43,703 nucleotides of DNA from Candidatus Aminicenantota bacterium (GTDB taxonomy: Bacteria; Acidobacteriota; Aminicenantia; Aminicenantales; Aminicenantaceae), in NCBI GenBank assembly GCA_003648765.1, contig QMPV01000005.1, forward strand, positions 1 through 43,703. Reading direction: 5' to 3'. The notes below the pieces were generated by a model. The model ran no database searches, was not told where the DNA came from, and saw nothing but the letters and a program-made list of their open reading frames with translations. Below, piece after piece: positions 1 through 43,703 of the stretch. Made by a program: the position numbers and the translations under genes. The stretch's first letter is position 1, and every line of letters begins with the position of its first letter.

Positions 1-132
1 GAAAGAATGGCAGAAGGAACAACGCTTTTTTTTGCGAACAAGATAAAAATAAATGCACCCTTCTTTGAATTGCGTCTTAAGATGTCGATAGCCTCTAATC
101 CCGAAACCATGATATAATATTGCGTGGGGCAT
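1..132 (-). CDS. ISL3-family transposase, N-terminal fragment (runs off the window)
   Basis: An open frame of 44 codons starts at ATG 132-130 and stays open to the window edge, so only the N-terminus is visible. It follows a near-perfect Shine-Dalgarno (AGGAGG) about 8 nt upstream. The peptide has the pattern G-[IF]-R-G-Y-R-H-L, then a basic stretch and the start of a Cys-x2-Cys motif (CSFCHS). This resembles the N-terminal zinc-finger region of ISL3-type (IS204/IS1001/IS1096/IS1165) DDE transposases. The family call rests on that short pattern; the catalytic domain is outside the window, so intactness cannot be judged. Confidence 0.55.
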   Translation of the reverse strand, partial: MPHAILYHGFGIRGYRHLKTQFKEGCIYFYLVRKKKRCSFCHSF

Positions 133-188
133 CTTGAGTTCCTCCTTTCTCGTTTAATTTTTTATAAGAGGAACTTATTCAGATGCCC
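127..188 (-). promoter_or_regulatory. Inverted repeat masking the transposase ribosome site and start codon
   Basis: Arms at 127-144 and 168-188 form two perfect 8-bp helices separated by a 2x5 internal loop, with a 23-nt apical loop. On the minus-strand transcript the downstream arm contains part of the Shine-Dalgarno and the AUG of the transposase. A transcript entering from outside would fold and hide the start. One beginning inside the loop would lack the upstream arm and leave the start free. IS10 and IS50 use the same logic against read-through activation; its use here is inference. Confidence 0.5.
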
Positions 189-448
189 TCTTTTTCTCAA
201 ATCAGGTACTCATTATTGCGATGAACCAAAATTTATTTTTCTGCCGGAACTATTCCCAGTTAAATCAAGAACAAAGTATTAGTTATTTAACTTACTAAAA
301 TTCGGATATTAAAAAATAGCAGCTAGAAGTCAGCCCACCAACAAAAAAATGAATTTTTTCTCCATAAGTTACCCAATTAGACTCTGATTAAAAATACAAT
401 CTAACAACTCGACCGTCAAAGGAGAAGATCTAGTTTCTTCAACTGTTT
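133..448. other. Intergenic region between transposase start and mnmA
   Basis: AT-rich, with no convincing gene. Beyond the masking hairpin the only notable item is the outward-facing sequence at 211-227, which on the minus strand reads GGTTCATCGCAATAATG. It could be the terminal inverted repeat of the insertion sequence because it begins with GG and lies about 80 bp outside the transposase start. The other end is outside the window, so this cannot be confirmed. The rest, to the mnmA stop at 449, is featureless A/T-rich DNA. Confidence 0.3.
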
Positions 449-1543
449 CTATTGAGGTAGAACTTTCTCAATCACCCCTCCCCCTATCACACAATCTCCT
501 TGGTAAAAAACCACCGACTGACCCGGAGTAATGGCTCTTTGGGGACGACGAAAGACCACCTTGACGTGGTCATTATCCAGGCAGAATACTTTGGCAGCTG
601 CTTCCTTATGGCGATAACGAATTCGAACTTGAGCCTCAAAAGAATCTGACGACAGAGGGATAATAAAATTTATTTGGGAAGCTACCAAAGCGGAGGAATA
701 AAGAGAAGATTCAGGACCAGCGATGATCACGTTTTTTTCGGCCTTTAAGGCCACTACATATAAAGGATGGTCAAAAGCAATTCCCATTCCCCGCCGTTGG
801 CCAATAGTATAAGCTGGGATGCCCTGATGAGTACCTAACTGCCGACCTGACTCATCCAGTATCTTGCCTGGACGAAAAGCTTCAGGAATTCTCTCTTTGA
901 GAAAGCGCACATAGTCTCTATCAGGAATAAAACAAATCTCCTGACTCTCGGCTCTTTCGGCTGAAGGCAAACCCAACTGTCGAGCTAGTTTTCTTATTTC
1001 TTTTTTCGAATATTCACCCACCGGAAAAAGAGTGTGGCTTAATTGTTCTTGAGTAAGAGGATAGAGAAAATAAGATTGATCTTTAGCGGGGTCTTTTCCC
1101 TTCTTTAAATAATATAAAGAATGATGATGATTGTATTCAATCCGAGCATGGTGACCGGTAGCTAAAAAATCCGCTCCCAATTGGCGCGCTTTCTCCCAAA
1201 GAAGACCAAACTTAAGATATTGATTACAGCGGATACAGGGATTAGGAGTCCGGCCCCGACGGTATTCTTGACAAAAATTATCAACAACATACTTCTTAAA
1301 ATCTTCTTTAACATCAACCAAATAATGGGGGATACCCAATCGGGCCGCCACCGCATTGGCGCTAGTCACCGCACCTTTTCCACAACAACTGCTGAACCCT
1401 TCCTGATGACAAAATTCTTTGGGCAAGCTAAAAAGCTCCATTGTCAGACCAATTACTTCGTAGCCTCTCTGCAAAAGAAGACTAGCCGCCACCGAAGAAT
1501 CCACTCCCCCGCTCATAGCTACAGCTACCTTCTTTTTCGTCAT
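449..1543 (-). CDS. mnmA: tRNA-specific 2-thiouridylase MnmA
   Basis: Adenylates and thiolates U34 of Lys, Glu and Gln tRNAs in the cytoplasm, giving s2U34. The 364-aa protein has the N-type ATP pyrophosphatase P-loop (SGGVDSSVAA, residues 11-20), the first active-site cysteine Cys103 in NPCIRCN, and the second cysteine Cys204 in QEICFIPD. The C-terminal GQSVVFY segment is typical of the family. Length matches the usual 350-380 aa. It is monocistronic, divergent from yebC. On the minus strand a TATAAT hexamer lies at 1662-1657, without a clear -35 box. The sulfur relay partner is not in the window. Confidence 0.97.
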   Translation of the reverse strand: MTKKKVAVAMSGGVDSSVAASLLLQRGYEVIGLTMELFSLPKEFCHQEGFSSCCGKGAVTSANAVAARLGIPHYLVDVKEDFKKYVVDNFCQEYRRGRTPNPCIRCNQYLKFGLLWEKARQLGADFLATGHHARIEYNHHHSLYYLKKGKDPAKDQSYFLYPLTQEQLSHTLFPVGEYSKKEIRKLARQLGLPSAERAESQEICFIPDRDYVRFLKERIPEAFRPGKILDESGRQLGTHQGIPAYTIGQRRGMGIAFDHPLYVVALKAEKNVIIAGPESSLYSSALVASQINFIIPLSSDSFEAQVRIRYRHKEAAAKVFCLDNDHVKVVFRRPQRAITPGQSVVFYQGDCVIGGGVIEKVLPQ

Positions 1544-2014
1544 AATTTATCTCTCTTGTTTCTTTCAAGTGGAGCCGAGTTTCAATTCTTTTAAAATTCT
1601 TTTTATATTGAAAGCTTTATCAATCCTGTAATCCTTTTGGACTCAAATACTTATTAATTATAACTTATTTTCAACAAAATAATGAGGGGGAGCGGAAGAA
1701 AACTGCTAAAGTGAAATCCTTACAGATCATGGCCAGAACTTACCAGTTTTAAAAGAAAAAGATTCTCCCTCTAACCTTTGGCCTTGAGCCCCCTCAGTTA
1801 CACCTCTGAGTATTTCTTTTCAGGCTAAAGGAAAACTGGCCTATCTTGTCCAACAAGAGGTTAATTTCCTCGCTTCAAAAAAGATGAGTTTTTGACCAAA
1901 AAATCATCTTAAAATTAGTTCATCAATCAAGCCACAAGCCTCTTCCCTCTGAGTTTCTTTTTTTATACCTTAAAATATGATAAAATTTTCGAAAAAGGCG
2001 GTAAAGGAGAGAAT
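1544..2014. other. Divergent mnmA/yebC intergenic region with clustered inverted repeats
   Basis: 471 bp without a gene. Several complementary segments are visible between 1683 and 1857: 1683-1690 with 1789-1796 (8 bp, G/C-rich), 1775-1783 with 1823-1831 (9 bp with one G-U pair), 1793-1797 with 1806-1810, 1845-1849 with 1853-1857, and 1832-1841 with a split partner at 1731-1736 plus 1745-1750. Some are mutually exclusive. On the plus strand this is just upstream of yebC, so it could be a folded leader, an independent small RNA or a decayed element. It matches no RNA family I recognise. Confidence 0.35.
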
Positions 2015-2764
2015 ATGTCAGGACATTCTAAATGGCATTCAATCCGTCATAAAAAAGCAGCTCAGGATGCCAAGCGAGGCAAAATCTTTACTAAAATAAT
2101 TCGAGAGCTTCAGGTGGCGGCCCGATTGGGGGGAGGCGATCCTGAAGCCAATCCTCGCCTGAGAAAAGCTATTGCTGATGCCAAAGCCGTCAATATGCCT
2201 TCGGAAAACATAAAAAGAGCTATTTTAAAAGGAACCGGACAGTTAGAAGGCGAAAAATTTGAAGAAGTTACTTATGAAGGTTATGGTCCGGGGGGGGTGG
2301 CCATCTTTGTCGAAGCTGTAACTGATAATAAAAACAGGACGGTTTCCGAACTCCGGCATATCTTCTCAAAAAACGGCGGCAACCTAGGCGAATCCGGATG
2401 TGTTGCCTGGATGTTTAAGCGCAAAGGCTACATCGTGGTTGAGAAATCTAGCGCTTCAGAAGATGATCTTCTGGAAATAATTCTCGAGGCGGGTGCCGAA
2501 GACCTCAAGGATGATGGTAGTAATTACGAAATTTTCACTTCGGTAGAAAACTTCGACCAAGTTGTTCAAGCTCTCAAAGAAAATAACATTGAGTATTCCA
2601 CCGCAAAAATTGGTTACATCCCTCAAAACTATGTCAAAGTCCAGGGTAAACAAGCTCAACAATTACTCCGATTAATGGAAGAACTGGAAGATCATGATGA
2701 TGTTCAAAACGTCTGGGCCAACTTTGATATTGAAGAAGAGGAAATTGCTCAATACTCCAACTAA
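2015..2764 (+). CDS. yebC: YebC/PmpR/TACO1 family protein
   Basis: 249-aa cytoplasmic protein starting with the diagnostic [14 protein letters not shown] and containing the conserved segments [18 protein letters not shown] and [22 protein letters not shown]. Members act either as DNA-binding regulators (PmpR) or as ribosome-associated factors relieving stalling at proline runs (TACO1, YebC); sequence alone does not decide between these. ATG 2015 follows AAAGGAGAG. The gene heads the Holliday-junction cluster yebC-ruvC-ruvA-ruvB, a common arrangement, with 74-77 bp before ruvC. Confidence 0.96.
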
Positions 2765-2841
2765 GCCTGTCTATGGACTGGCCTCAGGCGCCTTCCAGAC
2801 TAAGAAAAGTGTTTAAGACACTCGGCAAAAAGAATTAAGTG

Positions 2842-3372
2842 ATGCGTGTTCTTGGACTTGACCCCAGTTTAAAAGCTACAGGATTTGGTTTGGTTGAACA
2901 AGTGGCCCAAGAAGTAGCCGTCATTGACTATGGGGTCATCAAAACCTCTCCCCGACAGTCACTTCAAGATAAAATTAATCATATCCGGTTAGCCGTCGAA
3001 GAACTTATTAGCCGTCATTGCCCTGACGAAGTGGCCATCGAAAATCCTTTCTATGCTCGTAACATTCGGACCGCCCTCACCTTGGGACAGGTCCGAGGAG
3101 CGGTTCTCGTGGCTGTGGCCTCTCAAAAAATTCCTCTTTTCGAATATTCTCCTCGGGAAATAAAAAAAGCAGTCACCGGTTACGGCCAGGCAGACAAAAG
3201 ACAAGTCCAAATAATGATTAAAAACCTTCTGAACCTTCAGAACTCCACTCTCACCCACGATGCTTCCGACGCTCTAGCCACTGCCTATTGCCATCTTAAC
3301 ACCCGTCTTTTTCGCTTGAAAATTGAAGAAGCCAGGGCTTCTCATCCTGTTAAAGATAGGAACACTCAATGA
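2842..3372 (+). CDS. ruvC: Crossover junction endodeoxyribonuclease RuvC
   Basis: Resolves Holliday junctions as a dimer recruited by RuvAB. Counting from ATG 2842, the four acidic metal ligands are present: Asp7 (GLDPS), Glu67 (VAIENPF), Asp140 and Asp143 (HDASDALA), with spacing like the E. coli enzyme. At 176 aa it is close to the family norm of about 173. A GTG directly before the ATG (2839) could also be the start; ATG is preferred because it gives the canonical short N-terminus. The stop overlaps the ruvA start by 4 bases (ATGA), so the two are translationally coupled. Confidence 0.96.
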   Translation: MRVLGLDPSLKATGFGLVEQVAQEVAVIDYGVIKTSPRQSLQDKINHIRLAVEELISRHCPDEVAIENPFYARNIRTALTLGQVRGAVLVAVASQKIPLFEYSPREIKKAVTGYGQADKRQVQIMIKNLLNLQNSTLTHDASDALATAYCHLNTRLFRLKIEEARASHPVKDRNTQ

Positions 3373-3956
3373 TTGCTTACCTCAAAGGGACAATTATTCA
3401 GAAAGAGTCCAATCAGGTAATTTTGGATATTGGAGGAGTGGGCTATTGTTGTCATATCCCTCTCTCCACCTATTTCCACCTCGGAGAAATAAATGAACCA
3501 GCTGAACTTTTTGTCTATACTCATGTGACTGATAATAGCCTGGCTCTCTATGGCTTCTCCTCTCGGGAAGAAAGAGAACTTTTTTTAAAGCTCATCAGCA
3601 TCTCAGGCATCGGCCCCAAAATTGCCCTCAATATTCTCTCTGGGATAGAAACGGCCGATTTAGAAGAAGCTATCCGCAAAGCTGATGTGGCTCGATTAGC
3701 CATGATTCCTGGTATTGGTAAAAAAACTGCTTTACGCATCGCTGTTGAACTCCAAGAAAAACTTGAAATTAAAGAACGAGTTATTACTTCCCCAACCTCT
3801 CGTGAAAAAGAGGACATCCTTTCGGCTTTAATAAATTTGGGGTTTAAAAGAAAAGAAGTGGAAAAAATTGTCGACGAAACTATTCGCCGCTTGGGAGCCG
3901 AGGCAGGGCTAGAAACTCTGCTTAAAGAAAGCTTGAAACGACTGGCCAAAGTATAA
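3369..3956 (+). CDS. ruvA: Holliday junction branch migration protein RuvA
   Basis: Tetrameric junction-binding subunit that loads RuvB helicase rings. The 195-aa protein has an N-terminal OB-fold (residues 1-62), two helix-hairpin-helix motifs (ISGIGPKIALNIL and IPGIGKKTALRIA), an acidic/basic linker, and a C-terminal RuvB-contacting domain (about 145-195, EDILSALINLGFKRKEVEKI). Its ATG overlaps the ruvC stop. Unlike in many genomes it is separated from ruvB by a 266-bp spacer. Confidence 0.96.
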   Translation: MIAYLKGTIIQKESNQVILDIGGVGYCCHIPLSTYFHLGEINEPAELFVYTHVTDNSLALYGFSSREERELFLKLISISGIGPKIALNILSGIETADLEEAIRKADVARLAMIPGIGKKTALRIAVELQEKLEIKERVITSPTSREKEDILSALINLGFKRKEVEKIVDETIRRLGAEAGLETLLKESLKRLAKV

Positions 3957-4222
3957 TACAAAGAAGAAGAGAAAAAACCAACAAATAAAGAATCAGAATA
4001 AATTAAAGATGATAATGATAACCACAAAGAGAAAACTCTTAACAAAGAGACGACCAGTAATAATCAATCTAATGAGCAATAATGACTCTCAAAAACAGGG
4101 CGAGTTTAATAACCAGAATCATCCCTCTTACGGATCCACTCAGGTTCAACGGCCTTCTCCAAAAAATCTTTATTCTCTTCAATATCTATCCCCAGAAATC
4201 ATAGATTATAAGTGATCCTCTG
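3957..4222 (+). other. ruvA-ruvB spacer with a doubtful 68-codon frame
   Basis: 266 bp of A-rich sequence between two genes that usually abut. It holds an open frame at 4009-4215 (68 codons) rich in Asn, Gln, Ser and Lys, with no ribosome site and no recognisable domain. A later in-frame ATG at 4072 would give a 47-residue hydrophilic peptide. I regard this as probable non-coding spacer, possibly a remnant, not a gene. Confidence 0.25.
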
Positions 4223-5284
4223 ATGAAAAAGAGTGAATTTCGCCGCCAAGAAGATATCCTCAGCCCGGTTCGTTCTCGGGAAGATCTCCTCTTTGAAGAC
4301 AGTCTCCGTCCCCGTAGCTTTGATGAGTTTATTGGTCAGGAAACAGTCAAAACAAATTTACAAATATTTATTGAAGCAGCGCGTCGCCGTCAGGAGGCTC
4401 TAGATCATGTCCTCCTTTATGGCCCACCCGGTTTAGGCAAAACCAGCTTAGCCTATTTAATTGCCCGGGAAATGGGTGTGGGTCTCAAACCTACCTCAGG
4501 GCCCGTCATTGAAAGAGCTGGTGACCTATCGGCTATCCTAACGAACCTTCAGGAAAGAGAAATTCTTTTTATCGACGAAATTCACCGACTTCATCCCTCT
4601 GTCGAAGAAATACTTTACTCGGCTATGGAAGATTTCAGCTTGGATATAGTTATCGGTCAAGGCCCAGCGGCTCGTAGTCATAAACTTCGACTGAAAAAAT
4701 TCACTTTAATCGGGGCCACTACCCGCGCCGGACGGATTACTCCCCCTTTACGGAGTCGTTTCGGCATAATTCATCGGCTGGATTATTACCAGGAAGAAGA
4801 TTTGGTCAAAATTATTGAACGCTCGGCGGCTATTTTAGGAGTGGAAGTCAACGATGAAGGAGCACAGCAAATCGCCCGCCGTTCTCGGGGGACTCCTCGG
4901 GTGGCCAATCGTCTTCTTCGGAGAGTGAGAGATTACGCTGAAGTCAAAGGTGATGGTCGGATTACTGGTCCGGGGGCTCTGGAAGCTCTGGATATGATGG
5001 AAGTAGATTCATTAGGTCTGGACGAAGTCGACCGGAAGATTCTTCAGACCATCATTGAGAACTTCAATGGAGGGCCAGTGGGTATTAATACTATTGCGGC
5101 GGCTATTGATGAAGAAAAAGATACGATTGAATCAATTTACGAGCCTTTTCTTATGCGAATCGGCTTTTTGGAAAGAACTCTTCGGGGGAGGAAAGTCACA
5201 GCCAAAGCCTATCAACACCTTGGTTATTCTCTTTTCTCTGAACCACAAAAAAAACTTTTCAAAACACCTGAAGAAGAAGAATAA
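4223..5284 (+). CDS. ruvB: Holliday junction branch migration DNA helicase RuvB
   Basis: AAA+ hexameric motor that pumps DNA through the RuvA-bound junction. The 353-aa protein shows the Walker A motif [11 protein letters not shown] (about residues 67-77), Walker [11 protein letters not shown], sensor 1 GATTRAG, the arginine finger region PLRSRFG and the C-terminal winged-helix DNA-binding domain ([20 protein letters not shown] onward). Length is near the family norm of 330-350. Transcribed toward queA; the two converge across a 190-bp A/T-rich spacer. Confidence 0.97.
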
Positions 5285-5316
5285 CTCTTCAATTTCTAAA
5301 GGATTCTGGCTGCCAA

Positions 5317-5353
5317 TTTTGAGATAGAAAAACTTTAACTGATATTCTCAAAA
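5317..5353. terminator. Inverted repeat between convergent ruvB and queA
   Basis: Perfect 8-bp arms (TTTTGAGA at 5317-5324 and TCTCAAAA at 5346-5353) with a 21-nt loop sit 33 bp after the ruvB stop. The arms' T and A runs would give a weak two-way terminator. The stem is A/T-rich and the loop is long, so this is only a candidate. Confidence 0.3.
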
Positions 5354-5474
5354 TATGAATATTCACCAAAAAGCCAAATAGAGTTGGACAGAATCAATTT
5401 ACTTCAACGACATTAATGGATCCTCAAGGTATCTAAAAATTATAAATTCCTAATATTTATTGCCTTGATTTTCT

Positions 5475-6506
5475 TCATAAAATAAGCATGCAATCGCCAT
5501 AACTATAAAAGCGGTAACGGTGTCGAACAGCTTCTTGATAAGCCTCCAAAATAAATTCCCGACCGGCCAAGGCTGCTACTAGCATTAATAAAGTCGACCG
5601 AGGGAGATGAAAATTAGTTAGGAGCCGATCAACTACCTGAAATTTGTAACCGGGATAAATAAATAGTTTGGTCATCCTCTGGCCTGGTACTATTTTCTGG
5701 CCGTCGTAGGCACTTTCCAAAGCCCGAACTGTGGTGGTGCCTACAGCTATTATTGTTCGTCCCTCTCTCTTAGCCTGGTTTATTTTATCGGCCGCTTCAG
5801 GTGAAATTGCCAATCTCTCCTCACCCAAACGATGCTCCTCCACCTCTTCGACTTCAACTGGCTGAAAAGTGGCTAACCCAACATGGAGAGTTATTTGAAC
5901 AACCTCAATTCCCTTGGCCACTATTTTCTCCAAAATACTGGGGGTAAAATGAAGACCAGCTGTAGGGGCAGCAATTGAACCCTCTTCCCGAGCATAAATA
6001 GTTTGATAACGGCGAAGGTCATAAGCCCGCTGCTGCCAATCTTCGGAAGGCCTTTTGATATAAGGAGGCAAGGGAGCAAAACCTATTTTTTTGACTTCTG
6101 CCAAAACATTATTTTGATTAAAACGAAGAAGACGCCGACCTCTCGGCCCAGTTCCCACTACCTTCGCTTCTAAATTTCTAGAAAAAACAACTTCTCTCTC
6201 TACTTTAACCACTCGAGCGGGTCGGCAGAGGACTTCCCATTCACCGGAAGGCAAAGGTTTTACGAGCAAAAATTCTACTTTTCGGCTGCCCACCTTTCCC
6301 CAGACTCGGACTGGCAGAACCCGAGAAACATTGATCACTAATAGATCCCCTGGTTGAAAAAAATTCGGTAATTCCCGAAAACGGTGATGAGAAATTGCTC
6401 TCTTAGCCCGATCGACTACCATCAAGCGAGAGGAATCCCGCCTTCTCAAAGGTTGCTGCGCAATTAACTCTGGAGGGAGGAAATAATCAAAATCATCAAC
6501 TTTCAT
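5475..6506 (-). CDS. queA: S-adenosylmethionine:tRNA ribosyltransferase-isomerase QueA
   Basis: Transfers and isomerises the ribosyl moiety of SAM to 7-aminomethyl-7-deazaguanine in tRNA, giving epoxyqueuosine. The 343-aa protein begins MKVDDFDYFLPPELIAQQP and contains the conserved AAPTAGLHFTP motif, the TLHVGLATFQPV segment, AVGTTTVRALES and TNFHLPRSTLLMLV, all hallmarks of QueA. Length matches the family (340-355). It lies next to the ruv genes, a frequent neighbourhood, but on the opposite strand and convergent with ruvB. No other queuosine gene is in the window. The ribosome site before ATG 6506 is weak. Confidence 0.97.
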   Translation of the reverse strand: MKVDDFDYFLPPELIAQQPLRRRDSSRLMVVDRAKRAISHHRFRELPNFFQPGDLLVINVSRVLPVRVWGKVGSRKVEFLLVKPLPSGEWEVLCRPARVVKVEREVVFSRNLEAKVVGTGPRGRRLLRFNQNNVLAEVKKIGFAPLPPYIKRPSEDWQQRAYDLRRYQTIYAREEGSIAAPTAGLHFTPSILEKIVAKGIEVVQITLHVGLATFQPVEVEEVEEHRLGEERLAISPEAADKINQAKREGRTIIAVGTTTVRALESAYDGQKIVPGQRMTKLFIYPGYKFQVVDRLLTNFHLPRSTLLMLVAALAGREFILEAYQEAVRHRYRFYSYGDCMLIL

Positions 6507-6674
6507 TGCTTTTCTAATTCCTCAATTATCAACAAGGTTACTTCCGGCTTACGGCCAGGATAAAGACCGTCTCGTTTTAACCACAACCTTTATCCTCCGA
6601 TTAATTATAATAAAAATAAGAAGTTATTGGTAATAATGAAAACTAAAGACATGAGCTTTTGGCCTCAGGGCTTT

Positions 6675-6946
6675 AGGAACGATTGGGGAGCAGGTGTTCA
6701 TTTTTCATCCCTGAACCAATAGGAAAAGTAAGGCTTCTAATTTATAGAAGGAAAAGTCTTTCTATTATCTATGGATCTTGACCCTCCTGTAGACTTTCCC
6801 CTCCAGGCCTCAGCCGGCCGATTAAGAGCCTTTCTATAGGGATCTTGATTCGTTCCACTCAAAGAACAGGAATGAACACCGGACCCAATCGATTGCTCAC
6901 GCTAGATTTTCTGATAACCTCCATTGATTTGGGAAAGGTGAAGATC
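6675..6946. repeat. Upstream copy of a diverged direct repeat flanking the 115-aa gene
   Basis: This segment is collinear with 7480-7675. Shared blocks in the same order are AGGAACGATTG (6675-6685, identical), AGGTGTTCATTTTT (6692-6705, 12 of 14), the AGTCTTTCT block (6755-6763), an AAGAGCCTTTCTATAG..GATCTTG block (6824-6847, 21 of 24) and the best-kept core at 6891-6946 (47 of 56 bases match). It is about 70 bp longer than the other copy because the CTTTCT..GATCTTG block occurs twice (6752-6783 and 6824-6847). The 168 bp before it (6507-6674) and 107 bp after it show nothing else. Confidence 0.75.
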
Positions 6947-7053
6947 GGAGCCCAAAATAAGGAGAACCCTGAGCTATTGATCTTCTGACCATTGACTTTC
7001 TCTTACCACATCCGATAAACTTTTATTGCCATCCAGAAGAAAGGTAAAGTAGG

Positions 7054-7401
7054 GTGACTAAGAAGGAAACTGACGCTATTAAAGAAAAGCTAGATTCTAT
7101 CCTTTTTCCTCGAACCAAAGCCAAAACTTTTAAAATAACCGTTCGCTTCGGCCATCATCTCTCTAATAATTATAAAAAAGCTGTGGAGTTAGCCCAGAAA
7201 AATCCCACCTATCAGGAAGAAGGCCAAGGAGAGTGGAAAAAACACTCGGCCACTTACACACCGGATGAAGTAGAAGAACTATTCCAACTCTTTAATTTGG
7301 TTCATGACTGGGAAGACACTGAAATTCTGGTTAATCATAAAAAAATTCCTTATGGCCACCAACTCTGGTTGCCTTTAATGTGGTTCTACCGCATCAAATA
7401 G
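7054..7401 (+). CDS. Small hypothetical protein between direct repeats
   Basis: 115-aa soluble protein with no signal peptide, membrane segment or cysteine motif. I do not recognise its family. It starts at GTG 7054 behind AAAGGTAAAG. The N-terminus is basic and helical (TKKETDAIKEKLDSIL), followed by a likely beta strand (TFKITVRFG), an amphipathic helix (YKKAVELAQK), an acidic helix (PDEVEELFQLFNLVHDW) and a C-terminus rich in Trp, Tyr and Leu (WLPLMWFYRIK). The domain-like alternation and codon pattern match neighbouring genes, so it is probably real. It stands alone, flanked by direct repeats and by genes on the other strand. Confidence 0.7.
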   Translation: MTKKETDAIKEKLDSILFPRTKAKTFKITVRFGHHLSNNYKKAVELAQKNPTYQEEGQGEWKKHSATYTPDEVEELFQLFNLVHDWEDTEILVNHKKIPYGHQLWLPLMWFYRIK

Positions 7402-7479
7402 TTCGCCTCAGGTTCACTCCACAAATAACCCATAGGTGAGCTGGAGGTGCGGGTACCTACTTTTCCCTTTTGAGGTCAA

Positions 7480-7675
7480 AGGAACGATTGAGACTAGGTT
7501 TTCACTTTTGACCTTTGAATCAAAAGAAAAGTCAATTTTATAAAATGAATAAAGAGTCTTTCTCTAGTGATCTTGCCCCCCTTCCTATCAAAGGTAAAAG
7601 GTGAAGACCCTGACGGATTGGCTGCTCACGCTGGATTCTCTGAGAATTTCCATTGATTTGGGTAAGGTGAAAATC
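7480..7675. repeat. Downstream copy of the diverged direct repeat
   Basis: Counterpart of 6675-6946 in the same orientation: AGGAACGATTG at 7480-7490, AGGTTTTCACTTTT at 7496-7509, the AAGAGTCTTTCTCTAG..GATCTTG block at 7552-7575 and the core at 7620-7675. A further partial unit, GGTGAAGACCGGGCCCTAAAAT at 7707-7728, resembles 6937-6958 beyond the core. With 7402-7479 and 7676-7754, which hold nothing else recognisable, this fills the 353-bp gap before the tnaA stop. The core is open on both strands in one frame, so it may descend from coding sequence, but no domain is recognised. Confidence 0.75.
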
Positions 7676-7754
7676 TGACTCCCCAAGTCTACCCTCAAAG
7701 AAAACAGGTGAAGACCGGGCCCTAAAATTTTCTATAATCTCCTTCCTGCCTCCA

Positions 7755-9140
7755 TCAGGAAATTTCTTCCATCTTAACCGTAAAATGGCGCAGATAAGGA
7801 GCTTGATAGACTATCCGCATTCCCTTGATTGATTCTTTTTTCTCAGCCAAAGAAGCAAACGCCTCGGCAATATAATGTAGATGGGAGAGAGTGTAGACCC
7901 GGCGGGGCACAGCCAAGCGGAGTAATTCCAAACGAGGAAAAACCATTTGACCCGTTTCTTCATCCCGCCGACCGAACATAACTCCACCAATTTCACAAGC
8001 TCGAATGCCTGCTTCCCGGTACAAAGCTACCGATAAAGCCCAACCGGGATATTCTTCCCGCCGTAAATGGGAGAGAAAACGATCAGCCAGCACATAGACA
8101 GCATGGCCGCCCGGCGGTTGATAAATCGGTACACCCTCTTCTTTCAGCAATTCAGCCAGATAATTCACCTGACCTACCCTGTATTCAAGATAATCCTCCT
8201 CAACTCCTTCCCTCAAACCTTGAGCTATGGCTTCCAAGTCCCGCCCAGCCAAACCCCCGTAAGTAGGGAAACCCTCCGAAATAATCAACCGATTTATTAA
8301 TTCAGCCGCCAAATCATCATCATTTAAAGTTATGAAACCACCGATATTCACCAGAGCATCTTTCTTGGCGCTCATGGTGGCTCCATCAGCATAACTGAAC
8401 ATCTCCCGGGCTATCTCTCGCACTGATTTATGCTGATAGCCCGATTCCCTCTGCTGAATGAAATAAGCGTTCTCAGCGAAGCGGCAGGCATCAAAAAATA
8501 AAGGAATTCCATACTTTCGGCAGATCTTACTGACAGCCTTTATATTGGCCATGGAAACTGGTTGACCGCCACCTGAATTATTGGTCACGGTGATCATGAC
8601 TAAAGGCACCTCTTCCTTTCCCTTTTCTCGAAGGAACTCTTCCAAGCGGCCCACATCCATATTTCCCTTAAACAAAGCGGGGCTATCCGGGTCATATGCC
8701 TCCTCCCCCGCTAAATCAACCGCCACTCCACCTCTAACTTCAATGTTAGCCCGGGTGGTATCAAAATGGATATTGTTAGGAATGTGTTTGCCTTCTCTGA
8801 CCACAGCCTCAAAAAGCAATCGCTCGGCAGCTCTTCCCTGATGAGTGGGAATTACATGCTTAAAGCCAAATATCTCAAGAATGGTGGCTTCAAAACGAAA
8901 ATAACTCCGGGAACCGGAATAAGCCTCATCTCCAGTAATCATCCAAGCCCATTGCTGATCGCTCATGGCGGCCGTACCGGAATCGGTTAAAAGATCTATA
9001 AATACTTTCTCAGCCGGCACAGCAAAAATGTTATAGCCGGCCTCCTGGAGAATCTTTTCTCTTTCTTCCCGGGTGGTCAATTTAACTTTTTCTACAGCTT
9101 TTATCTTAAAAGGCTCCAGGGGCATTTTCTTTGGTGACAT
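7755..9140 (-). CDS. tnaA: Tryptophanase (tryptophan indole-lyase)
   Basis: PLP-dependent beta-eliminating lyase, predicted to split L-tryptophan into indole, pyruvate and ammonia. At 461 aa it aligns end to end with tryptophanase and tyrosine phenol-lyase. The PLP lysine is in MSAKKDAL (Lys260). Residues that separate the two activities favour tryptophanase: Asp127 in HFDTTR (Thr124 in tyrosine phenol-lyase), Ile384 in CEIGG where the other enzyme has Arg381, and His452 in LRHFT (Phe448 in the other). ATG 9140 follows GGAGAA. It is the last gene of mtnP-pfkB-tnaA, 32 bp after pfkB; no tnaC-like leader is present. A short stem (7743-7748 with 7756-7761) overlaps the stop without a U tract. 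Confidence 0.9.
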   Translation of the reverse strand: MSPKKMPLEPFKIKAVEKVKLTTREEREKILQEAGYNIFAVPAEKVFIDLLTDSGTAAMSDQQWAWMITGDEAYSGSRSYFRFEATILEIFGFKHVIPTHQGRAAERLLFEAVVREGKHIPNNIHFDTTRANIEVRGGVAVDLAGEEAYDPDSPALFKGNMDVGRLEEFLREKGKEEVPLVMITVTNNSGGGQPVSMANIKAVSKICRKYGIPLFFDACRFAENAYFIQQRESGYQHKSVREIAREMFSYADGATMSAKKDALVNIGGFITLNDDDLAAELINRLIISEGFPTYGGLAGRDLEAIAQGLREGVEEDYLEYRVGQVNYLAELLKEEGVPIYQPPGGHAVYVLADRFLSHLRREEYPGWALSVALYREAGIRACEIGGVMFGRRDEETGQMVFPRLELLRLAVPRRVYTLSHLHYIAEAFASLAEKKESIKGMRIVYQAPYLRHFTVKMEEIS

Positions 9141-9172
9141 TGCTTCTCCTCTCTTTTCTCTAATTTTTTATT

Positions 9173-10075
9173 TCAAGCAAAAGAAACTAATTTTTTAAAT
9201 TCCAGAAAGCGTTCCTTTATTTCTTCCTCCTTCAAATTCTTCAATCTTTCAATCCCAAAATCTTCAATAGCAAAAGAGGCCATCACGCTACCATAAACAG
9301 CCGCGCGTTTAATGGCCCGCTGGCTAAGTTGACGGACTCTATCCAAATAACCCAAAAAACCCCCGGCAAAACAATCACCGGCTCCCGTGGGATCAATCAC
9401 CTCTTCACAAGGATGAGCCAGCACACCAAAAACCCAACCTTCCCCTAACACCAGAGCTCCATGTTCGCCTTTTTTGATAACCACCAGCTCAGGCCCCAAT
9501 TGGAGAATTTTCCGTCCCGCCCGAATTAAATTAATTTCGTCAGTAAGTAATTTAATCTCTTCTTCGTTGGCTAATAAAATATCTACTTTTTTCAACACAC
9601 GGAAAAGAGCCTCTCGCTTGTTTTTGATCCAGTGGTCAATCGTATCCATAGCTACCAAGCGAGGATTGACCACTTGATGAAGAATCTCCTCCTGCAGATC
9701 CGGATCGATATTAGCCAGAAAAATTATTCCGGCCTGGCGATATTTCCGGGGCAAGGAGGGATGAAAATCACCAAAAACATTAAGCTCCAATTTTAAAGTT
9801 AAACGATGATTGGGATCATGACCGTAACGTCCTTCCCAGTGAAACGTCCGTCCTTCTTTTACTTCTAGCCCTGTCAAATCTATCCCACGGTGTTGAAATA
9901 ACTTTATTACTTCTTGAGGAAAATCTTCCCCCACTACCCCCACCAAATAAGGAGAAGTAAAATAACTAGCCGCCAAGGCACAATAAGTAGCTGAACCTCC
10001 TATAACCCTTTCTCGACGTTCAGAGGGTGTCTCGATGGTATCAAAAGCTAGGGAACCAACAATTACTAGACTCAT
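9173..10075 (-). CDS. PfkB (ribokinase) family sugar or nucleoside kinase
   Basis: 300-aa cytosolic kinase. The N-terminal GSLAFDTIETP and GGSATYCALAAS segments and the C-terminal signature DPTGAGDCFAGGFLGYL, with catalytic Asp234, place it in the PfkB family. The substrate cannot be read from the sequence. Because it lies 20 bp after methylthioadenosine phosphorylase, a nucleoside, ribose or methylthioribose-related substrate is a reasonable guess. ATG 10075 is preceded by AAAGGTC. Middle gene of the mtnP-pfkB-tnaA operon. Confidence 0.88.
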   Translation of the reverse strand: MSLVIVGSLAFDTIETPSERRERVIGGSATYCALAASYFTSPYLVGVVGEDFPQEVIKLFQHRGIDLTGLEVKEGRTFHWEGRYGHDPNHRLTLKLELNVFGDFHPSLPRKYRQAGIIFLANIDPDLQEEILHQVVNPRLVAMDTIDHWIKNKREALFRVLKKVDILLANEEEIKLLTDEINLIRAGRKILQLGPELVVIKKGEHGALVLGEGWVFGVLAHPCEEVIDPTGAGDCFAGGFLGYLDRVRQLSQRAIKRAAVYGSVMASFAIEDFGIERLKNLKEEEIKERFLEFKKLVSFA

Positions 10076-10095
10076 TTCTTGACCTTTATTAATTT

Positions 10096-10995
10096 TTACT
10101 TCTTCAAATACCGGCCGATGAGGGGTAAGAGATTTTCTTTGATTGCAGGAGGGATAACTGCCGGATCAGTAACCAAGGCGTTCTCAAGAGCAGTCGGACA
10201 AGGACAAGCTCCGGCTTCGGGAACAGCTGGAATACTTTCCAAAGCGCGAGCCAGTAAAGTTTGGGCATTGGCTATATTGTGCTGAAGATTTTCCAAAATA
10301 AGTTCGACTGAAACAGACTCTTCTTCCGTCCGCCAAACATCGTAATCAGTCACCAGACTAATAGAAGCATAACATATCTCTGCCTCTCGGGCCAAACGGG
10401 CCTCAGTAGCACTAGTCATGCCAATAATCTGACAGCCCCATTGACGGTAAACCCGGGATTCAGCCCGGGTAGAAAAGGCTGGCCCTTCAATACAAAGATA
10501 CGTACCCCCGAGATGAACCGGCAAATTCAACGATTGAGCCAGGGTGAACAAATGCTGATTCAAGTCCGGACAAGTCGGTTGAGCAAAACTGATATGAGCC
10601 ACCACTCCCTGGCCGAAAAAAGTGTTGGGTCGCCGGGAACGATCAAAAAATTGGTCAGGTAAGACAATATCCCGAGGATGAATATCTTCCTGAAGCGAAC
10701 CCACCGAATTTACCGAAAGAATCCTCTTTGCCCCTAAAAGTTTGAACCCAAAAATATTAGCCCGATAATTAACTTCAGCCGGTAAATAACGATGGCCTCG
10801 ACCATGACGGCTCAAAAAGGCTACTTTCTTCCCGGCTATCTCGCCGATTAAATAAGCATCAGAAGGCGAACCAAAGGGAGTCTCAAGGAAAATTTCCTCC
10901 AAGCTTCCCAAACCTTCTAAATTATATAAACCAGTTCCTCCAATAATGCCTATTTCCACTTGAGGAATATTCTTATTTATTTTTTTTCCAACCAT
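10096..10995 (-). CDS. mtnP: S-methyl-5'-thioadenosine phosphorylase
   Basis: Phosphorolyses methylthioadenosine, a by-product of polyamine and SAM chemistry, to adenine and methylthioribose-1-phosphate. Seen: the phosphate-binding IGIIGGTGLY near the N-terminus, FLSRHGRGHRY, NSVGSLQ, the substrate segment GMTSATEARLAREAEICYA, and VTDYDVW, whose Asp is the 6-aminopurine marker (Asn in guanine/hypoxanthine-specific PNP). I start at ATG 10995 because GGAG lies 5 nt upstream; the GTG two codons earlier is too close to that site. This gives 299 aa. First gene of its operon. No mtnA or other methionine-salvage gene follows; the neighbours are a PfkB kinase and tryptophanase. Confidence 0.92.
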   Translation of the reverse strand: MVGKKINKNIPQVEIGIIGGTGLYNLEGLGSLEEIFLETPFGSPSDAYLIGEIAGKKVAFLSRHGRGHRYLPAEVNYRANIFGFKLLGAKRILSVNSVGSLQEDIHPRDIVLPDQFFDRSRRPNTFFGQGVVAHISFAQPTCPDLNQHLFTLAQSLNLPVHLGGTYLCIEGPAFSTRAESRVYRQWGCQIIGMTSATEARLAREAEICYASISLVTDYDVWRTEEESVSVELILENLQHNIANAQTLLARALESIPAVPEAGACPCPTALENALVTDPAVIPPAIKENLLPLIGRYLKK

Positions 10996-11055
10996 GCTCA
11001 CTCCTTCTCTTCCTGGGTGGCCTTCTCACTTAGCAAGTTATAATGAAAGAAGATA

Positions 11056-11084
11056 GATATATAATCTTCCTCCATTCAAGTCAA
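11056..11084 (-). promoter_or_regulatory. Candidate sigma-70-type promoter of mtnP-pfkB-tnaA
   Basis: On the minus strand TTGACT (11084-11079) is followed after 17 nt by TATATC (11061-11056), or after 15 nt by TATATA. Transcription would begin near 11049, giving a leader of roughly 50 nt before ATG 10995. A GAAGAT..ATCTTC inverted repeat (11048-11068) overlaps the -10 region and could be an operator. Confidence 0.4.
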
Positions 11085-11222
11085 GCAGAACCAGGTCTAC
11101 ATGAGTTTTCTTCCTTAAATAGAAGATTCACGGTAATCACGTCTTTAAAACCAAGTCTTTAAAAGCATAAAGTCTCTGGACATCAAATTTATTCGTATTG
11201 GAACGATAACTTAATACATTTT

Positions 11223-11239
11223 ATTGGATTCAATCCAAT
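11223..11239. promoter_or_regulatory. Perfect palindrome upstream of the sirtuin operon
   Basis: ATTGGATT, a single central C, then AATCCAAT: 8-bp arms with dyad symmetry, about 60 bp upstream of the sirtuin start. With a 1-nt centre it suits a dimeric DNA-binding regulator better than an RNA hairpin. No regulator gene lies nearby, so its protein is unknown. Confidence 0.35.
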
Positions 11240-11299
11240 TTTTCGTACATTTTGCCTTTTCTTCTAAATTTAATTATTATGGGAAAAAGGAGAATTGAA

Positions 11300-12112
11300 A
11301 TGAAATCTTCTTCATCAATAGAAGACTTAATTCCCCATCTCCTCCAGGCGAAGAAAGTCGTGGTTTTGACCGGGGCTGGTGTCTCGGCAGAATCAGGCAT
11401 TCCTACCTTTCGGGGGCGTGATGGCCTCTGGAAAAAATATCGGGCCGAAGAACTGGCTACTCCTTATGCTTTCATCTCTAATCCTCGCCTGGTTTGGGAA
11501 TGGTATGACTGGCGCCGCCAACTCATAGCCGATAAGCAACCTAATCCCGCCCATCTAACATTGGCTAAGTGGGAAAATATTTTTCCCTCATTTTGGCTAA
11601 TTACTCAGAATATTGATGGACTTCACCAGCAAGCTGGTTCACGCCGCCTCTTGGAACTTCACGGCAATATCTGGAAAATGAGATGTGTGGATGAGGGCAC
11701 TGTCTTTGAAAACCGGACAACTCCTCTCCCGGAAATCCCTCCTCATTGTCCCGACTGTGGAGGCTTACTTCGGCCGCACGTTGTCTGGTTTGGAGAATCA
11801 CTCGATAGTGCCCTCCTGAGCGAAGCCTTCCGTCTTTCCCACGAATGTGAAGTCATGTTCTCTATCGGCACTTCTGCTATCGTCCAGCCAGCCGCTTCTC
11901 TGCCCGTAGCTGCAGCGGAAAATGGGGCTTTGCTCATAGAAATAAACGCTGAACCCACGCCTTTGGCTTCCGTAGCCCAATTCAACTTTTATGGTCGAGC
12001 AGGAGAAATACTCCCCCAAATCCATCAAGCTCTTCTTCAAGCCCTAGAGAAAAATTCATCGGCCAGCCTAGGCAAAAATAGGACAACCAAAGCCCGGAAA
12101 ACTGAGAAATAA
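11300..12112 (+). CDS. NAD-dependent protein deacylase, class III sirtuin
   Basis: Removes acyl groups from protein lysines using NAD. Counting from ATG 11300 (AGGAG 7 nt upstream) it has 270 aa: GAGVSAESGIPTFRG (26-40), TQNIDGLHQQAG, catalytic His121 in ELHGN, and C-terminal NAD-binding loops. Tyr69 and Arg72 form the Y-x-x-R pair (EWYDWRRQ) that marks class III (CobB/SIRT5-like) enzymes preferring succinyl or malonyl lysine. The zinc site is unusual: Cys150 and Cys153 (CPDC) are present, but the first pair has only Cys129, with Glu132 where the second Cys is expected. It heads a run with larC 2 bp downstream. Confidence 0.92.
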   Translation: MKSSSSIEDLIPHLLQAKKVVVLTGAGVSAESGIPTFRGRDGLWKKYRAEELATPYAFISNPRLVWEWYDWRRQLIADKQPNPAHLTLAKWENIFPSFWLITQNIDGLHQQAGSRRLLELHGNIWKMRCVDEGTVFENRTTPLPEIPPHCPDCGGLLRPHVVWFGESLDSALLSEAFRLSHECEVMFSIGTSAIVQPAASLPVAAAENGALLIEINAEPTPLASVAQFNFYGRAGEILPQIHQALLQALEKNSSASLGKNRTTKARKTEK

Positions 12113-12114
12113 CC

Positions 12115-13284
12115 ATGCACTATCTCTATCTGGATGCTTTTTCGGGCGTAAGTGGAGATATGTTTTTAGGCGCTCTTTTGGATTTGGGCTACTCTGCGCC
12201 AAAATTTCAAGAGGCTATCTCTCGTCTCCATCTCCCCCTTTCTCTGGAAATTACGCGAGTTAAAAGAGCCTCTCTTCAGGCCACCCGAGTTAAAGTTAAT
12301 CTCCATCCATCGCCCTCACCGCCCCGAACTTTCCGCGAAATAGAAAAAATTATTCTTAACTCAAGTTTTTCTTCCCAAGTAAAAGATAAAAGTCTGGCGG
12401 TTTTTGAAAATCTATTTTTGGCTGAAGCTAAAGTTCATGGAGTCTCACCAAAAAAGGCTCATCTTCACGAAGCTGGCGCCGATGATGCCCTAGTGGATAT
12501 TTTGGGAACATGTTTCTTATTGGAAGAGCTCGAGGTAACCCACATCTATTCATCCCCTCTTAATCTAGGGGGTGGATTTGTTAAGACGGCCCATGGTGTC
12601 TTACCCGTACCACCTCCGGCTGTAGCAGAATTACTCAAAGGAATCCCCGTTTATTCTTCTGGCCCTCCTGTAGAATTGGTTACCCCGACGGGGGCGGCCT
12701 TAATTAAAACACTAGCAAAAGAATTTTTAGCTTTTCCCCAACTGAATTATCAACGCATTGGCTATGGTGCCGGTTCGAGAAACTTACCCGAATTTCCTAA
12801 TCTGCTGCGAGTTTTTCTAGGAAACCAAGCCGATTTTTCTCCTGAAGAACAAATTTTCCAGATAGAAACTAATTTGGATGAGACGACACCCCAACTCTTA
12901 GGAGCCTTCCTGGAAAAGGCCCTCCAACTAGGGGCTCGCGAAGCCTTTCTTACCCCCGTCACCATGAAAAAGAACCGCCTGGGAACAAAATTAACCCTCC
13001 TCGCGGATAAAAAAAACCTGGATCGTTTAACCCAGGCCATTTTTGAAGAAACCACGACCATCGGGCTTCGCTTTTTCCCCGTTAGCCGATATATTCTCCA
13101 GCGAGAAACCAGGAATATTGAAGTCTTTGGCGAAAAAGTGCGAGTCAAAATTGCTCGGTTTAAGGGTCAAGAAATTAACCACCAGCCTGAATATGAAGAT
13201 TGTCTGAAAATAGCCCGAAAAAAAAGGTTGCCTTTGAAAAAAGTTATGGAAGAAGCCTCTAAAAAAATTTTGAATTTAAAATAG
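12115..13284 (+). CDS. larC: Nickel insertion protein LarC (nickel-pincer cofactor chelatase)
   Basis: Inserts nickel into pyridinium-3,5-bisthiocarboxylate mononucleotide in a CTP-dependent step, making the nickel-pincer nucleotide of lactate racemase and relatives. The 389-aa protein has the DUF111 signature start LYLDAFSGVSGDMFLGALLD, HLHEAGADDALVDILG, the VTPTGAALIKTL segment and the C-terminal ferredoxin-like domain. Here it is one uninterrupted frame, whereas in Lactiplantibacillus plantarum the product needs a frameshift between larC1 and larC2. LarA, LarB and LarE are absent from the window. Its ATG lies 2 bp after the sirtuin stop, so the pair is cotranscribed. Confidence 0.93.
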   Translation: MHYLYLDAFSGVSGDMFLGALLDLGYSAPKFQEAISRLHLPLSLEITRVKRASLQATRVKVNLHPSPSPPRTFREIEKIILNSSFSSQVKDKSLAVFENLFLAEAKVHGVSPKKAHLHEAGADDALVDILGTCFLLEELEVTHIYSSPLNLGGGFVKTAHGVLPVPPPAVAELLKGIPVYSSGPPVELVTPTGAALIKTLAKEFLAFPQLNYQRIGYGAGSRNLPEFPNLLRVFLGNQADFSPEEQIFQIETNLDETTPQLLGAFLEKALQLGAREAFLTPVTMKKNRLGTKLTLLADKKNLDRLTQAIFEETTTIGLRFFPVSRYILQRETRNIEVFGEKVRVKIARFKGQEINHQPEYEDCLKIARKKRLPLKKVMEEASKKILNLK

Positions 13285-13398
13285 AAATAATTAAAAATAA
13301 TTAAAATAATTAAATTCCTCATTTCAAATTTTCTAAGAGGTTGGTAAAATTAAGCTGAAGAACTAAGAAGAAAGTCAGAAGAAGAGAAGGAGAAAACG

Positions 13399-13983
13399 TT
13401 GGATCTAAAAAAGATTGAAAAAGGAGTCCGACTTATTTTGGAAGGTGTGGGCGAAGATATCAACCGTTCTGGCATTAAAGAAACCCCTCAACGAGTAGCC
13501 AGAATGTTTCAGGAAATACTGGGAGGCATTGAAGAAGACCCAGCCCAACATCTGCGTCCGATTCAAGGCGAAAAACATGATGAGATGGTTCTGATCAAAA
13601 ACATCCCCCTTTACTCGATGTGCGAACATCACCTTCTTCCCTTTGCCGGAGTTGCTCATGTAGCTTACATCCCTAAAGGTGGCCGAATCGTGGGGCTCAG
13701 TAAAATTGCCCGGGTTATTGAAATCTTAGCCCGCCGTCTCCAGGTCCAAGAAAGATTAACCAAACAAATCGCAGACCTTATCCAGCAACACTTAAATCCC
13801 CTGGGAGTAATGGTAGTTATTGAAGCTGAGCACATGTGCATGTCAATGCGCGGGGCTAAAAAACCCAAATCCATCACTGTCACTTCAGCTGTTCGGGGAT
13901 CATTTCGGACTAATGCGGCCACCCGGGCCGAAGCAATGACTTTGATCAGAGGAGGCACTTCCGGTGGACGAGAATCAGCTTAA
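13399..13983 (+). CDS. folE: GTP cyclohydrolase I FolE
   Basis: Converts GTP to 7,8-dihydroneopterin triphosphate, the first step of folate or tetrahydropterin synthesis. The 194-aa protein carries the zinc ligands Cys75 and His78 ([10 protein letters not shown]) and Cys147 (HMCMSMRG), with the conserved GLSKIARV and TSAVRGSF segments. Start is TTG 13399 behind GAAGGAGAAAACG; no better ATG exists. The 114-bp gap after larC contains three A/T-rich tandem copies of about 10 bp (13285-13314). The end overlaps metG by 20 bp. Confidence 0.96.
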
Positions 13984-15925
13984 ATCCTCGGCCAAAAGAA
14001 AAGTATTTTATATCACCACGCCGATTTATTATGTCAATGATGTCCCCCATATCGGGCATGCTTATACGACAATTATTGCTGATGCAGTCAGCCGTCATAA
14101 AAAACTAGCTGGTTTAGAAGTTTATTTTCTCACTGGCACTGATGAACATGGACAAAAAATTGAAAAAGCCGCGGCAGAAAAAAATCTTTCGCCTATTGAA
14201 CTGGCTAACCAAGTAGTAGGTAGATTTAAACAACTCTGGCAGGACCTCCTCATCGATTATAACTTTTTCATCCGAACCACGGCTGATTTCCACGAAAAAG
14301 GCGTTCAGGCAATATTCCAACAACTTAAAGAAAAGGGAGATATATATAAAGGAATTTATCGGGGCTGGTATTGCGTCTCCTGTGAAAATTTTCTTACTGA
14401 AGACATTCCCTTAGATGAGGATGGACTTAAGACTTGTCCTGATTGTGGCAAAAAAGCCACTCAGGTGGCTGAAGAATGTTACTTCTTTCGCCTTTCGGCT
14501 TACCAAGAAAAACTTCTGGCTTTTTACCAGCAGAATCCTCATTTTGTCCGCCCCCAATCCAGAATGAATGAAGTTGTCAGTTTCGTTCGCCAAGGCCTCA
14601 AAGATTTAAGCATCACCCGAACTACGGTCAAATGGGGCATCCCTGTCCCTAACGATCCTGCTCATACCATCTATGTTTGGTTCGATGCCCTTCATAACTA
14701 CTTAACTGGCATTGGTTATGGTTGGAACTCGTCTCTCTTTCATAAATTTTGGCCGGCTGATATCCATCTCATTGGCAAGGATATTCTCCGTTTCCACGCC
14801 ATTTTCTGGCCAGCTTTTCTTATGGCGGCAGGTTTGCCTCTACCGAAAATTGTCTACTCCCATGGCTGGTGGCTGAAAGATGAAACCAAAATGTCCAAAT
14901 CCAAGGGAAATGTGCTCGATCCACGTATAATTCTGGAAGATTTTGGCCCTGATCCTCTCCGATATTTCCTTCTCCGCGAGGTGCCCATTGGACTGGATGG
15001 CAATTTTTCCCATGAAGGATTCCTACACCGAGTCAATTCTGATCTGGCCAATGACCTGGGAAATTTAGTTCACCGCACCCTCACCATGATTCAAAATTAT
15101 TTCCAAGGTAAGATGGAGCAACCTGCCCCTGAAAATGAATCCGACCGTCATCTTCGGGAAGCCTTTAACCAAACCAAAACTAAAGCGATAGCCTTTTATG
15201 ACGAACTGGCTATCAATCGAGCTCTAGAAGAAATTTGGAGCTATATCAACCAGGTTAATAAATATCTAGCTGATAATGAACCCTGGAAAATGGCCCGGCA
15301 GGCAGAGGCGCGCCCTCGCTTAGCTAGAATTCTGTATCAAACAGGCTGTGCCCTCCGAGGGATTGCCTTGCTTATCTACCCCGTTATGCCTGCTTCGGCG
15401 GAAAAGATTTGGCAAATGCTGGGGGAAAAAACGGCTTTATCTAAGTTAACCTATGACCAGTTTCAATTCGAGACTTGGCTTCCGGAAGAAGCTATCTCTC
15501 CTCCGGTGCCTCTTTTTCCCCGAGTAAGGCTAGAGGATTTTCTCAAGGAAAAGGCCTCGCCAACACCTGCTACTAAGAAAATAACCAAGGAGGCGAAAAT
15601 GTCGACAATCAGCTTTGAAGAATTCATGAAAATGGACCTACGCGTGGGTGAAATTCTTAGTGTGGAAAAAGTGGAAGGAACCCGCAAACTTTATAAAATC
15701 CAAGTCAGCTTGGGGGAGGAAACCAAACAAATGGTCTCAGGCATTGCTGAAGAATATCAACCCCAAGACTTAATTGGGAAAAAAGTGGTGGTGGTAGCAA
15801 ATTTAAAACCTGCAGTCATTCGAGGTATTGAGTCCCAAACTATGCTCCTGGCGGCTGATGTTAACGGCCGGGCAGTAATTCCTTTCTTCGTCGAAGATGT
15901 TCCCGCCGGGGCCAAAGTCCGATGA
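13964..15925 (+). CDS. metG: Methionyl-tRNA synthetase with C-terminal tRNA-binding domain
   Basis: Charges initiator and elongator tRNA-Met. The 653-aa class I synthetase shows HIGH (residues 29-32), a zinc knuckle with CVSC and CPDC, the KMSKS loop (309-313), an anticodon-binding helical domain and, from residue 546, an OB-fold tRNA-binding domain like Trbp111 ([35 protein letters not shown]..). The GTG start 13964 lies inside the folE end but has a strong AGGAGG 8 nt upstream, so translation is coupled. The linker before the C-terminal domain contains a second strong ribosome site (separate entry). Confidence 0.97.
15587..15601 (+). promoter_or_regulatory. Internal ribosome site and ATG inside metG
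   Basis: AAGGAGG at 15587-15593 is followed after 5 nt by the in-frame ATG 15599-15601 (Met546). This falls exactly at the start of the OB-fold tRNA-binding domain. Initiation here would release a free 108-aa protein ending at 15925, similar in size to the stand-alone Trbp111 proteins. The site is visible; its use is inference. Confidence 0.45.
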
Positions 15926-16347
15926 ACCCTGTCATGACCCTTTAAATTATTGTCTTCACCCCCCAATTACTATGTTTTTCTTCGAGCCGGAAGTTTCTCC
16001 CATTGCCCAATTCCCTTCAGATAATGCACTACTTCAGAGACGCCAGTTGGCGCCAACCACCCATAATCTTCTTTCAATCATTTCAGTTATGGAGGCTTTT
16101 TTCACCTCTTCTAAGTCAAGAAATTCTTATAACTTCTCTCTTCCTAGGAGAAAATTCAACCTGGAGGAACAATCTGGATAAACATTTATATATTGGCCAT
16201 TATCGACACCCTGGTCATCTTTTAATAATGGTTAATCTAAGCCATTTCCCTAAGCTCAGGTGATGAAACCAACCTGATTAAAGAGACCGGAGTTATTAAC
16301 TCTCCGAAATTTAAGATAAAATAGTCAAAGAAGATATTCGGGAAAAA
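15926..16347. other. metG-transporter intergenic region
   Basis: 422 bp. Two overlapping open frames of 94 and 86 codons run out of the metG end (15897-16181 and 16003-16263) but lack ribosome sites and recognisable domains. Near the transporter start are a TCAGGT..ACCTGA stem (about 16257-16278) and a CGGAG..CTCCG stem (16288-16306), which could belong to a leader. I looked for a B12 box and other cobalamin-riboswitch landmarks and saw none. Confidence 0.3.
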
Positions 16348-17430
16348 ATGGTAAATAGACCAAAGAAATTTTACCTGATGATGTCTTTATTGCTTCTGGA
16401 AATATGTTTATTCTCCTTACCATCTTTCTCCATTCAAAAGTCAAAACACCCCTTTAAAATTAGAGATAACCTGCAAAGGGAAGTTGTTCTCCCCCACCAG
16501 ATAAAACGTATCCTTTCTCTCCAGCCGGAAATTACCAGAATTTTAATTGCCCTGGGACAGGAGAAAAAACTAATTGGAATCGACTACTTCATCCACCGCT
16601 ACGATCATCTTTATCCCCTCCTTAAACCTCGCTTGAGGGATTTGCCCTTAGTCTCCCTTTCCAGTGAATCCATCAACTGGGAACTACTTCTTCGCTTAAA
16701 ACCCGACCTAATTTTTACCTCTCCATCGGAAACTCACCTGGCTTCTTCTCTCCAGAAAAAAACAGGTATTCCCACGCTGGTCCTCTCCTCCCAGGGACGA
16801 TTAACTTCTCTTCTAGAAGAAATTAAGCTTATCGGACAATGGGTTAACCAAGAAAAAAGAGCTGCCTATCTGTGCGGCTTTTTTCAGGATAAAATAAAAA
16901 TGGTGGTCTCTACTTTAGCCCGGACGGCCCCCCTTCAGAAACCTCGGGTTTATCTTGCTTTCTGGTCATCACTGACTCGAACTCCGGTTGATTACGAGCC
17001 AGTGAAGGTGGCGGGCGGAATTAATCTAGCTGAAGAATTACTCCCTGAATATCTAGGCACTGTAGGTACGGTAGTTTCAGTGGAAAAAATTGTCGCTTGG
17101 AACCCAGATATCATTCTCCTCCATGGCAATTACCTGCCTGAAGAAAGAAAAATAACCCCAGCTCTTGTTTTTCAAGACAAACGACTTTCGGCTATCCGGG
17201 CAGTTAAAAACAAACAAGTCTACTATACTTTCGGCTTCTGGTATTGGTGGGATCCAGCCCAAGTCCTGGTAGAAATCATGTATTTGGCCAAAATTTTTCA
17301 TCCCGAGATCTTCACCCGGATTGACTTAGAGAAAGAGGGCAACCAGGTCTACCAAATATTTTACTCCTTACCTCATGGGTTTACTTATCTCCAGCAAAGG
17401 TTAAAATGGGAAAACGGATGGAGTAAATGA
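16348..17430 (+). CDS. ABC transporter periplasmic substrate-binding protein (BtuF/FecB type)
   Basis: 360-aa protein with an N-terminal signal segment (hydrophobic residues about 8-28) and a mature class III binding-protein fold: RILSLQPEITRILIALG, then LIGIDYF, PDLIFTSP, and a second lobe with VAGGINLAEE and WNPDIILLHG. It presumably captures a metal chelate such as cobalamin, heme or a siderophore; which one cannot be read. No cysteine lipobox is seen, so it is likely soluble in the periplasm. The ribosome site before ATG 16348 is weak. Its stop overlaps the permease ATG by 4 bases. Confidence 0.9.
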   Translation: MVNRPKKFYLMMSLLLLEICLFSLPSFSIQKSKHPFKIRDNLQREVVLPHQIKRILSLQPEITRILIALGQEKKLIGIDYFIHRYDHLYPLLKPRLRDLPLVSLSSESINWELLLRLKPDLIFTSPSETHLASSLQKKTGIPTLVLSSQGRLTSLLEEIKLIGQWVNQEKRAAYLCGFFQDKIKMVVSTLARTAPLQKPRVYLAFWSSLTRTPVDYEPVKVAGGINLAEELLPEYLGTVGTVVSVEKIVAWNPDIILLHGNYLPEERKITPALVFQDKRLSAIRAVKNKQVYYTFGFWYWWDPAQVLVEIMYLAKIFHPEIFTRIDLEKEGNQVYQIFYSLPHGFTYLQQRLKWENGWSK

Positions 17431-18437
17431 AAAGCAAATTTATTTCTTCCCAAAGATTAACCTGGATAATGCTTCTTCTGCCCTTCGGGCTGCTGCTGTT
17501 CTCATTAGGCTTAGGACCATATCCTCTCTCTCCTTCAGATGTCATCAAGACTTTGCTTTCTCCCTTTATTTCTGCCATCAATGTCCCCGAGGCTTTTTCA
17601 GTCATTATTTTTCGCATTCGTTTACCTCGCCTTTGCTTGGCTTTTTTGGTCGGAGCGGCTCTTTCAGTTTCGGGAGCCTCCTTACAAGCCCTCTTTAAAA
17701 ATCCACTGATTAATGAATATATCCTGGGACTCTCCTCAGGGGCTGCTTTCGGAGCAGCTCTCTCACTGGTCTTTCTAGGCCAAAACTTCCCGCCTCAATT
17801 AGCAGCTTTTATCCTGGCTGTCGTGGCTGTGGGCGGAGTCCTCCTAATTGCTGGTCACTCTGAAACTCATCTCATCACCCTCATTCTCACTGGGGTTATA
17901 ATGACCGCCTTTTTCTCGGCTTTACTCTCCCTGGTGGAATATTTTGCCAGCCCCTATGCTTTGCAATCCCTCTTCTTCTGGCTAATGGGCAATTTATCTC
18001 TAGCCACCTGGAAAGACATTATTTTGGCTGGCCCTTTGATGACCTTTGGCATTATTGTCTTGCTCTTGCTTCGTTGGCGGCTGAACGTCCTTTCCCTAAG
18101 TGACGACCAGGTCAAAGCCTTAGGGATTAATCTCCGTCTGGAAAAAATATTAGTTATCTTAGCGGCTACCTTAGCCACCGCTGCCGCTACTTCTGTCGTA
18201 GGAATAATCGGCTGGGTAGGATTGATTGTGCCCCATCTGGTTCGAATGATGGTCGGCCCTGATAATCGCCTGGTGATACCCCTTTCCGCTACTGTGGGCG
18301 CCAGCTTTCTTATCCTAGCTGACGACTTAACCCGCAACCTGGCTTCTTTCGAAATTCCCATTGGCATCTTGACTAGTTTAATCGGGATCCCTCTTTTTAT
18401 CGTCTTGTTAAAGAAAACACAGCGAGTTTGGCTATGA
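17427..18437 (+). CDS. ABC transporter permease, BtuC/FecCD family
   Basis: 336-aa inner-membrane protein of largely hydrophobic helices, about ten by family. Family motifs include RLPRLCLAFLVGAALSVSGA, LQALFKNPLINEYILGLSSGA and WVGLIVPHLVRMMVG. The segment after GLIVPH is the helix that docks to the ATPase. Length fits the family norm of 320-350. ATGA overlaps with both neighbours couple it to the binding protein and the ATPase. Confidence 0.94.
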   Translation: MKSKFISSQRLTWIMLLLPFGLLLFSLGLGPYPLSPSDVIKTLLSPFISAINVPEAFSVIIFRIRLPRLCLAFLVGAALSVSGASLQALFKNPLINEYILGLSSGAAFGAALSLVFLGQNFPPQLAAFILAVVAVGGVLLIAGHSETHLITLILTGVIMTAFFSALLSLVEYFASPYALQSLFFWLMGNLSLATWKDIILAGPLMTFGIIVLLLLRWRLNVLSLSDDQVKALGINLRLEKILVILAATLATAAATSVVGIIGWVGLIVPHLVRMMVGPDNRLVIPLSATVGASFLILADDLTRNLASFEIPIGILTSLIGIPLFIVLLKKTQRVWL

Positions 18438-19204
18438 ACATCAAAATCAAGCAACTGAAATTTAATTATCCCAATTTTTCCTTGGAGATCTCTGATTTAA
18501 GTCTGACCGAAGGCCGGGTAACAACGATTGTTGGTCCTAATGGAGCCGGTAAAACCACTTTGCTTAAATGCTTGAGTGGACTTTTGACTATTCCTCCAGG
18601 CAGCGTTTTTATCAATGGCTCGGATTTAACTACTTTAAAAGGAGGACAACGGGCCCAACTTATTAGCTATGTTCCTCAAGAAATGACTTCTATCTTCAAT
18701 TACAAAGTCCTTGATTTTGTTCTTATGGGTCGAGCGGCTTACCTCCCTCTTTTTTCTCCCCCCGGAGAAAAGGATCAACAACTGGCTCGGGAAGCTTTAA
18801 CCTATATAGGCTTAAACAACTACGCCCAACGCTCCCTTTTTGAGCTGAGCAGTGGGGAGAGACGATTAGTTCTTATTGCCCGAGCCTTAGCTCAGCAAGC
18901 CCAAATCCTCTTCCTTGATGAACCCACTACTTTTCTTGATCCCAAAAACGAAATAGAAATTCTACAACTTATCAAAAAATTATCTTTAGAAATGAAAAAA
19001 ACTATTGTCCTGACCCTCCATAACTTGGAAGTAGCCGCCGCTTACAGCGAAAGGCTGGTCTTTTTAAAAAAAGGCCGAGTCATTGCCTGGGGAGAACCAG
19101 CCGAGATCATGACAGAATCACTCTTGGCAAAAATTTATGATGTGTCTTTTAAAATAATTGATTGGCAGGGTCATAAATTCCTACTTAAAGGCCACCAGGA
19201 GTGA
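18434..19204 (+). CDS. ABC transporter ATPase, BtuD/FhuC type
   Basis: 256-aa ATPase of the same importer. Walker A is GPNGAGKTTLLK, Q-loop SYVPQEM, signature motif ELSSGERR (one residue off the usual LSGGE), Walker B ILFLDEPT with D-loop, and switch His in TLHNLE. ATG 18434 overlaps the permease stop (ATGA); a TTG two codons earlier is less likely. Together 16348-19204 form a complete three-gene importer. No TonB-dependent receptor is in the window. Confidence 0.94.
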   Translation: MNIKIKQLKFNYPNFSLEISDLSLTEGRVTTIVGPNGAGKTTLLKCLSGLLTIPPGSVFINGSDLTTLKGGQRAQLISYVPQEMTSIFNYKVLDFVLMGRAAYLPLFSPPGEKDQQLAREALTYIGLNNYAQRSLFELSSGERRLVLIARALAQQAQILFLDEPTTFLDPKNEIEILQLIKKLSLEMKKTIVLTLHNLEVAAAYSERLVFLKKGRVIAWGEPAEIMTESLLAKIYDVSFKIIDWQGHKFLLKGHQE

Positions 19205-19418
19205 TAATTTCTGAGGGAAAAACAACTTTAGAGGTAGTTCGAGTTAAATCACGAGTTGAGTGAAAAATTGAAGGAAATACACTTTCCTAAAAAAATTCTT
19301 AAAAAAAGCTCTTCTGAAGCTCGCCAAGTTAATTTTTACCCAGGAAAAGCTTCTCTTGAGACTCAAGTAGTCCTTTGGTTCTCCTAGCTCAGAAGTTCTT
19401 TAATAAAATTGAATCCAC

Positions 19419-20162
19419 ATGAAAAATAGATTGCTCAAATCAACCCCTTCCTTTCCCCAACCTCTTCTCCATTTTAAAGAAATTATCCCCTGCCAAATTC
19501 GCTTTAGAGAAAATCGATTTGTGGTTCAGGTGGAAATAAAGGGGAAACAATTCCGGGCCCATCTCAATAATACCGGCCAGTTGAGAGAATTCTTAACCCC
19601 AGGGAAGCTTGCTTTCTGTCTTAAAAGAACCAAACCGGGGAAAACCAGCCATCAACTTATTGCCGTTGAAGACAAGAATAAAGGGGCTTTAATCGATACC
19701 CAACTCCAAATGAAAAGCTTTGAAGCAGCCCTCCAAAAGGGATTTATTACCTGGCTCCCTGGCTACCGTTTGATTAAAAGAAACATTCGTTTAGGCAACT
19801 CTTTGATTGATTACTGTCTCGGTTCTGCTTTAGGGGAAGTTTATTTGGAAATAAAAAGTGCTGTTCTTCGACAAAAAGAAAACGCCCTCTATCCAGATTG
19901 TCCAAGCCTCCGAGGCCAACGGCACCTCCAGGAACTAATTTCCCTAGCCGAAAATTCCAGGCGAGCCATTGTGCTTTTTATCGCCGCTCTACCTGAAGTT
20001 AAAGCCTTTCGACCCAATCAAAAGGCCGACTTTCGTCTTTTTCAAATTTTAACCCAAGCTCAAGCTGCAGGGGTCGAATTACGAGCAATGCGTCTCTTTT
20101 TGGAGCCCACTCAAGGCACAATTGTTTTGGACAATCCCGATCTACGGGTAATATTAACTTGA
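19419..20162 (+). CDS. sfsA: SfsA family protein (putative nuclease)
   Basis: 247-aa protein matching SfsA: an N-terminal OB-like part (HLNNTGQLREFLTPG) and a C-terminal nuclease-like domain with LIDYCLG, YLEIKSAVL, ALYPDCPSLRGQRHLQEL and ALPEVKAFRPNQKAD. The Asp and Glu-x-Lys arrangement is that of PD-(D/E)xK enzymes. E. coli SfsA was described as a sugar-fermentation stimulator; its true role is uncertain. No Shine-Dalgarno precedes ATG 19419. The 214 bp upstream hold only short hairpins such as CTTGA-GAC-TCAAG. Confidence 0.93.
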   Translation: MKNRLLKSTPSFPQPLLHFKEIIPCQIRFRENRFVVQVEIKGKQFRAHLNNTGQLREFLTPGKLAFCLKRTKPGKTSHQLIAVEDKNKGALIDTQLQMKSFEAALQKGFITWLPGYRLIKRNIRLGNSLIDYCLGSALGEVYLEIKSAVLRQKENALYPDCPSLRGQRHLQELISLAENSRRAIVLFIAALPEVKAFRPNQKADFRLFQILTQAQAAGVELRAMRLFLEPTQGTIVLDNPDLRVILT

Positions 20163-20269
20163 CTGAGAGCAGAAGCTGGTCTATAAAAGAGGCTAACCGA
20201 TTATAGAAGAGAGGACAAATGACCTATTTAAGAAACATGTGGAAAAATTGTTTTCTCTGAGGAAATAAA

Positions 20270-20286
20270 TTGGCATTTTTCTTGCA
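20270..20286 (+). promoter_or_regulatory. Sigma-54 (-24/-12) promoter of the outer-membrane protein gene
   Basis: TTGGCA, six bases, then TTGCA: GG at 20272-20273 and GC at 20284-20285 are exactly 10 nt apart, as RpoN promoters require. Predicted transcription start is near 20297, immediately before AGGAGG (20298-20303) and ATG 20310, so the leader would be about 13 nt. No enhancer-binding activator gene is in the window. Confidence 0.5.
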
Positions 20287-20309
20287 GAGGTTTTTCTAGG
20301 AGGAAAAAA

Positions 20310-21056
20310 ATGAAGAAATTATTTATTTTCATCATTATCATGGTTCTTCTTATTCCAGCCCTAAGTCGGGCAGATATAGTTACCTTCAAAGTCGGTTATT
20401 TCATCCCCCGGGCTGAAAGCGACCTGTGGCAGACGGAATTCGAAAACATGAACTTCACCAAAAGTAACTTTCAGGACAACAATTTTGGCTTTACCTATGA
20501 ATACTTTCTTTCCCGACAACTCAGTGTGGCTATTTCAGTCGACGGCTACTCCAAGAATAAGGTCGGCCTTTATGTCGGTTATGTAGGTTATCAGGATTAT
20601 GATGGCGATTGGGCCTATCCCGATACTTTCAGAGGCGAATTCACTCCTGCTCATAATTTCAATGTTACTATTACGCCCTTACAGGTTTCTCTAAAAATTG
20701 CTCCTTTGGGCCGAGGAGAGAAAATTATTCCTTATATCGGAGGCGGTGTCGGCCTGTATCTCTGGAGTGTTCGTCTTCAGGGAGATTTAATTGATTTCAG
20801 TGATCCATGGTGGGATACGACTAATAATGTCGAGATTTATCCCATTTATCCCACTGATGCTCGGGAAGAAAACAAAATTACTTTTGGTTACCATATCCTG
20901 GCCGGTCTCATGGTTCCGGTGGCCAACCGCATTAGTCTAGAAGGAGAATTTAAATTAAATATGGCCAAAGGTAACCTAACAGAGGCCTTTGAAGGATTCG
21001 AACCCTTCGACCTAACTGGTTACGTGATCACTCTGGGGCTAAATTACTGGTTTTAA
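20310..21056 (+). CDS. Outer-membrane beta-barrel protein
   Basis: 248-aa protein with a Sec signal peptide (hydrophobic 4-18, cleavage likely after SRA), then alternating beta strands with many aromatic residues: TFKVGYFIPR, FGFTYEYFLS, VSLKIAPLG, IPYIGGGVGLYLW, FGYHILAGLMVP, ISLEGEFKLNM. It ends YVITLGLNYWF; a terminal Phe is the usual outer-membrane assembly signal. It resembles small 8-stranded barrels of the OmpW/PF13505 sort; its ligand is unknown. Preceded by AGGAGG and a sigma-54 promoter candidate; transcribed alone and convergent with thi4. Confidence 0.85.
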   Translation: MKKLFIFIIIMVLLIPALSRADIVTFKVGYFIPRAESDLWQTEFENMNFTKSNFQDNNFGFTYEYFLSRQLSVAISVDGYSKNKVGLYVGYVGYQDYDGDWAYPDTFRGEFTPAHNFNVTITPLQVSLKIAPLGRGEKIIPYIGGGVGLYLWSVRLQGDLIDFSDPWWDTTNNVEIYPIYPTDAREENKITFGYHILAGLMVPVANRISLEGEFKLNMAKGNLTEAFEGFEPFDLTGYVITLGLNYWF

Positions 21057-21092
21057 ATTTAAATTCTAAGCTAAATTCAGGGTCAAACTCCC

Positions 21093-21872
21093 TCAATCTT
21101 TGGGGAGGCGGTTGATTATTAAGTTGGCCACCTTCTGACCAGAAAGAAGCATCCCTCCAAAAATCGGCCCCATCCGTGGTCCCCCAAAAACTGCATTGGC
21201 CGCCATCCCACAGACATAAAGGTGGGGATAAACTTCTTTAGTATTGTCTAAGAGAACCTTCTCCCCGACTTCAGCCCACATCGGCTTCTCACCAATAATT
21301 TTTCCCGTAGAAGTAAACAACTTTCCCCCTGACTTCCGGCTGACTATCTCAGCTACTTCGGCGGCATGCCCGGTAGCATCAACCACAAAAGCAGAGCGAG
21401 CCGTTAAAGGGTCAACATGAAGACCAGCCAATTGGGCGGCTGACCAATTGATAACCACTCCCGCGACTTTCTTATCATAAATTAAAACGTCTTCAACCGA
21501 GATACAATTGAAAAGGCGGACTCCAGCTTTAATTGATCGGACAAGGAGGCAACCCAGCAATTCCAAGGCAGAAGCCACATAGTAATTCGCCTCATATCTT
21601 TTCAGCCCCACTCCCAAATCTTCGAGAAGAGGACGGGAATCTTCCTGCACCACAATCTTATTAAACATCATGCCTCCACCCGGAACACCACCCCCAGGCC
21701 GCAGAGTTCGCTCAAAAACGACTACTTTTAATCCTGACCGGGCCAGATGGTAAGCCGCGCATAAACCAGCCGGACCTGCCCCAACAATAATCACCTCCGA
21801 TTCTAGACTATCCAAAAATTCCCGGAAATACTCTTCTGTAATAGCTCTAGAAATAACAATATCGTCTAACAT
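21093..21872 (-). CDS. thi4: Sulfide-dependent thiazole synthase Thi4
   Basis: Builds the thiazole moiety of thiamine (ADP-thiazole) from NAD and glycine. The 259-aa protein has the dinucleotide motif GAGPAG (31-36), FERTLRPGGGVPGGGMMFN, LHVDPLTAR, DATGHAAEV and the C-terminal GPRMGPIFGGMLLSG. At the position where yeast and plant THI4 donate sulfur from a cysteine (SCMDP), this protein has His152 (LHVDP). That marks the archaeal-type catalytic enzyme, which uses free sulfide and is not consumed. A ribose-1,5-bisphosphate isomerase label is sometimes given to homologues; Thi4 fits better. GAGGTAAGG precedes ATG 21872. No other thi gene is nearby. Confidence 0.9.
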   Translation of the reverse strand: MLDDIVISRAITEEYFREFLDSLESEVIIVGAGPAGLCAAYHLARSGLKVVVFERTLRPGGGVPGGGMMFNKIVVQEDSRPLLEDLGVGLKRYEANYYVASALELLGCLLVRSIKAGVRLFNCISVEDVLIYDKKVAGVVINWSAAQLAGLHVDPLTARSAFVVDATGHAAEVAEIVSRKSGGKLFTSTGKIIGEKPMWAEVGEKVLLDNTKEVYPHLYVCGMAANAVFGGPRMGPIFGGMLLSGQKVANLIINRLPKD

Positions 21873-21906
21873 GCCTTACCTCTCAATCTAAACTTATTCA
21901 ATCTGA

Positions 21907-21922
21907 GGGTGGTCCACCACCC
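21907..21922. terminator. GC-rich hairpin between nitroreductase and thi4
   Basis: A perfect 6-bp stem GGGTGG/CCACCC with loop TCCA, in the 111 bp between the two minus-strand genes. It has no U tract in the direction of transcription (GA, then TTGAATAAG), so it may be an attenuating or processing hairpin instead of a classical terminator. TPP-riboswitch landmarks (CTGAGA, ACCTGATCTGG) are absent. Confidence 0.3.
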
Positions 21923-21983
21923 CCATAATCAGAGAAAAAAACTCACCTTTACCCAGCTTTCCTCAAGATAATGTCCATATTGA

Positions 21984-22499
21984 CTAGTAATGCTCATAAG
22001 AAATAATTTGCTCCAAAGATTTTCTAGAGCGAGGAGAGGGGTCCTCGGCTGGATAGCCCAAGGGAGTCAAAGCTAATACTCGAACATTATCGGGGATACC
22101 CAGAATCTTTTTTACCTCTTTCTCCTCAAAGGCTCCTATCCAGCAAGCACCCAAGCCTTCAGCAGCAGCTTGGAGCATCATATGTTCGAGGGCAATAGCC
22201 ACATCCACCACCCAAGACTTCATGTAACGCCCCATCCGAGCATAGCTTTCTTCAGGGTAACCGCAAGCTACAATAATTACAGGTGCCTTGGCCATAAAAT
22301 ATTGTTGAGCCGAGGCCTCGGCTAATTGGCGCCGCACCTTTTCGTCCCTAACTATAATAAATTTCCAGGGTTGAAAATTCTTTCCAGAAGGTGCCCAGCG
22401 GCCAGCCTCCAAAATGCGAAGAAGGACCTCCTCGGGAATATCATCTGGCTTATAATCACGAATACTCCGCCGACGGCGGATAGCTTCCAATATCTCCAT
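21984..22499 (-). CDS. Nitroreductase family FMN oxidoreductase
   Basis: 171-aa NAD(P)H-dependent flavoprotein of the nitroreductase superfamily. Seen: the N-terminal RRRRSIRDYKPDDIP (FMN phosphate contacts), LEAGRWAPSGKNFQPWKFI, and late GLGACWIGAFEEKEVKKILGIPDN with PLGYPAE. Small size matches the short single-domain members. The substrate is not determined. The start is ATG 22499, because GGAGG lies 7 nt upstream; a GTG two codons earlier sits on top of that site. It precedes thi4 on the same strand with a hairpin-containing gap, so a shared transcript is possible. Confidence 0.92.
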   Translation of the reverse strand: MEILEAIRRRRSIRDYKPDDIPEEVLLRILEAGRWAPSGKNFQPWKFIIVRDEKVRRQLAEASAQQYFMAKAPVIIVACGYPEESYARMGRYMKSWVVDVAIALEHMMLQAAAEGLGACWIGAFEEKEVKKILGIPDNVRVLALTPLGYPAEDPSPRSRKSLEQIISYEHY

Positions 22500-22691
22500 T
22501 CTCACACCTCCGACTTAATCTCAGGCTCTATCTGAAAAAGATCCTGCTTTATTGAAGTTTTACTATTTTAAAATAATTTTTTTTGCTGGAGAAGTAAATT
22601 CCCCAAAAATGGTCGCTTTTGATGGCTGGAGTAAGCTTGTTCTCAGGGAGAAAATCAGGTATCCTTTAGAAGAAAGAATAAGGCGGTGACA

Positions 22692-23552
22692 ATGATGACC
22701 AAGAGAGTTACTCGGAACATTCTCTTCTGTTTGAGTCTTTTCTTTATTCTCGGAATTTACGGCCGGACTGATATTAAAAAAGATATTCTGGTCGACCTGG
22801 ATAGTCGCATAATTAAAGATCTCAGTCCTGAGGGGCTGACACTTACCTTTTATCTTAAGATAAAAAACAACTCAACTAAAAATTATTACCTGGCTGGGTA
22901 TTCTTACCGGTTTATCGTCGAACAGGCTGAATATGTAAAATTAACCACTCAACTAGACGACCTCATTAGTCTGCCCGCCCAACAACAGATTTTTATTGCC
23001 TGGCCAGTCAAAATTACTTACACCCATCTTTTCCACTCAGTGCCTTCGGTCAAAAAACAACTCAAAGCTGTCTGTTACCTAAGCGGCGAACTTTTCCTGG
23101 CCAACCAGAAGGGCAAAATAAAAGGCAAAATCCCCGTGGCCTTTTCTGGGGAATTTCCTATTTTCAAGAAACCCGAAGCTCAAATTTCTCGATTGAAAAT
23201 TAACCAAATGAGTATAGGTGGGGCTGACATTGATTTTCGAGTTAAATTTTCCAACCCAAATGGATTTGAACTCTTTGTTGATCGCATTAAGTACCAAATC
23301 AAAATTGGAGGCCATAAAATCGGCGCAGGTGAAATCAGCGGGGACAAAAACCTCCCTCCCCAGGGAGACAAAGAATTTCGTTTGCCTCTCCTTATTAGTT
23401 TTTTTGAGATAGGTCGAGAAATAGCTGGTTATTTTCAGCAATCGGAAGTTACCTGTCAATTCTCAGGAGAGGTAGAGTTAAGAACCGTCTGGGGTCGATT
23501 AACCCTCCCTTACCATCTGGATAGTCGGGTGCCAGTGGAAAAAAAGCCCTGA
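22692..23552 (+). CDS. Exported LEA2/WHy-domain protein
   Basis: About 286 aa, with an N-terminal hydrophobic signal segment (RNILFCLSLFFILGIYG) and two repeats of a beta-sandwich of the LEA type 2/WHy kind. The clearest is residues about 165-270, with VKFSNPNGFELFVDRIKYQIKIGGHKIGAGE; the first (about 30-140) includes LTFYLKIKNNSTKNYYLAGYSYRF. Such domains occur in exported bacterial proteins linked to stress or lipid binding; no precise function can be assigned. Start ATG 22692 or 22695 behind AGGCGGTG; an earlier GTG (22686) overlaps that site. The glycosyltransferase follows after 16 bp, probably in one operon. Confidence 0.75.
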   Translation: MMTKRVTRNILFCLSLFFILGIYGRTDIKKDILVDLDSRIIKDLSPEGLTLTFYLKIKNNSTKNYYLAGYSYRFIVEQAEYVKLTTQLDDLISLPAQQQIFIAWPVKITYTHLFHSVPSVKKQLKAVCYLSGELFLANQKGKIKGKIPVAFSGEFPIFKKPEAQISRLKINQMSIGGADIDFRVKFSNPNGFELFVDRIKYQIKIGGHKIGAGEISGDKNLPPQGDKEFRLPLLISFFEIGREIAGYFQQSEVTCQFSGEVELRTVWGRLTLPYHLDSRVPVEKKP

Positions 23553-23568
23553 TGTAATCTGGCTTTCC

Positions 23569-24420
23569 ATGAAAATCAGTATTATTATTCCTACTTATAA
23601 CCGGGCCCCATTTCTCGCCGAAGCTCTAGAATCAGTAATTAAACAGACCGTCTTTCCCACCTTATTTAAGAACCAAGAAGTAGAAATTCTGGTTATAGAC
23701 GATGGATCAGAAGATAACACCAGAAAAATAGTCGAGCAATTCAAACCTTACACCACCTACCTTCGGCAACCACACCGAGGCGTCAGCGCTGCTCGAAATC
23801 ACGGTCTGCAAAGAGCCCGGGGAGAACTTATTGCTTATCTAGACTCAGATGATCTCTGGTTGCCGGAAAAACTAGCTGTCCAGTTAAGCTTTATGAAAGC
23901 CTTTCCCCGGTGCATGGTTTGCTATACTGAGGAAATTTGGCTGCGCCACGGACGTCGCGTCAACCCCAAAAAGAAACACCAGAAATACTCAGGCTGGATT
24001 TTCGATAAGGTTCTACCCTTATGTCTTTTAAGTCTTTCTTCAGCTATGTTCCGTAGGCAATTATTTGAGGAAATAGGATTTTTTGACGAATCATTACCCG
24101 CCGCCGAAGATTATGATTTAGGAATTCGAGCAGCTCATCGTTACCCCATTCATCTTATCGAAAGACCTTTGATTATAAAACGAGGCGGCCATTCGGACCA
24201 ACTTTCTCATAAATATTGGGGGATGGACCGTTTCCGCATCAAAGCTCTCCAGAAAGCTCTCTCTCTCCAGCTTACTCCTGAGCAAGAAAGATTGGTTCGT
24301 CTGGAGATCATCCATAAGGCTCAAATCCTGGTCCAAGGTTTTCAGAAAAGAGGCAAGAACAAAGAAGCGATCTATTATAAACAGCTCATTCAAGAGCAAA
24401 CAGCTAAACTCAAGAACTAA
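23569..24420 (+). CDS. Family 2 glycosyltransferase
   Basis: 283-aa GT-A fold enzyme: SIIIPTYNRAPFLAEALESV, LVIDDGSEDNT, GVSAARNHGLQRARGELIAYLDSDDLW (the D-x-D nucleotide-sugar/metal motif) and the acceptor-side AAEDYDLGIRAA. No membrane segment is seen, so it is cytosolic or peripheral. The transferred sugar and acceptor are unknown; surface polysaccharide or glycolipid assembly is plausible. It follows the LEA2 gene with 16 bp between. The 256 bp after it, up to the converging isomerase gene, are A/T-rich with no gene. Confidence 0.93.
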   Translation: MKISIIIPTYNRAPFLAEALESVIKQTVFPTLFKNQEVEILVIDDGSEDNTRKIVEQFKPYTTYLRQPHRGVSAARNHGLQRARGELIAYLDSDDLWLPEKLAVQLSFMKAFPRCMVCYTEEIWLRHGRRVNPKKKHQKYSGWIFDKVLPLCLLSLSSAMFRRQLFEEIGFFDESLPAAEDYDLGIRAAHRYPIHLIERPLIIKRGGHSDQLSHKYWGMDRFRIKALQKALSLQLTPEQERLVRLEIIHKAQILVQGFQKRGKNKEAIYYKQLIQEQTAKLKN

Positions 24421-24676
24421 TCTTGTTCTGGTGAACAATTAAGCAAAAAGGTTTTAAAATCAGGTAATGTTTTGTTTTTTTAGGCATTCTTTTCTCTAAA
24501 AGAAAAAACCAAATTATTTATTGAAAAAAATTATTGCTTTTCTCTAGAAGGTTCTTTGGTTAACTCCTTTCTTTGAAGTGATAACTTATTCCATGATTTT
24601 CTCGGCTATGCCAAAATTTTAAGGAAAACAAAAGGAAGAATTATGGCTCTCTCCTTGAAGTTAAGCCAGGTGAGAT

Positions 24677-26164
24677 TTAAGACTGACCGAAAGGATTCTC
24701 GCTCGGGTAAAGGCTCCCGGCGGGCAAAGGAACTCCTATTTCGGTTAGGCCTAACAATCGCAGCCCCGCCCAAAGTGACCGGCCGCAATGCCGGAAAGCC
24801 ACCGCTGCGTGGTGGGGAAATTGTTTCTCCAGGAGAACATGGCGGTAAAAACGCCCCATTTCTTTGATTGCCAGAACTCCCAGACAACCAAAAGAACGGG
24901 GGTCCACATCTAAAATTTCACCTTCAGCTATATAAGCTTTAAGCTCCCTGGAGGCCGCGGCTTGGAGCCGAAAGATAGTCACTTCTCCTGGGCGAAGGCG
25001 TCCTTCCAGTGTTCCTCGGGTGATCTTAGGCTCTCGATCTCCTTCCAGGAGACGATGCATAATCAATTGGTATTTCAAAGTGGGGTTAAGCAAAAACTCA
25101 GCTGGTGTGTTACCACAATGAAAGCCCATAAAAAGATCAGTCCGCTGATAAGAGTATCTTCCGGATTTTATTTCGGCCCACATATCCGGCGGTACAGTAT
25201 TATTAATATCAAGAAGAGTGGCTGGTAACTGGGTGGCGCAAATCGCTAAATATTCACTTAAAGCCCCATAAACATCAGCCTCGCAGGCCACCGGAATACC
25301 CTTAGCCGCCAACCGAGCATTGACATAACAAGGCACAAAGCCAAAGTATCGTTCAAAAGCCGGCCAGCATTTGTTGGCGAAAACGGCAAAAGAAGAAGTT
25401 CCTAAATTATCTTCAAAAAAATTAAGTAAAGCCACTTCATATTGAGCCAGCTGAGGTAAAAGTTGGGGGAAAGTATTGCCAGGGCCCAATTCCTGGGCCA
25501 TTTCCTCCACAACTTCCTTGATCCTAGGGTCACCCTCGGCCTGCTTATAAAGATCATAAAGATCCAACTCGCTATTCTCCATAATCTCAACGCCCAACCT
25601 ATAAAGTGGCCGCAGTGGCGCCTGGCAGGTATAGAAATCGGCTGGACGAGGACCAAAGGAAAATATTTTTAAATTCTTCACACCTAGCCAGATCCGGGCT
25701 ATGGGTATAAATTCTTTAATCATTCCGGCTATCTCACGGGGAATCCCCACGGGATACTCTGGAAGATATACTTTTAATCCCCGTAAGCCGAGGTTAAAGT
25801 TGGTACTTAATAAACCACAAAAAGCATCCCCTCGCCCTGAGACTAAATCTTGACTTTTTTCTTCTGCCGCCGCTACCAACATTACCGGTCCCGCAAATTT
25901 CTGAGCTAAAAGAGAGGTGGGTCCTTCCGGGCCAAAATTGCCCAAATAAATAACTAAAGCATTTACCCCACCCGTAGCCAATTCCTGAAGGACTGGGTTA
26001 AGATCGGCTTCTCTCTCGACCACAGTTTCTATTTCAATCACTGACAGACCGGCTCTCTGGCATTCAGCCATAACCTGCCGTCTCCGGCGACGTGATAATT
26101 CCACCGGGAAACAATCCCGACTCACGGCCACTAGGCCGACTTTAACCTCGGGAATATTATTCAT
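24677..26164 (-). CDS. Fucose/arabinose isomerase-like protein, probable L-arabinose isomerase
   Basis: 495-aa aldose-ketose isomerase of the L-fucose isomerase-like superfamily, not the classical AraA family. Predicted Mn ligands are visible: Glu295 in ACEADVYG, Asp319 in LLDINNT and a C-terminal His in AFRHCGRS. Because it closes an araB-araD operon, its likely job is converting L-arabinose to L-ribulose, replacing AraA; this is inferred from context. Start ATG 26164 follows GGAGG by 7 nt and overlaps the araD stop by 8 bp. The open frame extends 31 codons further upstream inside araD, without support. Confidence 0.82.
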   Translation of the reverse strand: MNNIPEVKVGLVAVSRDCFPVELSRRRRRQVMAECQRAGLSVIEIETVVEREADLNPVLQELATGGVNALVIYLGNFGPEGPTSLLAQKFAGPVMLVAAAEEKSQDLVSGRGDAFCGLLSTNFNLGLRGLKVYLPEYPVGIPREIAGMIKEFIPIARIWLGVKNLKIFSFGPRPADFYTCQAPLRPLYRLGVEIMENSELDLYDLYKQAEGDPRIKEVVEEMAQELGPGNTFPQLLPQLAQYEVALLNFFEDNLGTSSFAVFANKCWPAFERYFGFVPCYVNARLAAKGIPVACEADVYGALSEYLAICATQLPATLLDINNTVPPDMWAEIKSGRYSYQRTDLFMGFHCGNTPAEFLLNPTLKYQLIMHRLLEGDREPKITRGTLEGRLRPGEVTIFRLQAAASRELKAYIAEGEILDVDPRSFGCLGVLAIKEMGRFYRHVLLEKQFPHHAAVAFRHCGRSLWAGLRLLGLTEIGVPLPAGSLYPSENPFGQS

Positions 26165-26867
26165 CCGGTTGCCTCCTTCTCTGTCCGTAATAAGCACCCG
26201 GACCATGCATCCGGCGATGATGCTTGTCCACCAGATAATCTTCAAGAGGAAGAACATCTGGCTTCAAACAAAGAGTCCGCCAGGCCATCTCGGCTACTTT
26301 CTCCAGAATAAGGCTATTGGTCACAGCTTCCTCGGGTGTAAGCCCCCAGGTAAAAGGCCCATGTCTGGCCACTAAAACGCCTGGAGTAAGCAAAGGATCC
26401 ATGTTTTTAAATCTTTCGACAATACTCTTTCCGGTATTTTGCTCATAATCAAGCCTTACTTCTTCTTGGGACAAAGTTCGAGTGACTGGTACTGGGGTCC
26501 GAAAAGCATCAGCGTGAGTCGTGCCCAGACAAGGAATCTCCCTTTCTGCTTGGGCAAAAGCTGTAGCAAAAGGACTATGAGTATGGGCAATTCCGGCGAT
26601 TCGGGGAAAAGCTCGATACAATTCCAGATGAATGGGCGTATCAGAGGAAGGATTCAGATAGCCCCCCACAACGTTACCTTCTAAATCTATCAGAACAATA
26701 TCCTCGGGTTTTAACTTCTCATAAGCCACTCCACTGGGTTTAATGGCCACTAAGCCTTCTTCTCGGTGAAAACCACTTACATTTCCCCAGGTAAGAATTA
26801 CCAGGCCGGATTGGTAAAGACGCAGATTGGCTTCCCAGACTATTTTTTTTAATTTGTCAATTCTCAT
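26157..26867 (-). CDS. araD: L-ribulose-5-phosphate 4-epimerase
   Basis: Class II aldolase-like metalloenzyme converting L-ribulose-5-phosphate to D-xylulose-5-phosphate, which enters the pentose phosphate pathway. The 236-aa protein has GNVSGF, IKPSGVAYE, SSDTPIHLELYRAFP, the zinc ligands HTH in AHTHSPFATAFAQ, the catalytic-Asp region THADAF, and the third zinc His in ARHGPFTWG. The C-terminal HHRRMHGPGAYYGQ is typical of AraD. ATG 26867 overlaps the araB stop (ATGA) and the end overlaps the isomerase start, so translation is coupled throughout. Confidence 0.95.
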   Translation of the reverse strand: MRIDKLKKIVWEANLRLYQSGLVILTWGNVSGFHREEGLVAIKPSGVAYEKLKPEDIVLIDLEGNVVGGYLNPSSDTPIHLELYRAFPRIAGIAHTHSPFATAFAQAEREIPCLGTTHADAFRTPVPVTRTLSQEEVRLDYEQNTGKSIVERFKNMDPLLTPGVLVARHGPFTWGLTPEEAVTNSLILEKVAEMAWRTLCLKPDVLPLEDYLVDKHHRRMHGPGAYYGQRRRQPDE

Positions 26868-28570
26868 TTTCCCAGCCTTTGTCGATCCCGAATAGCTAAC
26901 ATCTCTTTCATGACATGGAAGAGATTTCCTTGCCAGGCTTGAGTGCCAAAAGCGTCATGGAGATCGACATATAATTTATAAATTAGAGAATAAACCTGGT
27001 GATTCTCTGGTTGGGGGCGAAAAATCCTTTCTTTTAGGCCACACATGGCAGCTTGGGCTTCACCGAAGGTCTGGTAGCCTCCTTTTTCTTTTCCGGCCAC
27101 CACGGCTGCGGCAATGGCTGCTCCCAGAGCACAAGTCTGAGCTGAACGAGCTATCTTCATCTTTCGCCCTAGGATATCCGCATAGATCTGCATAACCAAT
27201 GGATTTTTCTCGGCAATACCACCACAGTTAATTACTTCCTTTATCCTCACCCCATATTCCTCAAAGCGATTAATAATCCTCAAGGCGCCAAAAGCTGTGG
27301 CTTCAATTAAAGCCCGATAAATCTCTTCGGGACGGGTGTGGAGGGTCTGCCCCAGAAGCAAACCGGTCAGACGTTGGTCAACTAAAATAGTCCGATTACC
27401 GTTATTCCAGTCCAGAGCCAGCAAGCCAGATTCTCCTGGTTTAAGCCTGGCCGCTTTCTCGGTCAAAGCCTCATGCGAGCCCAGCTCTGTACCTCCAGGT
27501 TGGAGATAATTAACAAACCAGTTGAAAATATCGCCTACCGCGGATTGGCCAGCTTCCAGACCATAATAGCCAGGCAACACCGAACTCTCAACAATCCCAC
27601 AAAGACCAGGAATATCAACCAAAGATTCCTCCAAAGGCCACACGGTAATATCACAGGTAGAAGTACCAATAATTTTTACCAATACTCCCGGAGCCACGCC
27701 TGAGCCTACGGCTCCAAAATGAGCATCTAGAGCTCCGACTGCCACCGGAATACCTCCAGGCAAACCCAATTTTCGGGCCCATTCTTCACTTAATCTGCCC
27801 GCTGGCTCATCAGAAGGATAGGTGACCGAGTACAACCGGGAACGAAGCTCTCCTAGGCGAGGATCAAGGCGAGCTAAAAAGTCCTCAGCCGGGAGGCCTC
27901 CCCACTGCTGATTAAACATGGCCTTATGGCCAGCCGCACATCGACTCCTCTTCATGGTCAACGGAGCTGAATTCCCTGTGAGCACTCCGGGGAGATAATC
28001 ACAACATTCCACCCAAGAATAGGCGGCAGCAAATACCTGAGAATCAACCCTCAAACAATGTAAAATCTTACTGAAAAACCACTCTGAGGAATAGCATCCA
28101 CCACACTTGGCCAGATACTCAGGATGCTCTCGGGAGGCTAGTTCAGTTATTTCCTCCGCTTCGGCGTAGGCTGTGTGGTCTTTCCAAAGCCAGGCATAGG
28201 CATTGAGATTATTCCTAAACTCTGGATAAAAACTCAAAGGAGTGCCTGATTTATCCACGGGTAACGGGGTGGAACCTGTAGTATCAACACCCAAACCAAT
28301 AATTTTATCCGGCGAAAAACTATCATCTTCTTGCTGGGCCTGGGCTATCGTGCGAGGCACAACCTGACTCATCGCTTCCAAATAATCAGCCGGATTCTGT
28401 CGAGCCAGATTAGGGTCTTTAAGATCAATAATGACCCCGGCCTCTCCGGATTCATATTCCTCGACAGCCGTAGCCACCTCCCGTCCGGAACCAACCTCAA
28501 CAATCAAGGCCCGGACTGAATTAGTCCCAAAATCAAGGCCCAAAGTATATAAATCCTCGACCATCTTCAT
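26864..28570 (-). CDS. araB: Ribulokinase AraB
   Basis: FGGY-family kinase that phosphorylates L-ribulose with ATP. The 568-aa protein starts with the phosphate-1 motif LGLDFGTNSVRALIVE; further ASKHA motifs include GLGVDTTGSTPLPVD and the adenosine region INCGGIAEKNPLVMQIYADILG. GTSTCDITV and EAGQSAVGDIFNWFV are AraB-type. AAGGAAGGAG precedes ATG 28570. It is the promoter-proximal gene of the araB-araD-isomerase operon. No AraC- or GntR-type regulator and no sugar transporter are in the window. Confidence 0.96.
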   Translation of the reverse strand: MKMVEDLYTLGLDFGTNSVRALIVEVGSGREVATAVEEYESGEAGVIIDLKDPNLARQNPADYLEAMSQVVPRTIAQAQQEDDSFSPDKIIGLGVDTTGSTPLPVDKSGTPLSFYPEFRNNLNAYAWLWKDHTAYAEAEEITELASREHPEYLAKCGGCYSSEWFFSKILHCLRVDSQVFAAAYSWVECCDYLPGVLTGNSAPLTMKRSRCAAGHKAMFNQQWGGLPAEDFLARLDPRLGELRSRLYSVTYPSDEPAGRLSEEWARKLGLPGGIPVAVGALDAHFGAVGSGVAPGVLVKIIGTSTCDITVWPLEESLVDIPGLCGIVESSVLPGYYGLEAGQSAVGDIFNWFVNYLQPGGTELGSHEALTEKAARLKPGESGLLALDWNNGNRTILVDQRLTGLLLGQTLHTRPEEIYRALIEATAFGALRIINRFEEYGVRIKEVINCGGIAEKNPLVMQIYADILGRKMKIARSAQTCALGAAIAAAVVAGKEKGGYQTFGEAQAAMCGLKERIFRPQPENHQVYSLIYKLYVDLHDAFGTQAWQGNLFHVMKEMLAIRDRQRLGK

Positions 28571-29065
28571 TCTCCTTCCTTTCTCGGCTCATGTTTGTCT
28601 CATTTCCTTTTGGATACTCATTATCCCAAGAAAAGGCTAATCCAGCCACTAATTTCTCGCGGAGTACTTTTTCCTCTCCTATATCTCAAAGACATCGTCT
28701 CTTAGGGATAATATATTTCTTTGAAATTTTTTTCCACTAGAAGAAGCAAAAAATTTGAGATCAGTGACCTGGAAAGAAATTTCCCCAATTTTTTCTTGTA
28801 TTTATTTATAAGAAGTTTAAAATATTTTATCGGAAGTGGATATACTTTATTTTAACCTTCATTATTTGTCTCCTTTCTGGGTAAGTCGACCTCTCGAAAT
28901 TCTTGGCCTCAAAATAATCCAGCAAAAACTTCTTTTTATTTTCTCTCACCCAGCTCGGAAAAAATTCATCGCGGCCACCTCTCCATTCCCCCCTGTCTCC
29001 TTTAATTTAAGTCTCCGCTTTCCCCCAATAAAAGAATATTCTGATCTATTAAATGGAGGTCTTTA
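28571..29065. other. Divergent araB/VPS10 control region
   Basis: 495 bp between two divergent transcription units. A 76-codon frame (28836-29066) ends on the VPS10 start but has a weak start and no domain, so I do not call it. A candidate plus-strand promoter is TTGTAT with TAAAAT about 16 nt later, near 28796-28825. A small GGAAA-GAAA-TTTCC stem lies near 28770. The TGGAGG ribosome site for the downstream gene is at its end. No operator could be identified with confidence. Confidence 0.3.
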
Positions 29066-32000
29066 ATGAAATTCTCACCAAAATTTTGGTTTTTGCTTCT
29101 TCTTATTTTTGGCTTAGTTTTTAATTCCTCTCTCTTAGCCAAGAAAATAACACCTGAAGCTTACCGAGCTTTACGCTATCGCTATATTGGACCGCCAGGA
29201 AATCGGACAGCAGCCGTAGTAGGGGTCCCCGGTGATCCTTTGACTTACTACATAGGAGCTTCTTCAGGCGGCATCTGGAAATCAACTGACGGGGGTGAGC
29301 ACTGGGAACCTATTTTTGACGATCAACCGGCCCAATCTATCGGCGCTTTGGCTGTAGCGCTCTCCGATCCCAACATTATTTGGGCCGGCACCGGAGAAGC
29401 CTTTGTTCGGAGTAACATCTCTATCGGCAACGGGGTTTACAAATCCACTGATGGAGGCCGAACCTGGCAGCATATGGGCCTGGAAAAAACTGGCCGGATT
29501 GGCCGAATTGTTATCCATCCTCAAAATCCTGATATTGTTTATGTGGCCGCCATGGGCCATTGCTACGGCCCCCAAAAAGAAAGAGGTGTCTTCCGGACCA
29601 AAGACGGCGGTCAAACCTGGGAACAGGTGCTTTTCGTCGACGAAAACACGGGTTGCTTTGAAATCGCCATGGACCCCACCAATCCCCGCATCCTTTTTGC
29701 CGGCATGTGGCCTTTAATTATTAGAACTTGGGGACGAGAAAGCGGCGGCCCTAACGGTGGCATCTGGAAATCTACTGATGGCGGCGACACTTGGAAAAGA
29801 TTAACCGGGCACGGGTTACCTGACCCTCCTATCGGCAAAGTCGGTCTAGCCATTGCTCCTAGTAACCCCCAAGTGGTTTACGCCCTTATTGAAACCGGAC
29901 ATCCCAATCGAGGCGTGCTCTGGCGCTCCAATGATGGTGGTGAAAATTGGACCTTGGTTAGCTACAACCGACTCCTCAATGAAAGACCCCATTATGCTTC
30001 CCGCATCATGGTTAACCCTGCTGATGAGAATGAAGTTTATTTTGCCGCCAATAGCATGAGTATCACCCTCGATGGCGGTTATACCACCGAAGTCGTGCCC
30101 TGGAGTGGAGATTGCCATGACCTCTGGGCCGATCCTTTGAATCCCGACCGGATGATGATCAGTGATGATGGCGGCGCTATTATTACCTTAAATCGAGGTA
30201 AAACCTGGAAAAGAATTAATCTGCCGGTGGCTCAAATGTATCATGTGGCGGTGGACAACCAAATTCCTTATTATGTTTACGGTGGCCGCCAGGATGGCGT
30301 GGCCTATAAAGGTCCTAGCACCGGAGGCGGCGGTGGCCGTGGTTTCTCTCCCACCCGAAGTCTCTGGGAAGCCACCGCAGGTGGAGAGTGCGGCTTTGTC
30401 CTGCCCGACCCAGTGGACCCCAATATCGTCTGGGGTGGCAGCTATAACGCTATGCTGGAACGAGCCGACTACCGCACCGGCCACATCACCACGGCTCATG
30501 TTTGGCCAGAATCACTTTACGGTTCTCACGCAGCTGCAGTCAGGTTTCGCTTCAACTGGACTTTTCCCATCCATATTTCTCCTCACAACCATAATAAAGT
30601 TTACGTCGGTAGCCAATTTGTTCATCAGACCACTGACGGTGGCCGCAGCTGGACTATTATCAGTCCCGACTTGACCACCAATGACCCTACTAAATTGGGG
30701 CCTTCAGGCGGACTCACTCGAGACAATCTAGCCGTGGAATATGGTTGTTGTATCTTCGCTATTGCCGAATCTCCTTTGGAAGAAGGAGTTATCTGGGTCG
30801 GCTCCAATGACGGTCTAGTTCACTTGACTCGGGACGGAGGAAAGACCTGGACCAACGTCACCAAAAATATTCCCAACCTGCCTCCCTGGGGAACTATATC
30901 TAACATTGAGCCTTCTAAACACGTTAAGGGGAAAGCCTATCTGACCGTGGATTTCCACCAGATGAATAACCGGGATCCCTATGTTTACAAAACAACTGAC
31001 TATGGCCAAACCTGGACTTCTATTAGCTCTAATATTCCCCGAAGCGTGTTTTCTTACTGCCATTGGATTCACGAAGATCCGGTGCGTCCTGGATTATTGT
31101 ATCTGGGAACTGAAAACGCAATCTATGTCTCTTTCAACGATGGGCGAACCTGGCTACCACTGCAGAACAATTTGCCCCACGCTCCTGTCCATCACATGGT
31201 TGTCCAGACCCACTTCAACGATCTGGTGGTTGGCACCTACGGCCGTGGTTTCTGGATTATGGACGATATCACTCCCCTGCAGCAATTAACCGAAGAAATT
31301 TTAGATAAGAAAGTTCACTTTTTCCAACCTCGTCCAGCCTATCGACTCCACAGTCGGGCTGGTGGTCCTCGGGTCTCCCCTCGAGCCTACTTTAACTACT
31401 ACCTCAAAGAAATTCCCCAAGGAGCAGTTAAAATCACTATCTTGGATGAAAAGGGAGAAGTGGTTAATACTTTACGAGGAACCAAACATCCCGGCATTAA
31501 TCGGGTGACCTGGAATCTCCGTCATTATCCGGCGCGGCAAGCCAAATTGAGAACCAAGCCACCTGGAAATCCTCATGTAGTAGAAGAAAAAAGATTCCAT
31601 CTTCTTTGGGAAAGAGAAGGCTGGTATCCCATTTTAAGCTGGGGTACTTACGGCGGCTTCCGGGGCTTTCTTGTCTCTCCCGGCACTTATACTGTCAAAC
31701 TCACCGTTGACGGCCAGGAATATATCCAACATTTAGAAGTCAGAAAGGATCCCCATTCAGCAGGAACCCTAGAAGACATTAAGGCACAGGAGGCCTTTCA
31801 AAAAGAGATTAGAGCTAAACTCAATACTGTCTCGGATATGATTAATGAAATTGAATGGATGAGAAAACAACTAGTAGATTTAAAAGAAGTGGTTAAAGCC
31901 ACTCCCGAGAATAAAGACGTTCTCCCAGCCATAGATGAATTCAATCAGAAACTCCGCAGCGTAGAGGATGAACTCTTTCAACATATTCTAGCCGAAGGAG

Positions 32001-32260
32001 ATTCCAAATCCTTCCGCTATCCACATAAACTTTATTGTAAATTCTCCGTCTTGGCAGAAGATGTCTCAAAGTTGGCCGATTTTGCCCCAAATAAACAACA
32101 AAAGGAAGTTTTCAACCTCCTTTGTCAGCGACTGGAGCAACAGAAAAAACGCTATCGAAAAATTTTAACCGAGGACTTACCTGCCTTTAATCAATTTCTG
32201 GCGGGGAAAAATCTCGCCGGTATTATCCGACCTGTTCTCTGGCAGGAAAATAACCCATAA
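29066..32260 (+). CDS. Secreted VPS10/sortilin-like BNR-repeat protein
   Basis: 1064-aa exported protein with a clean signal peptide (hydrophobic 8-25, cleavage near SLLA). Residues about 30-740 form beta-propellers marked by at least eight Asp-box repeats of the S/T-x-D-G-G-x-T-W type (KSTDGGEHW, KSTDGGRTW, RTKDGGQTW, KSTDGGDTW, RSNDGGENW, QTTDGGRSW, LTRDGGKTW, KTTDYGQTW). A FlgD-like beta segment follows (ILDEKGEVVNTLRGT..INRVTWNLR), then a helical C-terminus. Such proteins are often called glycosyl hydrolases, but Asp boxes are structural and no catalytic residues are evident. GGAGG 7 nt before ATG. It precedes a prolyl oligopeptidase by 32 bp, hinting at a role in peptide use. Confidence 0.88.
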   Translation: MKFSPKFWFLLLLIFGLVFNSSLLAKKITPEAYRALRYRYIGPPGNRTAAVVGVPGDPLTYYIGASSGGIWKSTDGGEHWEPIFDDQPAQSIGALAVALSDPNIIWAGTGEAFVRSNISIGNGVYKSTDGGRTWQHMGLEKTGRIGRIVIHPQNPDIVYVAAMGHCYGPQKERGVFRTKDGGQTWEQVLFVDENTGCFEIAMDPTNPRILFAGMWPLIIRTWGRESGGPNGGIWKSTDGGDTWKRLTGHGLPDPPIGKVGLAIAPSNPQVVYALIETGHPNRGVLWRSNDGGENWTLVSYNRLLNERPHYASRIMVNPADENEVYFAANSMSITLDGGYTTEVVPWSGDCHDLWADPLNPDRMMISDDGGAIITLNRGKTWKRINLPVAQMYHVAVDNQIPYYVYGGRQDGVAYKGPSTGGGGGRGFSPTRSLWEATAGGECGFVLPDPVDPNIVWGGSYNAMLERADYRTGHITTAHVWPESLYGSHAAAVRFRFNWTFPIHISPHNHNKVYVGSQFVHQTTDGGRSWTIISPDLTTNDPTKLGPSGGLTRDNLAVEYGCCIFAIAESPLEEGVIWVGSNDGLVHLTRDGGKTWTNVTKNIPNLPPWGTISNIEPSKHVKGKAYLTVDFHQMNNRDPYVYKTTDYGQTWTSISSNIPRSVFSYCHWIHEDPVRPGLLYLGTENAIYVSFNDGRTWLPLQNNLPHAPVHHMVVQTHFNDLVVGTYGRGFWIMDDITPLQQLTEEILDKKVHFFQPRPAYRLHSRAGGPRVSPRAYFNYYLKEIPQGAVKITILDEKGEVVNTLRGTKHPGINRVTWNLRHYPARQAKLRTKPPGNPHVVEEKRFHLLWEREGWYPILSWGTYGGFRGFLVSPGTYTVKLTVDGQEYIQHLEVRKDPHSAGTLEDIKAQEAFQKEIRAKLNTVSDMINEIEWMRKQLVDLKEVVKATPENKDVLPAIDEFNQKLRSVEDELFQHILAEGDSKSFRYPHKLYCKFSVLAEDVSKLADFAPNKQQKEVFNLLCQRLEQQKKRYRKILTEDLPAFNQFLAGKNLAGIIRPVLWQENNP

Positions 32261-32292
32261 TTTAAAAAGAGCCTTTTCAGAAGGAGGTGATT

Positions 32293-34434
32293 ATGCAGAG
32301 GAAAAAGAAATTAGTAGTGGCCTTATTTGTTCTGGCCATGGCTTTTAATCTGGTTACATGTCAGAAGGAAGAAGGTTATCCAGCCATTGAGGTCACTTAC
32401 CCTCAAACCAAGAAGGTTGATGTGGTAGATGATTATTTCGGAGTCAAAGTAGCTGATCCTTATCGTTGGTTGGAAGAAATAAATTCCGAAGAAGTCAAAA
32501 AATGGGTAGAAGCTCAGAACAAAGTTACCTTTGGCTACTTAGAACAAATCCCCTTCCGGGAAAAAATTCATCAACGACTTCTCCAACTCTACAATTATCC
32601 CAAATATTCTAGTCCTATGCGAGTGGGCAAGTATTACTTCTTTTATAAAAACGAAGGCTTACAGAATCAATCTGTCATCTATATCCAGGAAGGTTTGGAG
32701 GGCAAGCCTGAAGTCTTCATTGACCCTAATCAACTCGCTCCTGACGGCACAGTCCGAATTTCTCTAATTGGCTCCTCCCGGGACGATCGCTTTGTGGCTT
32801 ACTCCCGTTCAGAAGCTGGCTCCGACTGGAGCGAAATCCATGTAATGGAAATCAAGACTCGACGGAAACTCCCTGATGTTATTAAGTGGGTTAAATTCAG
32901 TGGAGCAGCCTGGTGGAAAGATGGCTTTTTCTACAGCGGCTATGACCGGCCCCAACCCGGCCAGGAGCTTAAAGCTCAGAATAAGTTTCAGAAAATCTTT
33001 TATCATCGTCTGGGTAATCCCCAAGAGAAAGACCTCCTGATTTACGAAGACAAGGATCATCCTTTCCGCTATTTTTCGGTCGATGTAACTGAAGACGGTC
33101 GCTATCTGATTCTTTTAATTACCGAAGGCACCAGCGGCAATGAAGTTTATTACGCACCCTTGAAAAAAGGCAAGCTAAATTTCAAGCCCTTAATCACTGG
33201 TTTCTCCAATGACAGTTACGTGGTGGATAACGTGGGCGATAAATTTCTAGTTTACACCAATATTGATGCTCCCAAATATCGGGTCGTTTTGATCGATCCC
33301 GCCCGACCTGCCAAAGAAAACTGGCAGACGATTATCCCGGAAAAGGAAAATGTTCTTAACCAAGCCAATACCGCCGGCGGCTATCTCTTCTGTCGTTATC
33401 TCAAAGACGCCCATTCGCAAATTTTCCAATATGACCTTCAAGGCAATCTCATTCGGGAAATTGAACTTCCTGCCTTAGGAACAGCCTCTGGTTTTTATGG
33501 CAAAAAAGAGGATAAACTTCTTTTCTATACTTTCACCTCCTTCACTTATCCCCCCACTATATTCAAATATAACGTTGAAACTGGCCAATCGGAGCTTTTC
33601 CGGAAATCGGAAATTACTTTTAATCCTGAAGACTATGTTACTACTCAGGTCTTTTACAAAAGTAAGGATGGCACTCAAGTACCGATGTTCATCGTCCATA
33701 AAAAAGGTCTGACCAAAAACGGCCACAATCCCACGCTGCTATACGGCTATGGAGGATTTAATATTAGCCTCCTGCCTTACTTCAGTGCCTTGAGAATCTT
33801 CCTCCTGGAAAATGGCTTTGTTTATGCCCAGGCCAATCTCAGGGGTGGTGGCGAATATGGCGAAGAGTGGCATCGCGCGGGAATGCTCCTTAATAAACAA
33901 AATGTCTTTGATGATTTCATTGCCGCAGCTGAATACTTGATTAATGAAGGCTATACTTCCCCTGATAAACTAGCCATTGCCGGTGGCTCAAATGGCGGCT
34001 TATTGGTAGGAGCAGCTATGACCCAACGTCCTGATTTATTCAAAGTGGCTTTGCCAGCAGTGGGGGTAATGGACATGCTCCGGTATCACAAATTTACTGT
34101 GGGCTGGGGGTGGGTGGTCGAGTACGGCTCTAGTGACGATGAAGAGCATTTCCGTAATCTCTATTCTTATTCCCCACTCCATAACATTAAAGACGGGGTA
34201 AGTTATCCAGCTACTCTAGTCACCACAGCTGACCATGATGACCGAGTTATACCAGCTCATTCCTACAAATTTATTGCCACACTTCAAGAAAAGAATAAAG
34301 GCCCCAATCCAGTTCTAATCAGAATAGAAACTCGTTCAGGTCATGGCGCCAGTAGTACTACCAAAATGATCGATGCCACTACTGACGAGTATGCTTTTAT
34401 GTGCTACAACCTAGGAGTAAAGATTAAAGAATAG
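32293..34434 (+). CDS. Prolyl oligopeptidase (S9A), exported, probable lipoprotein
   Basis: 713-aa serine peptidase cutting short peptides after proline. The N-terminal helix has a lipobox-like LVTC (Thr at -1 is uncommon), giving Cys23. The seven-bladed propeller spans about 75-430 and the alpha/beta-hydrolase domain about 440-713. The triad is visible: Ser566 in GGSNGG, Asp in ADHDDRVIP, His684 in RSGHGAS. The start is ATG 32293 with AGGAGGTG just upstream; the GTG at 32287 is part of that site. It lies 32 bp after the VPS10 gene, likely in one operon. Confidence 0.95.
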   Translation: MQRKKKLVVALFVLAMAFNLVTCQKEEGYPAIEVTYPQTKKVDVVDDYFGVKVADPYRWLEEINSEEVKKWVEAQNKVTFGYLEQIPFREKIHQRLLQLYNYPKYSSPMRVGKYYFFYKNEGLQNQSVIYIQEGLEGKPEVFIDPNQLAPDGTVRISLIGSSRDDRFVAYSRSEAGSDWSEIHVMEIKTRRKLPDVIKWVKFSGAAWWKDGFFYSGYDRPQPGQELKAQNKFQKIFYHRLGNPQEKDLLIYEDKDHPFRYFSVDVTEDGRYLILLITEGTSGNEVYYAPLKKGKLNFKPLITGFSNDSYVVDNVGDKFLVYTNIDAPKYRVVLIDPARPAKENWQTIIPEKENVLNQANTAGGYLFCRYLKDAHSQIFQYDLQGNLIREIELPALGTASGFYGKKEDKLLFYTFTSFTYPPTIFKYNVETGQSELFRKSEITFNPEDYVTTQVFYKSKDGTQVPMFIVHKKGLTKNGHNPTLLYGYGGFNISLLPYFSALRIFLLENGFVYAQANLRGGGEYGEEWHRAGMLLNKQNVFDDFIAAAEYLINEGYTSPDKLAIAGGSNGGLLVGAAMTQRPDLFKVALPAVGVMDMLRYHKFTVGWGWVVEYGSSDDEEHFRNLYSYSPLHNIKDGVSYPATLVTTADHDDRVIPAHSYKFIATLQEKNKGPNPVLIRIETRSGHGASSTTKMIDATTDEYAFMCYNLGVKIKE

Positions 34435-34475
34435 ATTAAAACTTTTAACCACATTGAAATGGAAGTTGAGGGAAA

Positions 34476-34537
34476 ATGCCTTTCGGGGAAAGGCATAAAT
34501 TAAGCTGGCGGAGATAAAACCCATGAATTTGGGTTTT
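34476..34537. terminator. Two tandem perfect hairpins after the S9A gene
   Basis: Stem ATGCCTTTC/GAAAGGCAT with loop GGG (34476-34496), then stem AAAACCCA/TGGGTTTT with a 6-nt loop (34516-34537, ending in TTTT). They lie 42-103 bp after the S9A stop and before the C1 peptidase gene. Neither has a long U tract, so they may reduce read-through or stabilise the upstream message. Confidence 0.4.
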
Positions 34538-34644
34538 ACATTAATCCAACAGCTAGAGATCTTTCCTCCAGCCGGGTGCCAATATCTTTCCTTCAGCCCC
34601 CAAAGGAGGAAAAAGGATGATTAGATCATTTTAATTAGGAGGGC

Positions 34645-35892
34645 ATGATGAAGAAAAAATTCTCATTGACTCTCATCATTATTGTTTTTCTGGCCAGTTG
34701 GTTGATTATCTCTTGTACTCCTCAGGAGAAAGAACAAGCTGCCCCTAAAGTAGTGATTAAAATCGGCGAAAAAGAAATTCAGACCAAGGATATAGCTATT
34801 TACCGGACTCGAGAATACAGAGGAAAAAAACGGCAGTTCCTTTCTCTTGATTTCTCCCAGATTGACAAGCCCACCTCCTTGGAAGAATTCACTCAGTATT
34901 TCCATTTTCCGCCTATCCGTCAATACCGGACCGGCACCTGTTGGTGTTTCTCCACCACCTCTTTTCTTGAATCAGAGTTAAAACGTTTGGGCCGCGGAGA
35001 AATAAAACTTTCTGAAATGTACACTGTTTATTGGGAATATGTAGAAAAGGCCCGACGCTTTATCCGGGAAAAAGGTAAATCTTACTTGGGACAGGGCTCT
35101 GAACATAATGCCGTCATTGCTCGGATGAAACAGTATGGGGCTGTACCGGCCGAAGCTTATACCGGACTTGTGAATGGCCGGACTGAACATGACCACTCCC
35201 AACTTTTCCGAGAATTTAAGAATTACCTTGAATTCTGTCGGCAGAATGAATATTGGGATGAAGACCAGGCTATTGCTTACGTAAAATCAATCCTTAACAA
35301 ACATCTAGGTAAACCCCCGGAAAAAATCACTGTTAACGGACAGGAGATGACCCCCAAAGAATATCTGGATAAACTCTTACAACTTCCTCTGGATGATTAC
35401 GTCTGCTTCATTTCTTTCAAATATTTGCCTTTCTATACTAAGGGGGAATTCAAAGTGCCTGATAACTGGTGGCATAGTCAAGACTACTACAATGTCCCCC
35501 TTGATGAATTTTATCAAGCCATTCTTCATGCTCTGGAAAAGGGCTATACGGTGGCTTTGGGCGGCGATATTTCTGAACCGGGTATTTATGGAGAAGAGGA
35601 TGTGGCTATAGTGCCCACCTTCGATATTCTACCCTCTCTAATAGACCAAGACAGTCGGGAATTTCGTTTCTACAATAGAACTTCCTTCGACGACCATGCC
35701 ATTCATGCTGTAGGTTATACTCAACGAGGCGACCACACCTGGTTCCTAATTAAGGACTCAGGCGGCGGAGCTCATCGAGGCAAATTCAAAGGTTACTATT
35801 TCTACCGCGACGATTACGTCCGGTTAAAAATGCTTAATTTCATGGTCCATAAAGACGCCGTGGCTGATTTACTGAAAAAATTCTCTGAGTGA
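34645..35892 (+). CDS. C1 (papain/bleomycin-hydrolase-like) peptidase, lipoprotein
   Basis: 415-aa exported protein with lipobox IISC (Cys24), then a C1B-like peptidase. The oxyanion Gln93 and nucleophile Cys99 are six residues apart as in papain (QYRTGTCWCFS), and the catalytic His351 is in DDHAIHAVGY. At the third triad position papain has Asn in KNSWG; here it is Asp371 in IKDSGGG, a departure that may alter activity. Long insertions between Cys and His fit the bleomycin-hydrolase group (PepC-like aminopeptidases). Expected site: periplasmic face of a membrane. Start ATG 34645 or 34648 behind AGGAGGGC. Its 5' gap carries the tandem hairpins. Confidence 0.88.
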   Translation: MMKKKFSLTLIIIVFLASWLIISCTPQEKEQAAPKVVIKIGEKEIQTKDIAIYRTREYRGKKRQFLSLDFSQIDKPTSLEEFTQYFHFPPIRQYRTGTCWCFSTTSFLESELKRLGRGEIKLSEMYTVYWEYVEKARRFIREKGKSYLGQGSEHNAVIARMKQYGAVPAEAYTGLVNGRTEHDHSQLFREFKNYLEFCRQNEYWDEDQAIAYVKSILNKHLGKPPEKITVNGQEMTPKEYLDKLLQLPLDDYVCFISFKYLPFYTKGEFKVPDNWWHSQDYYNVPLDEFYQAILHALEKGYTVALGGDISEPGIYGEEDVAIVPTFDILPSLIDQDSREFRFYNRTSFDDHAIHAVGYTQRGDHTWFLIKDSGGGAHRGKFKGYYFYRDDYVRLKMLNFMVHKDAVADLLKKFSE

Positions 35893-36154
35893 TTTTCCTC
35901 ATTAATTATCTTTTATCCGAGAGCCAAAAAGAAAAAAATCCGAAACAAAAAATAGAGAAGCCATCAACGCTTCAAAAGTCATAGAAGAGAAAAAGTAGTT
36001 TTATTGAGTTGCCTTTGAACAAAAGGAAGAGCTGATTAAGTGAAAATTAGAAAGGAGAAATAATTATTCGAATAACTAAAGACGCCAAAAATGAATATTG
36101 TCGATGATCCAGGTTATGGCCACCCTTAAAAGGTTTAAACCGGGTTTGAATAAT

Positions 36155-36186
36155 CAAGCAGTTTTGCTTGGGAATTTATTTTTTTC
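36155..36186 (+). terminator. Terminator-like hairpin upstream of the S9C gene
   Basis: Perfect 6-bp stem CAAGCA/TGCTTG with loop GTTT (36155-36170), followed within 5 nt by a T-rich run to 36186. This could end transcription from the C1 peptidase gene or act in a leader. Confidence 0.4.
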
Positions 36187-36190
36187 TGGG

Positions 36191-36226
36191 TCAGGCTGGG
36201 GAAATCGCGCCTGAGTCATCAGGTGC
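36191..36226 (+). promoter_or_regulatory. Mutually exclusive hairpins in the S9C leader
   Basis: TCAGGC (36191-36196) can pair with GCCTGA (36209-36214). The latter segment can instead pair, as GCGCCTGA (36207-36214), with TCAGGTGC (36219-36226) through a 4-nt loop, with one G-U pair. Such alternatives are typical of attenuators, but no ligand or leader peptide is evident. Confidence 0.3.
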
Positions 36227-36373
36227 CCTTTCCGTTAATAGATAAAAAAATGCGAATCTTTATTCGGGATAAGACTTTAGATTGTTCGTGGAGCCTCTCT
36301 GGCCAAAAAGATTATCGTTTTAAAAATCCTATTGATAAAAGATAAAATGAACTCAACCATTAAGGAGGAGAGC

Positions 36374-39094
36374 ATGAGAAAAGCAATTTTCCGTTTTGGG
36401 TTTGTAACCTTCATCATTTTAATCCTAACTATATACATTCCTGCCTCAGAATCCCCCTTAAGTCAGAAACCCTGGGAAGTGGATGATGTCATTCTTCAAG
36501 AAAACGCCTCCGGGCTGGCCATTTCTCCTGATGGCCAATGGCTCATCTGGGTTAAATCCATCCCGCATCAAAAAAAGGACGGCCGGGTTAGCCATCTCTT
36601 TCTCACTCGCTTAGCCGAAAAGCCGACCACTATTCAACTTACTCTGGGCGACGACAGCGAGTTTAATCCTCGCTGGTCACCATCTGGAGAAAAAGTAGCT
36701 TTCCTCAGCTCCAGGAAAATACCCGAGGCCAAAGATATTTCCGGCTCCCAGCTCTGGCTCTTTAAATTCCCTGGAGGAGAACCTGAACCCATTACTCAAC
36801 TGCCGTTTGGGGTCCGGGATTTTGAATGGCTGGACGAAAACCGACTCCTCTTGATTGCCAGAGAAAAAAGAACCCTCCGCGAAGAAGAAAAAAAGAAGCG
36901 AAAAGACACGGCTTACGTGGTTGAAGACCAGGAACACATGATTCCTTATCGCCTCTTTATTCTCAATTTGGAGACCAAGCAATTGGAAAGACTTACCACT
37001 AACCAAGACCAAATAACCTCCATGGCTTTATCCTTTGATAAAAAATGGGTCATCACCCGCCACAATCAAAGTGTCCGTTATCAAGTGGACAAAAAAGTCA
37101 AACCTAAATTCTTCCTCCTGAATCTTGAAACCAGAAAAATGGAGGAAATTTTTCCCGACCCTAAATTCAAACCCAACATGTTTGCCTGGGATCTTAACAA
37201 CCAAGGCTTCTATTTTTCGGTGACCCGGACTTCTGATTATATAAATGAAGGGCCTGGAGCCGACTTTCTTTACTACTTTGACTTGAAAACCAGAAAATAT
37301 CGCGAAATAAATTTGGAGTGGAAGTGGGGTCTCTTCTATCTCGGCTTCCAAGTCAGACCAGACGGTTTTGTCGCCTCCCTGGCTAATGGTGCCCGACCCA
37401 AATGGCGCCGTTATTATCGGCAGGGCCAAAATTTTTCTTATGAAGAGATAAAAGGTCAACATGCGGCCAATGTTTATCGTTTGGTGCTGCATCAGACAAA
37501 AGATATCGGGGTTTATCAATTCACCACTGCCTCTACTCCTCCCCAATGGTATTGGGCCCGGCTGGAAAAAAATAGACTGCAACCTTTGGGTCAAGTGATT
37601 AAACTCAACTCCCATTTGAAGAACAAAAACATGGCCCGCACGGAAGTTATCCGCTGGGTAGGAGCCCTGGATGAAGAAATCGAAGGCTTGCTTTATTATC
37701 CCCATGACTACCAACCCGGACGGCGCTACCCGCTGATTCTAATGATTCATGGAGGTCCCACTGGCGTAGATATGGATGCTTTCCGCGAATCCTGGGCAGC
37801 CTATCCCAATCTAATGGCCCAAAGAGGCGCTTTTGTCCTTCGACCCAATTATCATGGCTCAGGCGGTTATGGCCAAAAATTTGCTGAATCAATCAAAGGC
37901 CATTACTACGAATATGAACTACCCGATATGCTTAAGGGAATTGACTATCTAGTCAAAAAGGGACTGGTTGACCCCAATCAAGTGGCGGCCATGGGTTGGT
38001 CCAACGGCGGCATCTTAACTGTAGCTCTTTCTGTCTGGACTAATCGAATAAAAACAGCTGGGGTAGGAGCAGCTGATGTTAACTGGATAAGTGATTACGG
38101 CAACTGCGCTTTCGGCGTCAGCTTTGATAATTACTACTTTAAAGGTCCCTTCTGGGAAAATCTGGACCACTATTTAGAGAAAAGCCCTCTTTTCCATCTT
38201 CAACACATGCAAGTTCCCACCATTATTTTTCATGGAACTGAAGATACCAACGTTCCCTATGGACAAGGTTGGGAATACTACCGGGCTCTCCAGCAGATTG
38301 GCTTAGCTCCCGTGCGCTTCATTGTTTTTCCCGGTGAACCCCACGGTCTCCGCAAACTTTCCCACCAACGTCGCAAAATGACCGAAGAGCTAGCCTGGTT
38401 CGACCGCTATTTCTTCAAAAAGAGTAAACCTCGAAACGAATCCCTGAAGAAAAATTCTCCCCTTGATATCGCCCTCAAAAAATTGGCTTTTGCCCGAGTT
38501 AACGGCGCTTTTGGCCGCCTAGTGAAAAAGAAACTTATTCCCGAAACTGTGCGTGTGGAAGTAAAAGGTCAAAGAGTGGAAATTGGCCGGTTTGAGGTTA
38601 CCCGAGCTCAATGGGCTGCTTTTAAGCCCTCCTACCATTTCTCGCCTGAGACAGCCAACCTTCCGGTAAGTGGTCTTTCCTTTGAAGAGGCCCAAAAATA
38701 TGTTCAGTGGCTTTCTCAATTGACCGGGGAAAAGTATCGTCTGCCCCGGGTGGCAGAGTTGGAATCACTGAGTAAGAAAGCCAAAACGGGTAACACCCTT
38801 GACTATTGGGCGGGCTATACCCTGAATTATGACGATGCCCAACAGCTCCAACAATTCCTGAAGAAAAAAGGTCAATTGACTCTCCTCCTGCCGGTTGATT
38901 ATTTTGCTCCTTCAGGGCCAGAATTAATCTTTGGTCTGGGCGGAAATGTGGCCGAATGGGCTGTCAATGAGCAAGGTCAAGGCCAGATTGTGGGTCGTTG
39001 CGCTTGGACACCTGAGGACCAGAAAACCAAATACACTCCGCCGCTAACTTATGTCGGGCTGCGCGTGCTTAAAGAAATCCCAAAAGAAAAATAA
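36374..39094 (+). CDS. S9C prolyl oligopeptidase-family peptidase fused to an FGE-like domain
   Basis: 906 aa from ATG 36374 (AGGAGGAG just upstream), with a signal peptide (RKAIFRFGFVTFIILILTIYIPASES). Residues about 35-440 form a propeller with TolB-like blades (SPDGQWLIWV, NPRWSPSGEKVAFLSSR). The hydrolase domain has Ser543 (GWSNGG), Asp624 (HGTEDTNVP) and His657 (GEPHGLRK), as in acylaminoacyl peptidases. From about 726 to the end is a compact formylglycine-generating-enzyme-like (SUMF1) domain: FEVTRAQWAAF, GLSFEEAQKYVQWLS, KYRLPRVAELE, GLGGNVAEWAV, VGLRVLKE. At about 180 aa it is shorter than true FGE and lacks the usual R-G-G-S-W..C-R active-site pattern. It is probably a binding or structural module. 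Confidence 0.9.
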   Translation: MRKAIFRFGFVTFIILILTIYIPASESPLSQKPWEVDDVILQENASGLAISPDGQWLIWVKSIPHQKKDGRVSHLFLTRLAEKPTTIQLTLGDDSEFNPRWSPSGEKVAFLSSRKIPEAKDISGSQLWLFKFPGGEPEPITQLPFGVRDFEWLDENRLLLIAREKRTLREEEKKKRKDTAYVVEDQEHMIPYRLFILNLETKQLERLTTNQDQITSMALSFDKKWVITRHNQSVRYQVDKKVKPKFFLLNLETRKMEEIFPDPKFKPNMFAWDLNNQGFYFSVTRTSDYINEGPGADFLYYFDLKTRKYREINLEWKWGLFYLGFQVRPDGFVASLANGARPKWRRYYRQGQNFSYEEIKGQHAANVYRLVLHQTKDIGVYQFTTASTPPQWYWARLEKNRLQPLGQVIKLNSHLKNKNMARTEVIRWVGALDEEIEGLLYYPHDYQPGRRYPLILMIHGGPTGVDMDAFRESWAAYPNLMAQRGAFVLRPNYHGSGGYGQKFAESIKGHYYEYELPDMLKGIDYLVKKGLVDPNQVAAMGWSNGGILTVALSVWTNRIKTAGVGAADVNWISDYGNCAFGVSFDNYYFKGPFWENLDHYLEKSPLFHLQHMQVPTIIFHGTEDTNVPYGQGWEYYRALQQIGLAPVRFIVFPGEPHGLRKLSHQRRKMTEELAWFDRYFFKKSKPRNESLKKNSPLDIALKKLAFARVNGAFGRLVKKKLIPETVRVEVKGQRVEIGRFEVTRAQWAAFKPSYHFSPETANLPVSGLSFEEAQKYVQWLSQLTGEKYRLPRVAELESLSKKAKTGNTLDYWAGYTLNYDDAQQLQQFLKKKGQLTLLLPVDYFAPSGPELIFGLGGNVAEWAVNEQGQGQIVGRCAWTPEDQKTKYTPPLTYVGLRVLKEIPKEK

Positions 39095-39197
39095 AGACAA
39101 CTTCTCAGTCAACCTGCCTGGCGAAATAAACGAAAAATCTAGTCCAATTAAGCCCGGCGGCTTGCTTAAATAAGCCTTGAAGTTTACAATAGCTTAA

Positions 39198-40676
39198 ATG
39201 ATGGACTATCTGCAAGTTGACTTCCGGGATAAAGCTCTTTTTTTGGAGCTTTTTGGAGAGGATGTCTTTGCCGTGGGGGGATTTATTCGGGATCATTTAA
39301 GACAGGACCCTTCCGAAGATGTAGATATTCTTATTTTGAAACATCCAGTCGAAGAAATTGTGGCTAAACTTAAACCCTATGGTCGGGTTGACTTAGTTGG
39401 TAAAAGTTTTGGGGTCATTAAATTCACTCGGGAAGGCAAAACCTATGATATCGCCCTCCCCCGGATTGACCGACCTAAAGAAACCTTTCAAAGAAGTCAT
39501 AAAGACTTCCAGATCATCGCCGATCCTTATCTTCCCTTAGAAAAAGATTTGTCCCGCCGGGACTTTCGCTGCAATTCTATTGCTCTCCGGTTGGCTGACG
39601 GCCGGCTTTTTGACCCTTTTAATGGCCAGTCAGATATTAAAAACAAAATTCTGCGAATGACCAACCCCGAGGCTTTTCCTGAAGACCCATTGCGAGTCCT
39701 ACGGGCGGCCCGTTTTGCTTCTGTTCTTGAATTTTCTCTCGAACCATCTATCTATGAACTGGCTCAAGAAATCGACCTACAAGGCCTCAGTCAAGAACGG
39801 GTTAATGATGAACTTTTTCGCCTCTTGTTGAACTCCGCTAAGCCTTCCCGCGGACTCCAAGAATTCTTCAAGCTAGGTGTCCTGAAACAACTTTTTCCCG
39901 AACTTTACCGGCTTACCCTAGCTATTCAGGATGCTCTCTTTCATCCAGAAACTGATGAATTCGGCCACCATACTGTCTGGCCCCATACTTTAATCACCGT
40001 TGACCAAGCTGCCCGTCTCGCTCGAAAATTCAAACTTTCACGGGCAAAAACTCTTTCCCTGCTGCTAGCGGCTCTCTTTCATGACATAGGCAAACCACCA
40101 ACTGCTGAATGGGAATACAAAAATGGTCGACTGGTACTGACCAATAAAAGACACGATATCCTTGGTGAAAAAATTACAGCCAAAGTTTTTAACCGAATGA
40201 AACTTTTTTCCTGGGAAGGAACTGATGTTCGCACTATTACGCTGAATCTTATCCGCTGTCACCACCGGCCCTCCGAATTATGGCAAAATCGGGAAGTTAT
40301 CACCCGAAAGGCCTTAAATCGGCTGGCCGCTGATGTGGATGGAGAAATCGATCTATTGATTCTGCTTGATGTGGCCGACCGCAGCGGACGCTCAACAAAA
40401 CCTATCCACGATCTAGATGAAGCCGGTCGGTGGTTAAAAGAAAAATTCACTGAATTAAATGTCTCGCGAGAGACTATTCAACCTATTGTTATGGGTCGCC
40501 ATCTCCTGAAGTTAGGTGTCGAACCGGGCCCGCTCATGGGCAAAATTTTGAAAAAAATTTATGAACTTCAATTAGACAATGAATTCCAAACTCTGGAAGA
40601 AGGTTTGGAAATAGCCAAAAAAATTGTGGCCAAAGAACAGGCTCTAGGAAAAAGAAAAAACCAAAAAGAAACCTAA
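39198..40676 (+). CDS. CCA-adding tRNA nucleotidyltransferase/poly(A) polymerase with HD domain
   Basis: 492-aa class II polymerase-beta-type nucleotidyltransferase: GGFIRDHL and the metal-binding D-x-D in EDVDIL, RRDFRCNSIAL, FPEDPLRVLRAARFAS and RVNDELFRLLL. An HD phosphohydrolase domain follows (LLLAALFHDIGKPPTAEW, then GEKITAKVFNRMK). Adding CCA to tRNA 3' ends is the most likely role. Some bacteria split CCA- and A-adding activities, and a poly(A) polymerase cannot be excluded. ATG 39198 has no Shine-Dalgarno; a second ATG follows immediately. Upstream are two alternative short stems around AAGCC/GGCTT (39150-39176). It lies 11 bp before galE. Confidence 0.92.
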   Translation: MMDYLQVDFRDKALFLELFGEDVFAVGGFIRDHLRQDPSEDVDILILKHPVEEIVAKLKPYGRVDLVGKSFGVIKFTREGKTYDIALPRIDRPKETFQRSHKDFQIIADPYLPLEKDLSRRDFRCNSIALRLADGRLFDPFNGQSDIKNKILRMTNPEAFPEDPLRVLRAARFASVLEFSLEPSIYELAQEIDLQGLSQERVNDELFRLLLNSAKPSRGLQEFFKLGVLKQLFPELYRLTLAIQDALFHPETDEFGHHTVWPHTLITVDQAARLARKFKLSRAKTLSLLLAALFHDIGKPPTAEWEYKNGRLVLTNKRHDILGEKITAKVFNRMKLFSWEGTDVRTITLNLIRCHHRPSELWQNREVITRKALNRLAADVDGEIDLLILLDVADRSGRSTKPIHDLDEAGRWLKEKFTELNVSRETIQPIVMGRHLLKLGVEPGPLMGKILKKIYELQLDNEFQTLEEGLEIAKKIVAKEQALGKRKNQKET

Positions 40677-40687
40677 AGGGTCAATCA

Positions 40688-41677
40688 ATGAGTATTTTAG
40701 TTACTGGCGGTGCTGGCTATATTGGTTCACACACCGTCAAGCAACTTCTTCAGGAGAACTATGAAGTAATTGTCTTGGATAATTTCTCTTCGGGCCGAGA
40801 AGAACTCTTGATCGGCGGGGAAATAATTCGAGGAGATTTACGGAATAAAAAGACCCTTCAGGAAGTCTTCGCCTCTTATAAAATTGACGCGGTTATCCAC
40901 TTCGCTTCTCTTATTCAGGTCGGTGAATCTTACCAAAACCCTCAGAAATATTATCAACACAATCTCCTTACCAGCCTCAACCTATTAGAAGTCATGTTGG
41001 CCCATCATGTCCGAAAATTCATTTTTTCCTCCAGCGCCGCTGTCTACGGCGAGCCCCAGAAAATTCCCATCCCCGAGGACCACCCTCTTGTTCCAACTAA
41101 TCCTTATGGCCAAACAAAACTCTTTGTCGAAATAATTCTTAAAGACTACGCCCGAGCTTATGGCCTAAAATTTATTTCTCTCCGCTATTTCAACGCCGCG
41201 GGAGCTGATCCCGAAGGAAAACTGGGTGAAATGCATGAACCCGAAACCCATCTTATCCCTAATATTCTCCTCACTCTCCTCGGCCAGAAAAAAGAATTTT
41301 ACCTTTTTGGCACTGATTTCCCCACACCTGACGGTACAGCCATCAGGGATTACATCCACGTCACAGACCTGGCCACGGCTCATGTCTTGGCTGTAAAAAA
41401 GCTTCTAGCTGGAGAAATTCAAACAGATTTTATTAATTTAGGGACCACCAAAGGTTATTCTGTTCTGGAAGTCATCCGAGAGGCCGAAAAAATCACTGGT
41501 TTAAAATTAAATTACCAACGTCACCCTCGAAGGCCAGGCGATGTTCCCATTCTTCTAGCTTCCCGGGAACGAGCCAGGCAAAAATTAGGTTGGGAACTTC
41601 ACTATTCCGATCTAGAAACAATAATCCAGACTGCCTGGGCCTGGCACCAAAAGGTGGCTACAAGTCTTCATCGCTAG
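40688..41677 (+). CDS. galE: UDP-glucose 4-epimerase GalE
   Basis: Interconverts UDP-glucose and UDP-galactose, supplying galactose for polysaccharides or Leloir catabolism. The 329-aa extended SDR protein shows the NAD motif TGGAGYIGSH, VIHFAS, the SSSAAVYGEP Ser and the catalytic Y-x3-K in NPYGQTK, with FNAAGADPEGKLGE and RDYIHVTDLA, typical of GalE. It follows the CCA enzyme by 11 bp, likely cotranscribed, although their functions are unrelated. Confidence 0.95.
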   Translation: MSILVTGGAGYIGSHTVKQLLQENYEVIVLDNFSSGREELLIGGEIIRGDLRNKKTLQEVFASYKIDAVIHFASLIQVGESYQNPQKYYQHNLLTSLNLLEVMLAHHVRKFIFSSSAAVYGEPQKIPIPEDHPLVPTNPYGQTKLFVEIILKDYARAYGLKFISLRYFNAAGADPEGKLGEMHEPETHLIPNILLTLLGQKKEFYLFGTDFPTPDGTAIRDYIHVTDLATAHVLAVKKLLAGEIQTDFINLGTTKGYSVLEVIREAEKITGLKLNYQRHPRRPGDVPILLASRERARQKLGWELHYSDLETIIQTAWAWHQKVATSLHR

Positions 41678-41720
41678 CCATTCCAATGGCGACAACCAGA
41701 TCTCTGGCCAATTTCTAAAA

Positions 41721-41749
41721 TTGACTTAATCCCCCAGTGATGGTATATA
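41721..41749 (+). promoter_or_regulatory. Sigma-70-type promoter of the MltD-like gene
   Basis: TTGACT (41721-41726), a 17-nt spacer and TATATA (41744-41749). A start near 41756 would leave only about 10 nt before GTG 41766. There is no Shine-Dalgarno, so the transcript would be close to leaderless. Confidence 0.55.
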
Positions 41750-41765
41750 TACAACCTTATAACCA

Positions 41766-43637
41766 GTGAAAAATAAGAAATTTATAATAACTACTTTCTT
41801 CCTAGCTCTGACGTATTTTATCTTCATCTTCTCTAGCTTAAGTTGCTCCTCATCTCCCCAGCCAGTTCTCCAGCCAGACAAAGAGGCAGCGTCTTCAACT
41901 ATTTCAGCACAGAAAGAAGCTGCCTCTCAAAAAAAATCCAAGACCAAAACTACCACCACTTCGTTACCAAAAAAAGAAACCAGCCCCTCAGGCGGAACAA
42001 CCTCTTCCCCTAAAAATAAATCTGGTCAAATCCAGGAAGAAAAACGGGATCAAGAGGAAACTGGTCCGGCTAGTTTACCAGATGAGACTAAAGACCCAGC
42101 CACATGTTTGGAGTTGGCTTGGCAGGCTTACCAAGATGCCCAAACCGCCTGGGACAAAGGCGACCTGGATACGGCTCTTCTCGCCCTAGATGAAGCTTAT
42201 AGTCTCTTGCTGCAGGCTGACCTTCCCTCTGATTCCCCTCTGATCCAAGACAAAAACGATCTCCGTCTTCTTATCGCTCGTCGGATCCAAGAAATTTATG
42301 CTTCCCGCGTCAGTGCGGTCATTGATAACCACCGTAGTATTCCTTTAGAAGAAAATAAATACGTCTTGGCTGAAATAAAAAATTTTCAGACCAAGGAACG
42401 GGCTTACTTTGAAGCTGCCTATCGCCGTTCGGGCCGTTACCGCCAGCTTATTTTGGAAGAACTCCGACGAGAAGGCTTGCCAGAACAATTATCCTGGCTA
42501 CCTCTTATCGAAAGCGGTTTTAAAGTCAATGCCTATTCCCGGGCTCGAGCTTTAGGATTGTGGCAATTTATTTCCTCCACAGGTTACCGCTTTGGCCTAA
42601 AAAGAGACCGCTGGGTAGATGAAAGAATGGATTTTATTAAATCCACTCGCGCCGCTATTCAATATCTCAAAGAATTACATTCCTTTTTCGGCGACTGGAC
42701 CACAGCTCTGGCGGCTTACAACTGTGGAGAATTCCGCGTCCAGAAAGTAATTCAGGCTCAGCGAATAAATTACCTGGACAACTTCTGGGACCTCTATATT
42801 ATGCTCCCCCGGGAAACAGCTCGTTTTGTTCCGCGATTTATCGCCACTCTACTAATTATCAACAATCCCGAAAAATATGGGTTTAACTTGCCTCAGCCTG
42901 ACCCACCCCTCAAGTTCGAGGTCATCGAAATCAACAAACCAGTTAAACTGGCTACCTTAGCTAAAAATATCGGGGTCCCCAGCAAAACTCTAGAAGAGCT
43001 CAATCCAGAACTACGACACAAATCAACCCCTGATCGCCCATATTCTTTACGGGTACCGCCTGGTTTCGGTCAGAAGGTTTTAGCCGTCTTGGATAATATT
43101 TCCCGGTGGATTCCACCTGAAGCCACCTATGTCATCCATTATGTTCGTCGGGGTGAAACTCTTTCCACCATCGCCAGCCGCTACCGAACTACGGTAGCAG
43201 CAATTGCCCGCTTAAACCGACTAAGAAGCGTCCATTTGATCCGACCAGGTCAAAGACTTAAAATCCCTTCCCGAGGAAGATACATTAGTCGCAAACCAGC
43301 TTCAATGAGACTAATAAAAGAAGGCGAAAAACTCATTTACATTGTTCAACGAGGCGATAGTCTCTATCGAATAGCTAATGCTTTTAACACCTCTGTCGCC
43401 CGGATAAAACAAATGAATAACCTCACCAGTAACATTCTAAAAGTCGGCCAAAAACTAGTTATTCAGCAGGGTCTGCCAGAAGGAGCTCAAATTTATATTG
43501 TAAAAAAAGGAGATACTCCTTATAAAATCGCTCAGAAGTTCGGGATGAATCTCGAAATATTGCTGAAGCTGAATGGCTTATCCCAGCGATCGAAAATTTA
43601 TCCTGGACAAAAGCTCTACGTCCAAGCCAACAATTAA
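41766..43637 (+). CDS. MltD-like lytic transglycosylase with LysM repeats, lipoprotein
   Basis: 623-aa peptidoglycan lyase. GTG 41766 is the only possible start: a stop lies two codons upstream, and the frame begins a lipoprotein signal with Cys27 in SLSC. A Ser/Thr/Lys/Pro-rich low-complexity linker (about 28-110) and a helical segment precede the SLT domain (about 210-350), with catalytic Glu249 in LPLIESGF and GLWQFISSTGYRFGL, AALAAYNCGEFRV. Three LysM repeats follow (about 459-505, 522-566, 577-622), each starting Y-x-V-x-x-G-[ED]-T/S. A degenerate LysM-like stretch may precede them. Expected location is the inner face of the outer membrane. The last 66 bp of the window hold nothing. Confidence 0.93.
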   Translation: MKNKKFIITTFFLALTYFIFIFSSLSCSSSPQPVLQPDKEAASSTISAQKEAASQKKSKTKTTTTSLPKKETSPSGGTTSSPKNKSGQIQEEKRDQEETGPASLPDETKDPATCLELAWQAYQDAQTAWDKGDLDTALLALDEAYSLLLQADLPSDSPLIQDKNDLRLLIARRIQEIYASRVSAVIDNHRSIPLEENKYVLAEIKNFQTKERAYFEAAYRRSGRYRQLILEELRREGLPEQLSWLPLIESGFKVNAYSRARALGLWQFISSTGYRFGLKRDRWVDERMDFIKSTRAAIQYLKELHSFFGDWTTALAAYNCGEFRVQKVIQAQRINYLDNFWDLYIMLPRETARFVPRFIATLLIINNPEKYGFNLPQPDPPLKFEVIEINKPVKLATLAKNIGVPSKTLEELNPELRHKSTPDRPYSLRVPPGFGQKVLAVLDNISRWIPPEATYVIHYVRRGETLSTIASRYRTTVAAIARLNRLRSVHLIRPGQRLKIPSRGRYISRKPASMRLIKEGEKLIYIVQRGDSLYRIANAFNTSVARIKQMNNLTSNILKVGQKLVIQQGLPEGAQIYIVKKGDTPYKIAQKFGMNLEILLKLNGLSQRSKIYPGQKLYVQANN

Positions 43638-43703
43638 TCTAAAAGTATCTTCCCCCAAAGCTAATCGGTGTTTAAGAAAAAGAAGCCTCTTCAGATATTC
43701 TCA

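Follow-up and report, generated by a model that had tools for sequence, protein, structure and literature searches.

The window analyzed here is a stretch of 43,703 nucleotides from a Candidatus Aminicenantota bacterium. Within it, a gene for a 115-aa protein (7054–7401, plus strand) lies between two repeats. Repeat A (6675–6953, plus strand) occupies the spacer between this gene and the divergent queA gene, and repeat B (7480–7724, plus strand) separates the 115-aa gene from a convergent gene for a beta-eliminating lyase (7755–9140, minus strand). That two collinear copies surround the 115-aa gene, as the original prediction proposed, was borne out at nearly the same positions by a repeat finder and by blastn against the organism's own genome. 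In the blastn search, A and B were similar from end to end (E = 5e-15): with A (6675–6949) as query, B was found at 74% (E = 5e-15), and no other match was similarly long. The similarity is concentrated in 6821–6949 versus 7549–7678 (74%, E = 5e-15), with a weaker left part (E = 0.004). The repeat finder reported direct repeats at 6853–6949/7582–7678 (72%), 6765/6832/7560, 6747/7547, and 6858/7694. Local alignment of A with B scored 62, whereas the best of 500 shuffles reached 22, and the core (6891–6946 versus 7620–7675) is identical at exactly the 47 of 56 positions predicted. One copy had also been described as carrying an internal tandem duplication. There is a modest duplication in A (6752–6781 versus 6824–6848; its score was reached by 2 of 1000 shuffles), but it is weaker than the A/B repeat and consists of two copies with a gap between them, and TRF found no tandem repeats, ruling out a CRISPR or other tandem array.

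Each repeat is a chain of a single ~29-nt arm, consensus TCAAAGGTGAAAGGTGAAGACCTGACCCC, whose first copy is inverted. To score arms, we used a profile (R2) of 45 arms, none taken from the window; its matches within the window fall only on A and B (7588, 7487, 6933, 7695, and 7664). Repeat A is a composite miniature element with three arms: a left, inverted arm (GGGAGCAGGTGTTCATTTTTCATCCCTGA; 6686–6714, minus strand), which has 8/29 mismatches to the consensus and matches R2 weakly (E = 0.38); an interior of ~144 nt; a first direct arm (TCAAAGAACAGGAATGAACACCGGACCC; 6859–6886, plus strand), which pairs with the left arm through GGTGTTCATT/AATGAACACC; a spacer of ~37 nt; and a second, variant direct arm of the TTGATTTG type (TTGATTTGGGAAAGGTGAAGATCGGAGCCC; 6924–6953, plus strand; R2 E = 0.0066), a type that recurs on other contigs. 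Repeat B is organized likewise, but its interior is shorter and an additional arm makes it a four-arm composite. Its left, inverted arm (GAGACTAGGTTTTCACTTTTGACCTTTGA; 7490–7518, minus strand) has 3/22 mismatches to the family motif given below (R2 E = 2.4e-6) and its first direct arm (TCAAAGGTAAAAGGTGAAGACCCTGACGG; 7588–7616, plus strand) has 1/22 (R2 E = 1.9e-6). These are followed by a second direct arm of the TTGATTTG type (7653–7682, plus strand; R2 E = 0.023) and by the extra direct arm (TCAAAGAAAACAGGTGAAGACCGGGCCCTA; 7695–7724, plus strand; R2 E = 0.012; 4/22 mismatches). Besides the arms, A and B have in common the spacer that separates the direct arms and a brief flanking stretch, "aggaacgatt."

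The arm is dispersed through the genome. The shorter own-genome blastn hits of A and B concentrate on a 22-nt motif, TCAAAGGTGAAAGGTGAAGACC. It occurs with at most 3 mismatches at 50 places in the own genome, compared with none for the reversed control, and 49 of the 50 places are intergenic (outside any ORF of 90 aa or longer), in spacers of all gene orientations. With R2, we found at least 138 arm matches in this 2.77-Mb genome (G000), a lower bound since only 150 candidates were scored; 16 and 10 matches in the congeners G002 and G001, respectively; and 0–2 in each of 13 other relatives. All counts come from capped searches. The dispersed copies occur as inverted pairs and clusters. Arms that are close neighbors mostly form inverted pairs, 80–340 nt apart, whose GGTCTTCACC ends point outward. 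An element consists of two inverted ~29-nt arms (GGGGTCAGGTCTTCACCTTTCACCTTTGA ... reverse complement) enclosing 40–250 nt; one class of ~235 nt has common subterminal sequence. Across 67 arms, the consensus reads TCAAAGGTGAAAGGTGAAGACCTGA(C)CCC(AA), and an AATT-like tip seen at several copies may be part of the arm. A and B are best read as worn members of a dispersed, intergenic, non-coding family of miniature mobile elements. Of the options initially considered, a cassette, a decayed duplication, or a family of intergenic elements, it is the last that the evidence favors: at least 138 arm matches, nearly all motif places intergenic, and further composite copies elsewhere. Nor is the arrangement a fixed one without other copies, since copies are dispersed and G002 lacks both A and B.

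Several arms (at L025, L048, L107, and other own-genome loci) continue into a common stretch, TCGTACGTTGAAAATAGATGAGAAT, which is followed by GTGTCCGACACC...GGTGTC-like inverted sequence. This is apparently a third repeat family that adjoins the arms.

A second profile (R1), made from the A/B block 6853–6955/7582–7684, identified a third full composite with the three-arm layout (contig C69, E = 2e-10), along with partial composites on C54 (E = 1e-6) and C1 (E = 1e-5). Since the C69 copy carries the same layout, the spacer that A and B have in common beyond the arms is a mark of a subfamily, and A, B, and the C69 copy form a composite subfamily, distinguished by an additional direct arm ~37 nt downstream. 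How did two members come to flank the same gene? One possibility, which we regard as real but the less probable, is that a single element landed next to the gene and that a local duplication, by recombination or short-range copying, then placed a copy on the other side, in which case mobility would explain the first copy only. Within the genome, A and B match each other far better than they match any other copy (103–105 bits with R1, a value that is partly built into the profile, versus 42 for C69), and they have the flank and the direct-arm spacer in common; as each is the other's nearest kin, one could have arisen by local duplication of the other. However, the independent occurrence of the same composite at C69 makes the spacer a subfamily trait, the interior of A is longer, and B has an extra arm. 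A decayed duplication thus fails as the whole story but may be the origin of the second copy; a single old local duplication as the entire account is ruled out by the dispersed copies and the C69 composite.

In G002, which is ~80% identical in DNA, the lyase gene, the 115-aa gene, and queA follow one another as in G000, and both spacers flanking the 115-aa gene are ~280–320 bases shorter and devoid of any arm. The C69 copy is also missing at the orthologous G002 site, where both flanks are anchored; at the insertion point of A, the left side is poorly anchored in G002. To judge from these alignments, the simplest reading of three copies missing in G002 would be insertion in the G000 lineage, and precise loss of all three in G002 appears less likely.

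The G002 arrangement bears on the idea that A and B are the ends of a mobile cassette with the 115-aa gene as its cargo. Collinear direct repeats do bracket the one gene, and a different inverted-end family brackets the same gene in G001 (see below). Nevertheless, we reject the cassette, which we consider extremely improbable, because G002 keeps the gene between the same neighbors without a repeat on either side. The gene is also conserved across the order (61–86% identity over the homologs compared), and each repeat is in itself a complete inverted-end element. Nor is the 115-aa gene the orphan it had been taken for: a search within this order found close homologs in numerous members of the family as well as the order. 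In the aligned set, which spans 61–86% identity, many residues are invariant, including VNHK-x-x-PY-x-HQLWL-x-LMWF near the C terminus; no relative was found in Pfam or the PDB. On the strength of these comparisons, we regard the gene as vertically inherited within the lineage and not as cargo. It would then be a bystander, next to which A and B probably lie by chance.

The spacers beside the 115-aa gene tolerate insertions, since those of G001 hold another inverted-end family. This second, unrelated family has the ends GGCTTTGTCCCCAAGTGACGGGAA, is often ~320 nt long, and in G001 (contig C200) is found on both sides of the 115-aa gene, at L003:735–1090 and 1985–2165. It has 59 arm matches in G001, of which 15 are perfect, 18 in G000 (for example, at G000:C15:145–465), and none in G002. 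Judged by the 15 perfect arms, this family was perhaps recently active in G001.

Do A and B serve the adjoining genes? Repeat A is located between a candidate queA promoter (6633–6604, minus strand) and a conserved candidate promoter for the 115-aa gene (TTGACT-18-TAAACT, 6992–7021), both of them identified by consensus match only. Since A spares both candidates, A and B probably matter little for local genes, and we found no sign that either serves its neighbors. It is very unlikely that the repeats are conserved regulatory RNA elements, whether cis-acting hairpins or small RNAs, acting on adjacent genes. Their intergenic placement and the folds of A and B, which are somewhat better than those of shuffled sequences (z of about -2.5), would suit such a role, but a search of Rfam gave no match at the gathering threshold (one sub-threshold chance match had E = 0.7), which rules out a known structured RNA; A and B are not conserved at this locus even inside the genus; arms diverge independently of one another; and spacers of every gene orientation host them.

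An isolated arm shows no fold (z = -0.2). When arms pair, folding is weak in A (z = -2.5) and B (z = -2.4) but perfect in a near-perfect 96-nt copy in G001 (z = -10.5). Each arm departs from the consensus at ~3–9 of its 29 positions. Two arms from the same element do not resemble each other more than arms drawn from different elements do (p = 0.69, 28 elements; the arm coordinates of A, C69, and G001 were out of register, and A is among the 28 elements while C69 and G001 are excluded). As the arms within an element are not more alike than random pairs, maintenance of the hairpin is without support, and we rejected selection to keep the arms complementary on the same test. The divergence of the arms looks like neutral decay, not selection for a hairpin.

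What enzyme could have moved these elements? Scanning bacterial and archaeal genomes for the arm gave 11 stretches. One is G001 itself, whose deposited name is Candidatus Aminicenantes bacterium HyVt-101. An arm identical at 29/29 positions (TCAAATGTGAAATGTGAAGACCTGACCCC) is present in Deltaproteobacteria bacterium RBG_13_61_14 (L126), 31 nt away from where a Y1_Tnp gene starts (316 aa; PF01797, E = 6e-13), and an inverted partner arm matching at 26/29 positions (3 mismatches) overlaps the opposite end of the gene. On a verrucomicrobial contig (L123), an arm precedes what appears, as judged by eye, to be the truncated start of a Y1 gene. Related GGGGTCAGGTCTT ends accompany Y1/RAYT genes in the host's own family and order, with single ends at L144, L149, and L161 and matching ends on both sides (GGGGTCAGGTCTTGTT ... 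AACAAGACCTGACCCC) at L151 (G024:C117), in the same bacterial family. From its sequence, L151 is a clean candidate for a TIRtron.

On one side, the only Y1/RAYT-type gene found in G000 (L069:1462–2133, contig C185) carries an end, GGGGACAGTTCACTTATTT, that differs from the arm; the motif upstream of the gene, TGGGGACAGTTCACTTATTTG, is a GGGGWSAS-type end other than the arm. Mobilization by this gene was ruled out, as its visible end motif differs. A Y1 gene with matching ends was not found in G000 (92% complete), and neither G001 nor G002 yielded a Y1 gene above the cut-off. All three are incomplete metagenome assemblies (88–93% complete), and the transposase may have been lost or may have failed to assemble.

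These results also bear on whether the repeats could be a MITE family of a DDE-type insertion sequence, with inverted ends recognized as duplex DNA and no Y1 enzyme involved. The long inverted ends and the length of 80–340 nt would suit MITEs, a single arm lacks the hairpin usually bound by Y1 enzymes, and no fitting Y1 gene was found in the three congeners. However, given that an identical arm flanks the Y1_Tnp gene in L126 and that related GGGGTCAGGTCTT ends occur at Y1 genes in the host's family, we consider this explanation unlikely.

Dispersed and intergenic, with inverted ends, with three copies absent from a sister species, and with an arm identical to the ends of a Y1 (RAYT/TIRYT-type) gene elsewhere, the repeats are best explained as a decayed, genus-expanded population of miniature elements with terminal inverted repeats that was formerly moved by a Y1 transposase, a reading to which we assign a probability of roughly 0.7. 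We infer Y1-mediated copying from the arms common to these elements and Y1 gene ends. A Y1 HuH transposase recognizing the arms would have copied the elements in trans, perhaps acting on single-stranded DNA with the arms paired. Elements would have inserted into the dispensable spacers that flank the 115-aa gene, and the population would now be old and mostly immobile. More tentatively, the three-arm arrangement (inverted arm, direct arm, fixed spacer of ~37 nt, variant direct arm) may have been a Y1-linked class copied as a unit, with the genus having since lost the transposase and the stranded population decaying across sister species; we consider this version possible but doubtful.

How does this family compare with known systems? 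Bacterial MITEs of the RUP, NEMIS, or ERIC type (PMC3733652) are similarly non-coding and gene-adjacent, 70–300 nt long with inverted ends of 15–30 nt, but the arm sequence described here is tied to Y1, not DDE, transposases. Like REPINs and REP-BIME elements (PMC3116915, PMC8049555), the repeats are non-autonomous and intergenic, reach high copy number in one lineage, and form inverted doublets that pair as a long hairpin. However, their arms are ~29 nt long, their interiors are long and variable (40–250 nt), and the arm consensus lacks a GTAG-tagged palindrome. Since a single arm does not form a hairpin, they are not REPs in the strict sense.

The closest likeness is to TIRYTs, or TIRtrons, which are RAYT-like genes with long terminal inverted repeats in place of REPs (PMC3733652). 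The ends of many TIRYTs have the sequence GGGGWSAS, some form dispersed families, dimers, or clusters, and one well-defined group comes from Acidobacteria (PMC3733652); most have been assigned to subclass 2.1 (PMC6006769). A and B had been held to match no known terminal inverted repeat, but their inverted ends are of this described kind. The start of the arm, GGGGTCAG, which is present at the arm tip in G001 and L126, fits GGGGWSAS, as does the tip of the 67-arm consensus, which ends in TGACCCC or close to it (GGGGTCA at the tip). The dispersed copies, inverted pairs, and clusters are also TIRYT-like, as are the identical or related arms flanking Y1_Tnp genes. What differs is that a fitting transposase was not found in the three congener genomes, that there are composites of three and four arms, and that the population, confined to a single genus, has diverged strongly. 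Sister species differ widely in copy number (at least 138, 16, and 10 arm matches), and these unequal numbers, together with the failure to find a matching transposase, make the lineage usable for studying how such repeats persist or decay without their enzyme. From sequence comparison, then, the A/B arm family would be largely explained as a new member, with a composite layout, of the known TIRYT-type repeat families, so that families thus far described in few papers would have a strongly expanded member in uncultured Aminicenantia.
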